A stretch of DNA of 64,000 bases from Peptoclostridium acidaminophilum DSM 3953. GTDB lineage: Bacteria; Bacillota; Clostridia; Peptostreptococcales; Peptostreptococcaceae. Shown piece by piece: positions 1 through 64,000 of this stretch. Location of the stretch: NCBI RefSeq assembly GCF_000597865.1, contig NZ_CP007452.1, forward strand, positions 2,053,183 to 2,117,182, written 5' to 3'. A program made the translations under genes and the position numbers. The number at the start of each line of letters is the position of its first letter. The stretch's first letter is position 1. A model generated the notes under the pieces. That model searched no databases. It was not told where the DNA came from and worked only from the letters and a program-made list of their open reading frames with translations.

Positions 1-144
1 GAGCACTGAGCCCTGCAGCTCCATTATCGCCTCGCTCACGTAGCTTTCAGACGCTATTAGCTCTATTCCGTTCCTCTGGCGCGCAAGCTCCTCGCCTACT
101 ATATCGTAAAGCGCCTGGTCCTTTTCCTTGAGACTGTTAAGCAT
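1..144 (-). CDS. glyA: Serine hydroxymethyltransferase, N-terminal fragment
   Basis: Only the first 48 codons lie in the window; the gene continues beyond the left edge. The translation starts MLNSLKEKDQALYDIV and contains ELIASESYVSEAIMELQGS, the conserved N-terminal block of serine hydroxymethyltransferases (usual form ELIASENFVS.AV). The enzyme is cytoplasmic, PLP-dependent, and interconverts serine and glycine with tetrahydrofolate. The ATG at 144-142 is preceded by a G-rich Shine-Dalgarno (GGGGGTAAGGGG). Its position beside formate dehydrogenase and glycine-sensing genes fits a glycine/serine catabolic neighbourhood. Identification is confident even though the piece is short; nothing can be said about the catalytic core. 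Confidence 0.9.
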   Translation of the reverse strand, partial: MLNSLKEKDQALYDIVGEELARQRNGIELIASESYVSEAIMELQGSVL

Positions 145-238
145 ATCCCCTTACCCCCTGTTTTTATGTTTTGGCGGCTGCCTTGCGCCGCAAAAGTGCA
201 TTTAATATATTTTTATCCCTTATATTCCGTTCTAATCA

Positions 239-288
239 CCGCAGGTACGCTCTCTTGGCTGCAAAAAGACAAGAGAGCGTACCTGCGG
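239..288. terminator. Perfect 19-bp inverted repeat in the glyA-hymA gap
   Basis: Arms 239-257 and 270-288 are perfectly complementary (starts CCGCAGGTACGC), with a 12-nt loop. It lies in the 493-bp gap between divergent glyA and hymA, so it is not at the 3' end of either gene and has no clear T-run. It resembles the hairpin at 10434-10492 in architecture (CTCTCTT next to a GGCTGC-containing loop). The rest of the gap, 289-637, is AT-rich leader/promoter sequence with no gene. Confidence 0.5.
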
Positions 289-637
289 CTTTGGGTATGA
301 CGGTTTTTAATATAACAAAATAAATATCTTTTTTCAGATTTTTCAAAAAAATTATTTTCTTTTTATGACGTGTGGCTATTCCTAGTGTTTGTGACTAAAA
401 GCTCTGGAATAGGGTATTACTTTGAAAAAAGAAGGTTTGCGCAGCTTTTTGATCTATAGAAATATTTTATAGTGCCGGGCGGCCGCCTTTACTTTATAAT
501 TAACAAATTAACATTCATAGGAAAAAAGCCTTGACAATGCTATAATATTGCCATGCTAAGTATCTTTTTGACGCTTTAATGTTCAAGTATTATTCATATT
601 TTCATATAAATAAATAGATGGAATCGGAGGTAATAAA

Positions 638-1156
638 ATGACTAAGCCTTTAAACAGCAAGCTCGAGGAGCAATATCCGGAGCTATACGCGCAGGTCGGC
701 GAGATTGTATCCAAGTGGGGAGCTTCAAGGGACAACCTCATAGCTGTTCTGCTGGATGTCCAGTCAAAGAGCGAGAGAAACTACCTTTCCAAGGAGGCCA
801 TGCTGGCCGTATCTGAGATAATGGGGATAATAGTCCAGGACGTGTACGAGGTGGCTACTTTCTACCACGCGATATCTACAAAGCCAAGGGGCAGATTCCT
901 TGTGCAGCTTTGCCAGGGGACTTCGTGCACCGTCAACAAGGTTGTCAATGTAAAGGATGCTCTCGAGGCAGAGCTTGGAATAAAGATAGGCAACTCTACG
1001 CCTGATGAGCTGTTCACTTTCGAATATACGCCATGCTTTGGGGCATGCGATGTTTCTCCGGCAATGAGGCTAAATGGAAAGGTTGTCGGCAATCTCACCC
1101 CGGAAACGATAAAGCAGATCATAGGCGAGTGCAGGGAGGCGGCTAAAAATGAGTAA
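638..1156 (+). CDS. hymA: NuoE-like [2Fe-2S] subunit (HymA)
   Basis: 172 aa thioredoxin-like [2Fe-2S] protein of the NuoE/HymA/HydC family. The four cluster ligands are visible as Cys92, Cys97, Cys133 and Cys137 (CQGTSC and PCFGAC motifs). In this family it sits beside the FMN subunit and passes electrons between NAD(P)H and iron-sulfur partners of [FeFe] hydrogenases or formate dehydrogenases. The start has a good RBS (ATCGGAGGTAATAAAATG), and the stop overlaps the start of hymB by 8 nt, so the two are translationally coupled. No hydrogenase catalytic gene follows; the likely partner is the formate dehydrogenase at 5.7-9.5 kb (inference). Confidence 0.92.
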   Translation: MTKPLNSKLEEQYPELYAQVGEIVSKWGASRDNLIAVLLDVQSKSERNYLSKEAMLAVSEIMGIIVQDVYEVATFYHAISTKPRGRFLVQLCQGTSCTVNKVVNVKDALEAELGIKIGNSTPDELFTFEYTPCFGACDVSPAMRLNGKVVGNLTPETIKQIIGECREAAKNE

Positions 1157-2402
1157 GACCGTAAGCGTTATATCAAAGAATTTCTACAAGGTGAATCCTG
1201 ATTCCATAGACGAGTACATAGCCGCAGGGGGCTTTGAGGGCCTTAAAAAGGCTATAACAATGAAGCCCGAGGAGATTATAGAGCTGCTCAACAAGTCTGA
1301 CCTTCAGGGAAGGGGCGGAGCCGCGTTTTCAGTTGCCACTAAGTGGAACCACGCAGTCAGGGTGAGCGCGCCTGTAAAGGGCATAATGTGCAACGCCGAC
1401 GAGGGCGAGCCTGGAACCTTCAAGGACAGGTCTCTGCTTGAGCACAATCCTTTCGGAGTAATAGAAGGCATGATAATAGGCGCCTACGTGGGCGGCGGCT
1501 CGCAGATGAACCACGCCAGGATATATATAAGGGAAGAATACACCTACCTTCACGGCAGGGTCAGAAACGCCATTAAACAGGCCGAGGAAAGAGGCTTCCT
1601 TGGCAATGACATACTCGGAACAGGCCTCAACATCGAGATGAAGGTCGTATCGGGCGCCGGCGCATACGTGTGCGGCGAGAGCTCTGCTCTGCTTGAGTCT
1701 ACAGAGGGCAAGGCGGGAAGGCCAAGGATAAAGCCGCCTAGACTTAACAATGTCGGACTCTACAACCTCCCCACTCTGCTCAACAACGTGGAGTCATACA
1801 GCATAGTCCCTATACTAGTAAGGGACGACAGCGAGTACAGAAGCTACGGCACTGAAAAGAGCATAGGCACTAAGATGATAAGCGTCTCGGGCAATGTCAA
1901 AAAGCCCGGGGTTTATGAGATACCATTTGGAATAACTATAAGGGAAGTCGTGTACGACATAGCCGGAGGACTCAGCTCCGAGAGGCCGCTCAAGTTCGTT
2001 CAGATAGGTGGGGCTTCGGGCGCAATAGTGCCTGCAAGCCAGCTTGACACTCCGATATCCTATGAAGGCCTTTGCGAGATAGGCGTTGCAGTGGGCTCGG
2101 GCGCAGTTGTTGTAGCTGACGATTCGAACTCAATGCTCGACTACTTCGATTCACTGGCGCATTTCTTCGCCGAGGAGTCATGCGGCAAGTGCACGCCTTG
2201 CAGGGAGGGCAACAGACAGCTCGTCAAGATTGTAGGGCTTATGAAATCTGGCAAGGCCACAGCCGCTGATTTTGACAGGCTCGTTGATATGCTTGGTCTC
2301 ATGAAGGGCGCATCGTTTTGCGGCCTTGGAAAGACTGAACCTGCTCCGTTCCTTGCTGCTATAAAGCACTTCGAAGACGAGGTAAGAGGCTACTTTAAAT
2401 AG
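1149..2402 (+). CDS. hymB: NuoF-like NAD(P)H-binding FMN/[4Fe-4S] subunit (HymB)
   Basis: 417 aa, the size of a core NuoF, shorter than the roughly 590-residue HydB/HymB proteins that carry an extra N-terminal thioredoxin domain and a C-terminal 2[4Fe-4S] ferredoxin domain. Visible motifs are the glycine-rich nucleotide/FMN site GRGGAAF, the GEPGTFKDR block, and the [4Fe-4S] ligands Cys345, Cys348, Cys351 and Cys391 (CGKCTPC...FCGLG). It oxidises or reduces NAD(P)(H) and hands electrons to HymA and a NuoG-like partner. It overlaps hymA, and a 14-bp-stem hairpin follows at 2501-2537, so the operon ends here. The partner is probably FdhA/FdhB encoded 3.3 kb downstream. Confidence 0.92.
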   Translation: MSKTVSVISKNFYKVNPDSIDEYIAAGGFEGLKKAITMKPEEIIELLNKSDLQGRGGAAFSVATKWNHAVRVSAPVKGIMCNADEGEPGTFKDRSLLEHNPFGVIEGMIIGAYVGGGSQMNHARIYIREEYTYLHGRVRNAIKQAEERGFLGNDILGTGLNIEMKVVSGAGAYVCGESSALLESTEGKAGRPRIKPPRLNNVGLYNLPTLLNNVESYSIVPILVRDDSEYRSYGTEKSIGTKMISVSGNVKKPGVYEIPFGITIREVVYDIAGGLSSERPLKFVQIGGASGAIVPASQLDTPISYEGLCEIGVAVGSGAVVVADDSNSMLDYFDSLAHFFAEESCGKCTPCREGNRQLVKIVGLMKSGKATAADFDRLVDMLGLMKGASFCGLGKTEPAPFLAAIKHFEDEVRGYFK

Positions 2403-2500
2403 CTGAATACTCCCGCTGCGCCGGGAGATTCAATATATACAATATATAATGGAAGTCATCATCCATTAAGCATCATTTGAAATCAAAATATTTTGAACTC

Positions 2501-2541
2501 ACAAAACCCCCGGACTCTTGGATTCCGGGGGTTTTGTCTTT
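2501..2541 (+). terminator. Terminator after hymB
   Basis: A perfect 14-bp stem (2501-2514 with 2524-2537, ACAAAACCCCCGGA and its complement) with a 9-nt loop, followed by a short T-run. It lies between convergent hymB and the symporter gene and probably serves both strands. Confidence 0.8.
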
Positions 2542-2590
2542 TGGGGTCTTTTATATTTAAATTTTGAGGGTTTGGTTTTGGCCTTTAAAA

Positions 2591-3985
2591 TTATGCGATG
2601 GCCTTTTTCTTTTCTTTTTCCTTCATTTCCAATTCATCGAAGTATTGCTTCGTTTCTGCTACTATTATACCGCTAAGGCCTATTATTGCTATCAGGTTTG
2701 GTATTGCCATAAGGCCGTTAACTATGTCTGCTATTGTCCATATAAGGTTAAGCTTGAGGAATGGTCCTACTGCCACAAGCGCTATGAATATATATTTGTA
2801 AGTCTTTATTCCTTTTACGCCGAAAAGATATTCAGTACATCTTTCGCCGTAGTAGTTCCAGCCAAGTATTGTTGTGAATGCGAAAAATATAAGACCTATT
2901 GTAACTATCAGCTCGCCCAGCATTGGAACCGCACCGAATCCTGATCTGAACGCCGCAGTAGTAGCAGCCGCTCCTTCAAGCGCCGGGTCATTCCACACGC
3001 CAGTTATTACAAGCGAAATTCCTGTCATTGTGCATATTATTATTGTGTCGAAGAATGTTCCTGTCATCTGAACAAGACCTTGTCTTACGCATGATCTTGT
3101 CTTTGCAGCTGCTGCCGCTATAGGCGCAGAGCCAAGACCCGACTCATTCGAGAATACTCCCCTTGAAACTCCACTCTTTAGAGCTATCATGATTGTAGCT
3201 CCTGCAAAACCGCCTGCTGCGGCATGTCCTGTGAATGCGCTTTTTACTATAAGGGCTACAGTCGCTGGAAGCTGAGCTGCATTAAGCACAAGTATTACTA
3301 TAACTCCGACTATATAGAACGCAGCCATGAAAGGCACTATAAGCTCAGAAACCTTAGATATGCTCTTTATTCCTCCGAGTGTAACAGCCGCAGTAGCTAC
3401 TGTAAGCACTATGCCAGTTACGATCACCGGAATCTTGAACGATATCTCAACTGCTGAGGTTATCGAGTTAACCTGCGCAAATGTTCCTATTCCAAAGAAC
3501 GCAACGCCAATGCCGAATACGGCAAAGCATCTTGCAAGGAACTTGTTGTTAAGTCCTCTTTCTATGTAATACATAGGTCCGCCGGACATTTGTCCGTTTT
3601 CGTCGGTAACCCTATACTTGACGGCAAGCAGCGCCTCAGCGTACTTTGTCGCCATGCCAAATAGTGCGGCCATCCACATCCAGAAAAGAGCTCCCGGACC
3701 TCCAAGCCTTATTGCCGTTGCAACACCAACGATGTTGCCTGTACCTATTGTTGCTGAAAGAGCCGTACAAACCGCTCCGAACGCCGAAACGTCGCCGTCT
3801 ACTTTCAAGTCCTTTGCTTCCGGATCTTCAGTGAAAAGATACTTAAGAGCCAGAGGAAGCTTTGTTACCTGAAGAAAGCCCAGCCTGATTGTCAGGTATA
3901 TACCCGTTCCCATAAGGAGTATCAGCAGCGGCGGGCCCCAGAGGAATGTGTTTACCGCTTGAAAAAACTGACTTACTTGTTCCAT
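2591..3985 (-). CDS. Sodium:alanine/glycine symporter (AGCS family)
   Basis: 464 aa polytopic membrane protein of the AGCS (alanine or glycine:cation symporter) family. Family motifs visible include GTGNIVGVATAI, GGPGALFWMWMAALFGMATKY, SGGPMYYIERG and SGVSRGVFSNESGLGSAPIAAA. It imports glycine or alanine with Na+. I chose the ATG at 3985 because AGGAGGT sits 9 nt upstream; a longer reading from 4039 adds 18 residues without an RBS. Transcription starts from a consensus promoter at 4372-4400 and runs through a tandem glycine riboswitch, so expression should respond to glycine. The gene is opposite in strand to the fdh and hym genes around it. Confidence 0.95.
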   Translation of the reverse strand: MEQVSQFFQAVNTFLWGPPLLILLMGTGIYLTIRLGFLQVTKLPLALKYLFTEDPEAKDLKVDGDVSAFGAVCTALSATIGTGNIVGVATAIRLGGPGALFWMWMAALFGMATKYAEALLAVKYRVTDENGQMSGGPMYYIERGLNNKFLARCFAVFGIGVAFFGIGTFAQVNSITSAVEISFKIPVIVTGIVLTVATAAVTLGGIKSISKVSELIVPFMAAFYIVGVIVILVLNAAQLPATVALIVKSAFTGHAAAGGFAGATIMIALKSGVSRGVFSNESGLGSAPIAAAAAKTRSCVRQGLVQMTGTFFDTIIICTMTGISLVITGVWNDPALEGAAATTAAFRSGFGAVPMLGELIVTIGLIFFAFTTILGWNYYGERCTEYLFGVKGIKTYKYIFIALVAVGPFLKLNLIWTIADIVNGLMAIPNLIAIIGLSGIIVAETKQYFDELEMKEKEKKKAIA

Positions 3986-4099
3986 TTTGTTTACCTCCTG
4001 CTTTTTTTGAAATTTTTTAAAACAAAAAAGCAGAGACAATCTGATATACGGGAAGAATAATAAAAAAAATGATAGCTCTTTGGCATATTCCCATACTCA

Positions 4100-4340
4100 A
4101 ATTCCCCTGTCCTTTTACCTGAGAGATTCGCCGTTTTCATATTGCATACATCATCCATAATACATTATACGGCACATTTTATGCAGTATATAATGTACAT
4201 GGTCCGGTATACATACACGCGCGGCTTGCTCCTTCGGTGCTCTGTCGAGTCTCTCCAGAGGTTTGTCCAACAGCGGTCCTAAGACCTGAAAGCTTCACTT
4301 CTTCGGTGCCCAATAGGGGCTCTCCCGCCGTCTTCATCCA
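4100..4340 (-). promoter_or_regulatory. Tandem glycine riboswitch of the symporter gene
   Basis: On the minus strand two glycine aptamers occur in series. The first runs from GGCGGGAGAG through GGCACCGAAGAAGTGAAG and CTTTCAGG to AGGAC and CTCTGGAGAG. The second has GCACCGAAGGAGCAA and then ATCTCTCAGGTAAAAGGAC. These are the conserved cores of the glycine riboswitch class. The second aptamer has an enlarged variable arm (about 4140-4210). It ends about 115 nt upstream of the symporter start. Direction of control (normally ON with glycine) is inferred from the class. Confidence 0.95.
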
Positions 4341-4371
4341 AAACTATTAATTTGTTGATTTCTTAGTTATG

Positions 4372-4400
4372 ATTATAGTATAGAAATAATCGATTGTCAA
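4372..4400 (-). promoter_or_regulatory. Consensus promoter upstream of the symporter riboswitch
   Basis: TTGACA (complement of 4395-4400) and TATAAT (complement of 4372-4377) are separated by exactly 17 nt, a perfect housekeeping sigma promoter. Initiation would fall near 4365, about 25 nt before the first aptamer. Confidence 0.88.
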
Positions 4401-4790
4401 CAAAGTAACAACTTGTTTTTGAATGGGAACAATTACAATCAGGCTTGTTCGTCGCAACAATGAAGCTGTTGATTTTGGCGGGTTTATAAATTGTGCGTTT
4501 ATGCAAACAATTCACACAGTTCAAGAATTCGCAAAAATATTTTTCTGCGCCGTGATTTTCCAGGATGTAAAATGACTATTTATGAACGTTTTTGAGGTTT
4601 TATTCTGGGCGTGTGCTTCCGGATGTCTTTTTCGTTATAATTTTATCAAATTAAATTGCGCACTATTCAGTTTTTTGAGACTTGCATGCTTTGCAATTAC
4701 CTTGTTTTAAAAATTCCAAATATTCAGACACAGTATGCAGCGTCTAAACATCCCGACAAGGGTGGATTGTGTCTTTTGTCCTCCTGTCCC

Positions 4791-4820
4791 AAAAAAATAA
4801 AAAAAACCGCCTGAGCAGTT
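4791..4820 (-). terminator. Intrinsic terminator after the upstream glycine riboswitch
   Basis: On the minus strand AACTGC-TCAG-GCGGTT forms a 6-bp stem-loop (4805-4820) followed by T8, A, T7. It lies 25 nt beyond the last conserved aptamer bases and is the probable expression platform of the upstream riboswitch. No open reading frame with an RBS follows before the next promoter at 4400. Confidence 0.75.
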
Positions 4821-4844
4821 TGTATGTTTTAAGGAAAAATTCAG

Positions 4845-5050
4845 TTCTCTGTCCTTTTACCTGAGAGATTCATTTAATCGCTTGATCTAAAAAAGGGATG
4901 AGCTTTTTTATTTATATAAAGATCTCAATTAAATTTGCTCCTTCGGTGCCTTATATGGTCTCTCCAGAGTATCGTCTTGATGACAGTCCTAAGCCTGAAA
5001 GCTTTACTTCTTCGGCGCCCCTCATGGGTCTCTCCTGCCACCTTCATCCG
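4845..5050 (-). promoter_or_regulatory. Second (upstream) tandem glycine riboswitch
   Basis: A second complete two-aptamer glycine riboswitch on the minus strand. The first aptamer has GGCAGGAGAGACC, GGCGCCGAAGAAGTAAAG, CTTTCAGG and CTCTGGAGAG; the second has GGCACCGAAGGAGCAAA and then ATCTCTCAGGTAAAAGGACAG. It has its own promoter (5107-5135) and terminator (4791-4820) but no coding region directly behind it; the next gene on this strand is the symporter, already preceded by its own riboswitch. Confidence 0.93.
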
Positions 5051-5106
5051 ATAATAAGATATTGGCAAATAATTATGGATACGCAGTACCGCACTGCGCA
5101 ATTGTT

Positions 5107-5135
5107 ATTATATATCGTCACATATATAAAGTCAA
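5107..5135 (-). promoter_or_regulatory. Promoter of the upstream glycine riboswitch
   Basis: TTGACT (complement of 5130-5135) and TATAAT (complement of 5107-5112) are 17 nt apart. Initiation near 5100 would give about 50 nt of leader before the first aptamer. The remaining stretch 5136-5690 to the fdhB-like start is AT-rich with no supported gene. Confidence 0.85.
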
Positions 5136-5704
5136 CCGTATTTTTGATTTTAGTCGACCGGTACTGCCACATGTCTCTTTTATTTTTGTGTGTTGATATT
5201 TTCATTGGTGAAATTTCTATCATTTCTTTCACGTTTTACATCTATCCCCATATGTGAATAGTTTCCCCGTGCACGTGCATAATATTGCACCCAACTCCAG
5301 TCCCCGCTTTTTGCGACAGCTTCCCAGGCTAAATATCAGCTTAAGTCCATCATTTTTCGCAACCAGCAGAACGGCTTTAATTAGAATAAATATTTAACAT
5401 TTTTTCATTCTTTATCCGGGCCCAAATGCCCTTTTTTGCATATATATACTTATTTTATGCTTTTTCATCGCTTCTGTTTGCCCGTTTTACAGCGGTTGGA
5501 TATTATTGCAGTCTAGACAAATCCTTGGATTATTGTTATTATTTTATTACTTAAAACATTGTTATAAATTTATTCTATTTTGCATAAACACAATTATTTA
5601 TGCTTTTTTAAAAAAACAATTTATTCGGGTCAAATTGGTGGACGCTCTTCCCAATCCACTAATCCATACATTTAATTCATACATTATATAAGGAGGAACA
5701 TTAA

Positions 5705-6658
5705 ATGGTAACACTTACAATTAACGGGCAGAGCGTTTCCGTGTCGCGGAAAAGCACGATAATAGAAGCTGCCGCAAAGCTTGGTATTGAAATCCCCGCT
5801 CTCTGCTACGACGAGAACCTCGAGCCCGTAGGCGCTTGCAGGCTTTGCGTTGTAGATGTGCAGGGCGCAAGAGGCCTTTTGACTGCCTGCTCGACTCCGG
5901 TTGCCGAGGGAATGGTAGTTGAAACAGAGACCGAAAGGGTTATAGACGCTAGAAGAGGTGTTCTTCGCCTTCTGCTTGATAACCATCCGAACGATTGCCT
6001 CACTTGCGAAAAAGCCGGTTCTTGTCTTCTTCAAAAATATTCTTACAAGTATGATGTGAAATTCGACGCTTCTGCAAAAGGTGCAAGGAGAGCCGGACTT
6101 CTAGACGATTCCAACCCTTATATAATGAGAGACGACAGCAAGTGCATACTTTGCGGAAAATGTGTCAGGATATGCGGACAAGTTTCAGAAAGAAGCGTGC
6201 TTGCTTTTTCAGGAAGAGGCTTCGACACTAAGGTTGTTTTCGACGGAGACGCTTCAATAGCCGAATCAAAATGTGTTTCATGCCTAAGATGCGTATCCGT
6301 ATGCCCTACCGGAGCTCTTATAGACGCAAGAGCCACAGGAAGCTACAGACCTTGGGAAGTCCAAACTGTTGCTGTTAAATGCAAGCAGTGCGACAGCGGA
6401 TGCGACTTTGACCTTCTAAAAAGAAACGGCGAAACGGTTGCCATCAAGCCGCAGCCACCTACAAGCGGAAGACCTCTTTGCCTCAAGGGCAGACTTGCGA
6501 CAGAGCTTGAATACATAAGCTCAGACAAGCTCAAATCTCCTCAGATAAAGGAAAACGGTTCCTTCAAAATATGCAGATGGTCTGAGGCCCTGGGACTCGA
6601 CAACACGCTTTCAAAGATAATTGATTTTGAAAATAAAGCAGGCGAAAGCGGAAAATAA
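5705..6658 (+). CDS. NuoG/FdhA N-terminal-like iron-sulfur subunit (FdhB-like)
   Basis: 317 aa cytoplasmic electron-transfer protein that copies the first part of FdhA next door. It has a [2Fe-2S] ferredoxin domain with Cys34, Cys45, Cys48 and Cys62; a His94/Cys98/Cys101/Cys107 [4Fe-4S] site; two CxxCxxCxxxC clusters (KCILCGKCVRIC and KCVSCLRCVSVC); and the fifth, molybdopterin-domain type cluster start (CKQCDSGC). The protein stops about 45 residues after that, so no catalytic molybdopterin domain is present. RBS AAGGAGG lies 8 nt before the ATG. It probably wires FdhA to HymAB. It could be named fdhB, but that symbol is used for other folds elsewhere, so I leave it blank. Confidence 0.88.
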   Translation: MVTLTINGQSVSVSRKSTIIEAAAKLGIEIPALCYDENLEPVGACRLCVVDVQGARGLLTACSTPVAEGMVVETETERVIDARRGVLRLLLDNHPNDCLTCEKAGSCLLQKYSYKYDVKFDASAKGARRAGLLDDSNPYIMRDDSKCILCGKCVRICGQVSERSVLAFSGRGFDTKVVFDGDASIAESKCVSCLRCVSVCPTGALIDARATGSYRPWEVQTVAVKCKQCDSGCDFDLLKRNGETVAIKPQPPTSGRPLCLKGRLATELEYISSDKLKSPQIKENGSFKICRWSEALGLDNTLSKIIDFENKAGESGK

Positions 6659-6772
6659 TCAGTCTTATTCCGGTCCTGGCGGGACAGTCAGGATGCCTGT
6701 TCATCTGCTGCCCTGCTGATAATATTCAAGCCATGCATGAGTGCATGCTGTTAATAGGAGGTTTATCCGAAT

Positions 6773-9466
6773 ATGATAAATGTGACAATAAACGGCACGA
6801 CGGTGAGCGTGCCCAGGAAGTCCACACTGCTTGAGGCATGCAACGCTGCAGGCGTAAGCATCCCTACATTCTGCCACGACGAAAGACTACAGGCGCACGC
6901 GGCCTGCAGGATATGTGTTGTAGAAGTCGCGGGAGCCAGAGGCCTCATGACTGCATGCTCGACTCCGGCGGTAGACGGAATGGACGTACAGACTCACAGC
7001 GAAAGAGTAATCGAAGCAAGAAGAGGCGTTCTAAGCCTGATGATAGCAAACCACCCTCTTGACTGCCTTACATGCGTAAAATCCGGAGACTGCAGACTTC
7101 AGGACTACTGCTACGAGTACGGCGTCAAAGAGCCTGAATTCGAAGGTGCAAAGAAGAATTATGAAATAGACGATTCGAATCCTTTCTATATAAGCGACCA
7201 GAACAAGTGCATAAGCTGCGGAAGATGCGTAAGGGTATGCAACGAGCTTCAGTGCACTGGCGCAATAGACCTGGCTGAAAGGGGTTTTGACACACACGTG
7301 GCAACTCCTTTTGATGTGGATCTTGAAAAGTCCAAATGCGTATCCTGCGGAAACTGCGTTGCCGTTTGCCCTGTCGGAGCCTTGATGCCAAAGAGCAAGG
7401 AGCTCTTCAGGCAATGGGAGACTAAAAAGGTAAGAACTACATGCTCATATTGCGGCGTAGGCTGCCAGATGGATCTTGTAGTAAAAGGCGACACTGTGGT
7501 AGGCGCAGAGCCAGCCAACGGACCTGCCAACGAGGGACTTTTGTGCGTCAAGGGAAGATTCGGCTACAAGTTCCTTAGCCACCCGGACAGGCTCACAAAG
7601 CCTCTTATAAGAAAGAACGGGGAGCTTGTGGAGTCTTCCTGGGACGAGGCATACAGCCTTGTTGCAAAGAAGATGAAGCAGACAAAGGAAGAATTCGGAG
7701 CTGATTCGCTAGTTGGGCTTACATCTGCAAGATGTACAAATGAGGAAAACTACCTCATGCAAAAGCTTTTCAGAGCCGTAATAGGCACTAACAACATCGA
7801 TCACTGCGCACGCCTCTGACACTCCTCAACGGTTGCAGGTCTTGCAGCCACACTGGGAAGCGGAGCGATGACAAACAGCATAACTGAAGTCAAGGATTCA
7901 GACGCGATATTCGTAATAGGCTCCAACACTACAGAAAACCACCCTGTAATAGGCGCAATGATGAAACAGGCGGTTAAGAAGGGCGCAAAGCTGATAGTTG
8001 CCGAGCCAAGAAGGATAGAGCTTGCCGACTACGCTGACGTTTTCCTTCAGATAAAGCCTGGAACAAACGTAGCGCTTCTAAACGGCATGATGAAAGCCAT
8101 AGTAGACGAGGACCTTCATGACAAGGAATATATAGAAGAAAGAACAGAGGACTTCGACAAGCTAAAAGAACTTCTCGGCAGACATACTGTTGAAGAATAC
8201 GCAGCTATATGCGGCGTAGATGCAGAGGATGTAAGGAAAGCGGCCAGAATATACGCAGAGGCCGACAAAGCCGGAATATACTACGCAATGGGCATAACTC
8301 AGCACAGCGACGGAACAAACCACGTCAAGTCGGTTTCAAACCTTGCTCTGCTTTGCGGAAACCTAGGAAAGGAATCTGCCGGAGTCAACCCTCTAAGAGG
8401 ACAAAACAACGTGCAGGGAGCCTGCGACATGGGCGGACTTCCAAACTCGTTCCCCGGCTACCTGAGCGTCACTTCTCCAGAAATTCGCGAGAAATTCGAG
8501 AAGGCCTGGGACGCCAAGCTCTCTGGCAACGTGGGACTCACCATACCTAAGATGCTAAGCGGAATAGACAGCGGCGATGTAAGGCTTATGTATATAATGG
8601 GCGAGAACCCTATGGTTTCAGACCCGGACCTTACTCACGTCGAAAAATCTCTAAGGAAAGTGGACTTCCTCGTAGTTCAGGACATATTCCTCACAGAGAC
8701 TGCACTGCTTGCTGACGTTGTGCTTCCTGCAGCCGCCTTTGCAGAAAAAGACGGAACCTTCTCAAATACAGAAAGAAGAGTCCAGATGGTAAGAAAGGCT
8801 GTGAATCCTCCGGGGGAAGCCAAGGCCGACTGGAAGATATTCATGGACCTTATGAACAAGCTTGGATATTCCAACTACTACAGAAATACAAGCGAGATAA
8901 TGGATGAGATAGCATCAGTTACCCCTCAGTACGGCGGCATAAGCTACGACAGGCTTGAAGAAAAAGGAAGCCTGCAGTGGCCTTGCCCGACAAAGGAGCA
9001 CGAGGGCACGAAATTCCTGCACAAGGGCCAATTCGCAAGAGGCAAGGGACTTTTCACAGCCGTAGAGTACAAAGGACCTGCAGAGATTACAGACGAGGAG
9101 TACCCTCTGATACTTACAACAGGAAGGGTTCTATACCACTACCACACAATGACAATGACAGGCAAGGTAGAGGGCCTCATGCAGAAATCCCCGGAAAGCT
9201 TCATAGAGCTTTCGCCAAATGCAGCTGAAAACCTTGGCGTTGCTGACGGCGAAATGGTGAAGGTATCATCAAGAAGGGGCACAATAAATGTAAAAGCCGC
9301 AGTCAAGGATATACTAGCTGACAACGTGGTGTTCATGCCTTTCCACTTTGCTGTGGGAGCGGCCAACATGCTTACAAACACAGCTCTGGATCCGACCTGC
9401 AACATACCTGAATTCAAGGTCTGCGCAGTGAAGGTTGAAAAAATAGCCACAGAAAAGACAGCTTAA
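6773..9466 (+). CDS. fdhA: Selenocysteine-containing formate dehydrogenase catalytic subunit
   Basis: Reads as one 897-residue protein if the in-frame TGA at 7817-7819 is decoded as selenocysteine 349. The context DHCARL-Sec-HSSTVAGLA matches the active site of FdhF/FdhA enzymes, and a SECIS-like hairpin follows directly. Domains: [2Fe-2S] (Cys34/45/48/62), His94-Cys98/101/107 cluster, two [4Fe-4S] clusters (Cys146-156, Cys189-199), the CSYCGVGC cluster at 224-231, then molybdopterin oxidoreductase and the C-terminal dinucleotide-binding domain. The metal is molybdenum or tungsten bis-pterin. It oxidises formate or reduces CO2. Start ATG follows AATAGGAGGTTTATCCGAAT. Automated calling would split it at 7819; it is not a pseudogene. 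Confidence 0.95.
7817..7860 (+). promoter_or_regulatory. Sec codon and SECIS hairpin of fdhA
   Basis: The UGA at 7817-7819 is followed 11 nt later by a 7-bp stem, GGTTGCA (7831-7837) with TGCAGCC (7843-7849), closing a GGTCT loop. The loop and upper stem closely match the E. coli fdhF SECIS element (GGUUGCAGGUCUGCACC), the site bound by SelB. Confidence 0.9.
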
Positions 9467-9540
9467 AGGCTCAAAGAGATCAAGGCTGCAATCCAGATGT
9501 TCCGCATCAAAAAAAATTATTTAAAAGGAGTTATCAATTT

Positions 9541-10401
9541 ATGAACAAGAATTATCTGACACCGGCTGAAATAGCCGAGGCGACCATCAACACAGGTATT
9601 GCAAAATGCTGCAGACCATTTATTCCAACACTGCTGCTTGCAATACTGGCAGGAGCTTTCATAGCTTTTGCATCGGAAGGTTCAAACATGGCGGCATTCA
9701 ACCTTTTCGCAAAGCCTGAAACTTACGGCTTGGGAAAAGTGCTTGCAGGATCAATATTCGGAACCGGTCTTATGCTTGTTGTTGTGGCCGGCGGAGAGCT
9801 CTTCACTGGTAACACTATGATAATCCTCGGCGTTGCAGACAAAAAGACTGCAATCATAGACATGCTTAAAAACTGGGGAATCGTATATTTAGGAAACTTC
9901 ATAGGCTCAGTATTTATTGCCTACATGATGGTTCAATCTGGACTTTTCAACAGCGGAGCCAACGTGCTTGGCGGCGTGACAATCAAAATAGCGGCTTACA
10001 AAACATCGCTTCCTTTCATGTCGGCTTTTTATCTTGGAATCATGTGTAACTGGCTAGTATGTCTTGCGGTATGGATGGCATACGGCGCTAAGGATATGGT
10101 GGGAAAGCTGTTTGCAATATTCTTCCCGATATGGCTGTTCATAACTTCAGGCTTCGAGCACAGCGTTGCAAACATGTACTATATTCCAGCCGGAATAATG
10201 GCAAAAGCCAACCCGGACTGGGCAGCGGCTTCTCACCTCGAACCAGCCAAGCTTGAAGCGCTTAACTGGTCAAGCTTCTTCATAAACAACCTTGTACCAG
10301 TTACACTAGGCAACATAGTAGGCGGCGCAGGAATGGTTGCTCTTGTTTACTACTTCTCTTTCATAAAGCCAGCAAGAGAGGCCGAGAAGAAGGCGGCTTA
10401 G
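9541..10401 (+). CDS. fdhC: Formate/nitrite transporter family channel
   Basis: 286 aa, six predicted membrane helices, FNT family (FocA/FdhC). The family signature is seen in LVVVAGGELFTGNTM and in the repeat-related segments FLGIMCNWLVCLAVWMAYG and GFEHSVANMYYIP. It should move formate across the cytoplasmic membrane. The ATG at 9541 has AAAAGGAG 11 nt upstream and lies 74 nt after fdhA, and no terminator was seen in that gap, so it is probably cotranscribed. A strong terminator follows at 10434-10492. The name fdhC rests on its position in the fdh operon; nitrite transport cannot be excluded from sequence alone. Confidence 0.92.
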   Translation: MNKNYLTPAEIAEATINTGIAKCCRPFIPTLLLAILAGAFIAFASEGSNMAAFNLFAKPETYGLGKVLAGSIFGTGLMLVVVAGGELFTGNTMIILGVADKKTAIIDMLKNWGIVYLGNFIGSVFIAYMMVQSGLFNSGANVLGGVTIKIAAYKTSLPFMSAFYLGIMCNWLVCLAVWMAYGAKDMVGKLFAIFFPIWLFITSGFEHSVANMYYIPAGIMAKANPDWAAASHLEPAKLEALNWSSFFINNLVPVTLGNIVGGAGMVALVYYFSFIKPAREAEKKAA

Positions 10402-10433
10402 CAGCATAAAAAGCACGAATTTAACAACTTACA

Positions 10434-10492
10434 AAAGAGAGAGGGACGGTTCTTCTGGCTGCTTGCGCCAAAAGAACCGTCCCTCTCTCTTT
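10434..10492. terminator. 21-bp hairpin between fdhC and the SLH gene
   Basis: Perfect inverted repeat, arms 10434-10454 and 10472-10492 (core GAGAGGGACGGTTCTT), with a 17-nt loop. It sits between two convergent genes, 7 nt before the SLH stop codon, and can terminate both. Confidence 0.8.
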
Positions 10493-10498
10493 GCCGAC

Positions 10499-13381
10499 CT
10501 ACTGGTTGTCATCTACCCATATTGAATATATCTCGTCAGTATATCTGTTGTACGAGAACTTGACAGCTGTGCCTGTCCTTGCTAGACTTTCAAACAGCTC
10601 AACAGGGTCTACCCCCTCGTCCTCTATTTCCATGTAGCCGTCTCGGAATACAAAGTCAATGTCCTCGGCGCATGCAAACGACCTCTCATTGCCGTCTAAC
10701 TCTATTAAAAGGCACTCCCTTGAAGTTGGGTCCACGCTTACGAGAACGCCCTGGGCGATTTTGGAGTCCGTTTGAGCGCCTAGGTCTTCAAATGCCACAA
10801 TCTTTCCATCCTCGATGTAGGCTGCAATTATGTCTCCACTGTCAAGGCCCTGTGGGCTGATGCTCCTGCCGCCTCCGAAGCCCACGGCATCGTCGCCTAT
10901 CCTGTACCTTGTCCCTTCGATGGATATGTAGCGATTGTCTGCAGATGTCACTTCACCCGATACAAACTCCATATCCTCCGCCTCGACTATGTTTATCTTG
11001 TCAGAGGAGCCTATCTGGTATGCTATGAGTCTTCCAAAAAGCATCAGATCCTTGTACTCGTCTTCAAGCTTGTAGCTTTTGACTCCCTCGGAGCCGTATT
11101 CCTGGAGCTCGACGTATCTGTAGTCCCCAAGGCTGAAGTTGTCCAGGACGTAGCCCACCTTGGTGTCCTCCTTGATACCCTCTATGTTGCTCCAGATGGC
11201 CATCATGAGCAGATAGTCGCCGTCCGTATCGGCTATTACCTCCACGTCGCCAACGACCTGTCTGCCTTTGAATTTGTCCCAGTTAAGACGCTTTACCTGG
11301 TCGGGATCCTGCTCCGAGTAGTCGAAGAACACCGTGTCAGAATCCACCTTATATGTCTGGCCGCCTATTTCAACGGAATCCTCGGTGAAATCATCGCCGG
11401 AGCTTATTATGCTAATGTCATCCGTGTATATTATGTTTTCGGTGAAGTCGTCGCTGAGATTCTTTATGGTGCCCGTGTTTATCTGGGAGTACTTCACTAT
11501 AGTACCGACATCCACTCTGGCTTTGAGGTATTCGTATTCGTCGGAATCCTCGAAGGCAAACACCCGCTTGGAGCCTGTCTGGGTCAGGAGCTTTATTTCA
11601 CCCCGCACCGCGTCTCCGTAATCCAGCAGCACGCCGTACTGGTCAATCACAAGGCTGAAGTTGCCTTCTACGTAAACCACGTCACCCGCATGATTCCCAT
11701 ATATTTTGACCTTTTGGTTATAGAATTCATTCAGACTGGACGCTATTGAAGAGATGCTTTCAGACCCGGCTCTTACCCTTTTCCCTCCATTGTAAGAGTA
11801 TGCAAAGCTTTCTGCAAGCTGGTATGAATCAGGAATGCCCTTTAGCCTGAAGGTTATGCTTTTGCCGTTTGCGCCTCCCGACACCCTCTCGAATGTGCCT
11901 TCCGAATTGTTCCTGAACACGTAGACAGGCTTTGAGTTAGCGCTCTCGTTCTCGCTCCCTATCCTTATGACGTCGCCAATCTGAAGGGCCCCGAAATCCG
12001 CCTTCTGCACGCCGCTTTCCAAGACCACGTAAAAATCATAGGCCGTCTTGCCGTTTTTTAAAATCAATCTGTCTTCTACTCCGCCCTCTGTGTCAATGCC
12101 GGATACGCTGCTTCCTTGGGCGTCCAGACTTTTTATTACAAAATCCCCGGAGTCCCATGATACCAGATTGGCGTACTCCAGCCTGTCCTTTTTCACGACG
12201 AAGCTGCCCCAGGCATCCTCCCCCAGAACGCTTTCATAATCATCGGGATCTACAGTCTCGCCGTCAAGCATGACTATAGAGTCTGAATCCACGTCGATAT
12301 AGCCCTCCTCGCCCTTAAGCCTTATCATGCCGTATGGCTTCTCAGCGTACGCGTTTTCAACCTCATTCATGCCTGCTGACAGGGCCGGGTTGCCTGAGCC
12401 GGAGGAACTGGCCCTGGATACGTAAAGTATGTTTTCATCCTTGTCTACGTAAAATTCCACCGTCTCCCCGGGCTGTATGTATATGCCCTCCGGATTCGTG
12501 AATATTTGCTTTTCGCCGCTTTTTAATGCGCCGCCTTCAATCTCCGAATCGCTTGTTATCTCAAACTCCATGCTCTGCGCATCCAGGTAGCTCATGGACC
12601 TTATAAGCCTTGCGCCCCTTATCTGGTATATGCCCCTCTTTTCCGTCATAAGCATTCTGCCCTCGTTCTGGCCGAAGAGGTATTTTCCGTGAAGGGCGTT
12701 TTTGACCATGAGAGCCGCATCTCCCCGGCCGAGAGATGCTGAGTGCTCGCCTTCCGCTCCCGAGAGTATCCCCAACTCTGCGGCCTTGGATATGTAGTTG
12801 GCGGGCCAGCTGCCCTGCACATAGGAGTCATTGTAGCCAAAGCATCTTACAAGCATGGCCGCCGCCTGGGCTCTTGTGACGCTCTCGGCGGGCCTGAAGC
12901 TTCCATCCTCGAAGCCTCTCGTCATCCCCATGCTTACTGCCATGCTCACATAGTGATGCGACCACCTGTCCCTTTCAACGTCTGTGAATATTTGCTCACC
13001 CTTCGAAAGCAGAGCCGCATTTTCGAGTCCCAGCACGCCTACAAGCAGCTTTGCAAACTCCTCCCTTGTTATGCCCTGCTCCGGGTGGAATTTGCCGTCC
13101 TCCTTTCCGTTTGCAAGGCCAAGCCCCATGAGAAAATCAGCGGCCTCCTGAGCCTTTGCGCTCACGGCATAAACCGTCTCTTTATTAGCCGGTTCTTCCT
13201 GCACTGCCTCTTCCTGGGCCGCAGCCTCCTTAGGCTCATCCAAGGCTGCCTCTTTCTGCTCCGCAGCCGTCTTAGGCGTTTCCGGCGCAGCTTCCTGGCC
13301 GTATGACACCTGACCAAAAGTCAGGGCTGTTGTCAATAAGGAGCAAATGGCTGCTCGCTTAATTCTGCTGTTAAGTCTCAC
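10499..13381 (-). CDS. SLH-domain cell-wall-anchored protein
   Basis: 960 aa secreted protein starting at GTG 13381 (GGAGGTC 7 nt upstream). Residues 1-28 form a signal peptide ending near SYGQEAA, followed by an Ala/Glu-rich linker. Three SLH repeats lie at about 80-250: HPEQGITREEFAKLLVGVLG, FRPAESVTRAQAAAMLVRCFG, and a weaker WPANYISKAAELGI unit. SLH repeats bind pyruvylated secondary cell-wall polymers. The remaining 700 residues are acidic and beta-rich with repeated short units (for example YxLEDEYKDLMLFGRLIAY and GxRYRIGDDAVGFGGG) also recognisable in the S-layer protein at 22889-26011, so the two are distant paralogues. Function of the C-terminal part is unknown. Confidence 0.88.
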   Translation of the reverse strand: MRLNSRIKRAAICSLLTTALTFGQVSYGQEAAPETPKTAAEQKEAALDEPKEAAAQEEAVQEEPANKETVYAVSAKAQEAADFLMGLGLANGKEDGKFHPEQGITREEFAKLLVGVLGLENAALLSKGEQIFTDVERDRWSHHYVSMAVSMGMTRGFEDGSFRPAESVTRAQAAAMLVRCFGYNDSYVQGSWPANYISKAAELGILSGAEGEHSASLGRGDAALMVKNALHGKYLFGQNEGRMLMTEKRGIYQIRGARLIRSMSYLDAQSMEFEITSDSEIEGGALKSGEKQIFTNPEGIYIQPGETVEFYVDKDENILYVSRASSSGSGNPALSAGMNEVENAYAEKPYGMIRLKGEEGYIDVDSDSIVMLDGETVDPDDYESVLGEDAWGSFVVKKDRLEYANLVSWDSGDFVIKSLDAQGSSVSGIDTEGGVEDRLILKNGKTAYDFYVVLESGVQKADFGALQIGDVIRIGSENESANSKPVYVFRNNSEGTFERVSGGANGKSITFRLKGIPDSYQLAESFAYSYNGGKRVRAGSESISSIASSLNEFYNQKVKIYGNHAGDVVYVEGNFSLVIDQYGVLLDYGDAVRGEIKLLTQTGSKRVFAFEDSDEYEYLKARVDVGTIVKYSQINTGTIKNLSDDFTENIIYTDDISIISSGDDFTEDSVEIGGQTYKVDSDTVFFDYSEQDPDQVKRLNWDKFKGRQVVGDVEVIADTDGDYLLMMAIWSNIEGIKEDTKVGYVLDNFSLGDYRYVELQEYGSEGVKSYKLEDEYKDLMLFGRLIAYQIGSSDKINIVEAEDMEFVSGEVTSADNRYISIEGTRYRIGDDAVGFGGGRSISPQGLDSGDIIAAYIEDGKIVAFEDLGAQTDSKIAQGVLVSVDPTSRECLLIELDGNERSFACAEDIDFVFRDGYMEIEDEGVDPVELFESLARTGTAVKFSYNRYTDEIYSIWVDDNQ

Positions 13382-13484
13382 TATACCGACCTCCGTTGGA
13401 CTGCTTGAATATACTAGAATCCGTTGAATCCGCAGATAAAATCTATTGAAAATATGTTGTCTTAATGGCAGTAAACAAGTTTTC

Positions 13485-13883
13485 TTAATTCATTTTTCTT
13501 TCCTGTATCTTAGCCATCAAATCATCTAGCGCAGCAACATACCTCTCTTCTATGTTCAAACATATCTTTTTTGCAACTTCTTCGCTATAAATATGTGTTG
13601 TGGAATTTCTATCTTTCAACATTGAAAGCCATAATTCTTCATGCGAAATTATTCCTGCTGAAAAAGCTTCGCGGAAAACAGTCTTGGGAGAATTTAAGCC
13701 AATAAGACCCTCCTCTTCAAATATTGACTTGAGAGTTTTCCATGCAAGCTCGAATGTAAATTCAAACCTCTGTATTAGTCCATCCCTCAATAAATCATTT
13801 GAATGGTCATATTTTTCAAAACCCTCTTTAAGCTTGCTCAGAGCATTTTTGTAATTTTCAAATTTTTGCCTATAATCGCTCAT
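13485..13883 (-). CDS. HI0074-like HEPN-fold nucleotidyltransferase partner
   Basis: 132 aa from the ATG at 13883 (an upstream ATG at 13898 adds five residues). It matches the HI0074/HEPN nucleotidyltransferase-substrate-binding family: an all-helical protein with the conserved run LIQRFEFTFELAWKTLK and, later, KDRNSTTHIYSEEVAKKI. The start overlaps the end of the MNT gene by 14 nt, so the two are translationally coupled. Such HEPN/MNT pairs are described as toxin-antitoxin modules in which the MNT protein modifies and silences the HEPN partner. The classical R-x4-6-H RNase motif is only loosely present (RNSTTH), so toxicity is uncertain. Confidence 0.85.
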   Translation of the reverse strand: MSDYRQKFENYKNALSKLKEGFEKYDHSNDLLRDGLIQRFEFTFELAWKTLKSIFEEEGLIGLNSPKTVFREAFSAGIISHEELWLSMLKDRNSTTHIYSEEVAKKICLNIEERYVAALDDLMAKIQERKMN

Positions 13884-14211
13884 ATATAACAACCCCATCC
13901 CTATTTATATTTGAAATAAGCTTGCTATCATTCACATCGTTCATAAATACAATATCGAATTTTAATAATGTATTTATATCTTCAATTTCACTAACAAAAC
14001 CTCCCTCATTGTTGCAATCGAAGTCGGAAAATGTATATATAGCAATATCTATGTCGCTATTAATTCTATTGTCTCCTCTTGCCCTAGATCCAAAAAGAAC
14101 TATTTTTCTAATTGGATATCTTTTGGCGATGGCTTCCATATCTCTAATAATTGCATCACTTAAATTGCATTTGATTATATGCTTTTGCTGTATCATTCCA
14201 ATAATCACCAC
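13870..14211 (-). CDS. MNT-type minimal nucleotidyltransferase
   Basis: 113 aa from GTG 14211; ATG 14196 is an alternative start. The DNA polymerase beta-like catalytic signature is intact: LFGSRARGD at residues 39-47, the paired aspartates of NSDIDIA (Asp53, Asp55) and the third Asp86 in KFDIVF. It is expected to transfer AMP or other nucleotides to a partner, here the overlapping HEPN-type protein. The pair begins 43 nt beyond the abrupt end of the protease gene, whose final codons overlap a TGGTATAAT sequence that could be the cassette's -10 element. AT content is higher than in the surrounding surface genes, in keeping with later arrival. Confidence 0.87.
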   Translation of the reverse strand: MVIIGMIQQKHIIKCNLSDAIIRDMEAIAKRYPIRKIVLFGSRARGDNRINSDIDIAIYTFSDFDCNNEGGFVSEIEDINTLLKFDIVFMNDVNDSKLISNINRDGVVIYERL

Positions 14212-14253
14212 TTCCGCTATCCAACTATTTGTATTTTCACACCGCTTGTATGT

Positions 14254-15324
14254 TCATATTATACCACAAGGACTACTTTGAATAACATGGATGCCATCAC
14301 CCAGCGTGGCTTCGTCTACTTCGTCGCTGAAGGTAATGACCCATTCCTTGTCAGGTGCCGCACTGCTGCTTACTTTCGGGTATATCTCTTCATACAGCGA
14401 TTCGTCCGGCTTCTCCTGCGAAAGGCTTTCGTTTGCAATGTCCGTGTACACTACCGCCTTTATAATGTTTGAGGAGAATTCCTCGTAGGATACGTAGCTG
14501 AAGCCCTGGTCTCCCCATTCGCTTCCCCAGGAATTTATTACTTTAAATGCTCCCGGGCCATCCGAGGTTGCTATGCCATCGTCATATCCTACAACTGTAA
14601 TGGCATGGCCTGCTCTGGGGCAAACCTCTTTTGTTATTATGCTTGTTCCGTCTGCTTGAATGTCCGGGTTATACCAGTTGTCCCCGACGTATACTCCTGC
14701 TACCAGGATATCTCCCGTGTTGAGGTATTCCTTTGTCTTCCTCATTATGTATTCCTTGGAGTCGTACCTGTTGTAGAGAATATGCCAGTCCCGTATTCTG
14801 TGGGGATAGGCGGAGCTTATGACATCTGAGGAAGGCTTGGTTCTGTAGTCTCCCTGTATGTATGGAAAATCCTCTAGCGTTGCAGCCCCCACATTCTCCA
14901 GCAGTCTTCCAGCATCCTCAAGCGTTGCGCCTGCATCCACGCCGTAATTTATCTGGTTGTATATGAATGTGGGCGAGAACACCCTGCTGGGATAATAATC
15001 GATGCCGCTTTTTACGCTCCACTCAAAATCCATTCCCTGCTGATATGTTCTAAGGTAATACCCGACGGCCCACCCTACGCAGCTGTTCTCCCTCTGGCTT
15101 CCTGCCGGCGGAAGGTAGGGAGAATCCGAGTGGTCTATGCTCGAAGGGAGTATATCCTCACCTACAAACTCCTCATCCAGGGCTCTTTGAAGCAGCTTGC
15201 TTTTTTCTTCTATATAACCCTCATTGAGTCCTGTTTTGTACGGTGTGTCTTCGGCAAATGAAGCACCCGAACTAAGCATTACAAACAAAGCATGTATGGT
15301 GAAAAAAATCATCATTCTTTTCAA
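14254..15324 (-). CDS. Secreted papain-like (C1) cysteine protease, C-terminally truncated
   Basis: 356 aa. A signal peptide (residues 1-24, ending SFAED) is followed by a C1-family peptidase. The catalytic Cys82 (ENSCVGWAVGY), His240 (AGHAITVVGYD) and Asn264 (NSWGSEWGDQGF) are all present. The protein then begins an Ig-like domain (KEWVITFSDEVDEATL) that breaks off after about 30 residues at SSPCGII, whereas the same domain in neighbouring surface proteins runs 80-90 residues. The start is TTG 15324 or ATG 15315; an ATG just upstream is out of frame by one base relative to the duplicate at 19910-20184. Probably extracellular and active in the protease domain but missing its C-terminal module. 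Confidence 0.85.
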   Translation of the reverse strand: MKRMMIFFTIHALFVMLSSGASFAEDTPYKTGLNEGYIEEKSKLLQRALDEEFVGEDILPSSIDHSDSPYLPPAGSQRENSCVGWAVGYYLRTYQQGMDFEWSVKSGIDYYPSRVFSPTFIYNQINYGVDAGATLEDAGRLLENVGAATLEDFPYIQGDYRTKPSSDVISSAYPHRIRDWHILYNRYDSKEYIMRKTKEYLNTGDILVAGVYVGDNWYNPDIQADGTSIITKEVCPRAGHAITVVGYDDGIATSDGPGAFKVINSWGSEWGDQGFSYVSYEEFSSNIIKAVVYTDIANESLSQEKPDESLYEEIYPKVSSSAAPDKEWVITFSDEVDEATLGDGIHVIQSSPCGII

Positions 15325-15395
15325 TTGCCATTCCCCCGATACTTCATTCTTGTTTCTCCCTTTATAATATCAGACAAGCTGGCAGCATGCATAGA

Positions 15396-15612
15396 TTTAC
15401 ACTTAAAAGTGACCGCCAATTTGAACTATGCCCACGAAAGCGGACGTTTTACTTGACGATATGCATATAGAAAATGCTCCTCCTCATAGCAAACAGTTTT
15501 ATTATTTAACTGTCCACTATAAGGGGAGCATGTCACTACTGATTCTCTTTTTTAAATTTGCTAGATCTTAACTCTCTAGAACAATAACTCTTTAACTTGG
15601 TGGCAGACACCA
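15396..15612. repeat. Composite noncoding repeat, copy A
   Basis: First of three related ~200-220-bp stretches (also 18694-18912 and 20249-20442). Each runs from TTTACACTTAAAAG, through AATTTGAACTAT and GACGTTTTAC, to an imperfect 58-nt hairpin (here 15474-15531, ATGCTCC...GGAGCAT) and ends in a GGTGNCAGRCACC palindrome. The AAAAGTGACC motif resembles the internal end repeats of IS21-type elements. Fills the gap between the protease and the leucine-rich-repeat gene. Confidence 0.8.
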
Positions 15613-15615
15613 TTG

Positions 15616-18381
15616 TTATTGAGCTACTGTGAACACCATTCTTACGGCCTCTGGCAGCGTTTCCCCTTTTTCAGAAAGAATGCCCTCGCCTATGACAATG
15701 CTGTATGTTTCGCCGGCGCTGTATGATGACTTTGGAGTAACCAGTAGGGCTTTTTCGTTTTTCGAGTACGTAACGTCTACGTCGACAATGTTGCCTAAGG
15801 AGTCCTTTACAGTTACATAATTGTTGTAATTCAACATCTCGTCCAGCCCTTTGCTAAACTGCACTCTCCACACCTTATTTGATGTAATTCCTGTTTTTTT
15901 GCCGAGTGACTTTACGTTTATTATTTCGCTGATTTCACTTGGAATCTCTACAACCGGATTATCTTGCAGCTTTACGGATTCCAGGGTCTTAACCTCAAGC
16001 AGCGGCGTTATGTCTTCCACCTGGTTCCCTGATATATTCAAGGATTTCATGCCGCTCAAGCCTGCAAGATTAGCTATGTCGTCGATTTTGTTGGCTGACA
16101 GATTCAGCGTTTCTATATTCGTGAAGTTCTCTATCCCTTCAATGTTGTTTATGTTGTTCTCTGAAAGGTCCAGATAGCTTAGATTAGGCAGCTTGCCAAG
16201 TGTTGCCCCGAGCCTCTCCTGAGCAAGGACTACGCTGTTTTGCATAAAGAAGGATATGAATATGTTCTCTATGTTGTTTCCTCTAAGCTCAAGTCTTTCC
16301 AGGTTTTGAAGGTTGTCGACCACCAGGTTCAGGTCGTCTATGTTGTTATAGTTCAGTTTGAGCTCCTCAAGATTTACAAGATACTCAATACCCGAAAGAT
16401 CGCTTATTTCAAGATTTTCTGCATTTAAAGCAGTTATGCTTTCAAGATCCGTCTTCGTTATTGCCCCTTCGCTTTGGCCCAGCGCATCTCTTATAGCCTG
16501 CTCAAGCCCTGGATCTGCAAATTTTATGGCCGATACCGAAGGAACAGTTATGTGCTTTTGTTCAAATGCTCCTGCTACGCCGTCCGATGAAAGCTCAACA
16601 GAGTATGCCAGCGTATCTTCCGTTTCTCGCTTTACTGCAGTCACATACCAAGATACCAGCTTTTCCTCGCCTGGAAGCACGTCTCCAACATTGACCTCGC
16701 TGCTTCCAGAATACAGGTTGAGACCTTCCGGCAGATTGATTTTTACAACAGTATTAGCCGAAGTCTCCTCTCCTGAATTCACTATATATGCCGTCACTAT
16801 AAATGGATCTGGCGTATATTCTTCCTTGTCAAGCACAAGCTCACTCGGGGCTGTAACACCAAGGACCATGCCTGAAGCCGCATTAGCGCTGAACTCCGAA
16901 AGACCATAGTATGTTACAAAGTCCTTTCTCGCGCCCGGCCCTATAGTTATTGGATTCCAATATACGGCTACTGAGCTGTCCCCTATTTCCTGGTATTCGC
17001 TTACTTCGTAGTCCCAAAGAGTATCTGTTATGTCGCCCCATGAGGCAAACTGAACCTTGTCCGGAGCCGTGTTGTATCCGTCTCTTAGAGTTCCCTGGGA
17101 AACTATTGTTGGATTTTCTATTGAATCGAATGCCTGCCAGTAAACAGGCACATCAGCTCCAGTATACTCTCTTTCATACAGTACGTTTCCCACGTTGGGA
17201 ACTTTGAATGGAGCACTGTCATTGTCTCCAAGCATTGTGTCCATCATTATGCGGACGCCCACATCATGGCTTGCACCGTCATTGTTTGTCACTATGTATT
17301 TAATCTGCACCACATCTTCCTTTTGTGTGGCGCTGTTTTTCACTATCGAAAGCACCTGCTTTACAGAGACGTCACCCATAGTTTGCTCAGACATGTTTGT
17401 AGTTCCTGAGCTTATTGAGCTTTCTGCGTCGGGAGTATACTTGGCATACTCCCCGTCCAGGTTTATAGTTGTAAAAGACGTTCCTGGATATGGATGGCCG
17501 AACAGCATCTTCTTGTTGTCGTCATTAGGGTTGCTCGTGCCTTCCCTGGTTCCTATTGTGAATTTCCCGTCGTATTCGTTGACAGCATATTCGATATAGT
17601 CATTGCCCTGGGGCTCTACATCTGTATATTCGTAGTCGTCATCATACCAGTCGTCTACGTTTTCTACAATCACGTCATACCAATATTCCTCGGCTGAATA
17701 TCCTTTGTCAGCGACAGCTATGTAGTAGATTTCATCTGGTGAAAGGCTACATTCATAATCGCATTCTATTCTATTGAAGTTTTCGTCCAGCAGAATGAAA
17801 TCACAGCCGTATATTTCATACAGGGCTTCCTCACCTACCGAGAACTCGTACATATGCACTTCGCCATCTTGCATGACTCCGTCTGCAACCAGGTCGCTGC
17901 CCAGTTCATACATTGTCGGCTGCACCTTTTGAACGCATATGTTGACTTGCGTGTCCGTATCCTGATAATAGTTATCCAGATATATGTAGTAATCCGCATT
18001 GCCCTGGAGATATACCATGCTTCCCCAGTCCACATATTCCAGGCTTTCGTCATATGTTTCTACGAATAGGTCCGCATCTTCTGTCAAGCCCAGGTCGATA
18101 TGATAGAATCCGCTTTCCTGAATATTGATCCTGTAAGTACTATTGCTATACGCCGCTATGATGTCTTCTGTGCTAACACCCACCGCTATATCCTGTGCCG
18201 ATCCTGTGTCTAAGGAATCGTAGTATTCTCCCAGCTTTTCTTCCGTAGCCTGCGTTTTCTTCAATGCTTTGAGTTTTTCTGCATTCGGATTGTCGTTTGA
18301 AGAAGCGAATATGCTGCTTCCAAAACATACAATACAGATAGTGATTGCAAGCAAGTATCTTGCGGCTTTTTTTGCTATCAT
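15616..18381 (-). CDS. Secreted leucine-rich-repeat surface protein
   Basis: 921 aa. Signal peptide 1-27 (ends FGSSIFASS). Residues about 60-250 are very acidic and Tyr/Asp-rich and resemble bacterial pre-peptidase C-terminal beta domains. A central region (about 520-610) looks like a CARDB/DUF11 beta-sandwich (NVGDVLPGEEKLVSWYVTAV). Residues about 640-800 carry leucine-rich repeats of the LxxLxxLxLxxNxI type (NLEELKLNYNNIDDLNL, LSYLDLSENNINNI). The last 85 residues are an Ig-like domain starting KVWRVQFSKGLDE. No SLH repeats or LPXTG are visible, so anchoring is unclear; the C-terminal domain may do it. RBS AAGGAGAGG precedes the ATG. Confidence 0.87.
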   Translation of the reverse strand: MIAKKAARYLLAITICIVCFGSSIFASSNDNPNAEKLKALKKTQATEEKLGEYYDSLDTGSAQDIAVGVSTEDIIAAYSNSTYRINIQESGFYHIDLGLTEDADLFVETYDESLEYVDWGSMVYLQGNADYYIYLDNYYQDTDTQVNICVQKVQPTMYELGSDLVADGVMQDGEVHMYEFSVGEEALYEIYGCDFILLDENFNRIECDYECSLSPDEIYYIAVADKGYSAEEYWYDVIVENVDDWYDDDYEYTDVEPQGNDYIEYAVNEYDGKFTIGTREGTSNPNDDNKKMLFGHPYPGTSFTTINLDGEYAKYTPDAESSISSGTTNMSEQTMGDVSVKQVLSIVKNSATQKEDVVQIKYIVTNNDGASHDVGVRIMMDTMLGDNDSAPFKVPNVGNVLYEREYTGADVPVYWQAFDSIENPTIVSQGTLRDGYNTAPDKVQFASWGDITDTLWDYEVSEYQEIGDSSVAVYWNPITIGPGARKDFVTYYGLSEFSANAASGMVLGVTAPSELVLDKEEYTPDPFIVTAYIVNSGEETSANTVVKINLPEGLNLYSGSSEVNVGDVLPGEEKLVSWYVTAVKRETEDTLAYSVELSSDGVAGAFEQKHITVPSVSAIKFADPGLEQAIRDALGQSEGAITKTDLESITALNAENLEISDLSGIEYLVNLEELKLNYNNIDDLNLVVDNLQNLERLELRGNNIENIFISFFMQNSVVLAQERLGATLGKLPNLSYLDLSENNINNIEGIENFTNIETLNLSANKIDDIANLAGLSGMKSLNISGNQVEDITPLLEVKTLESVKLQDNPVVEIPSEISEIINVKSLGKKTGITSNKVWRVQFSKGLDEMLNYNNYVTVKDSLGNIVDVDVTYSKNEKALLVTPKSSYSAGETYSIVIGEGILSEKGETLPEAVRMVFTVAQ

Positions 18382-18639
18382 ATGTAGTTCCTCTCCTTAT
18401 TAAGTTTTTCCGCTCCGTTTATTGATTGTTTTGTAACAATGTTTGTTTGAATTTTACTTTTACATCACCTCCACTGGCATCGACTGGCCTTTTTACTACA
18501 ATAAATAACTCCACTCCTATAATTTCCGAATGTATAATTTCATATGCAAATGTGAGTGGAATTAATATGTTTCAAGTAATAGAATACCAGAATATTTACC
18601 CGAATTCCAGGTTTTGTGAAATAAAATATTATTTTACAA

Positions 18640-18674
18640 AATTAAATAGCAGGCCGACGGCCTGCTATTTAATT
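18640..18674. terminator. Perfect 16-bp hairpin
   Basis: Arms 18640-18655 and 18659-18674 (AATTAAATAGCAGGCC and complement) around a 3-nt loop. It stands alone between the LRR gene's upstream region and the IS66 remnants. The surrounding gap 18382-18693 otherwise holds only the LRR promoter region. Confidence 0.6.
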
Positions 18675-18693
18675 GTCATAATACTTGTATGGC

Positions 18694-18912
18694 TTTACAC
18701 TTAAAAGCGACCACAGATTTGAACTATACCCTTGAAAATAGACGTTTTACTCGGCGGTATACACATATAAAATGCTCCTCCTCATAGCAAACAGTTTTAA
18801 TTTTTAACTGTCCACTACAAGGGGAGCATTTCACTACTGATTCTCTTTTGTTAATTCGCTACATCTTAACTATCATAGAACAATAACTTGTTATCTTGGT
18901 GGCAGACACCAC
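18694..18912. repeat. Composite noncoding repeat, copy B
   Basis: Second copy of the repeat described at 15396-15612; the internal hairpin is at 18772-18829 and the terminal palindrome GGTGGCAGACACC at 18898-18910. It abuts the first IS66 tnpA copy. Confidence 0.8.
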
Positions 18913-19402
18913 TGTTTCACTGTTTTACTTACTAAGGAGCTTGATAAGAAGGGTTTCATCAAAATCTTCGGCTATGGACAGCTTTACATCCTTGAATTCC
19001 AATGCAAGGGGAGGGGAGTATTCCTTTGAAATTGAAACACTTGCAAATTCAAATCCGGAAAATCCAGAATCGTTTGAAACCGAGCATTCTGTGTAGGAAA
19101 GCTTCCTTATCCAATACCTCAGAGTGCTGATTTTGACATCATTTTTCTCGCACCAGGCTTTTTGAGTGAGATTGCTGGATCTAAACTCGTCTATGCGGCT
19201 AACCCAAATTTCTCTGTTGTCGTTTAAGCTCATAAAAAAGAAACACTCCGATTTAACATCTTTGGTGTATTATCTCACTTCAACAATATGGAATCCATGT
19301 GGGCTATATTTTACGGACACATAAAAAAAGAGAACCGATCTAGGACCGATTCTCATTTGACTTCAATAACTTGTAAACTTGGTGCCAGGCACCTCTGTTT
19401 TT
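18896..19402. repeat. 507-bp tandem duplication, unit 1 (IS66 remnant)
   Basis: Bases 18896-19402 and 19403-19909 appear identical over their full length on reading (offset exactly 507). Each unit holds one tnpA gene, its upstream IS end (with TGTGTCCGTAAAATATAGCCC on the minus strand), a two-hairpin terminator-like element and a GGTGCCAGGCACC palindrome. Confidence 0.85.
18925..19233 (-). CDS. tnpA: IS66-type accessory protein TnpA, copy 1
   Basis: 102 aa, matching the small TnpA protein of IS66 elements: an N-terminal helix-turn-helix-like segment with LTQKAWCEKNDVKISTLRYW (conserved WCE...STLRYW) and a variable acidic tail. The protein's role in IS66 transposition is accessory and poorly defined. 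TnpB and the TnpC transposase are absent, so the element cannot move by itself. The tail ends at LLSK immediately before a GGTGGCAGACACC palindrome. Confidence 0.85.
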   Translation of the reverse strand: MSLNDNREIWVSRIDEFRSSNLTQKAWCEKNDVKISTLRYWIRKLSYTECSVSNDSGFSGFEFASVSISKEYSPPLALEFKDVKLSIAEDFDETLLIKLLSK

Positions 19403-19909
19403 TTGGTGGCAGACACCACTGTTTCACTGTTTTACTTACTAAGGAGCTTGATAAGAAGGGTTTCATCAAAATCTTCGGCTATGGACAGCTTTACATCCTT
19501 GAATTCCAATGCAAGGGGAGGGGAGTATTCCTTTGAAATTGAAACACTTGCAAATTCAAATCCGGAAAATCCAGAATCGTTTGAAACCGAGCATTCTGTG
19601 TAGGAAAGCTTCCTTATCCAATACCTCAGAGTGCTGATTTTGACATCATTTTTCTCGCACCAGGCTTTTTGAGTGAGATTGCTGGATCTAAACTCGTCTA
19701 TGCGGCTAACCCAAATTTCTCTGTTGTCGTTTAAGCTCATAAAAAAGAAACACTCCGATTTAACATCTTTGGTGTATTATCTCACTTCAACAATATGGAA
19801 TCCATGTGGGCTATATTTTACGGACACATAAAAAAAGAGAACCGATCTAGGACCGATTCTCATTTGACTTCAATAACTTGTAAACTTGGTGCCAGGCACC
19901 TCTGTTTTT
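19403..19909. repeat. 507-bp tandem duplication, unit 2 (IS66 remnant)
   Basis: Second unit of the direct duplication. Its right boundary at 19909/19910 joins abruptly to a duplicate of the protease 5' region. Confidence 0.85.
19432..19740 (-). CDS. tnpA: IS66-type accessory protein TnpA, copy 2
   Basis: Identical in protein sequence to the copy at 18925-19233, with the same flanks. Presence of two unchanged copies and no other IS66 gene points to a recent local duplication rather than two insertions. Confidence 0.85.
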   Translation of the reverse strand: MSLNDNREIWVSRIDEFRSSNLTQKAWCEKNDVKISTLRYWIRKLSYTECSVSNDSGFSGFEFASVSISKEYSPPLALEFKDVKLSIAEDFDETLLIKLLSK

Positions 19910-20184
19910 CAATACCCGACGGCCCACCCTACGCAGCTGTTCTCCCTCTGGCTTCCTGCCGGCGGAAGGTAGGGAGAATTCGAGTGGTCTATGCTTGAAG
20001 GGAGGATGTCCACGCCTACAAACTCCTCATCCAACGCTCTTTGAAGCAGCTTGCTTTTTTCTTCTATATAACCCTCATTGAGTCCTGTTTTGTACGGTGT
20101 GTCTTCGGCAAATGAAGCACCCGAACTAAGCATTACAAACAAAGCATGTATGGTGAAAAAAATCATCATTCTTTTCAATGCCAT
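19910..20184 (-). pseudogene. 5' fragment of the papain-like protease gene
   Basis: 91 codons that repeat residues 1-88 of the protease at 14254-15324 with few changes (EDILPSSIDHSDSP becomes VDILPSSIDHSNSP). The frame is cut at ENSCVGWAVGY, directly after the catalytic Cys, where the IS66 unit begins. The duplication continues upstream through the promoter region into repeat copy C (20249-20442). Here the upstream ATG is in frame (ATGGCATTGAAA), while the long copy has one extra A. Confidence 0.85.
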
Positions 20185-20248
20185 TCCCCCGATACTTCAT
20201 TCTTGTTTCTCCCTTTATAATATCAGACAAGCTGGCAGCATGCATAGA

Positions 20249-20442
20249 TTTACACTTAAAAGAGACCACCAATTTGAACTATACCCACAGAAGTGGACGT
20301 TTTACTCGATGGTCTACACATAGATAATGCTCCTCCTCATAGCAAACAGTTTTATTATTTAACTGTCCACTATAAGGGGAGCATGTCACTACTGATTCTC
20401 CTTTGACTTCAATAACTTGTTATCTTGGTGACAGGCACCACT
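20249..20442. repeat. Composite noncoding repeat, copy C
   Basis: Third copy; internal hairpin 20327-20384. Together with the protease fragment it forms a ~480-bp duplicate of 15059-15545. Its end is joined to the IS3 transposase remnant. Confidence 0.8.
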
Positions 20443-20454
20443 GTTTGTACTGGT

Positions 20455-20820
20455 GAGAAAAAGGATGCACATCTGGTAAGTCGTGCTTTTGCAAGCTTTA
20501 AAGGCAATTTGAGTCATATCGAGCTGTTCCATACAGATCGGGGCAATGAGTTTAAAAATCAATTGATTGACGATGTCCTTAAAACCTTTAAAATCAAACG
20601 TTCGTTGAGCATGAAAGGCTGTCCGTATGATAATGCAGTTGCGGAAGCCACTTTTAAAATATTCAAAACTGAATTTGTCAGGAAAAAACGATTTCGAAAC
20701 TTATTAGAAGATCTAAATATAGAGCTGTCGAAATATGTAAATTGGTTCAATAACAAAAGAATTCATGGAACACTTGGATATTTAAGTCCGATTGAATATA
20801 AATTACAACACCTTAATTAA
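20455..20820 (+). pseudogene. IS3-family transposase, C-terminal remnant
   Basis: About 120 codons of an rve/DDE integrase core: HTDRGNEFKNQLI carries the second Asp and KGCPYDNAVAEATFKIFKTE the final Glu, followed by NWFNNKRIHGTLGYLSP. The N-terminal half, including the first Asp and the helix-turn-helix OrfA, is missing, replaced by repeat copy C. A likely right IS end follows the stop (TGTCCAATTAAGTGTTGAC). Inactive. Confidence 0.85.
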
Positions 20821-20998
20821 GTTGTCCAATTAAGTGTTGACAATCCACCAATGATTTCACATAACATTGGTGTCTTTATTTTTAAGTATTCTCAAAATAA
20901 TGGTTTAGGGAATACTTACATCCGAAAAAAAAGAGAACCGATCTAAGATCGATTCTCTTTTGTCTTCAATAACTTGTGAACTTGGTGCCAGACACCAC
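20821..20998. repeat. Cluster of inverted repeats between the IS3 remnant and a secreted protein gene
   Basis: Three hairpins follow one another: CACCAATG/CATTGGTG (20846-20872), TAAGTATTC/GAATACTTA (20883-20918) and AAAAGAGAA...TTCTCTTTT (20929-20963), then the palindrome GGTGCCAGACACC at 20984-20996. The last two belong to the repeated terminator-like element also seen near 19330-19400 and 19838-19905 and terminate the minus-strand gene ending at 21001. Confidence 0.7.
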
Positions 20999-21000
20999 TA

Positions 21001-22188
21001 TTATTCAGCAGGAAGTTCAGCTATCGCTTCGTCAAGAGTGGCCAGTATGTCTGCTAAGTTAGTGAATCCTTCTGGATATGTACTCATTGCTTTTGTTCTG
21101 AATGAGTCTGCTACTGCATTCGTATCATCTTCATCCAGTATGTGGAATGAATCATATCTATATTCAGCGTAGAGAGCCTCACCTATTGCCTCAAATTCTG
21201 CCGTTGATAAATATCCCTTAGCATCTTCAACCAGTGAAGTCGGTATATTGTTTAATGCATCTATAACTGCTTGAATTTGGTCTTCCGGAACCGTTTCTTC
21301 AAGCGCGCTATTAACTCCAGTTATCCAACTTTCTCTCTCCTCTATTACGTTTAGTAAGCCGTTACAATGAGCATGCCATACAAGGTCACCATTGCCACCA
21401 AATCCAAGAGGCTCATGATTTTCGTTTCTTACAGAAAGCACCATCTTTGCTATGGCAAGTTTTTCGGTATTGCTAAGCTCTAAGTATTCATCGTTAAATA
21501 TATCTTCATCACCTGCATCCAAATTGCCTAATGCTATCTTTGCATTTATAAAAGCTGTAATCCCCGCTTCCATATCTGTCACATTAGCAGCTGCATTTAT
21601 ATCTATTCTTGCGTTTGTAGCATCTACTGCAGCCTGAACCGCCGCTACAGAAGTTGAACCATATGCAATGTCAACGCTGTCCACTACATACGCTGCAGCA
21701 TTGCTGACTTTAACATTTTGCAATTCAAGAGCTTCAGCTTGAAGTGCTGCAAGTAGTTGTTCCTGTCCTAGAGAATCTGCTCCAGCTAAAACTGTTAAAG
21801 CTTCAGCTACTGGACCTTCGTTGTCTTCAACAGGATCTCCATTACCCTCCTGATAAACTGTACTTTCACCATCGGCGTTTATGTACGTTATTTCCGGCCA
21901 CTGGCCTATTTGCTCCTCTGTTAAAGGTATCTTACCAAATACCGTCCTCCATTGAGCCATTTGGTTAATCTTATAATAGTATGGCCTGTTTCCTTCTGAA
22001 TCAGGATTAGCATTGGCATATCGCATCGCATCTAATATTTGTGCCTTGTATGACGGATCAAACATAAGTCTTATATTGAATGCCTGATTTCCAATGATCA
22101 TGGTGTCCTTTGGCACTTCAGCAAATGCAGCACTACCCATAAGCATTGTTGCTGCAGTAGCTAAACAAATAACTTTTTTCAACTTCAT
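21001..22188 (-). CDS. Secreted protein of unknown function with an N-terminal repeat-family domain
   Basis: 395 aa. Signal peptide 1-23 (GSAAFAEVP) with RBS AGGAGGT. Residues 24-110 form a domain (PKDTMIIGNQAFNIRLMFD, then SEGNRPYYYKINQM, WPEITYINADG) repeated in the gene next to it. Residues about 120-210 are an Ala-rich helical segment like FIVAR/SLH-linker repeats (QLLAALQAEALELQNV, VAAVQAAVDATNARI). The rest is an unrecognised helical region with HEPLGFGGNGDLVWHAHCNG. No anchor motif is seen. It lies between S-layer and LRR genes, so a cell-surface role is likely; the biochemical function is unknown. Confidence 0.8.
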   Translation of the reverse strand: MKLKKVICLATAATMLMGSAAFAEVPKDTMIIGNQAFNIRLMFDPSYKAQILDAMRYANANPDSEGNRPYYYKINQMAQWRTVFGKIPLTEEQIGQWPEITYINADGESTVYQEGNGDPVEDNEGPVAEALTVLAGADSLGQEQLLAALQAEALELQNVKVSNAAAYVVDSVDIAYGSTSVAAVQAAVDATNARIDINAAANVTDMEAGITAFINAKIALGNLDAGDEDIFNDEYLELSNTEKLAIAKMVLSVRNENHEPLGFGGNGDLVWHAHCNGLLNVIEERESWITGVNSALEETVPEDQIQAVIDALNNIPTSLVEDAKGYLSTAEFEAIGEALYAEYRYDSFHILDEDDTNAVADSFRTKAMSTYPEGFTNLADILATLDEAIAELPAE

Positions 22189-22301
22189 ATTTAAGTACCT
22201 CCTAATAAGTGATTTATCTTAATCTTATTTCTACCCCTATATAAGATCTATAATCACTAGTTTAGGAAATTTCAAACCATTTTTAAAGCCTACTTTACAT
22301 T

Positions 22302-22700
22302 TTAGTATATGTCAACAACACTAAAAGATTCATTTACCGCTGTTCCTTCCGCTCCATTACCTGCTTCATAAACAGTAGATTCTCCATCAGAATTTATATA
22401 CGTTATTTCCGGCCACTGGTCTATTTGTTCCTCCGTTAAGGGCGTCTTGCCGAATACAGTCCTCCATTGAGTCATTTGGTTAATCTTATAATAGTATGGC
22501 CTGTTTCCTTCTGAATCAGGATTAGCATTGGCATATCGCATCGCATCTAATATTTGTGCCTTGTATGACGGATCAAACATAAGTCTTATATTGAATGCCT
22601 GGTTTCCAATGATCATAGTGTCCTTTGGCACTTCAGCAAATGCTGGTGTTGTTCCAGTTAATAATATCACCGCCACTAAACTTATTGTTTTCTTAAACAT
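22302..22700 (-). CDS. Short secreted paralogue of the 21001-22188 protein
   Basis: 132 aa: a different signal peptide (MFKKTISLVAVILLTGTTPAFA), then the same PKDTMIIGNQAF domain, almost identical in protein and DNA to that of the neighbouring gene (about residues 23-112), then a short unrelated tail ending SVVDIY. The near identity of the shared part beside divergent signal peptides suggests recent duplication or gene conversion. RBS GAGAGGTGG. It may be a functional one-domain protein or a truncated copy. Confidence 0.75.
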   Translation of the reverse strand: MFKKTISLVAVILLTGTTPAFAEVPKDTMIIGNQAFNIRLMFDPSYKAQILDAMRYANANPDSEGNRPYYYKINQMTQWRTVFGKTPLTEEQIDQWPEITYINSDGESTVYEAGNGAEGTAVNESFSVVDIY

Positions 22701-22840
22701 TTTGCCACCTCTCTATGATTGATATTTTTTTGCTACCATTTTCATCCTCTGCTAAGTCATATGATACACTATTATGCAGGAAAAATAAACATCTAGATTC
22801 AGAAACAAATCAAATGTTCTTTTACACACTCCAACAACGT

Positions 22841-22875
22841 AAAAAAGGATAACCCCTAAGGATTATCCTTTTTTT
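22841..22875 (-). terminator. Terminator of the S-layer gene
   Basis: AAGGATAA...TTATCC stem (22845-22852 with 22863-22870, extended by two G-C pairs around one mismatch) followed on the minus strand by a run of T. Located 14 nt downstream of the S-layer stop codon. Confidence 0.85.
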
Positions 22876-22888
22876 ATCTTGTATCTAG

Positions 22889-25800
22889 TTATTCTGCAGG
22901 TGTCACTTCAAACACTATGTCAGCATCTCCTGTAGATGCTGCTGGTATAGTTAGAGTTCCTGTAGCAAGTACAGTCACACCATCTGCAGCAAGTATATTA
23001 ATAGTTATAACATCACCAGCTGCAAGCAGATCAGTTGCTAGGCTTCCGATATCTGTAACAGCACTGTTTAGATCTGGATCTTCTTCATAAACTATTTGGA
23101 ATTTGGCTGCATCTGTTACATTAGACTCAGTTATAGTTATGTCTACTGGGCCAAGTCCTGTAACTACTACATCTGCTGTTGCAGTAAGCACTTCAACTAG
23201 TCCATCTATCGCAGCATTTATAGCAGCAACCTTAGCATCAACTAGTGCTTGTGAAGTTTCTGGAAGAGCTAGTGCAGCTGTAAGATCAGCAAAGCTTTCT
23301 GCTGTGTAATCATCTGCATCTAGTGCAGCAGCTGCTAATTCTGCTGCATCAAGAGCTACTTTGTCTAGTGGTGTGTTGTGTGCATCGTAAGTTGCATTGT
23401 AAAGAGCTGTCTCGTCGTCCATGTCGTATATCTTCACAACTTGAGCTTTAGCATTCTTAACTGCAACTGTTACATTGTCTCCTCTGTCTATGTCAGAGAA
23501 GTCCTTAACGTCGCCTTTTTCGTATACTACAGCGTTTGTTTCTACTCTAACTGATACTGAATCGTCGCCTTCTATAGTTATGAATCTTCCGCTTATGCTA
23601 GTTACTTCACCTGTGTACATTGTAAAGTCATCAGAGTCAGCAGGGTTCATTATGTCTACAGTTCCGTCAGTGTTCTCAGTGAATATTGCTATCACTCTTC
23701 TCTCTGGAACATTTGCTATTCCAGCGCTTACTTCGAAGTCTGCATTTTCAGCCACTCCGTATTCAGCTACTTCTACGTAGTCATCTCCAGCTTTAACCCA
23801 CTTGTTAAGAACGTAAGCCGCTCTTTCATCGTCAGAAGTTATTTTGCTTACAAGAGCAACAAATCTAACCTCATCCTTGTCGTTAACGAATACTATTACG
23901 TCTCCGTTATCTCCTTTTCCATCAAGTGAAGCGTAGTCAACAACGTTAACATCTTCAAAGTCATTTCCAGCTTTTGTTCCTTCAAAGTAGTCGAATACAA
24001 CTACGTTTGAAGATACGTTGTACCACTTAGTTCCAAGCTTAAGGCTGTCAGACTCGAAGTCGTCACCAAGCGTACCAGATACAGCAGTCCACTTGCCGTC
24101 ATCAGTTGTTCCATCAGCATCTGGTCCAACTTTTATCATAGAGTCTATTTCGCCATCTTTGTTAAGTGTGTACTTAACTATGTCACCTTCTGCACCATCT
24201 ATAGCCATTTCAGTAGCATAGCCTTCGAATTCAGCTGCATCAAAGTCAACATCGTATCTAACTACCGACTCATCTTGAGTAAGCATCTTAACCTCTACAG
24301 AGCCGAAGCTTACATTTGTTGCTGTTATAACACCATACATATCTGCAGATGAAGCCTTAGCGTCTGTAGTTATGTGTCTTACGTATCCCTTAGCGTCAAA
24401 AAGAAGAAGTGCATCAGCATCGTCATCTGTTATGTCGTCAAGAGCGTCTATTCCATCAGTGTCATTTATTAGGTATACATCTTTGTCTTCATTTGAAGAA
24501 ACTGTAGCGTTTGAAGCAACGTCATAAGCAGTTCCGTTAAGTCTTACTTCTACAACGTCTCCGCCAGAAGTTCTGTATCTTGTAACATCACCAGTTACAG
24601 ATTCTTTTACTACTACTACATAAGCTACTTCGTCCTTGCTTGCAGCTTCTTCAAGGTCGTCTCCAGCCATGTTTACATCGTTGATGTATGCAACGTCATT
24701 AGCTTTTATATCTTCAAGCTTTATTATGTTTCCAGCATTGTCCATAACTACAACCTTATCGTAGTCTTTAGTCTTGAACGTGTACTCATCATCAGCGTCG
24801 TCTATACGATAAGTAAGAGTTGTGCTATCTGCCTTAAGAGCTATTACAGCGCCGCCCTTTTCAAATCTTTGAGCGTCTATAACTTTTATGTTGCCTTTGT
24901 TGCTAAGAACAGCCTTAACAAAAAGGTCGCCTTTTCCAGCTTCAGCAGCAAAAGTTGCCATGTTTACTGACTTGTTGTCAAGGTATAGCTCATAATCATC
25001 TTCAAAGCTGTACTCTTTGTCAGCTTTTATAAGAGTTATTTCGTCTTCGTTAACATTTTCGTCAGGATCTACTACATCGTAAAGAACTCTGAAAGGCTTG
25101 TCGCTCTCTTCAACGAAAACAACGTCTTTGTCATTCTCATCTACATAAACGTTAAGCGAAAGTCCTAGAAGGTTTGTAGTGTCTACCTTGTCTATAACAT
25201 CGAAAACAACTACATCATCTTTGTCATAGTTTACTTTTTTAACGTCGTAGTCTTTGCCTATTACTACTCTTACCTGGTCTTCGTCTATTCCACTATCAAC
25301 CTTAGGAGTAGCAGTAACTACAGCTTCTTCAAGCTTGTGTATTCCCATCTTTTCAGCTAGAAGAGATATGTCTGTCTTAACATACTTTATTTCTGTTCCT
25401 GTAAGTGTTCCGTACTCTTGAATCTTTATAACGTCAGCGTCAAGAGTGTTGTTAAGCATAACAGCCATTGATCCTCTGTCAGCAGTTCCTGTTGGAGAGT
25501 ATACAACGCCGCTTGTTATTCCTTCTTCTGCAGCCTTAGCTACATAGTTTCCTGGCCAAGTTCCTGGAAGGAATGAATCCTGATATCCAAGAGCTCTTAC
25601 AAGCATTGTAACAGCTTCTGCATATGTAACATTCTTAGCTGGTCCAAATGTTCCATCTGGGTATCCTTTAAGGATTCCTTGTCCTACTGCTACGTTAACG
25701 TATCCAGCAGACCATCTGTCAGCTTCAACGTCAGAGAACTTAGTTGGTCCCTGTGCAGCAGTTGCTGCCGAACCTAGTCCTAGAGCCTCAACTAAAACCT

Positions 25801-26011
25801 TAGCGAACTGCTCTCTTGTTACGTCATACTCTGGATGGTATTTACCATCTTCAAAACCTTCTACTATTCCGAATGCTGCAAGTCTTTCAACCGCTTTTAC
25901 TACTTTAGAATCTTCGATTCCTTCAGTAAGCGGACCTGCAGCGAAGCCCATGCTCATGCTTCCAAGTATCATTGAAAGTACAAGCACTAGCGACACTAGT
26001 CTTTTTTTCAT
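22889..26011 (-). CDS. Probable major S-layer protein with SLH domains
   Basis: 1040 aa, very acidic. Signal peptide 1-24 (MSMGFAAG). SLH repeats at about 28-200: GIVEGFEDGKYHPEYDVTRE, GILKGYPDGTFGPAKNVTYA and the WPGNYVAKAAEEGI unit. A long beta-rich body follows, then a helical FIVAR-like stretch near 885-950 (LDAAELAAAALDADDYTAE) and a final beta domain. Codon use is strongly restricted compared with neighbours (GTA/GTT, GCT/GCA, ACT dominate), as expected for a very abundant protein. Strong RBS AAAGGAGG, a good promoter at 26081-26110 with adjacent inverted repeats, a ~70-nt leader and a dedicated terminator all fit the main S-layer protein. Confidence 0.88.
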   Translation of the reverse strand: MKKRLVSLVLVLSMILGSMSMGFAAGPLTEGIEDSKVVKAVERLAAFGIVEGFEDGKYHPEYDVTREQFAKVLVEALGLGSAATAAQGPTKFSDVEADRWSAGYVNVAVGQGILKGYPDGTFGPAKNVTYAEAVTMLVRALGYQDSFLPGTWPGNYVAKAAEEGITSGVVYSPTGTADRGSMAVMLNNTLDADVIKIQEYGTLTGTEIKYVKTDISLLAEKMGIHKLEEAVVTATPKVDSGIDEDQVRVVIGKDYDVKKVNYDKDDVVVFDVIDKVDTTNLLGLSLNVYVDENDKDVVFVEESDKPFRVLYDVVDPDENVNEDEITLIKADKEYSFEDDYELYLDNKSVNMATFAAEAGKGDLFVKAVLSNKGNIKVIDAQRFEKGGAVIALKADSTTLTYRIDDADDEYTFKTKDYDKVVVMDNAGNIIKLEDIKANDVAYINDVNMAGDDLEEAASKDEVAYVVVVKESVTGDVTRYRTSGGDVVEVRLNGTAYDVASNATVSSNEDKDVYLINDTDGIDALDDITDDDADALLLFDAKGYVRHITTDAKASSADMYGVITATNVSFGSVEVKMLTQDESVVRYDVDFDAAEFEGYATEMAIDGAEGDIVKYTLNKDGEIDSMIKVGPDADGTTDDGKWTAVSGTLGDDFESDSLKLGTKWYNVSSNVVVFDYFEGTKAGNDFEDVNVVDYASLDGKGDNGDVIVFVNDKDEVRFVALVSKITSDDERAAYVLNKWVKAGDDYVEVAEYGVAENADFEVSAGIANVPERRVIAIFTENTDGTVDIMNPADSDDFTMYTGEVTSISGRFITIEGDDSVSVRVETNAVVYEKGDVKDFSDIDRGDNVTVAVKNAKAQVVKIYDMDDETALYNATYDAHNTPLDKVALDAAELAAAALDADDYTAESFADLTAALALPETSQALVDAKVAAINAAIDGLVEVLTATADVVVTGLGPVDITITESNVTDAAKFQIVYEEDPDLNSAVTDIGSLATDLLAAGDVITINILAADGVTVLATGTLTIPAASTGDADIVFEVTPAE

Positions 26012-26080
26012 AACTTAATCCTCCTTTGATTTGTTTAAATATTTTTGTGCTTCTAGGGTTTTAACCCATTCTACATTGTG

Positions 26081-26110
26081 ATTATACCACCTAATTTTGT
26101 TTTCAGTCAA
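26081..26110 (-). promoter_or_regulatory. S-layer gene promoter
   Basis: TTGACT (complement of 26105-26110) and TATAAT (complement of 26081-26086, with TGG before it) are 18 nt apart. The leader to the ATG at 26011 is about 70 nt and contains the palindrome GGGTTAAAACCC. Confidence 0.8.
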
Positions 26111-26114
26111 CAAC

Positions 26115-26141
26115 GTTACAAAATTTGTAACATTTCTGTAA
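26115..26141. promoter_or_regulatory. Inverted repeat directly upstream of the S-layer -35
   Basis: GTTACAAAATTTGTAAC (26115-26131) is an 8-bp palindrome around one central base, followed by a third half-site TGTAAC (26136-26141). It begins 5 nt from the -35 box, a typical operator or activator position. The regulator is unknown. Confidence 0.6.
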
Positions 26142-26287
26142 CAAAGATTAAGCGACATAACTTGATGTTTAAGCTACTCATATTATACCGTCAAACACGG
26201 CTCGATAAACATTACAAATATATTACACGGGATTTTTATTGATAATTATCCACTAATACAGCTGTCTCATTCATCTTAAATAATGAT

Positions 26288-27673
26288 CTATATCTGTTGG
26301 CTTCTCAGATACTCAAGGGCCTTGTCCAGCTGGTTGTCCATCTGGTCTGAAAGCATGAGCTTTGTAAAGCTCTCTGAGATAGCACCCAGGGTGGTCTTGT
26401 CCGCCACTCCGTAAGGATAAAGTCCCTGGCTGCTTTGGAAGGCTGACACAGCCGCCGTTGTCGATTGCCCGTATATTCCCTTTGAATCTGTCGTCTTAAA
26501 GCCCAGCGCCAAGAGTCTTTCCTGGAGGCCAAGCACGTCAAGTCCAGCGTCACCCGCTTTCATAGCCTTGTCAGTAGGAAGAGCCTGCAGCTTTCCAAGA
26601 TCCACAATACCCTCAACATATCTTTCTGCGACTACATCAGGCACCAGACCAGTATGGTCTATCGACCTTCCCGAAGGAAGAAGATATTTGGCTATAGTAA
26701 GCTTTATCGCCTCGCCATTTTTAAGGTTGAGTACCTTCTGCACCGTTCCTTTGCCATATGTGTTCTTGCCGACAAGCACTCCTGACTTGGTGTCCTGGAT
26801 TGCGCCTGCAAGTATCTCCGATGCAGATGCCGAGGATTCGTCGACAAGCACGGCCACTTTAGCAAACCTTACATTTCCGTATGAGGGATAGCTGTTTTCT
26901 GCTCCGTCCTTGTATTGTATCTTTACTATATTTCCCTTCGGTACAAATTCCTGAGCTATGCCGACTACATCGAGAAGGCCCCCACCTGGATTTCCCCTAA
27001 GGTCGAGGACAAGCTTGTTTATGCCCTTTGCCTTCAATTCTTCAATTGCTGTCAGAGTATTCTGTGTTGCCGTCTTGTTGAACTCGGTTATCCTGATATA
27101 ACCTATTCCGTTCTCAAGCACTCTTGATTTCACAGGATTTATTACCACGTTGTCTCTTATTATTGAAACCTGGAAGCTCTGGCCTTTTCTTTCTATGAGC
27201 AACTTGACCGCTGTTCCCTGGGGTCCCTTGATCTTATTTACCACGTCAACGAGATTCTTGACTTCACCTATTTCTTTTCCGTCGATTGCCTTTATTATGT
27301 CTCCTGGAAGAAGGCCGGCCTTTAGAGCTGGTGAATTTTCAAGGGGTTCTACAATGGTCACATTTCCATTCTTGAGAGCTATCTGGGCTCCTATCCCTGA
27401 AAAAGTCCCCTGTACATCTTCTGTAAACTGCTTGTTCTCCTCGGCGTCAAGGTATGTGCTGTACTTGTCGAGGGAGTCGTACATTCCTTTCACAGCTCCG
27501 TCAATTAGCTGGTCTTCTGTCACTTCATCCACATAGTTGTTGAGTATATACTCCTTTGCGGCATTGAAGAAGCTCATGTCCTTATTGAAGTCTTCCCCGA
27601 AGGACAGGCTTGTGAAGCTCATTACAGCTATGAGCGCTATTGACGCTGTTCTTTTGAGTTTGCTTGCAATCAT
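26288..27673 (-). CDS. ctpA: C-terminal processing peptidase (S41) with peptidoglycan-binding domain
   Basis: 461 aa. Signal peptide or N-terminal anchor (1-26), PDZ domain about 85-165 (LENSPALKAGLLPGDIIKAI), S41 tail-specific protease core, and a C-terminal peptidoglycan-binding domain (DVLGLQERLLALGFK, YGQSTTAAVSAFQSSQGL). The catalytic serine is in DESSASASEILAGA and the general-base lysine in GKNTYGKGTVQ. It processes exported proteins on the outer face of the membrane. The start has AGGAAAGAGGTG upstream. Its place beside the S-layer gene suggests surface-protein maturation, but the family is general. Confidence 0.93.
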   Translation of the reverse strand: MIASKLKRTASIALIAVMSFTSLSFGEDFNKDMSFFNAAKEYILNNYVDEVTEDQLIDGAVKGMYDSLDKYSTYLDAEENKQFTEDVQGTFSGIGAQIALKNGNVTIVEPLENSPALKAGLLPGDIIKAIDGKEIGEVKNLVDVVNKIKGPQGTAVKLLIERKGQSFQVSIIRDNVVINPVKSRVLENGIGYIRITEFNKTATQNTLTAIEELKAKGINKLVLDLRGNPGGGLLDVVGIAQEFVPKGNIVKIQYKDGAENSYPSYGNVRFAKVAVLVDESSASASEILAGAIQDTKSGVLVGKNTYGKGTVQKVLNLKNGEAIKLTIAKYLLPSGRSIDHTGLVPDVVAERYVEGIVDLGKLQALPTDKAMKAGDAGLDVLGLQERLLALGFKTTDSKGIYGQSTTAAVSAFQSSQGLYPYGVADKTTLGAISESFTKLMLSDQMDNQLDKALEYLRSQQI

Positions 27674-27783
27674 TAATACACCTCTTTCCTAATAGAATAT
27701 CTTTAAATTACCGTATGCTTTGTTTCATATTATAAGAGTATACCACAGTAAAGAGTTTTTATAGAATTCAGGAAAACAAAAAT

Positions 27784-27818
27784 AAAAAAACTGCCAGCAG
27801 TTTGATATGCCGGCAGCC
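27784..27818 (-). terminator. Ferredoxin terminator
   Basis: On the minus strand CTGCCGGCA and TGCTGGCAG form a 9-bp stem with an 8-nt loop, followed by T7. Lies 12 nt after the ferredoxin stop. Confidence 0.88.
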
Positions 27819-27829
27819 TTGTTACATTA

Positions 27830-28021
<192 letters not shown>

Positions 28022-28053
28022 TTAAGCAATTTTTGTTAGGCCTTTCAAGTTAT

Positions 28054-28082
28054 ATTATAAGGGTATCGGGTGGTGTTTGCAA
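28054..28082 (-). promoter_or_regulatory. Ferredoxin promoter
   Basis: TTGCAA (28077-28082) and TATAAT (complement of 28054-28059) with a 17-nt spacer. The rest of the gap to 28316 is leader sequence of the divergent SLH gene with several TGTGGAT-like words and no gene. Confidence 0.8.
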
Positions 28083-28316
28083 AGTGGATTTGCGAAAAAT
28101 CAATGTATTTTTGTGAAAAAACAGTCAACAGGGCTGTGGGGAGTTTGATGTGGATTTGGTGGATAACATTGCTTAAGTGCGTGGTTTTCTGCAATGTGCC
28201 TGTTGATAAGTCTGTGGGTTATGTGGATTGCTTCACTGGGGATGTAAATAACGTGTGTCTGCTCCGATGTCGTGGGTATTAGATGTATAAATTATATCTG
28301 ATTAGGGGTGATTTAT

Positions 28317-29378
28317 ATGACAAAGAAATTCAAAGCTGCTGTTGCAACTGGATTGGCGCTTGTAATGCTGCCTGCAAGTTCTTTTGCGGCAAATTTTTCT
28401 GATGTTAAGGTGTCTGACTGGTTTTATCGTGGTGTGCAGCAGCTGGAGGTCAATGGCATTGTAAACGGTTATACCGGGGGCGTTTTTAAACCGAATAATA
28501 CTATTACCCGGGCCGAATTCCTCAAGATGGTTATGGCATCCAATGGTTATAAGCTTGAATCTCTCATTGGTGAATACTGGGGCAAGGTTTGGCTGGAAAG
28601 AGCTTATAAGGACGGTCTCTTGGATGATTTCGACAAAAGATTCTTTTCGATGTCCAAGGTGAATGAACCTATAACTAGACGAGAAATGGCAAAGCTTATT
28701 GCTAACGCTGTTCAGCTTTATTCTTCAGACAAGAACATTTATTCCTACATAACTGATTTTGACACAATTGAAATGGAGTATAAGGAGTATGTAGAAAAAG
28801 CTTTTTTCAGCGGTGTAATAACAGGCTATCCCGACAACTCCTTCAAGCCGTACAACACTCTTACAAGAGCCGAAGCCTGCACTGTTGTTCTTAGAATGAT
28901 GGACAAGGACGAGCGACAATATCCTACATTATCGATTTATCAGAAGAGGCTTTCGGAGACAAACAACTTCATTAAAAGCTATGAAAACAATTTTACATTC
29001 AATAAAAACACAGGCACAAGCTTCATATACAACACAAACACATCCGATAGACCTTCTCTAACGACACTAGCCAGAAACGACAGCTTCAAATATGATTTTA
29101 TTATCGACGTAATGACAGAGAGCCTCAAGCAACTTAATGGATATGACTACCTGATACGATATGATGTCAACATGAACAGCGACGCCCAATATGTACTTAA
29201 CGAATACCTAAAGCTGATTATGCCAACAGACTATGCAAAGATCATAGCCCTCGGCAAGCAAAACTACGCAGCCGGGTTAAACAGCACTAAGACAGTTCAG
29301 CTTGGAGGTTGGACGCTCCAGTATGCCAACTCTCTAAATGGCGACTCGAAGGTAATACTCAAGATATATCGCCGCTAA
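28317..29378 (+). CDS. SLH-domain secreted protein
   Basis: 353 aa from ATG 28317 (AGGGGTG 6 nt upstream; a GTG at 28308 would add three residues). Signal peptide 1-23 (PASSFAAN), then three SLH repeats: VNGIVNGYTGGVFKPNNTIT (about 40-60), a middle unit with WLERAYKDGLLDDF, and GVITGYPDNSFKPYNTLTRA (about 165-185). The final 150 residues are an unrecognised mixed domain with GWTLQYANSLNGDSKVILKI. Unlike the large SLH proteins the anchor precedes only a small domain. Ends before the long hairpin at 29501-29576. Confidence 0.85.
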   Translation: MTKKFKAAVATGLALVMLPASSFAANFSDVKVSDWFYRGVQQLEVNGIVNGYTGGVFKPNNTITRAEFLKMVMASNGYKLESLIGEYWGKVWLERAYKDGLLDDFDKRFFSMSKVNEPITRREMAKLIANAVQLYSSDKNIYSYITDFDTIEMEYKEYVEKAFFSGVITGYPDNSFKPYNTLTRAEACTVVLRMMDKDERQYPTLSIYQKRLSETNNFIKSYENNFTFNKNTGTSFIYNTNTSDRPSLTTLARNDSFKYDFIIDVMTESLKQLNGYDYLIRYDVNMNSDAQYVLNEYLKLIMPTDYAKIIALGKQNYAAGLNSTKTVQLGGWTLQYANSLNGDSKVILKIYRR

Positions 29379-29500
29379 CATCCACTTCGCAGATTGCATC
29401 CTGATATTTGAGCAACCTGGATTTTATTATTTTCCTACGTGCTGAAGCCGATGTGTGCAGGCATTCTTGGATTTCGTTTTGCAATATTTCCAGACGAATT

Positions 29501-29576
29501 AAAACCCACAAAATCCTAGCAATTTCGAACTGTCCGAGCAACGCGAGTTTTCGAAATTGCAGATTTTGCGGGTTTT
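29501..29576. terminator. Long two-part hairpin between convergent SLH and degV genes
   Basis: Outer arms 29501-29515 and 29562-29576 (AAAACCCACAAAATC) and inner arms GCAATTTCGAA/TTCGAAATTGC (29519-29529, 29550-29560), enclosing CTGTCCGAGCAACGCGAG. A T-run follows on the plus strand and A-run precedes it, so it can act on both strands. No other feature is seen in 29379-29632. Confidence 0.75.
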
Positions 29577-29632
29577 TTGAGTCATAGGAAATATCAAAAC
29601 AAAGCGAATGCCAAACACATCGCTCAGCGCGC

Positions 29633-30478
29633 TTAGAAAGAAACCACTATCCCGCCTTCCCCGGCATACACCGTAGTAATCCCCCTGGCCTCGACTATTA
29701 TGACATCCCTGAAGGAGTACTTCTCCTTGATTTCGTCCCTCAGCCTTTCGGCCTTCTCCCTGCAGTTGACATGGGATATTCCAAGCACCCTGCTTTCCAT
29801 GCCCACTGCCCGCTCGCCAACGAGCTCGACGAGCCTTCCGAAGGCCCTGTTCGACCCCCGAGCCTTCTCCACAAGGTATATGTTCCCCTCCTTGTCGGCG
29901 CCCATTACAGGCTTTATGGAGAGCACGTTTCCAATGAGGCCCGCCAGACGGCTTACCCTTCCGGCCTTGATGAGAGTATCAAGCGACTCGAGTATGAAAA
30001 GCGTGTTCATGCCTGCAATGTAACCTTCCACCTGCTCAACTATCTCCTGCGGCTCGAGTTCCTGCTCTGTAAGCTCCCTTATCTTTAGCCCGATGAGAGT
30101 CTCGGCCGAGGTCGCGCTCTTTGAGTCGAAAACGTGCACGAACGTGCCTGCTCCGCCCTCTTCCTTCATAGTCTTTGCGACCATTGCGCTCGAATAAGTG
30201 CCGCTCAGCTTCGAGGAGAGCGTCACTACAAACACATTTTCAGCGTCTTGATACGAGAGCAGAAAGTCGTGCGGCGAAGGGGCCGCCGTCTTCGGCCCGT
30301 TTTGGGACTCCTTTATCAGCCTTATGAGCTCGAGCGGATCGAGCTTTTCATCGTCCCGCAGCTCCAGCTCGTCCACTCTTATCGTAAGCGGCACTATCTG
30401 GGGCTTTACGTATTCATCTATGTATGCGCTTCTGTCGAAGCAGCTGTCTCCCACTATCTTGTATTTCACCGGCGTCAT
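29633..30478 (-). CDS. degV: DegV family fatty-acid-binding protein
   Basis: 281 aa, full length for the DegV/FakB family. Family features: VGDSCFDRS near the N-terminus (usual DSTCD), KTAAPSPHDFL (usual KTSQPSP), VTLSSKLSGTYSSA, and ESLDTLIKAGRVSRLAGLIG followed by IKPVMGADKEGNI. These cytoplasmic proteins bind a fatty acyl chain and present it to fatty-acid kinase. RBS AAGGGAG is close to the ATG. It lies 55 nt downstream of the transglutaminase-like gene on the same strand without a terminator between, so cotranscription is possible. Confidence 0.93.
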   Translation of the reverse strand: MTPVKYKIVGDSCFDRSAYIDEYVKPQIVPLTIRVDELELRDDEKLDPLELIRLIKESQNGPKTAAPSPHDFLLSYQDAENVFVVTLSSKLSGTYSSAMVAKTMKEEGGAGTFVHVFDSKSATSAETLIGLKIRELTEQELEPQEIVEQVEGYIAGMNTLFILESLDTLIKAGRVSRLAGLIGNVLSIKPVMGADKEGNIYLVEKARGSNRAFGRLVELVGERAVGMESRVLGISHVNCREKAERLRDEIKEKYSFRDVIIVEARGITTVYAGEGGIVVSF

Positions 30479-30533
30479 CTCCCTTCGTTTTCAGATGAGT
30501 CATTACTATTTATAATATACCACCGCTTGGGGC

Positions 30534-32318
30534 TTAATCCACAACGAAATATAAAACTACCGGCTTTTCGAGGCTTACGCCTTCCGAAGAGCTGACATCC
30601 TTGCTTATGCACAGCCTGTAGCTTTTGCCCTTTATGTAGCCCTCAGCCGGAGGAATCACCTCTATTTTGTTGTCATTCTCACCAAACACAGCGCAGGCCC
30701 CGCTGTCCAGGTCTCCCTGGGTGACCTGCGCAAGACCTGGGATGCCGATTTCCTTTGAAAGGGCGCTGCTGAATTCCACGGTCCATTTTTTATTGGGATC
30801 GATTTCCGTTTTGTAGTCTATGACCTCAGCTTCGGAGCTTTCGGCGGGGTCTTCCACTATCACCGTGCACTCGTCTGAAATTTCAGTTCCCTCAACTGTA
30901 GCCCTGAGTATGCATATGCCTCCTGAAAGGGCTGTTATATTACCGCTTGAGTCAACCTGGGCAACCTCTGTATCGCTGGAGGTCCATATTATGTCGCCCG
31001 AGGCTCCAGCCGGATAGATTCCGCAGCCCACGCTGATGCTGCCCCCCTTTGTGATTCTTAAACTATCCTTATCAAGCTCTATGCTCTGGGGAGCCAGCGG
31101 CTCCAGGTATATGACTTCCGTTTCGTCCGTGCTTTCATTCATGAATGCCAATTCATTACCGTCTATGCTTAAGTATGTAGAATGCACGTCGTTTATCATC
31201 TCTGTAGATGAGCCATCCGTGCTGGTCCTGTATATGTATCCTCCCCGGGAATAGTTGCTGAAATATATCCAGTCGCCATATCCACAAAGGAAAAGCGATC
31301 TGTCAGGGCATATCAGCTGTTTGCCGCTTCCGTCAAGCAGCATGCTGTAGAGCTTGTTGTCGATGCTGCTGTTACTGTAATACAATTTCCCATCCATTGT
31401 TACAGGATACGTAACTTCATTCATGTAGCTGTATTTCTCGCTTGTGCAGTCGGGATATGCTGTTTCATCCCAGAAGTGGTCCTGGGACATCCTCTCGTCC
31501 GACAAGTTAAAGTATGTATATATTGTCCTGCTTTTGACGTCGGGAAGCGGGTCATCCCATGTCAGGTCGCTGTGATACCATTCGCCGTCAATATTTGCCA
31601 TGTTCCAGGCGTGGTTCATAGACTCGTCGCCTGCCACTATCCGGGCCTGCACTCCCGCCTCTTCTAGCATTTTGTAGGCAAGCAGCGAGTATCCCTGGCA
31701 GACGGTCTTGCCGTATGCCAGCGCAGCGTATGCGCTGTGCTCCTCATAGCTTGTGTCGTATTCGACGTTTTTGACTATGTAGTCGTGTATTGCCAGCTCC
31801 TTTTCAAAGCTTGTCATGCCTGGCGAAACTATTTCCAAGAGTATATCGTCTACTCTCGAGTCAACATAGTCCTCCTGCTCCTTGGTAGTCAGGTACGTCA
31901 GTTCGTAGTATATGCTGTAATTCCCCGGATAGCCGCTGTAGCCGTATCTTATCGATGTGTACGAGAATCCGAGATAGTCATCGGATGCTATTGCATTTTC
32001 GAAAGCCGCTCTCATGTCGGCCAGCATGTTGCTCGTGCCGCCCGTGTACACCGCCTCAAATCTTGGCCTTCTTTCTGTCATGGCGTCATACAACATCGCT
32101 TCAAGCTCCTCCAAGGAGCTTACATATGTGACGCTTTCCAGGCTGCGCATGTCTGCTTTTGCAGGTGCTGCAGGCAGGTCCTTGTATATACGGTTTATGT
32201 ACTCCGCTTCGGCCTTTTCGAATATACCCTGCTCCTGTGCGTATGAAAGACTTGAAAAAATTGCTGTAACCATTAATATTATTAATGTAAGTAATGTCCT
32301 TTTAGGCTTCAATCCCAT
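30534..32318 (-). CDS. Secreted transglutaminase-like protein with Ig-like domains
   Basis: 594 aa from ATG 32318, chosen because a signal peptide starts there (MGLKPKRTLLTLIILMVTAI). A transglutaminase/protease-like core at about 170-290 shows the Cys in GKTVCQGYSLLAYKMLEEAG, the His in NHAWNMANIDGEWYHSDLTWDDP and the following Asp. A DUF5050-like stretch (GYGDWIYFSNYSRGGYIYRT) follows, then a Big_2 Ig-like domain (LDKDSLRITKGGSISVGC) and a C-terminal domain starting KKWTVEFSSALSKE that recurs in the LRR protein and the protease. Substrate unknown; exported cell-surface enzyme by inference. Confidence 0.88.
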   Translation of the reverse strand: MGLKPKRTLLTLIILMVTAIFSSLSYAQEQGIFEKAEAEYINRIYKDLPAAPAKADMRSLESVTYVSSLEELEAMLYDAMTERRPRFEAVYTGGTSNMLADMRAAFENAIASDDYLGFSYTSIRYGYSGYPGNYSIYYELTYLTTKEQEDYVDSRVDDILLEIVSPGMTSFEKELAIHDYIVKNVEYDTSYEEHSAYAALAYGKTVCQGYSLLAYKMLEEAGVQARIVAGDESMNHAWNMANIDGEWYHSDLTWDDPLPDVKSRTIYTYFNLSDERMSQDHFWDETAYPDCTSEKYSYMNEVTYPVTMDGKLYYSNSSIDNKLYSMLLDGSGKQLICPDRSLFLCGYGDWIYFSNYSRGGYIYRTSTDGSSTEMINDVHSTYLSIDGNELAFMNESTDETEVIYLEPLAPQSIELDKDSLRITKGGSISVGCGIYPAGASGDIIWTSSDTEVAQVDSSGNITALSGGICILRATVEGTEISDECTVIVEDPAESSEAEVIDYKTEIDPNKKWTVEFSSALSKEIGIPGLAQVTQGDLDSGACAVFGENDNKIEVIPPAEGYIKGKSYRLCISKDVSSSEGVSLEKPVVLYFVVD

Positions 32319-32550
32319 AAAATCACTCTCCGCTCCCGACCGCAGCAAAGGCGCAGCCGATTGAATAATTTGCATGTTTGCAAAAATTATTATCGGCAAA
32401 AAAGTCTGTTTGCTTACCCACAAATTACAGCTTTCATCAAAAACATTACAAAACCCTATCCACAAACAAAGGGATTTGCGGTGCTGCGGAATAGTTCAGG
32501 TTCGTTATGGGTAAAGATAAAATATTCTATAATTCACCGGAGGTCATATA

Positions 32551-33045
32551 ATGTCATGGCGCACAATAAGGCTCTCGCTGGCCCTTTTCATATTCTACAT
32601 GCTGCTTACAATTGACTTTTCGGCACTGAACATAGGCGCCGGCCTCATGCTCTCTATTGCCGTGTCGTACTTTTCAGCCAGGGTGCTCTACGACCCTGCC
32701 GGCGACTCCATTGAGGAAGTCAGGATACCCGGGCCGCTCAGGCTCGTTTCGTACCTGCTGTTTCTGCTGCTTTCAATATACAGGGCGTCGTTTCGCTACA
32801 TGCTCCACATTATAAGAAACGATGAGGAGCCGGCGGCCCTTAGGATAAGGCTCCATACGTCGAACCCCTTCGTCGTCTCGCTTATCGCCAACTCCATAAC
32901 CTTAACGCCCGGCACCATAACGCTCTCGTCCAAAGGCGACGAGCTCACGGTGCTTTGCATAAAGGGCGATCGTGACTACGAGAGCCTGCGTTCAGATATA
33001 ATCGAAGGTTTTGAAAGGCAGCTGACAAGGAGGATGCGAAAATGA
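32551..33045 (+). CDS. mrpE: Cation antiporter subunit MrpE/MbhA
   Basis: 164 aa membrane protein of the MnhE/MrpE family: two to three N-terminal helices (LALFIFYMLLTIDFSAL), then the conserved PFVVSLIANSITLTPGTITL block. RBS CCGGAGGTCAT. First gene of a compact eight-gene operon (32551-36798) in the archaeal Mbh/Mrp order. Overlaps mrpF by 4 nt. Confidence 0.93.
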   Translation: MSWRTIRLSLALFIFYMLLTIDFSALNIGAGLMLSIAVSYFSARVLYDPAGDSIEEVRIPGPLRLVSYLLFLLLSIYRASFRYMLHIIRNDEEPAALRIRLHTSNPFVVSLIANSITLTPGTITLSSKGDELTVLCIKGDRDYESLRSDIIEGFERQLTRRMRK

Positions 33046-33299
33046 TTATGACAACCATTTACGTGATAATTATAGCAATATTCCTGCTCGCCCTAAAGGC
33101 GGCCTTCGGGCCCACCGTGTGGGACCGCCTGCTCGCGCTCAACCTCATATCGGCCAAGACCGTAATGCTGCTGACTGCATACTCTGTGTACACTCATGAT
33201 TCCCGCCTTCTTGACATATCAATGTCGTACGTCATAGTAGGCTTTCTTGGAGTGGCGCTGCTTTCGAGCTTCATCTTGAGGGGGGGACGCCAGAAATGA
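33042..33299 (+). CDS. mrpF: Cation antiporter subunit MrpF/MbhB
   Basis: 85 aa, three membrane helices, MnhF family (GPTVWDRLLALNLISAKTV is the conserved core). Overlaps both neighbours by 4 nt (ATGA type). Part of the membrane Na+/H+ antiport complex. Confidence 0.93.
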   Translation: MIMTTIYVIIIAIFLLALKAAFGPTVWDRLLALNLISAKTVMLLTAYSVYTHDSRLLDISMSYVIVGFLGVALLSSFILRGGRQK

Positions 33300-33631
33300 T
33301 GATAATAATATCAAACCTTATGCTCGCGCTCTGCTGCTTATACATGGTGTTCGGCCTCGTCGGGATATTCCGCTTCCGCAACATTTACGCAAGGCTCCTG
33401 ACGGGCAGCAAGATAGACACGGCCGCCATGATAACGCTGCTGCTCGCGCTCATGCTAAGATCGGGCCCGGGGATATTCTCGGCAAAGCTGCTTGTCATAC
33501 TTCTTTTCATAATAGTCACGACTCCCATAAGCAGCCACATAATAGCCCGCTCCGCGTTCGATTCGGGGCTCCACGTAAAGCTCATCGAGGAGCAGCCGGG
33601 TGCGGCTGAGTCCGGAAAAGGAGGCGAGTAG
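33296..33631 (+). CDS. mrpG: Cation antiporter subunit MrpG/MbhC
   Basis: 111 aa, three membrane helices, MnhG family (GLVGIFRFRNIYARLLTGSKIDTAA and VTTPISSHIIARSAF). Coupled by overlap to mrpF. Stop lies 1 nt before the ATG of the next gene. Confidence 0.92.
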   Translation: MMIIISNLMLALCCLYMVFGLVGIFRFRNIYARLLTGSKIDTAAMITLLLALMLRSGPGIFSAKLLVILLFIIVTTPISSHIIARSAFDSGLHVKLIEEQPGAAESGKGGE

Positions 33632-33632
33632 C

Positions 33633-34172
33633 ATGCTCGACATTCTGCTGCTTCTCATAGTGGCCTTAATAGCCGTTGCTATAGTCGTTCATACGGACCT
33701 TTTCAACATAGTGATACTCTACTCCATATTCTCGCTCCTTTGCGCGACGCTCTACCTTGTGTACATGGCTCCCGACGTGGCGCTCGCGGAGGCCGCGATA
33801 GGAAGCGCCTTCGTGCCCATGATATTCATAGTGGCAATATCAAAGCAGCGGGAGTTCATAGTGCTCTCAAGGCTCGAGGACGGCTTCCTGAGCGCGGGGT
33901 CGGACGGATCTCGCCCAGGCAGAGGCTATGTCATACTAAAGGCGCTGTGCAGGCAGTACGGCCTCAAACTCGTGCTTTGCCCGAGCGGCGAGGAGAAGGC
34001 CTGCCGCATACTCGCAAGGAGCAGCGCCGACATATTCGTGTACGAGGAAGACGGCGAGTACATAATGGAGGGCAAGGGCTCGAGCCTTATAATGGAGCGG
34101 CTCTCGCACATGCTCATTGACCACGAGGACATAAGCCTTGTGCTTACTGGAGATGATGAAAACTATGATTAA
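33633..34172 (+). CDS. MbhD-like subunit (DUF4040) with cytoplasmic tail
   Basis: 179 aa from ATG 33633 (AAAAGGAGGCG upstream). Residues 1-80 form three helices with YLVYMAPDVALAEAAIGSAF, the DUF4040/MbhD domain that in ordinary bacterial MrpA is fused near the C-terminus. The last ~90 residues are hydrophilic (RQYGLKLVLCPSGEEKACRI) and not recognised. A split MbhD-type subunit is the arrangement seen in Mbh/Mbs complexes. Confidence 0.85.
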   Translation: MLDILLLLIVALIAVAIVVHTDLFNIVILYSIFSLLCATLYLVYMAPDVALAEAAIGSAFVPMIFIVAISKQREFIVLSRLEDGFLSAGSDGSRPGRGYVILKALCRQYGLKLVLCPSGEEKACRILARSSADIFVYEEDGEYIMEGKGSSLIMERLSHMLIDHEDISLVLTGDDENYD

Positions 34173-34425
34173 AAAAACAGCATTGGCATACATGCTTGCA
34201 ATCTGCCTTTTTTACTTTTCAAGGGCGCTCACAGACGCGGGCGAAGGGGCCAGCAGCCTCTCGAGGGATTTCTACCTCGAAAACGGCTACTCCGACACGG
34301 GCGCGCGAAACATCGTTGCGGCCGTATACCTTGACTACCGCCTGCTTGATTCGATATTCGAAACGAGCCTGCTGCTGCTTACTATAGCCGGAGTTGTCCA
34401 TCTGGCAAGGGAGGGTGAGAGATGA
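34165..34425 (+). CDS. MbhE-like subunit
   Basis: 86 aa; the ATG at 34165 is my choice, with 34153 and 34156 as alternatives near the GGAG. Two membrane helices flank the family motif ARNIVAAVYLDYRLLDSIFET, corresponding to MbhE and the last segment of MrpA. It overlaps the preceding gene and the following mrpB. Confidence 0.8.
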   Translation: MIKKTALAYMLAICLFYFSRALTDAGEGASSLSRDFYLENGYSDTGARNIVAAVYLDYRLLDSIFETSLLLLTIAGVVHLAREGER

Positions 34426-34835
34426 GGCTTTCAAGCCTGCTTGTAAACATTGCGCGCTTTATATTCCCGTTCATGCTCATGTTCGGGCTCTATGTAATAC
34501 TCTACGGGGACGTTTCGCCGGGCGGGGGCTTCCAGGGCGGAGCCATACTCGCAAGTGCGTATATAACGGCCTACATAGCCCGCGGCGAGAGGATATTCGA
34601 GATGGGCAGTCTGGTGCTCCTCGAGAAGCTGCTCTACGTTCTGATAGTCGCCCTGGCCCTTGTTTCGGTCTTTACAAAGGGCGAAGCGTTCACAAGCTTC
34701 ATCCCCCCGCTCGAACCGCTTAATGTGAGACGGCTTTTCCTCATTGCCATGAACATGCTTATTGGCTTCAAGGTGGCTCTTGGACTCACTTCGCTGTTTT
34801 CAGCGTTCGTGGAGCAAGAGTCGGTGGACGACTGA
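34422..34835 (+). CDS. mrpB: Cation antiporter subunit MrpB/MbhF
   Basis: 137 aa, four helices, MnhB family: FMLMFGLYVILYGDVSPGGGFQGGAILA is the hallmark, followed by MNMLIGFKVALGL. ATGA overlap with the MbhE-like gene. Confidence 0.93.
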   Translation: MRLSSLLVNIARFIFPFMLMFGLYVILYGDVSPGGGFQGGAILASAYITAYIARGERIFEMGSLVLLEKLLYVLIVALALVSVFTKGEAFTSFIPPLEPLNVRRLFLIAMNMLIGFKVALGLTSLFSAFVEQESVDD

Positions 34836-34855
34836 TATTGAAAAAGGAGGCCTCT

Positions 34856-35191
34856 ATGCAGATTCTGCTCTCAACCGCAATAGTGCTCATCGGGTTTTAC
34901 GGCATGTGCACTTCCAGAAACATAATAAAATCAATAGTGTGCCTGAACATATCGCAGGCGGCCATAGTTCTTGTATTCCTGAGGAGCGTCTATTTCGAGG
35001 GAGCCGCATTGCCAATTATAGGAGCCCGCAGCGCCTCCGAGATGGTAGACCCACTCCCCCAGGCGCTTATGATAACGGCAATAGTCATAGGCGCCTCCGT
35101 GACGTCGCTCGCTCTTATGATTTCAATAAAGCTCTTCAGGGCCTACGGCAGCCTTGACTGGAGGACTCTGCTCGAAAGGAAGGATAGATGA
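34856..35191 (+). CDS. mrpC: Cation antiporter subunit MrpC/MbhG (NuoK-like)
   Basis: 111 aa from ATG 34856 (AAAAAGGAGG at 34841-34850). Three helices, NuoK/MnhC family (GFYGMCTSRNIIKSIVCLNI and DPLPQALMITAIVIGASVTS). Overlaps mrpD by 4 nt. Confidence 0.93.
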   Translation: MQILLSTAIVLIGFYGMCTSRNIIKSIVCLNISQAAIVLVFLRSVYFEGAALPIIGARSASEMVDPLPQALMITAIVIGASVTSLALMISIKLFRAYGSLDWRTLLERKDR

Positions 35192-36798
35192 TTATGTCGC
35201 TACATCTCATGCCCGCATACATAATAGTAATTCCAATAGCGTTCTCAATAGCCGCATACCTGCTGCCCGAAGCGTGCTCGAAGTGGGTTTCAGCGCTCTG
35301 CCAGACCCTGCTTTCGCTTGCCGCCTTCCATTATTTCGCGGGCATATTCGACATGGACATCCATGTCATAACGCTCGGCGGCTGGGAGGATTTTGCCGGA
35401 ATAACGCTGCGAAACGACCACATATCCATGGGCTTTGCCGCCATGGCCATATTCCTGTGGTGGTGCGTGCTCATATACGCATTTTTCGAAAGGCTCAGCA
35501 AAAGCTACCTCTTCTTCCTGCTTTTTCTCGAGGGGACGTTCATGGGGCTCATAATGAGCAACGACCTTTTCAACCTGTTCGTGTTCATAGAGGTCGTGAC
35601 AATCCTCTCTACAATGCTAATCACATACAGGGGCGACGGCTCCTCGCTGCGCGCAGGCTTTTACTACCTGCTCTTCAACAACGCCGGGATGCTGTTTTAC
35701 CTAATCGCCTTCATAATACTCTACCAGGTGTGCGGCACGCTCAACCTGCAGCTCATGAAAGAGGCTGTCCCGGCCTACATGGACGAATTCAGCGTGAAGC
35801 TCGCATACGTGCTAATCACCGCGGCCTTCGGAGTCAAGTCGGCCTTCTTTCCCGTATACAACTGGCTGCCCAAGGCCCACAGCGCCGCGCCTTCTGCAGT
35901 TTCAGCGCTCCTCTCGGGGCTCCTTGTAAAAAGCGGGCTCTACGAGTTCATAAGGCTCAACGAGGTGTTCCACTACGCCTCGCTCGATCTTTTCCTTGCC
36001 GCGGTGGGCGCTGCGACAGCTATGCTGGGAGTCACGTTCGCTCTCTGCCAGAAGGACATAAAACTCATACTGGCCTTCCACACGGTCTCGCAGGTGGGGA
36101 TAATGTTCATGGGTATAGGGCCCTTCAGGGGCTTTGCCTACTCAGGCGGCATGCTCCACCTTGTAAACCACGCCATGTTCAAAGCGCTGCTTTTCCTGTG
36201 CGCCGGAATGATAGTCTCCGACTACAAAAACAGAAACGTTACGCAGATACGCGGCGTGCTCTTTAGGTTTCCGCTGCTCTCGCTCTTTATGATAGTCGGC
36301 ATGCTCTCTATTACCGGCATGCCTTCACTAAACGGCTACATAGGAAAACACATAATAGCCGACTCTGTAAAGCACATATTCTGGGAAAAGGCGGTGCTTG
36401 TACTTGTAAACATAGGAACTGCCGCATCCTTCATAAAGATATCGCAGATATTCACGGCCGACTACAGGAACCTGAGGATTCCTGTGAAGAAGTTGGGACC
36501 CGAGTACCTGCCGCTTTTCCTGCTCGCGTCGAGCTGCGCCCTGCTGGCGGCGTACTACAGGCAGCTGGCCTCGTGGCTGTTCGAGCTGCCTATACCGGTC
36601 TTTACGCCGTCGGACCCGATTCACATGCTCGAATACGGCGGAATACTGGCTGCGGGCTACGGCGTATACCATTTTTTCATAAAAAAAGATCCTCCCTGGG
36701 TAGGGAGGATCCGTAATACCGATATTTCGTTTGAAAACGCATGCGTTCTGCTGCTTGGCTTTGTGTGCATAATGAGCGTTATTGTAATGGGGCTTTGA
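35188..36798 (+). CDS. mrpD: Cation antiporter subunit MrpD/MbhH (NuoL/M/N-like)
   Basis: 536 aa, about 14 helices, proton-conducting membrane transporter family. Key features: FIEVVTILSTMLITYRG with the conserved Glu, AAFGVKSAFFPVYNWLPKAHSAAPSAVSALLSG with the functional Lys, and HTVSQVGIMFMGIG. It is longer than usual MrpD (about 490-500 residues); the last ~40 residues (KKDPPWVGRIRNTDISFENA plus one helix) are encoded across a palindrome that is a perfect terminator on the other strand (36681-36711). No MrpA-type large subunit is present, so this is the only antiporter-like large subunit of the operon. Confidence 0.92.
   Translation: MIMSLHLMPAYIIVIPIAFSIAAYLLPEACSKWVSALCQTLLSLAAFHYFAGIFDMDIHVITLGGWEDFAGITLRNDHISMGFAAMAIFLWWCVLIYAFFERLSKSYLFFLLFLEGTFMGLIMSNDLFNLFVFIEVVTILSTMLITYRGDGSSLRAGFYYLLFNNAGMLFYLIAFIILYQVCGTLNLQLMKEAVPAYMDEFSVKLAYVLITAAFGVKSAFFPVYNWLPKAHSAAPSAVSALLSGLLVKSGLYEFIRLNEVFHYASLDLFLAAVGAATAMLGVTFALCQKDIKLILAFHTVSQVGIMFMGIGPFRGFAYSGGMLHLVNHAMFKALLFLCAGMIVSDYKNRNVTQIRGVLFRFPLLSLFMIVGMLSITGMPSLNGYIGKHIIADSVKHIFWEKAVLVLVNIGTAASFIKISQIFTADYRNLRIPVKKLGPEYLPLFLLASSCALLAAYYRQLASWLFELPIPVFTPSDPIHMLEYGGILAAGYGVYHFFIKKDPPWVGRIRNTDISFENACVLLLGFVCIMSVIVMGL
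36681..36711 (-). terminator. Helicase terminator located inside mrpD coding sequence
   Basis: GATCCTCCCT (36688-36697) and AGGGAGGATC (36702-36711) form a perfect 10-bp stem with a 4-nt loop; on the minus strand it is followed by T7 (36681-36687). It lies 90 nt after the helicase stop codon but within the last 40 codons of the convergent mrpD. Confidence 0.85.
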
Positions 36799-36800
36799 TA

Positions 36801-38399
36801 TTAGTTCCTGCAGTTGGCAGGCTCTATAGCCACTGCGTGGCCTCTTATCTCTGCTCCGTTCATTGCGCTAAGAACCTGTCTGCAGCTGTCCTTTGTAACC
36901 TCTACAAACGTGAACTTCTCGTATATGTCTATCCTGCCGACATTCTCGCCCTTTATTCCGGATTCTCCGGCTATGGCGCCTATTATGTCCTTAGGTCTAA
37001 GCTTTTGCTTTCTTCCCGCATTGACGAAAAGTCTCACCATGCCGGCTTCTCTTGCTCCCGTGTTGTCGAAAGTGCTCTCGAACACAGGCTGCTCTTCTTT
37101 TGTCTCTACCGGGTTGCACATCATCGATATTACAGCTGCAAGCAGAGCTTCAGGCTCCATTGCGCTGCCCTCGATAAGTGATTGCGCAGCCTTGACATAC
37201 GACTTCTTGACTGAACCGCTCGCCTTGGCAAGTATTTCCTCAAGAGTCTTTTGTATTCTTATCTTCTCAACGTCCTCAAGCGACGGTGGAGCTATCATTT
37301 TTATAGGAGCTTTTGTATAGCTTTCAATTCTTCTCAGTCTTGAAACCTCTTCACCCCAGGCGAAGCTGAAGGACATTCCCTTCTTGCCAGCTCTTCCTGT
37401 TCTTCCTATCCTGTGGACGTAATACTCTATGTCCTGAGGTATCTGGTAGTTGAAAACGGCGTCAACGTTGTCTACGTCAAGTCCTCTTGCCGCAACGTCT
37501 GTCGCGATAAGAACCCTTATTATGCCGTTCCTGAACTTGTTCATTACGCTGTCTCGCTTTTGCTGGCTCATGTCGCCGTGGAGAGCGTCTACATGGTATC
37601 CCATTGACGAAAGCTCAAGAGCAAGTTCGTCCACGCCTTTTTTAGTGTTCATGAATATCAGCGAGAGCCTTGGAGAATGTATGTCCAGAAGCCTTGATAG
37701 CATCTGAGTCTTTTCTGCTGATCTGACCTTTATATATGCCTGCTCTATGGCGTCAGCTGTAAGGTTTCTGCCTTCCACCTTGACTACCTGTCTGTCTTTT
37801 TTCTGGAATCTTTTCGAAAGGTTCATTATCTCCTTTGGCATTGTGGCCGAGAAGAATACTGTCTGTCTTTCTGAAGACGATCCTGCTAGTATCTTTTCTA
37901 TGTCGTCCCTAAAGCCCATGTTGAGCATCTCGTCAGCCTCGTCAAGTATTACGAGCTTGAGAGAGTCAAGCTTTATGGTTCCTCTTTCTATGTGGTCTAT
38001 TACCCTGCCTGGAGTTCCGGCTATTATCTGCACTCCTCTTTCAATGGCCTTAAGTTGTATGCTTATAGACTGTCCGCCGTATATGGCAAGCGTCTTTATG
38101 CCTTTCTTGTGCTTGGATACCTTCTTGAGTTCTCCTGCCACCTGAACGGCAAGCTCTCTTGTAGGGCAAAGCACCATTACCTGAAGTGAGTTGTCGGCTG
38201 GGTCTACAGCTTCAACTGCAGGTATTCCAAATGCCATTGTCTTTCCTGTTCCTGTCTTTGCCTGGCCTATTATGTCGTGGCCCTGCATAACCATTGGTAT
38301 AGCCTGCTCCTGTATTGGAGACGGCTGCTCGTAGCCAAGTTCCTTTACTGCCTTAAGAATCTTTTCTGATAGTCCTAACTTATCGAATCCGTTTGTCAT
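36801..38399 (-). CDS. deaD: DEAD-box ATP-dependent RNA helicase
   Basis: 532 aa. Q motif FDKLGLSEKILKAVKELGYEQP at the N-terminus, Walker A AKTGTGKT (about 50), DEAD in LVILDEADEMLNMGF, SATMP, and motif VI HRIGRTGRAG. The C-terminal ~75 residues form a DbpA-type RNA-binding domain (RLFVNAGRKQKLRPKDIIGA). This places it with DeaD/CshA/DbpA proteins acting in ribosome assembly and mRNA turnover, often at low temperature. A ~200-nt upstream stretch without a gene could be a long leader, as in cold-regulated helicase genes, but no known element was recognised. Confidence 0.94.
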   Translation of the reverse strand: MTNGFDKLGLSEKILKAVKELGYEQPSPIQEQAIPMVMQGHDIIGQAKTGTGKTMAFGIPAVEAVDPADNSLQVMVLCPTRELAVQVAGELKKVSKHKKGIKTLAIYGGQSISIQLKAIERGVQIIAGTPGRVIDHIERGTIKLDSLKLVILDEADEMLNMGFRDDIEKILAGSSSERQTVFFSATMPKEIMNLSKRFQKKDRQVVKVEGRNLTADAIEQAYIKVRSAEKTQMLSRLLDIHSPRLSLIFMNTKKGVDELALELSSMGYHVDALHGDMSQQKRDSVMNKFRNGIIRVLIATDVAARGLDVDNVDAVFNYQIPQDIEYYVHRIGRTGRAGKKGMSFSFAWGEEVSRLRRIESYTKAPIKMIAPPSLEDVEKIRIQKTLEEILAKASGSVKKSYVKAAQSLIEGSAMEPEALLAAVISMMCNPVETKEEQPVFESTFDNTGAREAGMVRLFVNAGRKQKLRPKDIIGAIAGESGIKGENVGRIDIYEKFTFVEVTKDSCRQVLSAMNGAEIRGHAVAIEPANCRN

Positions 38400-38603
38400 T
38401 TATAAATCGTTCCCTTCGTATATGCGCATAGCGCGAGTGTCCAGCTTAAAGCAAGTGCAATCCCAAATCTGTCTGCAATCCAAATAATGCAGTAATATCT
38501 GCGTAAGATGACTTGCAGTTGCGGGGGGTATGCTCTAACCAATAAGCGCTCCACTGCTAGTCACCATATATCGCCAAACTCAAGGAAGTTGCCTGATAAA
38601 GTA

Positions 38604-38629
38604 CAGCCGAAGGAATTACCCTTCGGCTG
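38604..38629 (-). terminator. Hairpin downstream of the parvulin gene
   Basis: CAGCCGAAGG (38604-38613) pairs with CCTTCGGCTG (38620-38629). There is no T-run directly behind it on either strand, so termination is uncertain. The remaining 38400-38713 gap shows no gene. Confidence 0.45.
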
Positions 38630-38713
38630 AAATGTTCCTGCTTCATGCCGGCTTATTGATTATATCTTTAATAGCCGAACATTACAAGCATTATTTTTAA
38701 TTATGACCGACGT

Positions 38714-39463
38714 TTAACCTAATATTTCCACGCTGTACTTGCTTCTCATCTGGCTAGTCTTTTCGTTGTAGGCCTCGTTCTGCTTCTTGCCGAGAACTAT
38801 CCTTGCCACGTCTGCTTTAGCCTCTTCGTAGCTCTTTTCTTCCTGCTCGTGCTTTTCGCCCAGCTTGATTATGTGGTATCCGAACTGAGTCTGGAACGGC
38901 TCGCTCACAGCTCCGACTTCCATTGCGAATGCAACGTCCTCGAATTCCGGAACCATCTTGCCTCTTGTGAACATGCCAAGATCTCCCCCGCCGCTGCCTG
39001 ATGGGCATTTCGAGTATTTCTGAGCAGCCTCTGCAAAGTCAAGTCCTTCGGCTATCTCATCGGCTACTTTCTTTGCCTCTTCCTCTGTCTCAACTAGTAT
39101 GTGGCTTGCCCTTGCAGATTCCTGGCTTACGAATGAAGCCTTGTTGTTTTCGTAGAATTCCTTAGCCTCTGCAGGATCAACGCTTATAGCCTGTAGCAGG
39201 TTTCTCATTGCGTACTGCTTGAGAAGGTTAACCTTCACCTGCTCCATTTCCGCAATAAAAGCCTCTTCCTTGTCAAGTTCGCTTTCAAGGGCGTCAAGGT
39301 AGAAAAGCTCCTGGTTTATTATCTCATCTAGCAGCTGCTTTCTGCCTTCCGGCGAGTAGAACTGCATTCCCTTTTGTGGTCCAAGGCTCTGAAGCAGGAA
39401 GTCCACGTCTTTTTCTGTAATCTCTCTGTCGCCAACCTTGGCTAAAACTCTATTTTCTTCCAT
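38714..39463 (-). CDS. Parvulin-type peptidyl-prolyl isomerase, cytoplasmic
   Basis: 249 aa without signal peptide. N-terminal SurA/PrsA-like chaperone helices (1-110), then a rotamase domain at about 115-215: ARASHILVETEEEAKKVADE, GSGGGDLGMFTRGKMVPEFEDVAFA and FGYHIIKLGEK. It catalyses cis-trans isomerisation of prolyl bonds. Lack of an export signal or lipobox separates it from PrsA. RBS AAAGGAGACC. Confidence 0.92.
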   Translation of the reverse strand: MEENRVLAKVGDREITEKDVDFLLQSLGPQKGMQFYSPEGRKQLLDEIINQELFYLDALESELDKEEAFIAEMEQVKVNLLKQYAMRNLLQAISVDPAEAKEFYENNKASFVSQESARASHILVETEEEAKKVADEIAEGLDFAEAAQKYSKCPSGSGGGDLGMFTRGKMVPEFEDVAFAMEVGAVSEPFQTQFGYHIIKLGEKHEQEEKSYEEAKADVARIVLGKKQNEAYNEKTSQMRSKYSVEILG

Positions 39464-39621
39464 TTTGTAGGTCTCCTTTTTGTGGTTGTGGTATGTCGGG
39501 CAAAACTCCAGCCCGCATATATTATTTTGTCAGTTTTTCGTCAATTCTGCAAGGGCAAAATTAAGCCGCATGTCCAAAATATGGATTCATGCGGCCTTTA
39601 GGTTTGCCTATTGTGGATTTC

Positions 39622-40317
39622 CTATATGTGTCTTAGCATGTCTTTTGAATAGCTTGAATAGTAGTTGTCATAGCCGCAGTCGGCCGCCTCGCGAAAATGC
39701 ATCCTGGCCTGCGGGTACTCGCTTTTGGCGTAATAGTACCTGCCCAGCAGATAGCTTGTGTATATGCCTTCGAATTCCTGGTCTGTGTAGAGCACGCTCC
39801 TGCCGGGAACTATGGCCTTTTTGCCCTTGAGCCTCTCGTACTCAAGGAGTGTGCTTTCAGACTGCTCCTCCCTGCCGTTTAGGAGCTCCAGCAGCGCCCT
39901 AAGGAGCACTATCGACGGCAGCTGCACGAGCCTTGCCGCCTCGCTGGCATACTCGAGCGCACTTCTGAGGTGCTCGCCCCTTATCATTAGATTGGCGCTG
40001 TAGAGGCTAAGGTAAGACGCCTTAAGGTTGCGATCGGCCGAGCTTGGGTCTATCCTGCCCAGGTATTCCATGGAGCAGTCAATATCACCCTTTCTGTTGC
40101 ACGCCATGGCGGCGTTGAAGTCTATGTGGCTAATATGCTTTTTGTCCGTCTTTCTGAGCTCCTCGAGCCTGCTTATGAAACCGTCGTAGTCTCCGCTTTT
40201 TATGGTCTGCATGAAGCTTCCGGCCGCCTTGAAATACACAAGCGCCCCGGCTGCGAGGCCAAAAAGCAGGGCGACCCCTATAAATAAAAGCGTTGAATCT
40301 ATGTAGAGCCAGTCCAT
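39622..40317 (-). CDS. Membrane-anchored TPR-like protein of unknown function
   Basis: 231 aa. One N-terminal helix (LYIDSTLLFIGVALLFGLAAGALVYF, residues 4-29) anchors a helical cytoplasmic region that reads like degenerate tetratricopeptide repeats (SADRNLKASYLSLYSANLMI, YTSYLLGRYYYAKSEYPQAR). TPR proteins mediate protein contacts. RBS GGGAGGAAGAG. Function cannot be assigned. Confidence 0.75.
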   Translation of the reverse strand: MDWLYIDSTLLFIGVALLFGLAAGALVYFKAAGSFMQTIKSGDYDGFISRLEELRKTDKKHISHIDFNAAMACNRKGDIDCSMEYLGRIDPSSADRNLKASYLSLYSANLMIRGEHLRSALEYASEAARLVQLPSIVLLRALLELLNGREEQSESTLLEYERLKGKKAIVPGRSVLYTDQEFEGIYTSYLLGRYYYAKSEYPQARMHFREAADCGYDNYYSSYSKDMLRHI

Positions 40318-40336
40318 ATCGCTCTTCCTCCCTTCA

Positions 40337-40378
40337 AAAAAAGACGGGTTTTCAGGGCATTATCCCCAAAAACCCGCC
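40337..40378 (-). terminator. Terminator of the 40416-40682 gene
   Basis: GGCGGGTTTTTGGGG and CCCTGAAAACCCGTC form a long, slightly imperfect stem, followed on the minus strand by T7. Confidence 0.85.
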
Positions 40379-40415
40379 TTATCTATACTTGCTTCCCTAG
40401 AGGAGGGGTGTTTAT

Positions 40416-40682
40416 CTAGTCCTGCATCATTTCGTGTATTTGTATCTCTATCTTCTTGATTTCGTTTACCAGGGCTCTTATGGCGCTCTCATCAGGAACC
40501 TGACCGCTGGCGTAGGCCTTGTATACAAGGTCGCCTATCTCATCCTTTTTCTTTTTGATTTCGGCTTCGAGCTTTGTCTTTTCAACCATGTCCTTGCCCT
40601 TTTCTACTATATCGCCCGCCATCTCGCTTGATTTTTTTACAGCCTCTTTAGTCTTTTCAGTTATCTTGTCTAGTATTCCCAT
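40416..40682 (-). CDS. Small charged helical protein of unknown function
   Basis: 88 aa from ATG 40682, where AGGGGGTGC provides the RBS; an upstream reading adds 13 residues without one. The N-terminal half is Lys/Glu-rich and likely a coiled or amphipathic helix (KITEKTKEAVKKSSEMAGDI), the rest a helical hairpin (AIRALVNEIKKIEIQIHEMM). Resembles short stress-type proteins attached to zinc-ribbon families, but without cysteines. Function unknown. Confidence 0.75.
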   Translation of the reverse strand: MGILDKITEKTKEAVKKSSEMAGDIVEKGKDMVEKTKLEAEIKKKKDEIGDLVYKAYASGQVPDESAIRALVNEIKKIEIQIHEMMQD

Positions 40683-40920
40683 ACTGCACCCCCTGAATTT
40701 CTTTTTTATGCCTTGCGGCATCTTATACTTTTTATGATACCCAGAATTTAGTTATGGAATCATATATATGCATTTTACCGACTGCCCTATCGTGTGGACT
40801 TGGCGCCATTTTTTATTTTTTTGATAAATTTTATCCTCTTTTCTGGTTTATTCTATCAGGATTATGGTATTTATGGTATTATAGACTATATATAATTATA
40901 TGATAAATAGGAGTGTTATA

Positions 40921-41331
40921 ATGTCAAAATTCGAACCCGGAATGATTGTAAAAGGAAAAGTTACTGGTATTAAACCGTTTGGCGCTTTCGTAGCTCTGGA
41001 TTCCAATACTCAGGGACTAGTCCACATATCTCAGATTACCCACGGCTTCCTCAAGGATATAAACGAGGCGCTTACAGTGGGCGACGAGGTGGATGTCAAG
41101 ATACTTACAATTGATGAGCAGTCAAAGAAGATTTCTCTTTCTATAAAGGATGCCAAGCCTGCTGAATCCGAGCCTCCAAGGCAAAGACCTGTGCAGCAGC
41201 AATATCAGCAGCATGCCAGAGGTGGCGACGCTGGTAGCGCCGGTGGTGGCGGTTTCGACGACCTGCTCAAGAAATGGATGAAGGATTCCAACGAAAGACA
41301 GGCCGCGCTTAACAAGAGAACTTCCAAGTAA
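40921..41331 (+). CDS. S1 RNA-binding domain protein (general stress protein 13 / YugI-like)
   Basis: 136 aa from ATG 40921 (AGGAG 7 nt upstream). Residues 5-75 are an S1 domain (GMIVKGKVTGIKPFGAFVAL and GLVHISQITHGFLKDINEAL), followed by a Gln/Gly-rich flexible linker and a basic tail. Length and domain layout match the YugI/CvfD family that binds ribosomes or RNA in Firmicutes. Ends before a symmetrical terminator. Confidence 0.9.
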   Translation: MSKFEPGMIVKGKVTGIKPFGAFVALDSNTQGLVHISQITHGFLKDINEALTVGDEVDVKILTIDEQSKKISLSIKDAKPAESEPPRQRPVQQQYQQHARGGDAGSAGGGGFDDLLKKWMKDSNERQAALNKRTSK

Positions 41332-41379
41332 TCTCAGAACAGTTTAAATGCAACTTAAATGCAACTTAAGTGAAAAACA

Positions 41380-41401
41380 AAAACCTCCATATGGAGGTTT
41401 T
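41380..41401. terminator. Bidirectional terminator
   Basis: AAAACCTCCATATGGAGGTTTT is a perfect 22-nt palindrome (arms of 11) flanked by A and T runs, between convergent S1-protein and sppA genes. Confidence 0.88.
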
Positions 41402-41434
41402 TATTTTTGCGCCTTATTTTTAGCCTGGCCTTTT

Positions 41435-43226
41435 CTAGTCCAGTTCATACGGCATTAGCATCAGCGGCTCCTCCCTGATTTCAAGGAGCTTTTGGCATTC
41501 TATCAGTATATCCTCGATAGGGCCTGCAATTTGCAGGTGTTCAAGCTGAGCTCTTGCTATGTTGTCCCTTAGGACGCGCGCCATGGTCATGCTCTTTTTG
41601 CCGCTTTCTACAAGCGTCACATCAGAGCTTCCAAGCCCTGTCTTTTTCGCCATGGCTTCTATTGCATCACCCAGATTTCCCACCTCATCTGCAAGGCCTA
41701 TCTCTACCGCCTTATCTCCTGTCCATACTCTGCCCTGGGCGTAGCCCTCGAGTTTTTCCATGTCCATGTTCCTGCCGCTTGAAACCCTCTGCTTGAACTC
41801 TGCGTATACATTTTCTATGCTCTTTTGCAGGAGCGCCTCTTCATCCGCTGAGAGACCCTTTGAAAGGTCGAGCGTGCCCGAGTATTTGCCGCGCTGGAGC
41901 CGCTCTACGTTCACTCCCAGCTTTTCGTATATGCCCTCGAAGGTCGGTATCACGCTGACTACGCCTATAGAGCCGGTCAGGGTCTCCCTGCCTGCGAATA
42001 TCCTGTCGGCCTGGCAGGATATGTAGTAGCCTCCGGATGCCGCTACGGGACCCATCGAAACGTACACGGGCTTTTTCTCCCTCGCCCTTCCTATGGCGTC
42101 GTATATTATCTCGGACGCCAGCGCCGAGCCGCCGGGCGAGTTGACCCTTATTACTATGCCCTTTATGTCCTCGTCGTCTGTGGCGCTTTCTAGTTGTCCG
42201 CAGATAACATCAGGTGTTATAACTGATTCCTTCCTTATTATAGACGGGTTTACATCGTCCATGTATATGCTGCCTTCTGCGAATATGATGGCTATGCTGT
42301 CCTTGCCGCTCGCCTTGCTCTTGCTTACATTGGGCAGCGCCGCGTATTCCGATATGTCCCTTAAAGGCGGCTTTTCGCCGTCCTTTTTCGAGAGCGTCCG
42401 GAGAAATCTTTCATAGTGCATAGTTTCGTCTATGAGGCCCTTTTCCCTGGCCTCAACGGGACTTATGAATGAGAGCTCGCCCGAATCTATCATCTGGACT
42501 ACCCTTTCCTTTTCTATGTTCCTTGATGAGGCTATGTCCTCCACCAGGCTCGCGTACCTGCTCTCGAGGAGCGTGCTCACCTGCTGCCTCATGCCCTCGG
42601 ACATGGCGTCGCGCTCGTAGGTTTCGCCGTAGGTCTTGTACTCTCCTGTGCTCAGCACGCTGCACTTTATTCCTGCCTTGTCAAAAAAGGTCTTGTAGTA
42701 GGGGTAAGACGCGTAGTAGCCCGGTATGCTGAAGCTCGCCGCCTGCGAAGGCGTCATTACTATCTTGTCTGCCAGCAGAGCGGCCCTGTATGAGGACGCG
42801 TCTGCCCCGTCCCCTGCGGCGTAGACCTTCTTGCCGCTTTCCTTGAATTTTTCAACACTCACTCTAAGCTCGCCTATTTGCTGCGCCGGAAGGCTCAGCG
42901 AATCCATGTCGAGTATGAGGCCCGCCACTTTCTTGTCTGTTGCAGCGTATTCTATGGCGTCTAGCACGGAGAAGAAGTCTGTCTGTCTCTGTATCTCCCA
43001 GTCCTGCACGTACATGTACGGGCTTTCCGATATGTCGCTTGGAAGCGAGACCTCGATGTACGTCCCTGGCTTGACTGCCTTGGCCCTGGCCGAGAACAGG
43101 CTAAAGCCCCAGTATATTATGAGCATCGCCAGCGCCACTACAAGGAGCGTAACCGTGAGGCTGTAGTAATTTTTTTAGTATGTCTAGTCCGAAGGTCTTT
43201 GCTATATCCATTATCCTGGCTGCCAT
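41435..43226 (-). CDS. sppA: Signal peptide peptidase SppA with an N-terminal frame break
   Basis: Two S49 peptidase domains (67K type). The long frame is 567 codons from 43138. A better start is ATG 43226, which has AGGAGGAG 5 nt upstream and encodes MAARIMDIAKTFGLDILK; this frame then meets the long one only if one base of an A7 run (43170-43176) is lost. The joined protein would be about 596 aa with a TM helix (YYSLTVTLLVVALAMLIIYW). The catalytic serine is in GPVAASGGYYISCQADRIFA. It degrades leftover signal peptides at the membrane. The break may be a sequencing error, slippage, or a real mutation. It lies 37 nt downstream of the SLH gene, likely one operon. Confidence 0.8.
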
Positions 43227-43263
43227 AATCTCCTCCTGCGTATTTGTTTTGTCTTCTATGCAG

Positions 43264-44565
43264 CTAGTAGAGCTTGCTTAGGGCCTTCGCGCACTGCGCC
43301 CTTGTGGCGCTGGTTTCGGGATCGAAGCCCTCGTATATGAGGCCCCTTCTTATGGCTGCGCTTACGTAGCCGTCATACCAGTTCTCGCCCTCGAATCTGG
43401 CGGCTATGCCCTCGAGGCCCTTGGCCCTGACGAGCATCGCGACTATCTGCGCTCCCGTCACGTTCTGGTCTGGAGCGAACCGGCCCTTGCCTATGCCGTT
43501 TATGAGCTTCTTGCCCACGGCCGTGTATACGGTCTTTTCGGCCCAGTGGTCTTCAAGATCCTTGAAGGTTATGGATTCCCTTGCAGGCGAATTCTCGTAT
43601 CCCAGCGCGTACACGAGGAATTTTGCGAACTCGGCTCTTGTCACCTTGAGACTGGGCCTGAATGTCGAATCCGGATATCCCGAGGCTATACCCCTGTTTA
43701 CAAGCTCCATCACCTCAAGGTATGCATAGTCTGTTCGCCTTAGGTCCTTGAACATGTCTGCATTGTGGAGCTTCTTGAACACAGAGTAGCCGTTCTCATA
43801 TTCCTTGAGCGCCAGCAGCGCTGCGCACGTTGCGGCGTAATTGTAGGTCTTGTTGCTCGAGCTCAGCGAATACGAGCCGTCCGGAAGCTCGTAGCTTCGC
43901 AGCCTCTCGTAGAGCTTCTGGTCGTCCTTGCCCATGCTGTGCTTTGCAAAGAAGGCCCATGCCAGCTTCTCGCCGTTTTTTTCGGCGGGCAGCTTGGCTT
44001 CTATATATGAAAGCGCCCTGGCCGCCGCCTCCTCGGACTCTATGCCGAGCGCCTTGAACGCAAGCACCGCTTCAGATGTTGTCTTTATGTCCGAGGGCTT
44101 GCCGGCCTCGTAGCCGAAGCCTCCGTCGGAGTTTTGCTTGGTCTTGAGCCACCTTAGCGCCGAGGACTTGTCATAGCCGTTGTCCCATGCGCTGTAGAGT
44201 GCTATTATCCCCCATATGTGAGCCCTTACCGACTTTTCGCCCGTGCCGTCCGTAAAGTCGGCCAGCTTCCCGTTTTTCATCTGGGAGCGCTTTATGATGC
44301 CTGCGATTGCAGACACGTCCCTGCCCAGGGCCTTGGAAGCCATCAGGAATTCCGCCTGCTCGTATGTAGAGTTGGTCGCAAGGCTCTGCGGAAGCGCGTT
44401 TGCCGGCATGCCCATGTCGGCGCTGTAGCTTGCTATTATGCCCCACACGCCTGCGCCTTCTGATGACAAGCGGTATGCCGTGTCCTCGCCCAGCGCGTAC
44501 GCAGGGCCTTGCGCTGCCAGCATTATTATAGCTGTTATGATTGCCGTTAATTTTTTCAAAACCAT
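43264..44565 (-). CDS. Prenyltransferase/squalene-cyclase-fold repeat protein with SLH domains
   Basis: 433 aa from ATG 44565 (GAGGCGG upstream). Signal peptide 1-25 (GPAYALGED). Residues about 30-270 contain alpha-alpha barrel repeats of the prenyltransferase-like type with QNSDGGFGYEAG, a QW-like motif, and YELPDGSYSLSSSNKTYN. Three SLH repeats follow at about 280-433 (GIASGYPDSTFRPSLKVTRA, DHWAEKTVYTAVGKKLINGI, WYDGYVSAAIRRGLI). Here the SLH anchors are C-terminal, unlike the other SLH proteins in the window. Probably a wall-bound protein; catalytic activity is unlikely to be that of a cyclase and is unknown. Confidence 0.87.
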   Translation of the reverse strand: MVLKKLTAIITAIIMLAAQGPAYALGEDTAYRLSSEGAGVWGIIASYSADMGMPANALPQSLATNSTYEQAEFLMASKALGRDVSAIAGIIKRSQMKNGKLADFTDGTGEKSVRAHIWGIIALYSAWDNGYDKSSALRWLKTKQNSDGGFGYEAGKPSDIKTTSEAVLAFKALGIESEEAAARALSYIEAKLPAEKNGEKLAWAFFAKHSMGKDDQKLYERLRSYELPDGSYSLSSSNKTYNYAATCAALLALKEYENGYSVFKKLHNADMFKDLRRTDYAYLEVMELVNRGIASGYPDSTFRPSLKVTRAEFAKFLVYALGYENSPARESITFKDLEDHWAEKTVYTAVGKKLINGIGKGRFAPDQNVTGAQIVAMLVRAKGLEGIAARFEGENWYDGYVSAAIRRGLIYEGFDPETSATRAQCAKALSKLY

Positions 44566-44601
44566 CACCGCCTCAATTGAATTCTCGCTGTAAAACAAAA
44601 A

Positions 44602-44628
44602 TCCCGGCAGGCGAACGCTGCCGGGACT
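44602..44628 (-). terminator. Terminator of the dihydroorotate dehydrogenase-like gene
   Basis: TCCCGGCAG (44602-44610) pairs with CTGCCGGGA (44618-44626), 7-nt loop; T5 follows on the minus strand. It separates this gene from the SLH/sppA operon. Confidence 0.88.
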
Positions 44629-44656
44629 CACCTGCAAGCCTATATGACTCCGACGA

Positions 44657-45670
44657 CTATCTCATCGGCTCTTTTATTAGTGATTCAAACGGCTTCATTA
44701 GAAGATCCACGTATTGCGCCCTCTCGTATGCGTAAGGGTCCTTGAGGTTGCTCTTTGAGAGCTTGCCCCTGAAGTCCTCTATGTTCTCGTAGCCCTTGCT
44801 GTCCATCCACTTCGCTATGTCCTCGAGCATTATGCCCACATGCCTGTAGCCGTGCCTGTATACAGAGCTTACGACCTGGACGCATTTGGCGCCTGCAAGC
44901 AGCATCTTGATAACGTCGTCGCCCGAGTCTATACCCCTCGAGCTGCATATGTCGGCTGCTATCTTGCCTTCGAGAAGTCCTGTGTATCTCAGCGGCAGCC
45001 TCATCTCGTCGCTTGAGCTGAGTGTCATGTCGAGCTTTGTCTTCTCGCTCTTTACATCTATGTCCGACTCATAGAGCCTGTTGAAGAGCACTACTCCGTC
45101 AACTCCACCCTTTGACATCCTGTGGACCACGTTCATTATGTTTGTGTAGAAAGGGCTTATTTTCACGGACATTGGTATTTTTATGGCTTTCTTGATATCC
45201 GTCAGCTTTTCAAGGTGCTCGTTTTCTATGAATGCGGCGTCAAGGTCGACCCTTTTGGGGATTGAGTACAGGTTCAGCTCAAGACCGTCAACTCCCGTGT
45301 CCTGTAGCTTCCTGGCGTATTCCAGCCATGTCTTTCCATGCACTGCGTTGAGGCTTGCTATTACAGGAATGCTCACGCTCTCCTTTGCCTTTCTCAGCTT
45401 GAGCAGATGCTCCTCTATGCCTGCATGCTCCAAATGGGGATGCATAGTTATCATCTCAGCATGCCTTTCGTCGTACTCCTCAAGGTCCGCATCGAGCTCG
45501 AGCTTTTCAAGCTGTATCTGCTCCTCAAAGAGCGACTTGAATACTATCGCGGCGACCCCCGCCTCCTCGAGCCTTTTTACGTTGTCGAGATTGTCGGAGA
45601 GGTTGCTTGCCCCCGCTATTATAGGGTTTTTCAGGTGTATTCCCATGAAGTTGGTGCTGAGTCTTTTCAT
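44657..45670 (-). CDS. Dihydroorotate dehydrogenase-like flavoprotein
   Basis: 337 aa TIM-barrel protein of the DHOD/PreA superfamily. Visible features: GIHLKNPIIAGASNLSDNL at the N-terminus, IPVIASLNAVHGKTWLEYAR, GVDGLELNLYSIP, IPMSVKISPFYTNIM with the FMN-contacting Lys, GVDGVVLFNRLY and LLAGAKCVQVVSSVYRHG. Family members annotated this way in Clostridia are not the pyrimidine-pathway enzyme (different active-site loop), and their substrate is unknown. RBS AGAAGGAGG. Monocistronic. Confidence 0.85.
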   Translation of the reverse strand: MKRLSTNFMGIHLKNPIIAGASNLSDNLDNVKRLEEAGVAAIVFKSLFEEQIQLEKLELDADLEEYDERHAEMITMHPHLEHAGIEEHLLKLRKAKESVSIPVIASLNAVHGKTWLEYARKLQDTGVDGLELNLYSIPKRVDLDAAFIENEHLEKLTDIKKAIKIPMSVKISPFYTNIMNVVHRMSKGGVDGVVLFNRLYESDIDVKSEKTKLDMTLSSSDEMRLPLRYTGLLEGKIAADICSSRGIDSGDDVIKMLLAGAKCVQVVSSVYRHGYRHVGIMLEDIAKWMDSKGYENIEDFRGKLSKSNLKDPYAYERAQYVDLLMKPFESLIKEPMR

Positions 45671-45860
45671 TAAAATTCCTCCTTCTAATATATAAGCGTT
45701 CTAACCGCCGCAGCATTGCGTTTTTTGTACATAGTCAGACTGTTTGCAATCATTCAGTTTACATATTTCTTACCCAGTTTTGAAGTTTCAAAGCAAAAAA
45801 TGAAGTCATAGAAATAGTTGGAGAGGCTTTTTGGGGATTAGTGTTTAGATTGTGATTTTA

Positions 45861-46165
45861 GAGGTATAAATTTAATACATAATAATAAATAACAAAGGAT
45901 CTGATTCCACCACAGAATTCAGGCAAGACAACAGACACTCGCGGAGATAAAAAATAATTCTCCAAATACATAACGAAGGGAGTCGATACCACCAAAACAG
46001 ACAGAACTCACACAGTATAATCTGGAGATAAACCATAATTCTCCTAATACAATATGAAAGGAGACGATTCCACCATAGAGTTTAATAATCAAACCGAAAT
46101 TCCGGAGATAAACCATAATTCTCCTAATACGAATATGAAGGGAGACGATTCCACCATAATATGAC
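45861..46165. repeat. Four-copy ~80-bp tandem repeat array
   Basis: Units begin at 45861 (degenerate), 45943, 46024 and 46104, spacing 82, 81 and 80. Each has a ~52-nt core starting GGAGATAAACCATAATTCTCC (internal 5-bp inverted repeat GGAGA/TCTCC) and ending GGAGACGATTCCACCA, then a 28-30-nt unshared spacer. No good ORF with RBS spans it. It fills most of the 676-bp gap 45671-46346 and is followed by a terminator. Confidence 0.85.
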
Positions 46166-46188
46166 TAACTTAGATGAAAGTTCACTTT

Positions 46189-46232
46189 AAAAGGCCGATG
46201 TTGAAAAAATTCAATGTCGGCCTTTTTGTTTT
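46189..46232 (+). terminator. Strong terminator after the tandem repeat array
   Basis: 17-bp stem (46189-46205 with 46210-46226, core AAAAGGCCGA) with two G-T pairs, AAAA loop and a following T-rich tract. It faces the plus strand, where no gene lies upstream except the repeat array. It could also close the minus-strand 46347 gene. Confidence 0.8.
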
Positions 46233-46346
46233 TTGACTTTGTAAAACTCGATATGCAGACAGAAATCAAAAAATCCCCTTCCTGAATATCCGGCGGGGAT
46301 TCTAATTCTTATTGATATATGAAGTTGCCATGCGCAGCAGCATTAT

Positions 46347-46544
46347 CTACACAGGCTTTTTGAGTTTTTCTTGTGTGTAAGCCGCTTTTCTTGGGGCTGT
46401 GAAATCAACGTATATGACCTTGCCCATGTCTTTTGTTTTAACGTCTTTGCCTGATTTCGCGCCGGCTTTAATGTCAATTTTTTTTGCTTTCAACATGTCC
46501 TTTGCTTTTGTTTTTAAACCATCTATAAATGTCATCCAGTTCAT
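46347..46544 (-). CDS. Small basic protein of unknown function
   Basis: 65 aa, Lys-rich (15 Lys): MNWMTFIDGLKTKAKDMLKA, then MGKVIYVDFTAPRKAAYTQE. A good RBS (GAGGGGGATG) 9 nt upstream of the ATG supports translation. No domain recognised; its pI suggests nucleic-acid or membrane-surface binding, without further evidence. Confidence 0.65.
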   Translation of the reverse strand: MNWMTFIDGLKTKAKDMLKAKKIDIKAGAKSGKDVKTKDMGKVIYVDFTAPRKAAYTQEKLKKPV

Positions 46545-46808
46545 AATGTGTCATCCCCCTCGAAGTATGTTTTTTTATTATACTTTATTATATACCATCT
46601 ATGTATATATTTAAAACGCAAAAATTTCAGAAAAATTCAAAAAACTTTTCGTTCCGGGTTCAGGGAATAAAAAAAAGAGAGCTGTCCGAAGACGAGGCCA
46701 CTGAAAAAGTCCATATAAAATAAGAAGGTACACTTTCTCAATATTATTGAGGAGGTTGTACCTTTTTTCTTGTATAATTGAAGTATAACATGAGAGAAGG
46801 TGTGCTAA

Positions 46809-48260
46809 TTGATTCAGCTACAGCAAACATTGGTCATAAGTCCATATCTGGAGCTTTACAATCTAGTGATCCCCAAGGATAATATGTTGCGGCAAATCAA
46901 TGAGCTTGTTGATTTTTCTTTTATATATGAAGAACTCAAACAGAATTACTGCCTGGACAATGGGAGAAATGCGATTGACCCTATTCGCATGTTTAAATAC
47001 CTGCTGCTAAAAGCAATCTTTGAATTGTCCGACGCCGACATCGTCGAGAGATCGAAATATGATATGTCGTTTAAGTACTTTCTGGATATGGCACCGGAAG
47101 AGCAGGTGATAGATTCTAGTTCACTAACCAAGTTCCGAAAACTTCGGTTAAAGGATATGAATTTACTCGATTTGCTGATTAACAAGACGGTTGAACTCGC
47201 CATCGAAAAAGGCATTATCCAGAGTAAATCCATCATCGTAGATGCGACGCATACGAAAGCTCGTTATAACCAGAAGTCTCCACGTGAAATTTTACAGGAC
47301 CGTTCTCGAAAACTCAGAAAGGCTATCTACAAGGTTGATGAATCTGTAAAAGCCAAGTTTCCTGCGAAAAATACAAGCAATATGTTAGAGGACGAACTCG
47401 CCTATTGTAAAAAGCTTATCGAGGTAGTCGAGGCAGAAGGCGGCGTTTGTGAGCTGCCTAAGATAAAAGAACCGCTCAATCTACTGAAAGAAACCGTTGC
47501 AGATGACCTTGAACAACTTCGAATCTCGGAAGACCAAGATGCAATGATCGGTCATAAGAGTGCGGACTCTTCGTTCTTTGGCTACAAAACCCATATTGCT
47601 ATGACCGAGGAAAGAATTATTACGGCAGCCGTTGTAACAACTGGTGAGAAGAATGATGGCAAACAATTGCAGACCTTAATCGAGAAGAGCAAGCAAGCAG
47701 GCATGGAAGTGAATACAGTCATCGGAGATGCGGCATACTCCGAAAAAGATAACATCACTTACGCCAAAGAGAACACGGTTGAACTAGTGGCTAAGCTTAA
47801 CCCGTCTGTTACACAAGGCTACCGTAAGCATGAAGATGAATTCCAGTTCAATAAGGATGCAGGAATGTATGTCTGCAAAGCTGGCCACATGGCAATCCGA
47901 AAGGCCCGTCAAGGCAAGAAAGGCATCGGCACAAACCAGACGGATACATACTACTTTGATGTGGAAAAGTGCAAGAGATGCTTACGCCGTCAAGGTTGCT
48001 ACAAGGAAGGGGCAAAAAGTAAATCCTATTCGGTGAGCATAAAGTCCGACGAACATACTGAACAGATGGCTTTCCAGGAGACTGAGTACTTTAAGACGAA
48101 GGCCAAGGAACGTTACAAAATTGAGGCAAAGAACAGCGAACTGAAACACAGACACGGGTATGATGTGGCGACATCCTCGGGTCTTGTCGGCATGGAGTTA
48201 CAAGGTGCAATGGCGATATTCACTGTAAATATAAAAAGAATATTAAAGTTAATGAAGTGA
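46809..48260 (+). CDS. IS1182-family transposase
   Basis: 483 aa, TTG start at 46809 with GAGAAGGTG upstream. N-terminal DUF772-like domain (ISPYLELYNLVIPKDNMLRQ, NGRNAIDPIRMFKYLLLKAI), DDE catalytic residues in SIIVDATHTKARYN and TVIGDAAYSEKDN, a Cys-rich insert (CKAGHMAIRKARQG, CKRCLRRQGC), and the C-terminal ERYKIEAKNSELKHRHGYD with the final Glu. Appears full length and intact, so the element may be active. A hairpin terminator at 48291-48340 follows. Confidence 0.93.
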   Translation: MIQLQQTLVISPYLELYNLVIPKDNMLRQINELVDFSFIYEELKQNYCLDNGRNAIDPIRMFKYLLLKAIFELSDADIVERSKYDMSFKYFLDMAPEEQVIDSSSLTKFRKLRLKDMNLLDLLINKTVELAIEKGIIQSKSIIVDATHTKARYNQKSPREILQDRSRKLRKAIYKVDESVKAKFPAKNTSNMLEDELAYCKKLIEVVEAEGGVCELPKIKEPLNLLKETVADDLEQLRISEDQDAMIGHKSADSSFFGYKTHIAMTEERIITAAVVTTGEKNDGKQLQTLIEKSKQAGMEVNTVIGDAAYSEKDNITYAKENTVELVAKLNPSVTQGYRKHEDEFQFNKDAGMYVCKAGHMAIRKARQGKKGIGTNQTDTYYFDVEKCKRCLRRQGCYKEGAKSKSYSVSIKSDEHTEQMAFQETEYFKTKAKERYKIEAKNSELKHRHGYDVATSSGLVGMELQGAMAIFTVNIKRILKLMK

Positions 48261-48290
48261 AAAAACAACAACGATCGGTCATATACAGAG

Positions 48291-48343
48291 AAAAAGACGA
48301 CTCTCATACCCATTTACTGGTGTTGAGAAATCGTCTTTTTTTA
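48291..48343 (+). terminator. Transposase terminator
   Basis: AAAAAGACGA (48291-48300) pairs with TCGTCTTTTT (48331-48340); T-run follows. Confidence 0.75.
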
Positions 48344-48448
48344 CTATGACCTTAAGGTTCATTAAAACCGCAAGTTCTTCAGTAGCCTCTCCGAAGACCA
48401 GCTCTCTTAAAATTTCTACATATTCATGATTTCGTGGGGCCTGGCACG

Positions 48449-49399
48449 CTACATCCACTTGCCCATTTTTCTTATCTTTTCATATCTCGCTTCCGCCAGC
48501 TCTTCGCCCGGCATTTTTGAAAGCTTTTCAAGGCAGGCTCTTATGTATGCCTTTATACTCGAGGCTGCCAGATCGACGTCCTTGTGAGCTCCGCCCAAGG
48601 GCTCTTCTATTATGTCGTCTATTATGCCAAGGCCTATAAGGTCCTGAGCTGTAAGTTTCATCATGCTCGCGGCTTCGGATGCCTTTGAGGCGTCCTTCCA
48701 GAGTATGCTCGAGAGGCCTTCCGGCGATATTACAGAGTACACCGAGTGCTCGAGCATCGCTATGCAGTTGCCAACGCCAAGCGCAAGGGCTCCGCCGCTT
48801 CCGCCTTCGCCTATTATTATGGCTATCACAGGGGTTTTCAGCCTGCTCATTTCAAGCAGGTTTCTGGCTATTGCCTCTCCCTGGCCCCTCTCCTCGGCTC
48901 CAAGTCCGCAAAAAGCGCCCGGGGTGTTTATAAGCGTCACTATAGGCCTTTTGAATTTCTCCGCCTGCTTCATTAGCCTTAGAGCCTTTCTGTAGCCTTC
49001 CGGATGAGGCATTCCGAAGTTGCGCATTATATTGTCCTTTGTGTCCTTGCCCTTTTGGTGGCCTATTATTGTCACAGGAGTCCCGTCTATCATGCCCAGC
49101 CCGCCCACTATTGCGCGGTCGTCGGCATAGAGCTTGTCGCCGTGGAGCTCTATAAACTCGCTTGTTATCCTCTCGATGTAGTCAAGCGTCGTCGGCCTTT
49201 CCGGATGCCTTGCAAGCTTGAGCTTCTGCGACGGCTGAAGGTGCTTGTATATGTCGTCCTTCATTGATGCCGCCTTTTTCGAGAGCATTTCTATCTCGCC
49301 CGACAGGTCTACTCCAGTCTCCTCGACTAGCGTTTTAAGCTCCTTTATCTTCTCCTCCAGCTGGAGTACTGGTCCGTCGAATTCATTTCTACTTGTCAT
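48449..49399 (-). CDS. accA: Acetyl-CoA carboxylase carboxyltransferase alpha subunit
   Basis: 316 aa from ATG 49399 (TGGAGGTGG upstream), which overlaps the accD stop by 11 nt. Conserved blocks: [52 protein letters not shown], and [15 protein letters not shown]. With AccD it transfers carboxyl from biotin to acetyl-CoA, giving malonyl-CoA for fatty-acid synthesis. Last gene of accB-accC-accD-accA; its end lies about 40 nt from the IS1182-type element, which may have removed downstream operon members. Confidence 0.96.
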
Positions 49400-50336
49400 C
49401 GAGCCCACCTCCAGTTGAATGTATTGCAAGCAGCTTGCCTATGAAGTCTTTCATGTCGCCCCTTGGAACTATTGTGTCTACAAAACCCTTGTCCTGGAGG
49501 AATTCCGCCCTTTGGAAGCCCTCAGGAAGCTTTTGTCTTATTGTCTGCTCTATTACCCTTGGGCCTGCAAAGCCTATAAGGGCCTTAGGCTCGGCCACTA
49601 TTATGTCTCCGAGCATTGCAAAGGATGCCGTGACGCCTCCCGTTGTCGGGTCTGTGAGCACAGATATATACAGCAGCCCCGCATCGTCGAGCTTTCCAAG
49701 CGCCGCTGAGGTCTTTGCCATTTGCATCAGCGAAAGCATACCCTCCTGCATCCTGGCGCCTCCCGATGTGGAGAATATTACTACCGGAAGTCTTTTTTCA
49801 ATGGCCTTTTCCACGGCTCTTGAAATCTTTTCTCCCACGACCGAACCCATGCTGCCCATCATGAAAAGCGAATCCATTGCGCATATTACGCACTTTTGGC
49901 CATTCACCGAGCATTCTCCAGTCACTACGGCCTCGTCGAGTCCCGATTTTTCCTTCGCTTCTCTTAGCTTGTCGTCGTAGCTTGCAAAATCAAGGGCGTT
50001 GACAGTCTTTATGCCCGTGTCGTACTCCTTGAAGCTGCCCTTGTCTGCTGTTATTTCTATTCTTCTTCTTGCGCCCAGTCTCGTGTGATGCGAGCACTCC
50101 GGACATACGCCCAGATTGTCAGAGAGCGCCTGCTTTGCGATTACCGCCGAGCAAGAGGGGCACGCTGTGTGATTCTCGTCGAGCACAGCCTGAGGCTTTT
50201 GCATCTCAGGCTGCGCCTTTGGAGCTTCCTGCGGCTGGCCCGATGGCTGCTCCTTTGGCACATTTATTACAGCGTAGCCTTTTTCATGATGGCTCTTTTG
50301 ACTTTTCTTTGTAAAGAGGTCCTTAAGCAATTCCAT
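49389..50336 (-). CDS. accD: Acetyl-CoA carboxylase carboxyltransferase beta subunit
   Basis: 315 aa. An N-terminal zinc ribbon ([20 protein letters not shown] followed by CPEC, residues about 58-81) precedes the carboxyltransferase fold ([60 protein letters not shown]). A Pro/Gln/Ala-rich linker of about 30 residues before the zinc ribbon is unusual in length. Starts 17 nt after accC. Confidence 0.96.
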
Positions 50337-50352
50337 TCACCTCGCTTGTATC

Positions 50353-51708
50353 TTATTTATGGCCTGCGCCAAACATTTTTCTGTCTATGAAGCCTGTGTC
50401 GAACTTGTTTTCCACGAAAAACTCGTCGCTGAGTATTTCTCTCTGGAAGTCTATGTTTGTCTCGATGCCCATTACTATCGTCTCATCGAGCACCCTTTTC
50501 ATCCTGTTTATGGCTTCATGCCTGTTCCTGCCCCATACTATAAGCTTGCCTATCATGGAGTCGTATGTCGGTGGTATCTTGTAGCCGCTGTATATGTGCG
50601 AGTCTACACGAACGCCATAGCCTCCCGGGAAGTAAAAGTCATTCACAGTCCCCGGACAAGGCCTGAAGCCGTGGCTTACGTCCTCGGCGTTGATCCTGCA
50701 CTCTATTGCGTGGCCGTTTATTTTTATGTCCTCCTGCGTAAATGACAGCTTTTCACCTGATGCTATCATTATCTGCTCTCTTACTATGTCCACGCCTGTG
50801 ACCATCTCCGTGACGGGATGCTCAACCTGTATCCTCGTGTTCATCTCTATGAAATAGAAGTTCTTGTCCTTGTCCACGAGGAACTCAACCGTGCCGGCGT
50901 TGACATAGCCTACGGCTTTGGCTCCCTTTACGGCCGCGTCTCCCATCTGCTTTCTTATCTGATCGTCGATAAGCGCGCTTGGAGCCTCCTCGAGCACCTT
51001 CTGGTTCCTTCTTTGGAGCGAGCAGTCCCTCTCGCCAAGGTGCACCACGTTGCCGTGCGAATCCGCAATAATCTGAACCTCTACGTGCCTTGGGTTTTCT
51101 ATGAGCTTTTCCACGTACATTGAGTTGTCCCCGAAGGCCACAGCCGATTCCGACTGTGCAACGCTAAAGCCCTTTATGAATTCGTCCCTGTTTCTGGCGA
51201 CTCTCATTCCTCTTCCGCCGCCTCCGCTGACTGCCTTGATCATGACAGGGAAGCCTATCTTCTCGGCCTCGACAAGCGCCTCTTTGGCGTCTGTGATGCT
51301 GCCCTCCATTCCCGGAACTACGGGAACTCCGGCCTCTATCATTGTCTTTCTGGCCTGGGCCTTGTCGCCCATTTTTATTATGTGATCCTCTGTAGGGCCT
51401 ATGAATATTATGTCCTCATCCCTGCACCTTTTGACGAAAGTGGTGTTCTCCGAGAGGAAGCCATAGCCCGGGTGTATTGCGTCGGCGCCCATAACGAGCG
51501 CCGCGCTTATTATGCTGTCCATGTTCAGATAGCTCTTAGTCGATATTGCCGGGCCTATACATACCGATTCGTCGGCTATATGCACATGCAGAGAGTCCCT
51601 GTCCATTTCGGAGTAGACGGCCACAGTCTTTATGCCCATCTCCTTGCACGCCCTTATTATCCTTACTGCTATTTCACCCCTATTTGCAACGAGTACCTTG
51701 CTAATCAT
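50353..51708 (-). CDS. accC: Biotin carboxylase subunit of acetyl-CoA carboxylase
   Basis: 451 aa, typical length. N-terminus ISKVLVANRGEIAVRIIRAC, ATP-grasp glycine loop KAVSGGGGRGMRV, EMNTRIQVEHPVTE and ECRINAED are all present. It carboxylates the biotin on AccB with ATP and bicarbonate. Its Shine-Dalgarno (AGGAGGTAG) is made of the last codons and stop of accB, so translation is coupled. Confidence 0.97.
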   Translation of the reverse strand: MISKVLVANRGEIAVRIIRACKEMGIKTVAVYSEMDRDSLHVHIADESVCIGPAISTKSYLNMDSIISAALVMGADAIHPGYGFLSENTTFVKRCRDEDIIFIGPTEDHIIKMGDKAQARKTMIEAGVPVVPGMEGSITDAKEALVEAEKIGFPVMIKAVSGGGGRGMRVARNRDEFIKGFSVAQSESAVAFGDNSMYVEKLIENPRHVEVQIIADSHGNVVHLGERDCSLQRRNQKVLEEAPSALIDDQIRKQMGDAAVKGAKAVGYVNAGTVEFLVDKDKNFYFIEMNTRIQVEHPVTEMVTGVDIVREQIMIASGEKLSFTQEDIKINGHAIECRINAEDVSHGFRPCPGTVNDFYFPGGYGVRVDSHIYSGYKIPPTYDSMIGKLIVWGRNRHEAINRMKRVLDETIVMGIETNIDFQREILSDEFFVENKFDTGFIDRKMFGAGHK

Positions 51709-51713
51709 AATTT

Positions 51714-52175
51714 CTACCTCCTGATTTTCATAAGAGGCTGACCGTATTCAACAATGTCCTCGTTTACAACTAGTATCTCGACTATTTCGCCTGCTTCTTC
51801 GCTTTCTATCTCGTTCATTATCTTCATGGCTTCTATTATGCAAAGCGTGTCGCCCTTGGCAACCTTGTCTCCGACCTTTACGAACGCCGGAGTTCCCGGG
51901 CTTGAAGATCCATAGAAGGTTCCAACTATAGGCGATTTGACTATGTAGAGGTCTTCAGCCGGAGCCGCCTCTACTATGGCTGCAGGAGCCGGAGATACTG
52001 CCACTGGCGCTGCCGCGGCAGCCCTTGGCGCCTCAGGGGCGTTGTAGACTACTGCCGGCGCTGCTTCTGCAGTCTTGCTTATCTTTATCTTGAAGTTGCC
52101 TTCTTCCATTTCGAATTTTTGTACTCCGCTGGCATCCAGCGCGTGTATTAGCTCTTTTATATCTTTAATATCCAA
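51714..52175 (-). CDS. accB: Biotin carboxyl carrier protein
   Basis: 153 aa. N-terminal helix, Ala/Pro-rich linker at about 45-80, and a C-terminal biotinyl domain with EAMKIMNEI; Lys118 is the expected biotin attachment site. First gene of the acc operon; the promoter and a FapR-like operator lie upstream at 52231-52293. Confidence 0.96.
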   Translation of the reverse strand: MDIKDIKELIHALDASGVQKFEMEEGNFKIKISKTAEAAPAVVYNAPEAPRAAAAAPVAVSPAPAAIVEAAPAEDLYIVKSPIVGTFYGSSSPGTPAFVKVGDKVAKGDTLCIIEAMKIMNEIESEEAGEIVEILVVNEDIVEYGQPLMKIRR

Positions 52176-52230
52176 AATTGTTACCTCCGAATTCGCATGA
52201 TCTCAACGCTCTAGAAATCATGACTTGATT

Positions 52231-52247
52231 TTAGTATCTGGTGCTAA
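52231..52247. promoter_or_regulatory. FapR-like operator of the acc operon
   Basis: TTAGTATCTGGTGCTAA matches the known FapR box (TTAGTACCTGATACTAA type) as a 17-bp inverted repeat. It lies about 12-27 nt downstream of the predicted transcription start, a roadblock position. FapR releases DNA on malonyl-CoA binding, so this would give feed-forward control of malonyl-CoA synthesis. fapR itself is not in the window. Confidence 0.8.
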
Positions 52248-52264
52248 TTAGACATATGTAAAAT

Positions 52265-52293
52265 ATTATATCAATTTTCACATAAATTTTCAA
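52265..52293 (-). promoter_or_regulatory. Promoter of accBCDA
   Basis: TTGAAA (complement of 52288-52293) and TATAAT (complement of 52265-52270) with a 17-nt spacer; leader to accB about 80 nt. Confidence 0.82.
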
Positions 52294-52407
52294 TCTTATA
52301 GACATTTACGATTTTGCGCATAGAAAATTATTATACCACAAAATGACTCCGGCAGGATATTTGCACGCTGCTTTATCCTGCTCAGAGTCATAATGCGAAA
52401 ACCCCTT

Positions 52408-53949
52408 TTATCTCTTTTGAAGAGCCTTTTCTATTTCATCTATTGTATGCTCTAGAACCTTCACTCTGGCGTATCTTTTGCAGTTGGACTCGACTATGGT
52501 CCACGGGGCGAAGGTGGTGCTTGTCCTAAAGAGCATCTCGTCGACGGCGTCCTTGTAGCTGTCCCAGTTGTATCTGTTGCGCCAGTCCTCGTCGGATATC
52601 TTCCACGTCTTGTTGGGGTCTGCCGCCCTCTGGTTGAAACGCTTGAGCTGCTCCTCCCTGTCTATGTGTATCCAGTATTTGAGGAACACCGTGCCAAAGT
52701 TGACTATGTGCTCTTCCATGTCGTTTATCTCCCTGTAGGCGCGCTTCCACTCCGCCTCGCTGCAGTAGCCTTCAACTCGCTCGACTAGAACCCTTCCGTA
52801 CCAGCTCCGGTCGAATATGGCTATGTGTCCGGTCTTGGGCATCTCCTTCCAGAACCGCCACAGGTAGTGATGGTTTTTTTCGGTGTCGTTTGGTGAGCTT
52901 ATGGGCACGACGTCGTATCCCCGCGGGTCGAGCGATGCTGCCAGGCGCTTTATGTTGCCGCCCTTTCCTGCCGCGTCCCAGCCCTCGTATACTATGACTA
53001 CCGGAATCTTAGCCCTGTAGAGTTCGTTGCCCAGCAGCCTCATCTTGCACTGCAGCTTTGCTATACGCTTTTCATACTCCTGCTTGTCCATTGAGAGCGA
53101 AAGGTCCACCTTGTCTATCACCGAGGATTTGATGCCGTTCAGCTTGAGGCTCGAGCCGTTTCCCGCGGTTTCATGGGGTTCCTGGCTTCTCATATTCCTT
53201 ATTATCTGGGCGTTCGCGACTATCTCCCTTTGCCTGTCTATCCTTGCAAGCCCGGTTTCCATGCCCTCTATGAAGCTCATTAGCGTCTTTATTATCCCGA
53301 ACCTGTAGTCCTCGCACTCTACTATGGTCCACGGCGAGCGCTCGGTGTCCGTCTCCTCTATGGCTCTTTGCATGGCCTGCATGTAGGCTTCATATTTTTT
53401 GTTCTGTCTCTTGTCGGATTCCCTTATCCTCCACGCTGTGGCGGGATTCTTCCCCATCCTCTCCTGTCTCTTTTTTTGCTCTTCACGGCTTATGTGGAGG
53501 AAGAACTTGAGTATTATGAAGCCGTCTTCATAAAGTACGCGCTCGAAGGAGTTTATCTCTCCGTATGAGGTTTCAAGGGCCTCGCCCTTTACGATTCCCT
53601 CGGCTGCATCGTCCATGATCCTCCTGTACCAGCTCCGGTCGAACACTGCCATGTCGCCTTTTTCAGGCGTCTTTGTCCAGAATCTCCACAGGAACGGCCT
53701 TCTCATTTCCTCTTCGTTTTCCTCATGCATTGTGAAAACGCTGAAATATCTGGGGTTCAGGGGGAGTATGAGCTCGTTTATTATCCGCCCCTTGCCCGAG
53801 GCGTCCCAGCCCTCGAATACTACTATTACAGGCACGCCCTTGTCCTTGGCCTCGCGCTGAAGCTGGCCCAGGCGTATTTCTATGTCTTTCATTATCTTGT
53901 TGTATTCTTTCTTTTCGATTTGTTTTGAAAGGTCTATCTTCTCGAACAT
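52408..53949 (-). CDS. pap: Polyphosphate:AMP phosphotransferase (two-domain PPK2)
   Basis: 513 aa made of two fused PPK2 domains. Walker A motifs are GWDASGKG (about residue 48) and GWDAAGKG (about 325); Walker B-like lid motifs are FDRSWYRRI and FDRSWYGRV. Fused two-domain PPK2 proteins are typically polyphosphate:AMP phosphotransferases (class II), making ADP from AMP and polyphosphate. The second domain is usually the catalytic one. Cytoplasmic, monocistronic. Start is preceded only by a weak GGGA. Confidence 0.92.
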   Translation of the reverse strand: MFEKIDLSKQIEKKEYNKIMKDIEIRLGQLQREAKDKGVPVIVVFEGWDASGKGRIINELILPLNPRYFSVFTMHEENEEEMRRPFLWRFWTKTPEKGDMAVFDRSWYRRIMDDAAEGIVKGEALETSYGEINSFERVLYEDGFIILKFFLHISREEQKKRQERMGKNPATAWRIRESDKRQNKKYEAYMQAMQRAIEETDTERSPWTIVECEDYRFGIIKTLMSFIEGMETGLARIDRQREIVANAQIIRNMRSQEPHETAGNGSSLKLNGIKSSVIDKVDLSLSMDKQEYEKRIAKLQCKMRLLGNELYRAKIPVVIVYEGWDAAGKGGNIKRLAASLDPRGYDVVPISSPNDTEKNHHYLWRFWKEMPKTGHIAIFDRSWYGRVLVERVEGYCSEAEWKRAYREINDMEEHIVNFGTVFLKYWIHIDREEQLKRFNQRAADPNKTWKISDEDWRNRYNWDSYKDAVDEMLFRTSTTFAPWTIVESNCKRYARVKVLEHTIDEIEKALQKR

Positions 53950-54079
53950 AGTTCCCGAATGCGCCCTTGACCGGCCGCTCCGGAGTCACCCCCTGTTTGT
54001 AGTTAATTCTTTTTTTTATACCCCGTTTTCTGGGTATCAAATATTCATAGGGAAATCAAGTGAAATCCAACTGAATAAA

Positions 54080-54107
54080 TGAATCCAATGGAATAAACGG
54101 CCTTTAA
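54080..54107. repeat. Dispersed 27-28-bp repeat, copy 1
   Basis: TGAATCCAATGGAATAAACG followed by GCCTTTAA; matches 61803-61829 (TGAATCCAATTAATAAACGG then CCTTTAA) with one two-base difference and one gap. It lies upstream of the lipoprotein gene. Confidence 0.6.
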
Positions 54108-54201
54108 ATTTCATTTTGTGATTTCCATTTGGATTCACATGCCACAGTCAGAACAGTAGAACCACCTTGGTGTTCAGCTATGTGGGGAGGAGGAACGCGA
54201 A

Positions 54202-55215
54202 ATGAAGAATAAATATACATCAATTATGGGATTGTGTTTGATTGTTGTCATGGCGCTTGGGGGGTGCAAGGCTGAGCCACCTGCGGATATTCTCAAGAAG
54301 TCATTCGAGAAGACGGTTAAGATTGAAAGTGCGAGGCAGAGCTTTACCGCAAATTTGCATATGGATCTTAGCGGGGCTTCCGAGCAGGAGATGCAGGCCC
54401 TATCGCTTATGCGAGATGTGGTTTTAAAGAGTGACACTGCTTTTTTATCTGCAGGAGCCGAATCTGCCGGGGATTTTTCAATACATTCCGACGGCATAAC
54501 TTACGAGGGCAAGGTTTTTATGCGGGATGGGAAGTCGATAATGAAGCTCCCCGCAATGGACAAATATGTGGTTTTTGATTCGCAGGGCTACAACAAAAAA
54601 GACATTGATGACATGAAGCAGCTCAGCTTGCAGCTTTCAACGCTAATGCTCGAAATTGCAGGCGAGGATGCAATAACTGTCGAAAACAACGTGTCAACCG
54701 AGTCGCCTCAGGGAAGCTTCAGGGGCAAGCGCATAAGCTTTTCTATGAGCGACAGCGAGCTCAAGGATTTTGTGAAAAAGGCGGCATTCCTGATACTTGA
54801 AAACGACTCGTTCAAGGAGAACATGAAGGAGAGCATTCGGATTCAAATGCAAATGCAGGGCGAGGTATACAGCGAAGCGGAGGCCGACAAAAAGCTCAAG
54901 GAGTTCCAGGACGAGATTGAAACCGGCGTTGGCCAGCTCTACAAGGTTGTTCAATTCGACGGATTGAGCGTAGATTACGTTATAGACAAGGACTACAACA
55001 TAAGGAGCTCGAAAATGAAACTCAAGATGCGCGTTGACGATCCGCAGACTTCAAGGTATGTTGACATGACATTAGATATTGATTCGAACCTTTGGGACAT
55101 AGGAAAGAAGGCGAAGCTCGACATTCCTGACATCACATCTGAAAATTCGGTTGACTGGAGCGAGATGAGCGGCTTCATGCCCGCAGGAGCTGAAGCTCAG
55201 GTGCCACAGGAGTAG
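54202..55215 (+). CDS. Lipoprotein of unknown function (DUF6612-like)
   Basis: 337 aa. Lipoprotein signal with lipobox LGGC (Cys at residue 22-23), RBS GGGGAGGAGG. The mature part resembles outer-face LolA/LppX-like lipoproteins of Firmicutes: amphipathic beta-strands (ARQSFTANLHMDLSGASEQE, VDYVIDKDYNIRSSKMKLKM) and a Met-rich stretch MKESIRIQMQMQ. Anchored on the outer face of the membrane; ligand unknown. Followed by an XRE regulator on the same strand. Confidence 0.8.
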   Translation: MKNKYTSIMGLCLIVVMALGGCKAEPPADILKKSFEKTVKIESARQSFTANLHMDLSGASEQEMQALSLMRDVVLKSDTAFLSAGAESAGDFSIHSDGITYEGKVFMRDGKSIMKLPAMDKYVVFDSQGYNKKDIDDMKQLSLQLSTLMLEIAGEDAITVENNVSTESPQGSFRGKRISFSMSDSELKDFVKKAAFLILENDSFKENMKESIRIQMQMQGEVYSEAEADKKLKEFQDEIETGVGQLYKVVQFDGLSVDYVIDKDYNIRSSKMKLKMRVDDPQTSRYVDMTLDIDSNLWDIGKKAKLDIPDITSENSVDWSEMSGFMPAGAEAQVPQE

Positions 55216-55401
55216 CCTCTTGTCCAAAGCAGGATTCAGGCGCTGCTGCATGGACTTCTTGTTAATTATGTTAACTTCGTGCAAAGTTGTGGAATTTGGC
55301 GCTTCAAGGTAGTATAATGGTTTTAGGGATCATACTTTAGGGATAATACTTTTAGCTCGTAACATTACACTGTAGATGACACTGTAAAAGGGGGCTTGCG
55401 A

Positions 55402-55629
55402 ATGCTTAATGGGAATAAGATAAGGGAATTCAGACTTAGTCTCGGTTACACCGCAAAGGATATAGAGGTTCTGACGCAGGATCAAAAGTACGGAACTTGC
55501 ATTTCCAAATCGTATCTCGAGGAGCTGGAAAGAGGAGACAAGAAAAACCCGAGCTTCCAAAAGGTAGTTGTGCTTGCCAGCATTCTGGGCTGCAAGCTTG
55601 ACGAACTCATCACCTCTTATGAGCATTAA
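55402..55629 (+). CDS. XRE-family helix-turn-helix regulator
   Basis: 75 aa from ATG 55402 (AAAAGGGGG 8 nt upstream). A single HTH_3/Cro-type fold: KIREFRLSLGYTAKDIEVL, ISKSYLEELERGDKKNPSF and LASILGCKLDELI. It lacks any ligand domain. It probably binds DNA as a dimer; target unknown. Followed by a shared terminator (55660-55698). Confidence 0.88.
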   Translation: MLNGNKIREFRLSLGYTAKDIEVLTQDQKYGTCISKSYLEELERGDKKNPSFQKVVVLASILGCKLDELITSYEH

Positions 55630-55659
55630 CTTTATTGTGACTTTATTGTTTAAATCATA

Positions 55660-55702
55660 AAATCCAGGGACGGCCGATTAATGGGCTTCCCTGGATTTCT
55701 TT
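55660..55702. terminator. Bidirectional terminator
   Basis: AAATCCAGGGA (55660-55670) pairs with TCCCTGGATTT (55688-55698), with a 17-nt loop and CTTTT after. Lies between convergent XRE and methyltransferase genes. Confidence 0.82.
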
Positions 55703-55718
55703 TGTTAAATATGGTATT

Positions 55719-56897
55719 CTATTCTGCGCTTTCAGCGTTGCTTTCCGTTTCAATGCTTTTCTTTCTTGGAGGCCTGGGCCCGAAATACTGGTAGTAGTAG
55801 CATTTTATTCTTCCGTTATAGAGCTTCCTGTTCTTGCTCGCCTTCTTGCCGAAGCTCCTTTCGAAATCCTCGCTCGAAGTTATCACGTAGTATGACCACG
55901 TGTCAAGTTTTCCAAATGCCTTGCCCATTTCCTCATAGAGCCTCAGAACGCTCTCCCTCTCGCTCATTCTTTCTCCGTAAGGCGGGTTGCATATTATCTT
56001 GCCGTACTTCTTGGAGGAGCTCAGCTCCTGCATTGGCCTCGATTGGAAGTGTATATGCTCGTCCACTCCTGCGTTTTCCGCGTTTTGCATGGCGCTTTTT
56101 ACGAGCCTGCCGTCTATGTCGTAGCCTTCTATGCTCATCTGTGCGTCATGGTCTATGGCTTCGTAGGCTTCCTTTTTTAACTTCTTCCACATGCCGTCCG
56201 GAATCATGTCCCATTTTTCAGATGCGAAGCTTCTTGAAAGACCGGGCGCTATGTTCGCCCCTATCATGGCGGCCTCTATCGGTATTGTGCCGGAGCCGCA
56301 GAAAGGGTCTATAAGGGCTATGTCGCTCTTCCACTTGCTTATTATTATAAGTCCGGCAGCGAGCGTCTCTTTTATTGGAGCCTCGCCAAAGCCTTCCCTG
56401 TAGCCTCTCTTGTGGAGTCCCGCGCCGCTTGTGTCTATCGACACGGTAACGACGTCTTTGAGTATTGACACGTGTATTGGATACTTGGCTCCCGTCTCGG
56501 CAAACCATTCCTTGTTGTAGGTCTGCTTGAGGCTCTCGACGGTCGCCTTCTTTGTTATGGCCTGTATGTCTGACAGGCTGAAGAGCTTCGAATTCACTGA
56601 CTTGGCGTCAGCCACCGGAAACTCGGCGTCCTCTGGTATTATGTCCGACCAGGGAAGCGCCTTAGTCTGCTGGAAGAGCTGCTCGAAGGTTGTAGCCCTG
56701 AAGCTGCCCATCTTGAGGTACACCCTGTCTGCACATCTGAGCCAGAGGTTGCATTTGCAGATTGCCGCCTCGTCTCCTGTGAAGGTGACCTTGCCATTTT
56801 CTACTGTTACTTTGTCGTACCCTAGCGCTTTTATCTCGTCGGCCACTACCGATTCGAGACCGAATGCGGCCGTGGCTATGATTTCATATTTTCCCAT
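55719..56897 (-). CDS. THUMP-domain class I RNA methyltransferase (RlmL/YpsC-like)
   Basis: 392 aa from ATG 56897 (GGGAG at 7 nt); two residues longer if ATG 56903 is used. N-terminal ferredoxin-like and THUMP regions (about 1-155), then the Rossmann methyltransferase with DPFCGSGTIPIEAAMIGANI (SAM site, GSG) and CNPPYGERM (NPPY catalytic motif). This family methylates guanine N2 in 23S rRNA. A basic/acidic tail follows. Upstream of it on the same strand lies the mazG-like gene. Confidence 0.92.
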   Translation of the reverse strand: MGKYEIIATAAFGLESVVADEIKALGYDKVTVENGKVTFTGDEAAICKCNLWLRCADRVYLKMGSFRATTFEQLFQQTKALPWSDIIPEDAEFPVADAKSVNSKLFSLSDIQAITKKATVESLKQTYNKEWFAETGAKYPIHVSILKDVVTVSIDTSGAGLHKRGYREGFGEAPIKETLAAGLIIISKWKSDIALIDPFCGSGTIPIEAAMIGANIAPGLSRSFASEKWDMIPDGMWKKLKKEAYEAIDHDAQMSIEGYDIDGRLVKSAMQNAENAGVDEHIHFQSRPMQELSSSKKYGKIICNPPYGERMSERESVLRLYEEMGKAFGKLDTWSYYVITSSEDFERSFGKKASKNRKLYNGRIKCYYYQYFGPRPPRKKSIETESNAESAE

Positions 56898-56931
56898 TTG
56901 CATCTCCCGTTTGTTTTATTGTTTGCTTGCC

Positions 56932-57264
56932 CTATTTGTCGCGCGACTTGATATATCCCTTGTCTATGAGCTTTTGTATGTGCTCCTCGACCTTCTGGTC
57001 TATGTCCACGCCGTACTCCTCCTCGAGCACGAAGCACATGGATATTGTTGTCTGAGCCACATCGAGCAGCTCCTTTGCTATCTCGTCGAGCACTTCCTTT
57101 TGTGTCATGCTGACCTTCTCGCCGCTGATGCCCCTGAATTTACCTATGGCGCGTGCCAGCTCGCCCTGCTCCTCGGCAACCTTCAGCGCCGTGCTCTCTA
57201 GCGACGGCGAAAGTCCGTCAAGCTTTGGAAGGCTTATTGTCTTGAATTTGAGGTGTCTTTTCAT
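56932..57264 (-). CDS. MazG-like nucleotide pyrophosphohydrolase
   Basis: 110 aa all-helical protein. The metal-binding pattern EEQGELARAIGKFRG with EIAKELLDVAQTTI (ExxE...ExxD) is of the MazG/dUTPase-like class, shortened to a single domain. It may hydrolyse aberrant NTPs. RBS CTGGAGGAG. It lies 35 nt upstream of the methyltransferase gene, probably one operon. Confidence 0.85.
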   Translation of the reverse strand: MKRHLKFKTISLPKLDGLSPSLESTALKVAEEQGELARAIGKFRGISGEKVSMTQKEVLDEIAKELLDVAQTTISMCFVLEEEYGVDIDQKVEEHIQKLIDKGYIKSRDK

Positions 57265-57323
57265 GCTGATTTCTCCTCCAGATATATGCTAAAACAAGTA
57301 TACCACAAGCTTATTGATTGTTG

Positions 57324-57980
57324 TTAACGCAAGTTGACGCATTCTGAAAGTTTGTCAATATCAGCTTCCAGCAGGCTCCTCACCCGCATGTCGGCTCTTT
57401 CCAGGCTGTTTTCGGCCTCTACTCCGACGCTTACCATGCCGGCGCTCCTGGCAGCCTCTATTCCCGAAGCCGCGTCTTCAAATACGGCGCACTCGCTCGG
57501 GGACTCGCAGAGCAGCCCGGCGCACAGCAGGAATATCTGGGGATCGGGCTTAGCCCTGCTTATCATGCTGCCGTCGACTATGGCGTCAAAATACATCCCT
57601 ATGCCCAGCCTGTCTATTACCTCCCTGGCGTTCTTGCTTGAGGATGCAAGCCCAAGCTTGAGTCCTTTATTTCTCAGCTCGCGCAGGAGCTCCAGCGCGC
57701 CTTCGAGTATGTCCTTCTCGCTCAGGCCTGCTATATACTCCCTGTACCAGGTGTTTTTGAGCTCGATAAGGCTTTCGAATTGTTCCTTTGTGACACTCAT
57801 GCCCTTCATGCGGAGCAAGAGCCTGAGCGATTCAATCCTCGAAACTCCCCTCAGGCAGTTGTTCTCTTCCTCTGAAAGGTCGCTGCCAAGGCTCTCCATG
57901 AGCCTTTTCCATGCGAGAAAGTGATATCTGGATGTGTCTACTATGACGCCGTCCAGGTCGAATATGCAGGCTCTTAGCAT
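57324..57980 (-). CDS. pgmB: Beta-phosphoglucomutase
   Basis: 218 aa HAD-family protein. Motif I DLDGVIVDTSRYHFLAWKRL (nucleophile Asp and acid/base Asp), the cap residue region RGVSRIESL, motif II GLASSSKNAREVID and motif III KPDPQIF with VFEDAASGIEAARSAGM. It converts beta-glucose-1-phosphate to glucose-6-phosphate. It is divergent from the GH65 phosphorylase gene that makes beta-glucose-1-phosphate, so the two act in sequence. Confidence 0.93.
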   Translation of the reverse strand: MLRACIFDLDGVIVDTSRYHFLAWKRLMESLGSDLSEEENNCLRGVSRIESLRLLLRMKGMSVTKEQFESLIELKNTWYREYIAGLSEKDILEGALELLRELRNKGLKLGLASSSKNAREVIDRLGIGMYFDAIVDGSMISRAKPDPQIFLLCAGLLCESPSECAVFEDAASGIEAARSAGMVSVGVEAENSLERADMRVRSLLEADIDKLSECVNLR

Positions 57981-58036
57981 CTTTGGCGCCTCCCAATTAT
58001 TGTGATTAAATCCGATGAAAACCGGCCATATATTCC

Positions 58037-58081
58037 TTGGATTCGCTTATCTGTTTGTTATAATACCCTTTTTGGGGTATT
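58037..58081 (+). promoter_or_regulatory. GH65 promoter with overlapping palindrome
   Basis: TTGGAT (58037-58042) and TATAAT (58059-58064) with a 16-nt spacer. A palindrome AATACCC (58062-58068)/GGGTATT (58075-58081) overlaps the -10 box and start site, as a repressor operator would. Regulator unknown. Confidence 0.7.
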
Positions 58082-58133
58082 ATTCAGTAAGAATGCTAAA
58101 TTTTTGGAATATTTCATTTTTGGAGGTAATGCG

Positions 58134-60455
58134 ATGAAGGCGCTCCAACTAGAGCCCTGGCGTATTGTCCAGTCAGAGCCTGATTTTGAAAACAACAGGA
58201 TATATGAAAGCATTATGAGTCTTGGCAACTGCCACATGGGGATACGCGGGAATTTCGAGGAGTCGTTCTCGGGCGATAGCCTCAAGGGAACATATCTTGC
58301 AGGCGTATACTACCCGGATTCCACCAAGGTAGGCTGGTGGAAAAACGGCTACCCGGAATATTACGCGCGGATAATCAATTCTCCCGATTTTATAGGCATA
58401 GGCTTGAATGCTGACGGAATAGACATAGACATGAATATTCAGCGGCCGCTCTCCTTTGAGCGCGCCCTTGACATGAAGGAGGGCTCACTCGAAAGAAATG
58501 TGGTGCTTGAGTATAAGAAGGGCAAACGCCTCCATATCAGGACTTTTCGCTTTCTGAGCATGCATGACAAGGAATGCGGCTGCGTAGTCTGCGAGGCTAC
58601 GCCTCTTGACGACGACTCCGTCATTACTATGTCCCCTTTCCTGAGTTCGAATGTGAGAAACGAGGATTCCAACTGGGGAGAGTCCTTCTGGACGACTATT
58701 TCCTGCCAAACAGGAGCAAGCGACGGCCATATATGCTCGATGACGCGAAAAAGCGGCTTTGGCAACTGCGTGGCAATGGCGTGCAAGGCATATCTTGAAG
58801 GCGAGGAAATACCTCCTTCGGATTTTAGCTCTCACGGCGCGGAGCAAACGTCCGGAACGGTTTCCATACCCATTTCGCTGCTTTGCCCCAAGGGCTCTAC
58901 TCTTCGCATAGTGAAATTCTTTTGCTCGGTTACAACCCGCGACCACCCGTTTGAAACTCTTGCGGATCTGTCGCTTGAAAAGGCCAGCTCCTTGAGGGCT
59001 GAAGGCTTTGAATCTATGTATAGACTTCACAGGGATGCGTGGGCGTCACTCTGGGCTATGTGCGACGTTGAAATAAAAGGCGACAAGAGGCTGCAAAGCG
59101 CAGCGCGCTACTGCATATTCAATATGCTCCAGACCTACACAGGCCACGACTCAAGGCTGAACATAGGGCCAAAGGGTTTCACCGGCGAAAAATATGGCGG
59201 CGGCACATACTGGGATACGGAGGCTTTCTGCTTCCCGTTTTATCTTATGTCCTTTGGGCGCTCTTCGAAGACCCTTCTCAAATACAGACACAATCAGCTT
59301 GACAAGGCAAGAGGCAACGCCCGGAAGCTGGGCCTTCAGGGGGCGCTCTACCCCATGGTCACAGTCGATGGCGACGAATGCCACAACGAATGGGAGATCA
59401 CTTTCGAGGAGATACACAGAAACGCGGCCATGGCGCATGCCATATACCTTTATGAAAAACATATCGGCGATTTTGAATACATAGCAAAAATCGGAATAGA
59501 CGTGCTTGTGGAAACAGCCAGATTCTGGGCTTCACGGGCAAGCTGGAGCAGTTTCCGCAAAAAGTACGTCATACTCGGAGTGACAGGGCCAAACGAGTAC
59601 GAAAACAACGTCAGCAACAACTGGTATACAAACTATATGGCTAGCTGGAACATGGAGTATGCCGCAAGGTCACTCGCTCTACTTGAAAAACAGGATGCTC
59701 AGCGCTATGAATCAGCGCTTTCGCGTCTTGGCATGAGCGGCGGCGAAATTGACACCTGGCTTAGGATATCCTCGAACATGTACCTGCCCTTTTGGGAGGA
59801 ACTGGGCGTATTCGAGCAGCAGGACGGGTACAGGGACAAGGTGCTTGAGGAGGCCTCAGCAATACCATCCGCCGAGCTTCCCATATCACGCAGCTGGTCG
59901 TGGGATCGGATTCTAAGGTCGTGCTTCATCAAGCAGGCCGACGTGCTCCAGGCCTTCTACATGCTGCCCGAGAATTTTTCACGGGAGACCATGAAGCGGA
60001 ATTTTGATTTCTATGAGCCAAAAACCGTCCACGAGTCCTCGCTTTCAGCATTGGCGCACTCAATAGTCGCATCCAGAGTGTGTGATTTTGAAAAGGCGCT
60101 CTCGCTTTTTGAACATTCTGTTACTCTTGATTTGGAAAACCGCAACAGGGACACTGCCGACGGCCTCCACATTACAAGCATGGCCGGTGCATATCTTTGC
60201 ATCTGCCTTGGGTTTGCCGGGATACGAATCGAACATGGAAAACTTTCTATGAGTCCGCACGTGCCGAGGGGATGGGACGGCTATTCCTTCAGCATGATAT
60301 TTAAAGAAAATCGAATGAGGATAGCCGTTGAAAAAAGCCTAGTCACCGTCTACTGGGATTCTTACGAGACGATAATAATACGAGTTTTCGAGTCGGAGCA
60401 TGAAATTCTCCCCGGAGAAAATGTTATAAATGCAACCACGCTGCACGCTGTATAA
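58134..60455 (+). CDS. Glycoside hydrolase family 65 disaccharide phosphorylase
   Basis: 773 aa from ATG 58134 (TGGAGGT 6 nt upstream; longer readings lack an RBS). GH65 layout: N-terminal beta-sandwich (MSLGNCHMGIRGNFEESF), linker helices, (alpha/alpha)6 barrel, and a small C-terminal beta domain. The catalytic acid is Glu488 in VTGPNEYENNVSNNWYTNY, and GEKYGGGTYWDTEAFCFPFY is the conserved substrate/phosphate-binding block. Pairing with beta-phosphoglucomutase points to maltose, trehalose or kojibiose phosphorylase; maltose is the commonest in this setting. A terminator follows at 60462-60493. Confidence 0.92.
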   Translation: MKALQLEPWRIVQSEPDFENNRIYESIMSLGNCHMGIRGNFEESFSGDSLKGTYLAGVYYPDSTKVGWWKNGYPEYYARIINSPDFIGIGLNADGIDIDMNIQRPLSFERALDMKEGSLERNVVLEYKKGKRLHIRTFRFLSMHDKECGCVVCEATPLDDDSVITMSPFLSSNVRNEDSNWGESFWTTISCQTGASDGHICSMTRKSGFGNCVAMACKAYLEGEEIPPSDFSSHGAEQTSGTVSIPISLLCPKGSTLRIVKFFCSVTTRDHPFETLADLSLEKASSLRAEGFESMYRLHRDAWASLWAMCDVEIKGDKRLQSAARYCIFNMLQTYTGHDSRLNIGPKGFTGEKYGGGTYWDTEAFCFPFYLMSFGRSSKTLLKYRHNQLDKARGNARKLGLQGALYPMVTVDGDECHNEWEITFEEIHRNAAMAHAIYLYEKHIGDFEYIAKIGIDVLVETARFWASRASWSSFRKKYVILGVTGPNEYENNVSNNWYTNYMASWNMEYAARSLALLEKQDAQRYESALSRLGMSGGEIDTWLRISSNMYLPFWEELGVFEQQDGYRDKVLEEASAIPSAELPISRSWSWDRILRSCFIKQADVLQAFYMLPENFSRETMKRNFDFYEPKTVHESSLSALAHSIVASRVCDFEKALSLFEHSVTLDLENRNRDTADGLHITSMAGAYLCICLGFAGIRIEHGKLSMSPHVPRGWDGYSFSMIFKENRMRIAVEKSLVTVYWDSYETIIIRVFESEHEILPGENVINATTLHAV

Positions 60456-60461
60456 TTAGCC

Positions 60462-60493
60462 ACCCTGCATGTTTTACTTAATGCAGGGTTTTT
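60462..60493 (+). terminator. GH65 gene terminator
   Basis: CCCTGCAT (60463-60470) pairs with ATGCAGGG (60481-60488), 10-nt loop, then T5. Confidence 0.88.
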
Positions 60494-60506
60494 ATATCAA
60501 AAAATA

Positions 60507-60531
60507 AAAAAAGAGGAAGACTCTCTCTTCC
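60507..60531 (-). terminator. Terminator of the 60543-60734 gene
   Basis: On the minus strand GGAAGA and TCTTCC (60515-60520 with 60526-60531) form a short stem followed by CTCTTTTTTT. Confidence 0.7.
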
Positions 60532-60542
60532 CCGGACAATTT

Positions 60543-60734
60543 TTAGACCTCGAGCACCTTGACTCTGTGATTGCTGGCGACCTTCATAATGCGGTTGACG
60601 TCATACTCATACACCCTCATATACACATGCTGTTCTGATATCTTTGTCTCCAATGTCATGTGATACCCCTTAAGAGTGTTGATAAATTTTTTGATTCTGT
60701 CTTCACTTTCTTTTCTGACTTTTAAAAGCTTCAC
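60543..60734 (-). CDS. Small conserved-looking protein of unknown function
   Basis: 63 aa from GTG 60734, placed 7 nt after AAGGGG; the GTG at 60743 touches the RBS. Sequence MKLLKVRKESEDRIKKFINT then GYHMTLETKISEQHVYMRVY and NHRVKVLEV. Alternating strand/helix pattern suggests a compact alpha/beta fold. A terminator directly behind supports a real gene. No function assigned. Confidence 0.6.
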   Translation of the reverse strand: MKLLKVRKESEDRIKKFINTLKGYHMTLETKISEQHVYMRVYEYDVNRIMKVASNHRVKVLEV

Positions 60735-61041
60735 CCTATGCACCCCTTTGTTTTTTATTGTGACTGAAAAGCCGCCAAATCAAATATACCCACAGGTCTA
60801 AAAATAAAACGAAAAATCAAATAGTATTTTGTATATAGCGATATTCAATCGGAATTTGATATGTGATTTATTTTCTTTGATTGCCACTCGTTCATACATT
60901 GTCAATACTCGCGAGCACTCGGCAGCACACATATCAACCGTGTCTAAGTATGACTTGTATCTTATTATTGTATATATACCAATTAAGCCCTCTGCAAACA
61001 TAAAAAAGCTTATTTTTATCTGCAATCGTGATTTTTTTTCC

Positions 61042-61106
61042 TCGGTGAAGGTATATATGTAATATAATATAGATACAGATAACTGTATCTATCAGTTCTT
61101 CACCGA
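61042..61106. promoter_or_regulatory. Nested inverted repeats upstream of a small membrane protein gene
   Basis: Outer arms TCGGTGAAG/CTTCACCGA (61042-61050, 61098-61106) enclose inner arms AGATACAG/CTGTATCT (61071-61078, 61083-61090), with TATAAT at 61064-61069 between them. The gap 60744-61128 is otherwise AT-rich and empty. Confidence 0.6.
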
Positions 61107-61128
61107 TGATGGTTAAGGGGGATTTTTT

Positions 61129-61419
61129 ATGCTTTTACAAATTGCAGCCGTTTTGTGGGCAATTGTTGGCTTTTTCTCTGGCTCGGCAAGTGTATTCATC
61201 GCAGGAGGTCTGGCCTGCATTGTTCTCGACATTGTAAGACTTTCAATCAGACAGCTTAATCCAATACTATTTGCATCAACATACATACTCTGTTATATGC
61301 TCTTTGGCATAAGGGATGGAATCATTGTGGGATCTATAATACTTAATACAATGGATATAATAACTCCGAGAATAAAGACTATGTCAGGTGTCCTGTTGGA
61401 ATTTGACAAGCTTGACTAA
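61129..61419 (+). CDS. Small membrane protein of unknown function
   Basis: 96 aa, about three membrane helices (LQIAAVLWAIVGFFSGSASV, FIAGGLACIVLDIVRL, FASTYILCYMLFGIRDGIIV). RBS AAGGGGGAT precedes the ATG. No family recognised. Its promoter region has nested palindromes, so expression may be regulated. A symmetrical terminator follows. Confidence 0.7.
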   Translation: MLLQIAAVLWAIVGFFSGSASVFIAGGLACIVLDIVRLSIRQLNPILFASTYILCYMLFGIRDGIIVGSIILNTMDIITPRIKTMSGVLLEFDKLD

Positions 61420-61431
61420 CAACCCAGTAAT

Positions 61432-61478
61432 AAAAAACACCTCTTTGAGCCGTTATTTGACTCGAAAAGGTGTTTTTT
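61432..61478. terminator. Bidirectional terminator
   Basis: AAAAAACACCT (61432-61442) pairs with AGGTGTTTTTT (61468-61478), with further inner pairing; between convergent small genes. Confidence 0.85.
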
Positions 61479-61488
61479 TCGTTGAGGT

Positions 61489-61692
61489 CTACAATTTTAT
61501 GCAGCCTTTGTCTTCGTTGTTTATGACCCAGTAGCATTTTGATTCGTCGACGTTGAAGTACATCTGCAGATCCTTTATTTCCTTTACTAGTCTGCCCTGC
61601 TGCAGCCATTCGTCTTTTACGAGTCTTACCATGTCCTTTTTTGATATTTGCTTTCCGCTGTGCTCCACAAAAAAATCAGTTTTCAACTTCAA
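61489..61692 (-). CDS. DUF6465-like small protein
   Basis: 67 aa: KLKTDFFVEHSGKQISKKDM, then KEIKDLQMYFNVDESKCYWV. The pattern (short beta strand, GKQ, helical VRLVKDEW, strand LQMYFNVDE, tail CYWVIN) resembles the DUF6465 family common in Clostridia. AAGTGAATTG upstream is a weak RBS. Function unknown. Confidence 0.75.
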   Translation of the reverse strand: MKLKTDFFVEHSGKQISKKDMVRLVKDEWLQQGRLVKEIKDLQMYFNVDESKCYWVINNEDKGCIKL

Positions 61693-61802
61693 TTCACTTC
61701 CCTTTTTCTTTTTAGTGCTTTATTTTCACTTTATCCTCAGTAGATAGTATACCCGAAAAAACCGAGTTTTACACTATGGACTGCACGAAAGAAAGGTGTA
61801 GG

Positions 61803-61829
61803 TGAATCCAATTAATAAACGGCCTTTAA
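61803..61829. repeat. Dispersed 27-28-bp repeat, copy 2
   Basis: Second copy of the 54080-54107 repeat, in the gap between the DUF6465-like gene and hcp, near the hcp terminator. Confidence 0.6.
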
Positions 61830-61864
61830 GTAACCAAAAACGTCCGGAGTAAAAAACCACACAA

Positions 61865-61890
61865 AAAACCCGCAATGATATGCGGGTTTT
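61865..61890 (-). terminator. hcp terminator
   Basis: AAAACCCGCA (61865-61874) pairs with TGCGGGTTTT (61881-61890); T-run follows on the minus strand. Confidence 0.85.
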
Positions 61891-61941
61891 CAAGTTGACA
61901 ATACATGATATGCCTATTAAATTTTGTCTCAAAGCGCTTGA

Positions 61942-63597
61942 TTACATTCCCATGAAAAGCTTTATGTCGTCTTCTACTGTGCCTATTCCGGCTATTCCGA
62001 ATGTCTCAACAAGCACTTTTGCCACGTTTGGAGACAGGAATGCAGGAAGTGTAGGTCCAAGGTGTATGTTCTTAACGCCCAGGTAGAGAAGCGCAAGCAG
62101 AACTATTACTGCTTTTTGCTCATACCAAGCTATGTTGTATGCTATTGGAAGCTCGTTTACATCTTCAAGGCCGAATGCATCCTTTAGCGCGAGGGCTATT
62201 TTTACAAGCGAGTAAGAGTCGTTGCACTGTCCAGCGTCTAGAACTCTTGGTATTCCGCCTATGTCTCCCAGAGGAAGCTTGTTGTATCTGTATTTCGCGC
62301 AGCCTGCTGTCAGGATTACTGTATCATTCGGAAGCGCCTTTGCAAATTCAGTGTAGTACTCTCTGTTCTTCATTCTTCCGTCACAGCCCGCCATTACGAA
62401 GAATTTCTTTATGGCGCCTGACTTGACAGCGTCTATTACCTTGTCGGCAAGTGCTATGACCTGGTTGTGTGCAAAGCCTCCAACTATCTCGCCTGATTCT
62501 ATTTCTACAGGCGCAGCGCATTTTTTCGCAAGCTCTATTATTTCGCTAAAGTCCTTGCTGCCGTCTGCCGCTTCTTCTATATGCTTGAAACCAGGGAAGC
62601 CGCAGGCTCCTGTTGTGAAGACTCTATCCCTGTAGGTGGCGTCAGCCTTTGGAGGAACTATGCAGTTAGTAGTAAACAGCACTGGTCCGTTGAATGACTC
62701 AAACTCTTCTTTTTGCTTCCACCATGCGTTTCCGTAGTTTCCGTAGAAATGGCTGTATTTCTTGAATGCAGGATAGTAGTTTGCAGGAAGCATTTCACTG
62801 TGAGTATATACATCGACTCCTGTTCCCTCAGTCTGCTTGAGCAGAGCCTCCATGTCCCTGAGGTCGTGTCCGCTTATTAGTATTCCCGGGTTGGTTCCGG
62901 CTCCAATTTTTACCGATGTTATTTCAGGGTTTCCGTATGTTTCTGTATTGGCCTTGTCCAAAAGCGCCATTACATCTACTCCAAACTTGCCTGTTTCCAT
63001 TACAAGAGCAACCAGCTGATCAGCACTCATGCCATCGTCAAGTGTAGCCGCAAGCGCCTTTTCAGCGAAAGCAAAAATTTCATCATCCTTGTATCCAAGG
63101 TGGTAAGCGTGGCTTCCATATGCAGCCACTCCCTTTAGGCCGTATATTGTGAGCTCTCTTAGCGATCTTACGTCCTCGTTTTCAGTTGCAAGAACACCTA
63201 CAGTCTCAGCTTTTGCATCGTATTCCGCCGGAGTACCGTTCCAGATGGCACAGTCATGAGTAACTCCCGAAAGGTCTGCTCCTGCCGCTGCAGCTCTCGC
63301 CTTTATTGCGTCTCTTATTTCAAAAGCTCTAGTTATTCTTTTAACAAATACATCCTTGTCAAAGTTTGCATTTGTTATTGTTGCAAAAAGGCTTTCAAAC
63401 ATGAATCTCTTTTCGTCCTCTTCAGGTACACCGCCCTTTTCTCTTAGCTTAAGGCTGTAAAGAGATATCCCCTTTAGCGCATATATTAGTAGGTCTTGTA
63501 AATTGGCCACTTCCTCTGTCTTTCCGCATACCCCAACCTTCATCGAACATCCCTTGTTCATAGCTGTTTCCTGACATTGATAGCAAAACATACTCAT
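61942..63597 (-). CDS. hcp: Hybrid-cluster protein (hydroxylamine reductase)
   Basis: 551 aa, full-length class with the N-terminal cysteines Cys5, Cys8, Cys17 and Cys24 ([21 protein letters not shown]) for the [4Fe-4S] cluster. The hybrid-cluster ligands lie in later blocks ([65 protein letters not shown]). It reduces hydroxylamine or, physiologically, nitric oxide, and is linked to S-nitrosylation. RBS AAAAGGAGG. No adjacent hcr reductase; in clostridia ferredoxin may donate electrons. Confidence 0.96.
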
Positions 63598-64000
63598 TAA
63601 TCCGACCTCCTTTTAATTTGCAATTCAATTTCAATTCAAAATCCCCTCAATTTATGGGGACGGTTTTACTTTCCCACTTGAGTCACATGAACCACCATGT
63701 GCCCAAGCTCAAAATGTAGTTGCAGCTCATCATACCGCTTAAAGGTATTATTTTTAGTGCATTGAAACTGCTGCTCTATGTATATATATCTCCATGTGAT
63801 GAGCCTCTTAATCAAAATTATATCCATTTTGACGATATTGGCGGTAACTCTGGTTACCAGAATCATATATAAGCGAAGACAGGTATGATTCAATGACATG
63901 GCCGCAAAATTTTGGGCTGGCTGCTGGTTCTTTTAACGGATTGTATTATTCCTTTGGATTCGCATTATACGTTGGAATCAGGGACGCCCCGACTATCCCC
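63598..64000. other. Gap with no supported gene
   Basis: AT-rich upstream region of hcp. It contains GGGGACGGTTTT near 63656 and GGGACGCCCC near 63982, words related to the hairpin at 10434-10492, possibly ends of a dispersed repeat that continues past the window. A 77-codon minus-strand frame (63666-63899) has no RBS and no coding character. Confidence 0.6.

What the first reader, a model, noticed from the sequence alone, without database searches (positions are those of the whole stretch)
4372..5135. Two complete tandem glycine riboswitches in series, the upstream one with its own promoter and terminator but no gene
Four glycine aptamers precede one symporter gene. The distal pair has a TTGACT-17-TATAAT promoter and ends in a T-tailed hairpin at 4791-4820; 390 nt of non-coding sequence and a perfect TTGACA-17-TATAAT promoter follow before the second pair. 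Either it is an orphan riboswitch left after gene loss, a glycine-controlled small RNA, or a two-stage control in which readthrough adds to transcription of the symporter.
Basis: partly seen in the sequence, partly recalled or inferred. Interest (0 to 1): 0.62.

Follow-up and report, generated by a model that had tools for sequence, protein, structure and literature searches.

The report
Extra glycine riboswitch without a gene
Upstream of a bacterial glycine/alanine transporter gene sits a second, complete glycine-sensing RNA element with its own start and stop signals but no gene, and it has been kept nearly unchanged in a related species, so it probably does a job of its own.

Summary
On the minus strand, four glycine aptamers above the Rfam cut-off form two pairs (5047-4839 and 4337-4097), each with its own strong promoter. 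The distal pair ends at an intrinsic terminator (4821-4804) with no gene; the proximal pair serves an AGCS (Na+:alanine/glycine) symporter (3985-2591).

The only other genome held of this genus (Peptoclostridium) has the same layout. Its distal block is 94% identical, against 76% for the spacer and 68% at fourfold codon sites, so the unit is maintained, not decaying.

By folding, the proximal switch is an ON-type attenuator. The distal terminator is predicted to form whether or not aptamer helix P1 forms. In the sister genome a 29-bp hairpin also lies between the two units. Readthrough into the symporter is therefore a poor explanation; a freestanding glycine-binding RNA is favoured, but no target is established.

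Serial gene-less glycine modules also occur at the glycine reductase operon (three genomes) and at another symporter (one genome). A 2022 review already lists 16 "quadruplet" glycine arrangements, but excluded gaps over 300 nt; here the gap is 501 nt. New variant of a known kind.

The parts
5107..5135 (-). distal promoter, TTGACT-17-TATAAT
   Evidence: 11 of 12; hexamers identical in L044
5080..5100 (-). 5'-terminal hairpin of the predicted distal RNA (start site inferred from the promoter)
   Evidence: -11.1 kcal/mol in the window and -11.9 in L044; two one-sided pair-keeping changes and one inserted base between them (by eye)
4974..5047 (-). distal glycine aptamer 1
   Evidence: RF00504 49.0 bits, cut-off 32; not listed on its own
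4839..4977 (-). distal glycine aptamer 2, with an extended P3b
   Evidence: RF00504 58.8 bits
4804..4821 (-). distal intrinsic terminator (stem AAACUGC/GCGGUUU, then U8)
   Evidence: stem conserved in L044
4401..4795 (-). spacer without a recognised gene, 301 of 395 aligned positions identical to L044; L044 has 82 extra columns, most of them a palindrome
4372..4400 (-). proximal promoter, TTGACA-17-TATAAT
   Evidence: 12 of 12; hexamers identical in L044
4264..4337 (-). proximal glycine aptamer 1
   Evidence: RF00504 49.6 bits
4097..4268 (-). proximal glycine aptamer 2
   Evidence: RF00504 55.6 bits; 47.2 as a partial match
4024..4112 (-). proximal ON-type terminator that contains the P1 3' strand (CAGGGG with UCUCUG, then U6)
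2591..3985 (-). AGCS family sodium:alanine/glycine symporter gene
   Evidence: PF01235 473 bits; TIGR00835 517.1 bits

Best explanation
The distal pair is a maintained, gene-less transcription unit. RNA polymerase starts near 5100, makes an RNA of about 300 nt with a 5' hairpin and a complete tandem glycine aptamer, and stops at the terminator near 4800 largely regardless of glycine. The RNA most likely works by itself as a glycine-sensing RNA: glycine binding forms P1 and frees the conserved stretch CUGAAUUUUUCCUU, which in the folds without P1 pairs with the 3' part of the aptamer (in a register that differs between folds). The proximal pair is a separate ON-type attenuator that lets glycine switch on the symporter from its own promoter. 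Shown by sequence: aptamers, promoter and terminator motifs, conservation. Predicted by folding: no coupling in the distal unit, ON-type coupling in the proximal one. Inferred without direct evidence: transcription start, glycine binding, action in trans.
For: Distal block identical to L044 at 318 of 337 aligned positions, against 301 of 395 in the spacer, 74 of 155 upstream of the promoter and 165 of 241 fourfold sites of the symporter; binomial test against the fourfold rate 8.5e-32, against the spacer rate 2.7e-19. Distal aptamer cores are 99% identical between the two genomes over 147 columns, proximal ones 95% over 152. The distal terminator forms with mean probability 0.91 free and 0.95 with P1 forced; a second measure gives 0.78 and 0.80 in the window, 0.75 and 0.80 in L044. 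Of 26 platforms compared, 15 have P1-5' coupling of -9.0 or lower and 7 others P1-3' coupling of -7.5 or lower; the distal unit has neither in either genome (-2.5; -4.9 and -5.7) (the limits were set after seeing the values). In G001 a 29-bp, -58.3 kcal/mol hairpin with A5/T5 ends lies between the distal terminator and the proximal promoter, yet the distal unit is intact.
Against: Only two genomes carry the unit, so selection is judged from one comparison. No established target: matches to the freed stretch with up to 3 mismatches number 17 in G000 and 13 in G001 (one self match each) against 12 and 5 for the reversed control. I read 10 of the 28 other contexts; three sites are conserved in both genomes, one of them at the start of a short frame behind an AAGGAG (L225, L226), a weak lead not followed. 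The full RNA is not more stable than shuffles (z -0.67, 22 of 100 fold as well). A weak pairing after P1 with the terminator's 3' strand exists (-4.9, -5.7), and thermodynamic folding can miss kinetic switching. Two other platforms, L048 and L049, also show neither coupling. Serial modules elsewhere in the family look coupled.
Confidence: 0.42

Rival explanations
1. Stacked control in cis: the distal unit is a second glycine-gated promoter module whose readthrough adds to, or sharpens, transcription of the symporter (the pseudo-cooperative 'quadruplet' of the 2022 review).
For: It lies directly upstream on the same strand. Serial promoter-riboswitch modules occur at the grd operon in three genomes, where I read a terminator overlapping the ghost P1 in 7 of 9 modules from the folds (the automatic scan found one in 4 of 9), and at another symporter in G079, where the distal unit has OFF-type coupling of -13.4. 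Quadruplet glycine arrangements are in print.
Against: The distal terminator is not predicted to respond to P1. The sister genome has a 29-bp hairpin in between. The gap is 501 nt and the proximal promoter is a perfect consensus.
Confidence: 0.33
2. Relic: the distal riboswitch belonged to a lost gene (for instance a duplicate symporter) and is now without function.
For: G070 has two adjacent symporters, 93.7% identical at DNA level over 1371 bases, each with a tandem glycine riboswitch and, by eye, a promoter; losing the first gene would leave this layout. An uncoupled terminator would fit a fusion to the lost gene's terminator.
Against: Strong conservation of promoter, aptamers, 17 of 17 bases before the terminator, and the terminator stem. 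No symporter hit in the window spacer. The tree gives the distal pair supported company only from its L044 counterpart.
Confidence: 0.13
3. The distal unit acts through the act of transcription or as an insulator (for example limiting transcription from upstream into the symporter), with glycine binding incidental.
For: Strong promoter and terminator; the sequence beyond the distal promoter differs between the two genomes while the unit stays.
Against: The aptamers (77 of 79 and 125 of 135) are about as conserved as the promoter (27 of 29) and terminator (23 of 26), which this does not need.
Confidence: 0.12

Closest known systems
Quadruplet glycine aptamer arrangements (two tandem glycine riboswitches in one leader; PMC9481103, section 22 read in full)
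   Same: Two complete tandem glycine riboswitches in series before one gene
   Different: Here the units are 501 nt apart, each has its own promoter, and the distal terminator is not predicted to be coupled. The review discarded gaps over 300 nt (passage); its list of examples was not available to me.
Triplets of type-1 glycine singlets (same review section)
   Same: Resembles the grd leader modules found here: singlet plus ghost, repeated three times, mostly with a terminator
   Different: The modules here also have a promoter each; not the unit in question
Glycine riboswitch of an AGCS symporter gene in Streptococcus pyogenes (PMC5829553, passages seen)
   Same: Glycine riboswitch with two aptamers ahead of an AGCS-family symporter
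   Different: That one is repressed by glycine; the proximal switch here is predicted ON, and there is a second unit
Riboswitch-derived trans-acting RNAs (Listeria SreA and Rli55, Enterococcus EutX; recalled, not looked up)
   Same: Metabolite aptamer in a short terminated transcript
   Different: No target or effector is known here

Membership tests
Glycine riboswitch aptamer (RF00504) | Covariance-model score at or above the gathering score | tested here: met
   Four of four aptamers, 49.0-58.8 bits against 32; in the window scan three of four
Glycine riboswitch aptamer (RF00504) | Binds glycine | not testable with these tools
   Needs in-line probing; both aptamer 1 sequences are among the 30 of alignment A1 and share its invariant columns
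Glycine riboswitch (complete) | Expression platform coupled to P1, proximal unit | tested here: met
   ON-type by prediction: the terminator stem uses the P1 3' strand
Glycine riboswitch (complete) | Expression platform coupled to P1, distal unit | tested here: not met
   No change of terminator probability, weak P1 complementarity in both genomes; a prediction only
Quadruplet / pseudo-cooperative tandem glycine riboswitches | Two riboswitches in series before one gene with no gene between | tested here: met
Quadruplet / pseudo-cooperative tandem glycine riboswitches | Gap of at most 300 nt (the review's own filter) | tested here: not met
   501 nt between 4839 and 4337
Quadruplet / pseudo-cooperative tandem glycine riboswitches | Both checkpoints on one transcript | not testable with these tools
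   Needs transcript mapping; a promoter lies between the units
Riboswitch-derived trans-acting small RNA | Own promoter and terminator | tested here: met
   Sequence motifs, conserved; use in the cell not shown
Riboswitch-derived trans-acting small RNA | Base-pairing or protein target | tested here: inconclusive
   17 and 13 pattern matches against 12 and 5 in the control; one weak conserved lead; proteins not tested

The most novel reading that the evidence does not exclude
The distal unit is a glycine-activated small RNA: a full tandem riboswitch aptamer turned into a freestanding regulator, in which glycine binding frees an anti-Shine-Dalgarno-like stretch (UUUUUCCUU) that is otherwise held by the aptamer's own 3' part, and which acts on other genes of a glycine-fermenting bacterium.
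Probability: 0.25. Interest if true: 0.75.

Novelty: new variant of a known kind. Interest (0 to 1): 0.45.

Why it matters
Riboswitches are normally read as the leader of the next gene. A complete, separately promoted and conserved glycine riboswitch whose terminator does not seem to switch, and whose readthrough would be blocked in the sister species, gives a concrete case in which a riboswitch may be the product itself. Serial gene-less glycine modules at three kinds of locus in one family, some beyond the 300-nt filter of the published survey, suggest that such layouts are under-counted. It also gives a testable contrast of ON-type symporter control in glycine fermenters against the OFF type reported elsewhere.

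Tried and rejected
Symporter remnant in the spacer: no hit in the window spacer. A peptide from the distal RNA or the antisense frame: broken in L044. Local duplication of the proximal pair as origin: the tree puts the distal pair apart, nearest by path to the proximal pair but without support, so origin is unsettled. Trans target by complementarity to the freed stretch: not established. Naming the replicon through the plasmid collection: no match, but records of the window's own genome may be left out there. Terminator gating by forced folding on 42 symporter platforms: uninformative for many, because P1 was located wrongly (0-2 pairs, among them the proximal pair of window and L044) and because OFF-type coupling found later hardly showed there (for example L153: 0.96 free, 1.00 forced); replaced by duplex tests on 26 of the 42, picked by hand. 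In one search the modes 'P1 forbidden' and 'terminator forbidden' were implemented wrongly and are not used; and the fall of the proximal terminator to 0.00 under forced P1 follows by construction, since both use the same bases.

Literature: in the listings of searches (15 of 241, 3 of 3, 15 of 209, 12 of 16, 15 of 109 and 1 of 1 papers shown) I recognised no paper on a gene-less or separately promoted glycine riboswitch unit. Subscription papers and supplements were not available.

Full report
WHERE IT IS. The window is part of a 3.06 Mb genome in two contigs. The nearest named relative by symporter sequence is a Peptoclostridium MAG, isolate AA_UR_SE bin6 (L044, 95% identity); its contig length equals that of G001:C5, the other genome of the genus (82,345 bases). 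From memory the two-replicon layout fits P. acidaminophilum, a glycine fermenter; no call named the genome.

THE OBSERVATION. All parts lie on the minus strand. RF00504 finds four aptamers above its cut-off in the whole-genome search; the window scan alone lists three. The gene is an AGCS symporter by Pfam and NCBIfam. The short frames in and over the region are mostly broken in L044; one 42-aa plus-strand frame in the spacer stays open there at 60% identity.

CONSERVATION. G001 has the same four aptamers in the same order (61.1 and 49.0 bits distal, 55.6 and 48.3 proximal). Between window and L044 the distal block 5135-4796 is identical at 318 of 337 aligned positions, with 3 gap columns on either side. 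The spacer is identical at 301 of 395, with 82 gap columns; the sequence just upstream at 74 of 155; fourfold sites of the symporter at 165 of 241. The proximal aptamers are at 68 of 73 and 142 of 160, the proximal platform at 109 of 115. The 17 bases between distal aptamer 2 and the terminator are all identical. I read this as purifying selection on a unit, not decay; it rests on one pair of genomes.

HOW THE TWO PLATFORMS DIFFER. In the proximal unit the 3' strand of P1 (CAGGGG) is part of a long terminator stem that runs into U6. Without constraint this base of the stem has mean probability 0.89; forcing P1 takes it to 0.00, which follows by construction because both use the same bases. In L044 a G-U pair of this stem is G-C, and the inner stem keeps pairing (by eye). 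That is the ON type. In the distal unit the terminator is a local 7-bp hairpin with mean probability 0.91 free and 0.95 with P1 forced (0.78 and 0.80 by the measure, 0.75 and 0.80 in L044). I then tested both kinds of coupling by duplex energy on 26 platforms picked by hand from the 42. Fifteen reach -9.0 or lower for the P1 5' strand against the platform (OFF type; L116 and L154 also reach -14.4 and -9.1 for the 3' strand). Seven others reach -7.5 or lower for the P1 3' strand (ON type: the proximal unit of window and L044, L148, L149, L151, L152, L206). Four have neither: the distal unit in both genomes, L048 and L049. The limits were set after seeing the values. In the folds without P1, the conserved stretch after the aptamer pairs with the aptamer's own 3' part, in two slightly different registers; with P1 forced it is free.

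WHAT STANDS BETWEEN. In L044 a perfect 29-bp palindrome (-58.3 kcal/mol), its ends A5 and T5, starts 53 nt after the start of the distal terminator and before the proximal promoter. Similar elements are few: 6 strand matches in G000 and 10 in G001 with up to 2 mismatches, control 0 in both. I infer that it should stop readthrough in that genome, yet the distal unit is intact. Beyond the distal promoter the two genomes differ: the window has formate dehydrogenase-like genes, while L044 goes on, after a 160-aa frame, to sequence matching window 10501-13000.

TRANS TARGETS. The complement of the freed stretch (18 bases, up to 3 mismatches) has 17 matches in G000 and 13 in G001, one self match each; the reversed pattern has 12 and 5. 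I read 10 of the 28 other contexts. Three sites are conserved in both genomes (L223/L224, L225/L226, L228/L229); L225/L226 lies at the start of a short frame behind AAGGAG, with 3 mismatches. This is a weak lead, not a target.

HOW COMMON IS THE LAYOUT. Of 80 named symporter loci (up to 6 kb upstream, less in 6 loci), 77 have at least one aptamer hit at E 0.05 (none in L045, L063, L064), and 1 of 80 (L044) has hits more than 150 nt apart; in L049 two hits are 102 nt apart. The model used misses distal aptamer 1 even in the window and L044, so weak aptamers elsewhere may be missed. Of 30 symporter loci of the family with about 1.5 kb flanks (one cut short), 2 of 30 (window, G001) have separated units. 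Whole-genome listings of RF00504 cover 67 of 71 family genomes: G000, G001 (11 of its 15 matches shown), 9, 27, 29; G073, G075, G076 and G089 were not listed. Serial same-strand units within 1.5 kb with no evident gene between them occur in 4 of these 67: G000 and G001 (symporter and grd), G019 (grd) and G079 (an AGCS paralog 39% identical to this one). For the gaps I listed ORFs in the window, L009 and L233, not in L138 and L139; at grd mechanical frames of up to 89 aa overlap the modules.

THE OTHER SERIAL LOCI. At grd, three singlet modules precede grdX (NF038093; tblastn in L138 and L139) in G000, G001 and G019. Each of the nine has a promoter of the form TTGAAA, TTGAAT or TTGATT, 16-17 nt, TATAAT and a ghost P1 CUCUG..CAGAG. 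From the folds I read a terminator containing that CAGAG (in one case only its CAG) in 7 of 9, not in the middle module of G000 and G001; the automatic scan found a terminator in 4 of 9. In a class-level search 34 of 291 genomes had grdX; of the 29 other loci fetched, 23 had an aptamer hit and 0 a separated series within 1.5 kb. In G079 two units precede the paralogous symporter, 627 nt apart with no frame of 60 aa or more between them, with promoters TTTACA-17-TATAAT and TTGACA-18-TATAAT; the distal one has strong OFF-type coupling (-13.4), the proximal one -6.7. So serial gene-less modules seem to have arisen more than once, and there stacking in cis is the natural reading. The unit in question stands out by its uncoupled terminator.

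WHAT IS KNOWN. The 2022 review of tandem riboswitches (PMC9481103; sections 11, 17 and 22 read in full, other passages seen) reports 16 quadruplet and 2 triplet glycine arrangements and predicts pseudo-cooperative control. It discarded gaps over 300 nt as often indicating an unannotated ORF, and mentions promoters before and between an adenine riboswitch and a T box. A 2025 survey (PMC12452182, passages) found glycine riboswitches enriched as adjacent aptamers. The AGCS glycine riboswitches of Vibrio cholerae and S. pyogenes are described as OFF switches (PMC11477304 and PMC5829553, passages), unlike the prediction for the proximal switch here.

VERDICT. Observation confirmed. A known kind (double tandem glycine riboswitch) in a new variant: separated, separately promoted, conserved, with a distal unit that seems to end by itself. 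A freestanding RNA is favoured (0.42), stacking in cis next (0.33). Without transcript data neither is settled.

Noticed in passing
L009 3074-3922 (-), L138 2623-3463 (+), L139 995-2194 (-): Three promoter-plus-singlet glycine riboswitch modules in series before grdX of the glycine reductase operon, in two Peptoclostridium genomes and G019; 7 of 9 read as having a terminator overlapping the ghost P1.
   Followed up: partly
L233 (G079:C1) 1865-2692 (-): A second double layout: two promoter-driven glycine riboswitches 627 nt apart, no ORF of 60 aa or more between them, before a paralogous AGCS symporter.
   Followed up: partly
window 4024-4112 and relatives L148, L149, L151, L152, L206: Symporter glycine riboswitches of these family members look ON-type by P1 3' strand coupling, against OFF type in 15 of the 26 platforms compared.
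   Followed up: partly
L206 (G070:C1:2844326-2847698): Tandem duplication of riboswitch and symporter, genes 93.7% identical, both open.
   Followed up: yes
L044 5140-5202 and window 10437-10489: REP-like palindromes GACAGRGGGACGGTTCTYRTG; in G001 two copies bracket the distal riboswitch unit.
   Followed up: partly
window 6773-9466 (+): Molybdopterin oxidoreductase (formate dehydrogenase-like) gene with one in-frame TGA at 7817-7819, probably selenocysteine.
   Followed up: partly
window 5143-10430: The block with the formate dehydrogenase-like genes is absent next to the riboswitches in G001, where the distal promoter lies within 1 kb of sequence matching window 10501-13000.
   Followed up: no
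L009 4176-5402 (+): A tandem glycine riboswitch divergent from grd is followed by a D12-class adenine DNA methyltransferase gene (PF02086), an unexpected neighbour.
   Followed up: no
L225 and L226: A site complementary to the freed stretch of the distal RNA (3 mismatches) lies at the start of a short frame in both Peptoclostridium genomes.
   Followed up: no
L045: The Acidaminobacter symporter relative (81% identity) shows no glycine aptamer hit in its 6 kb upstream.
   Followed up: no
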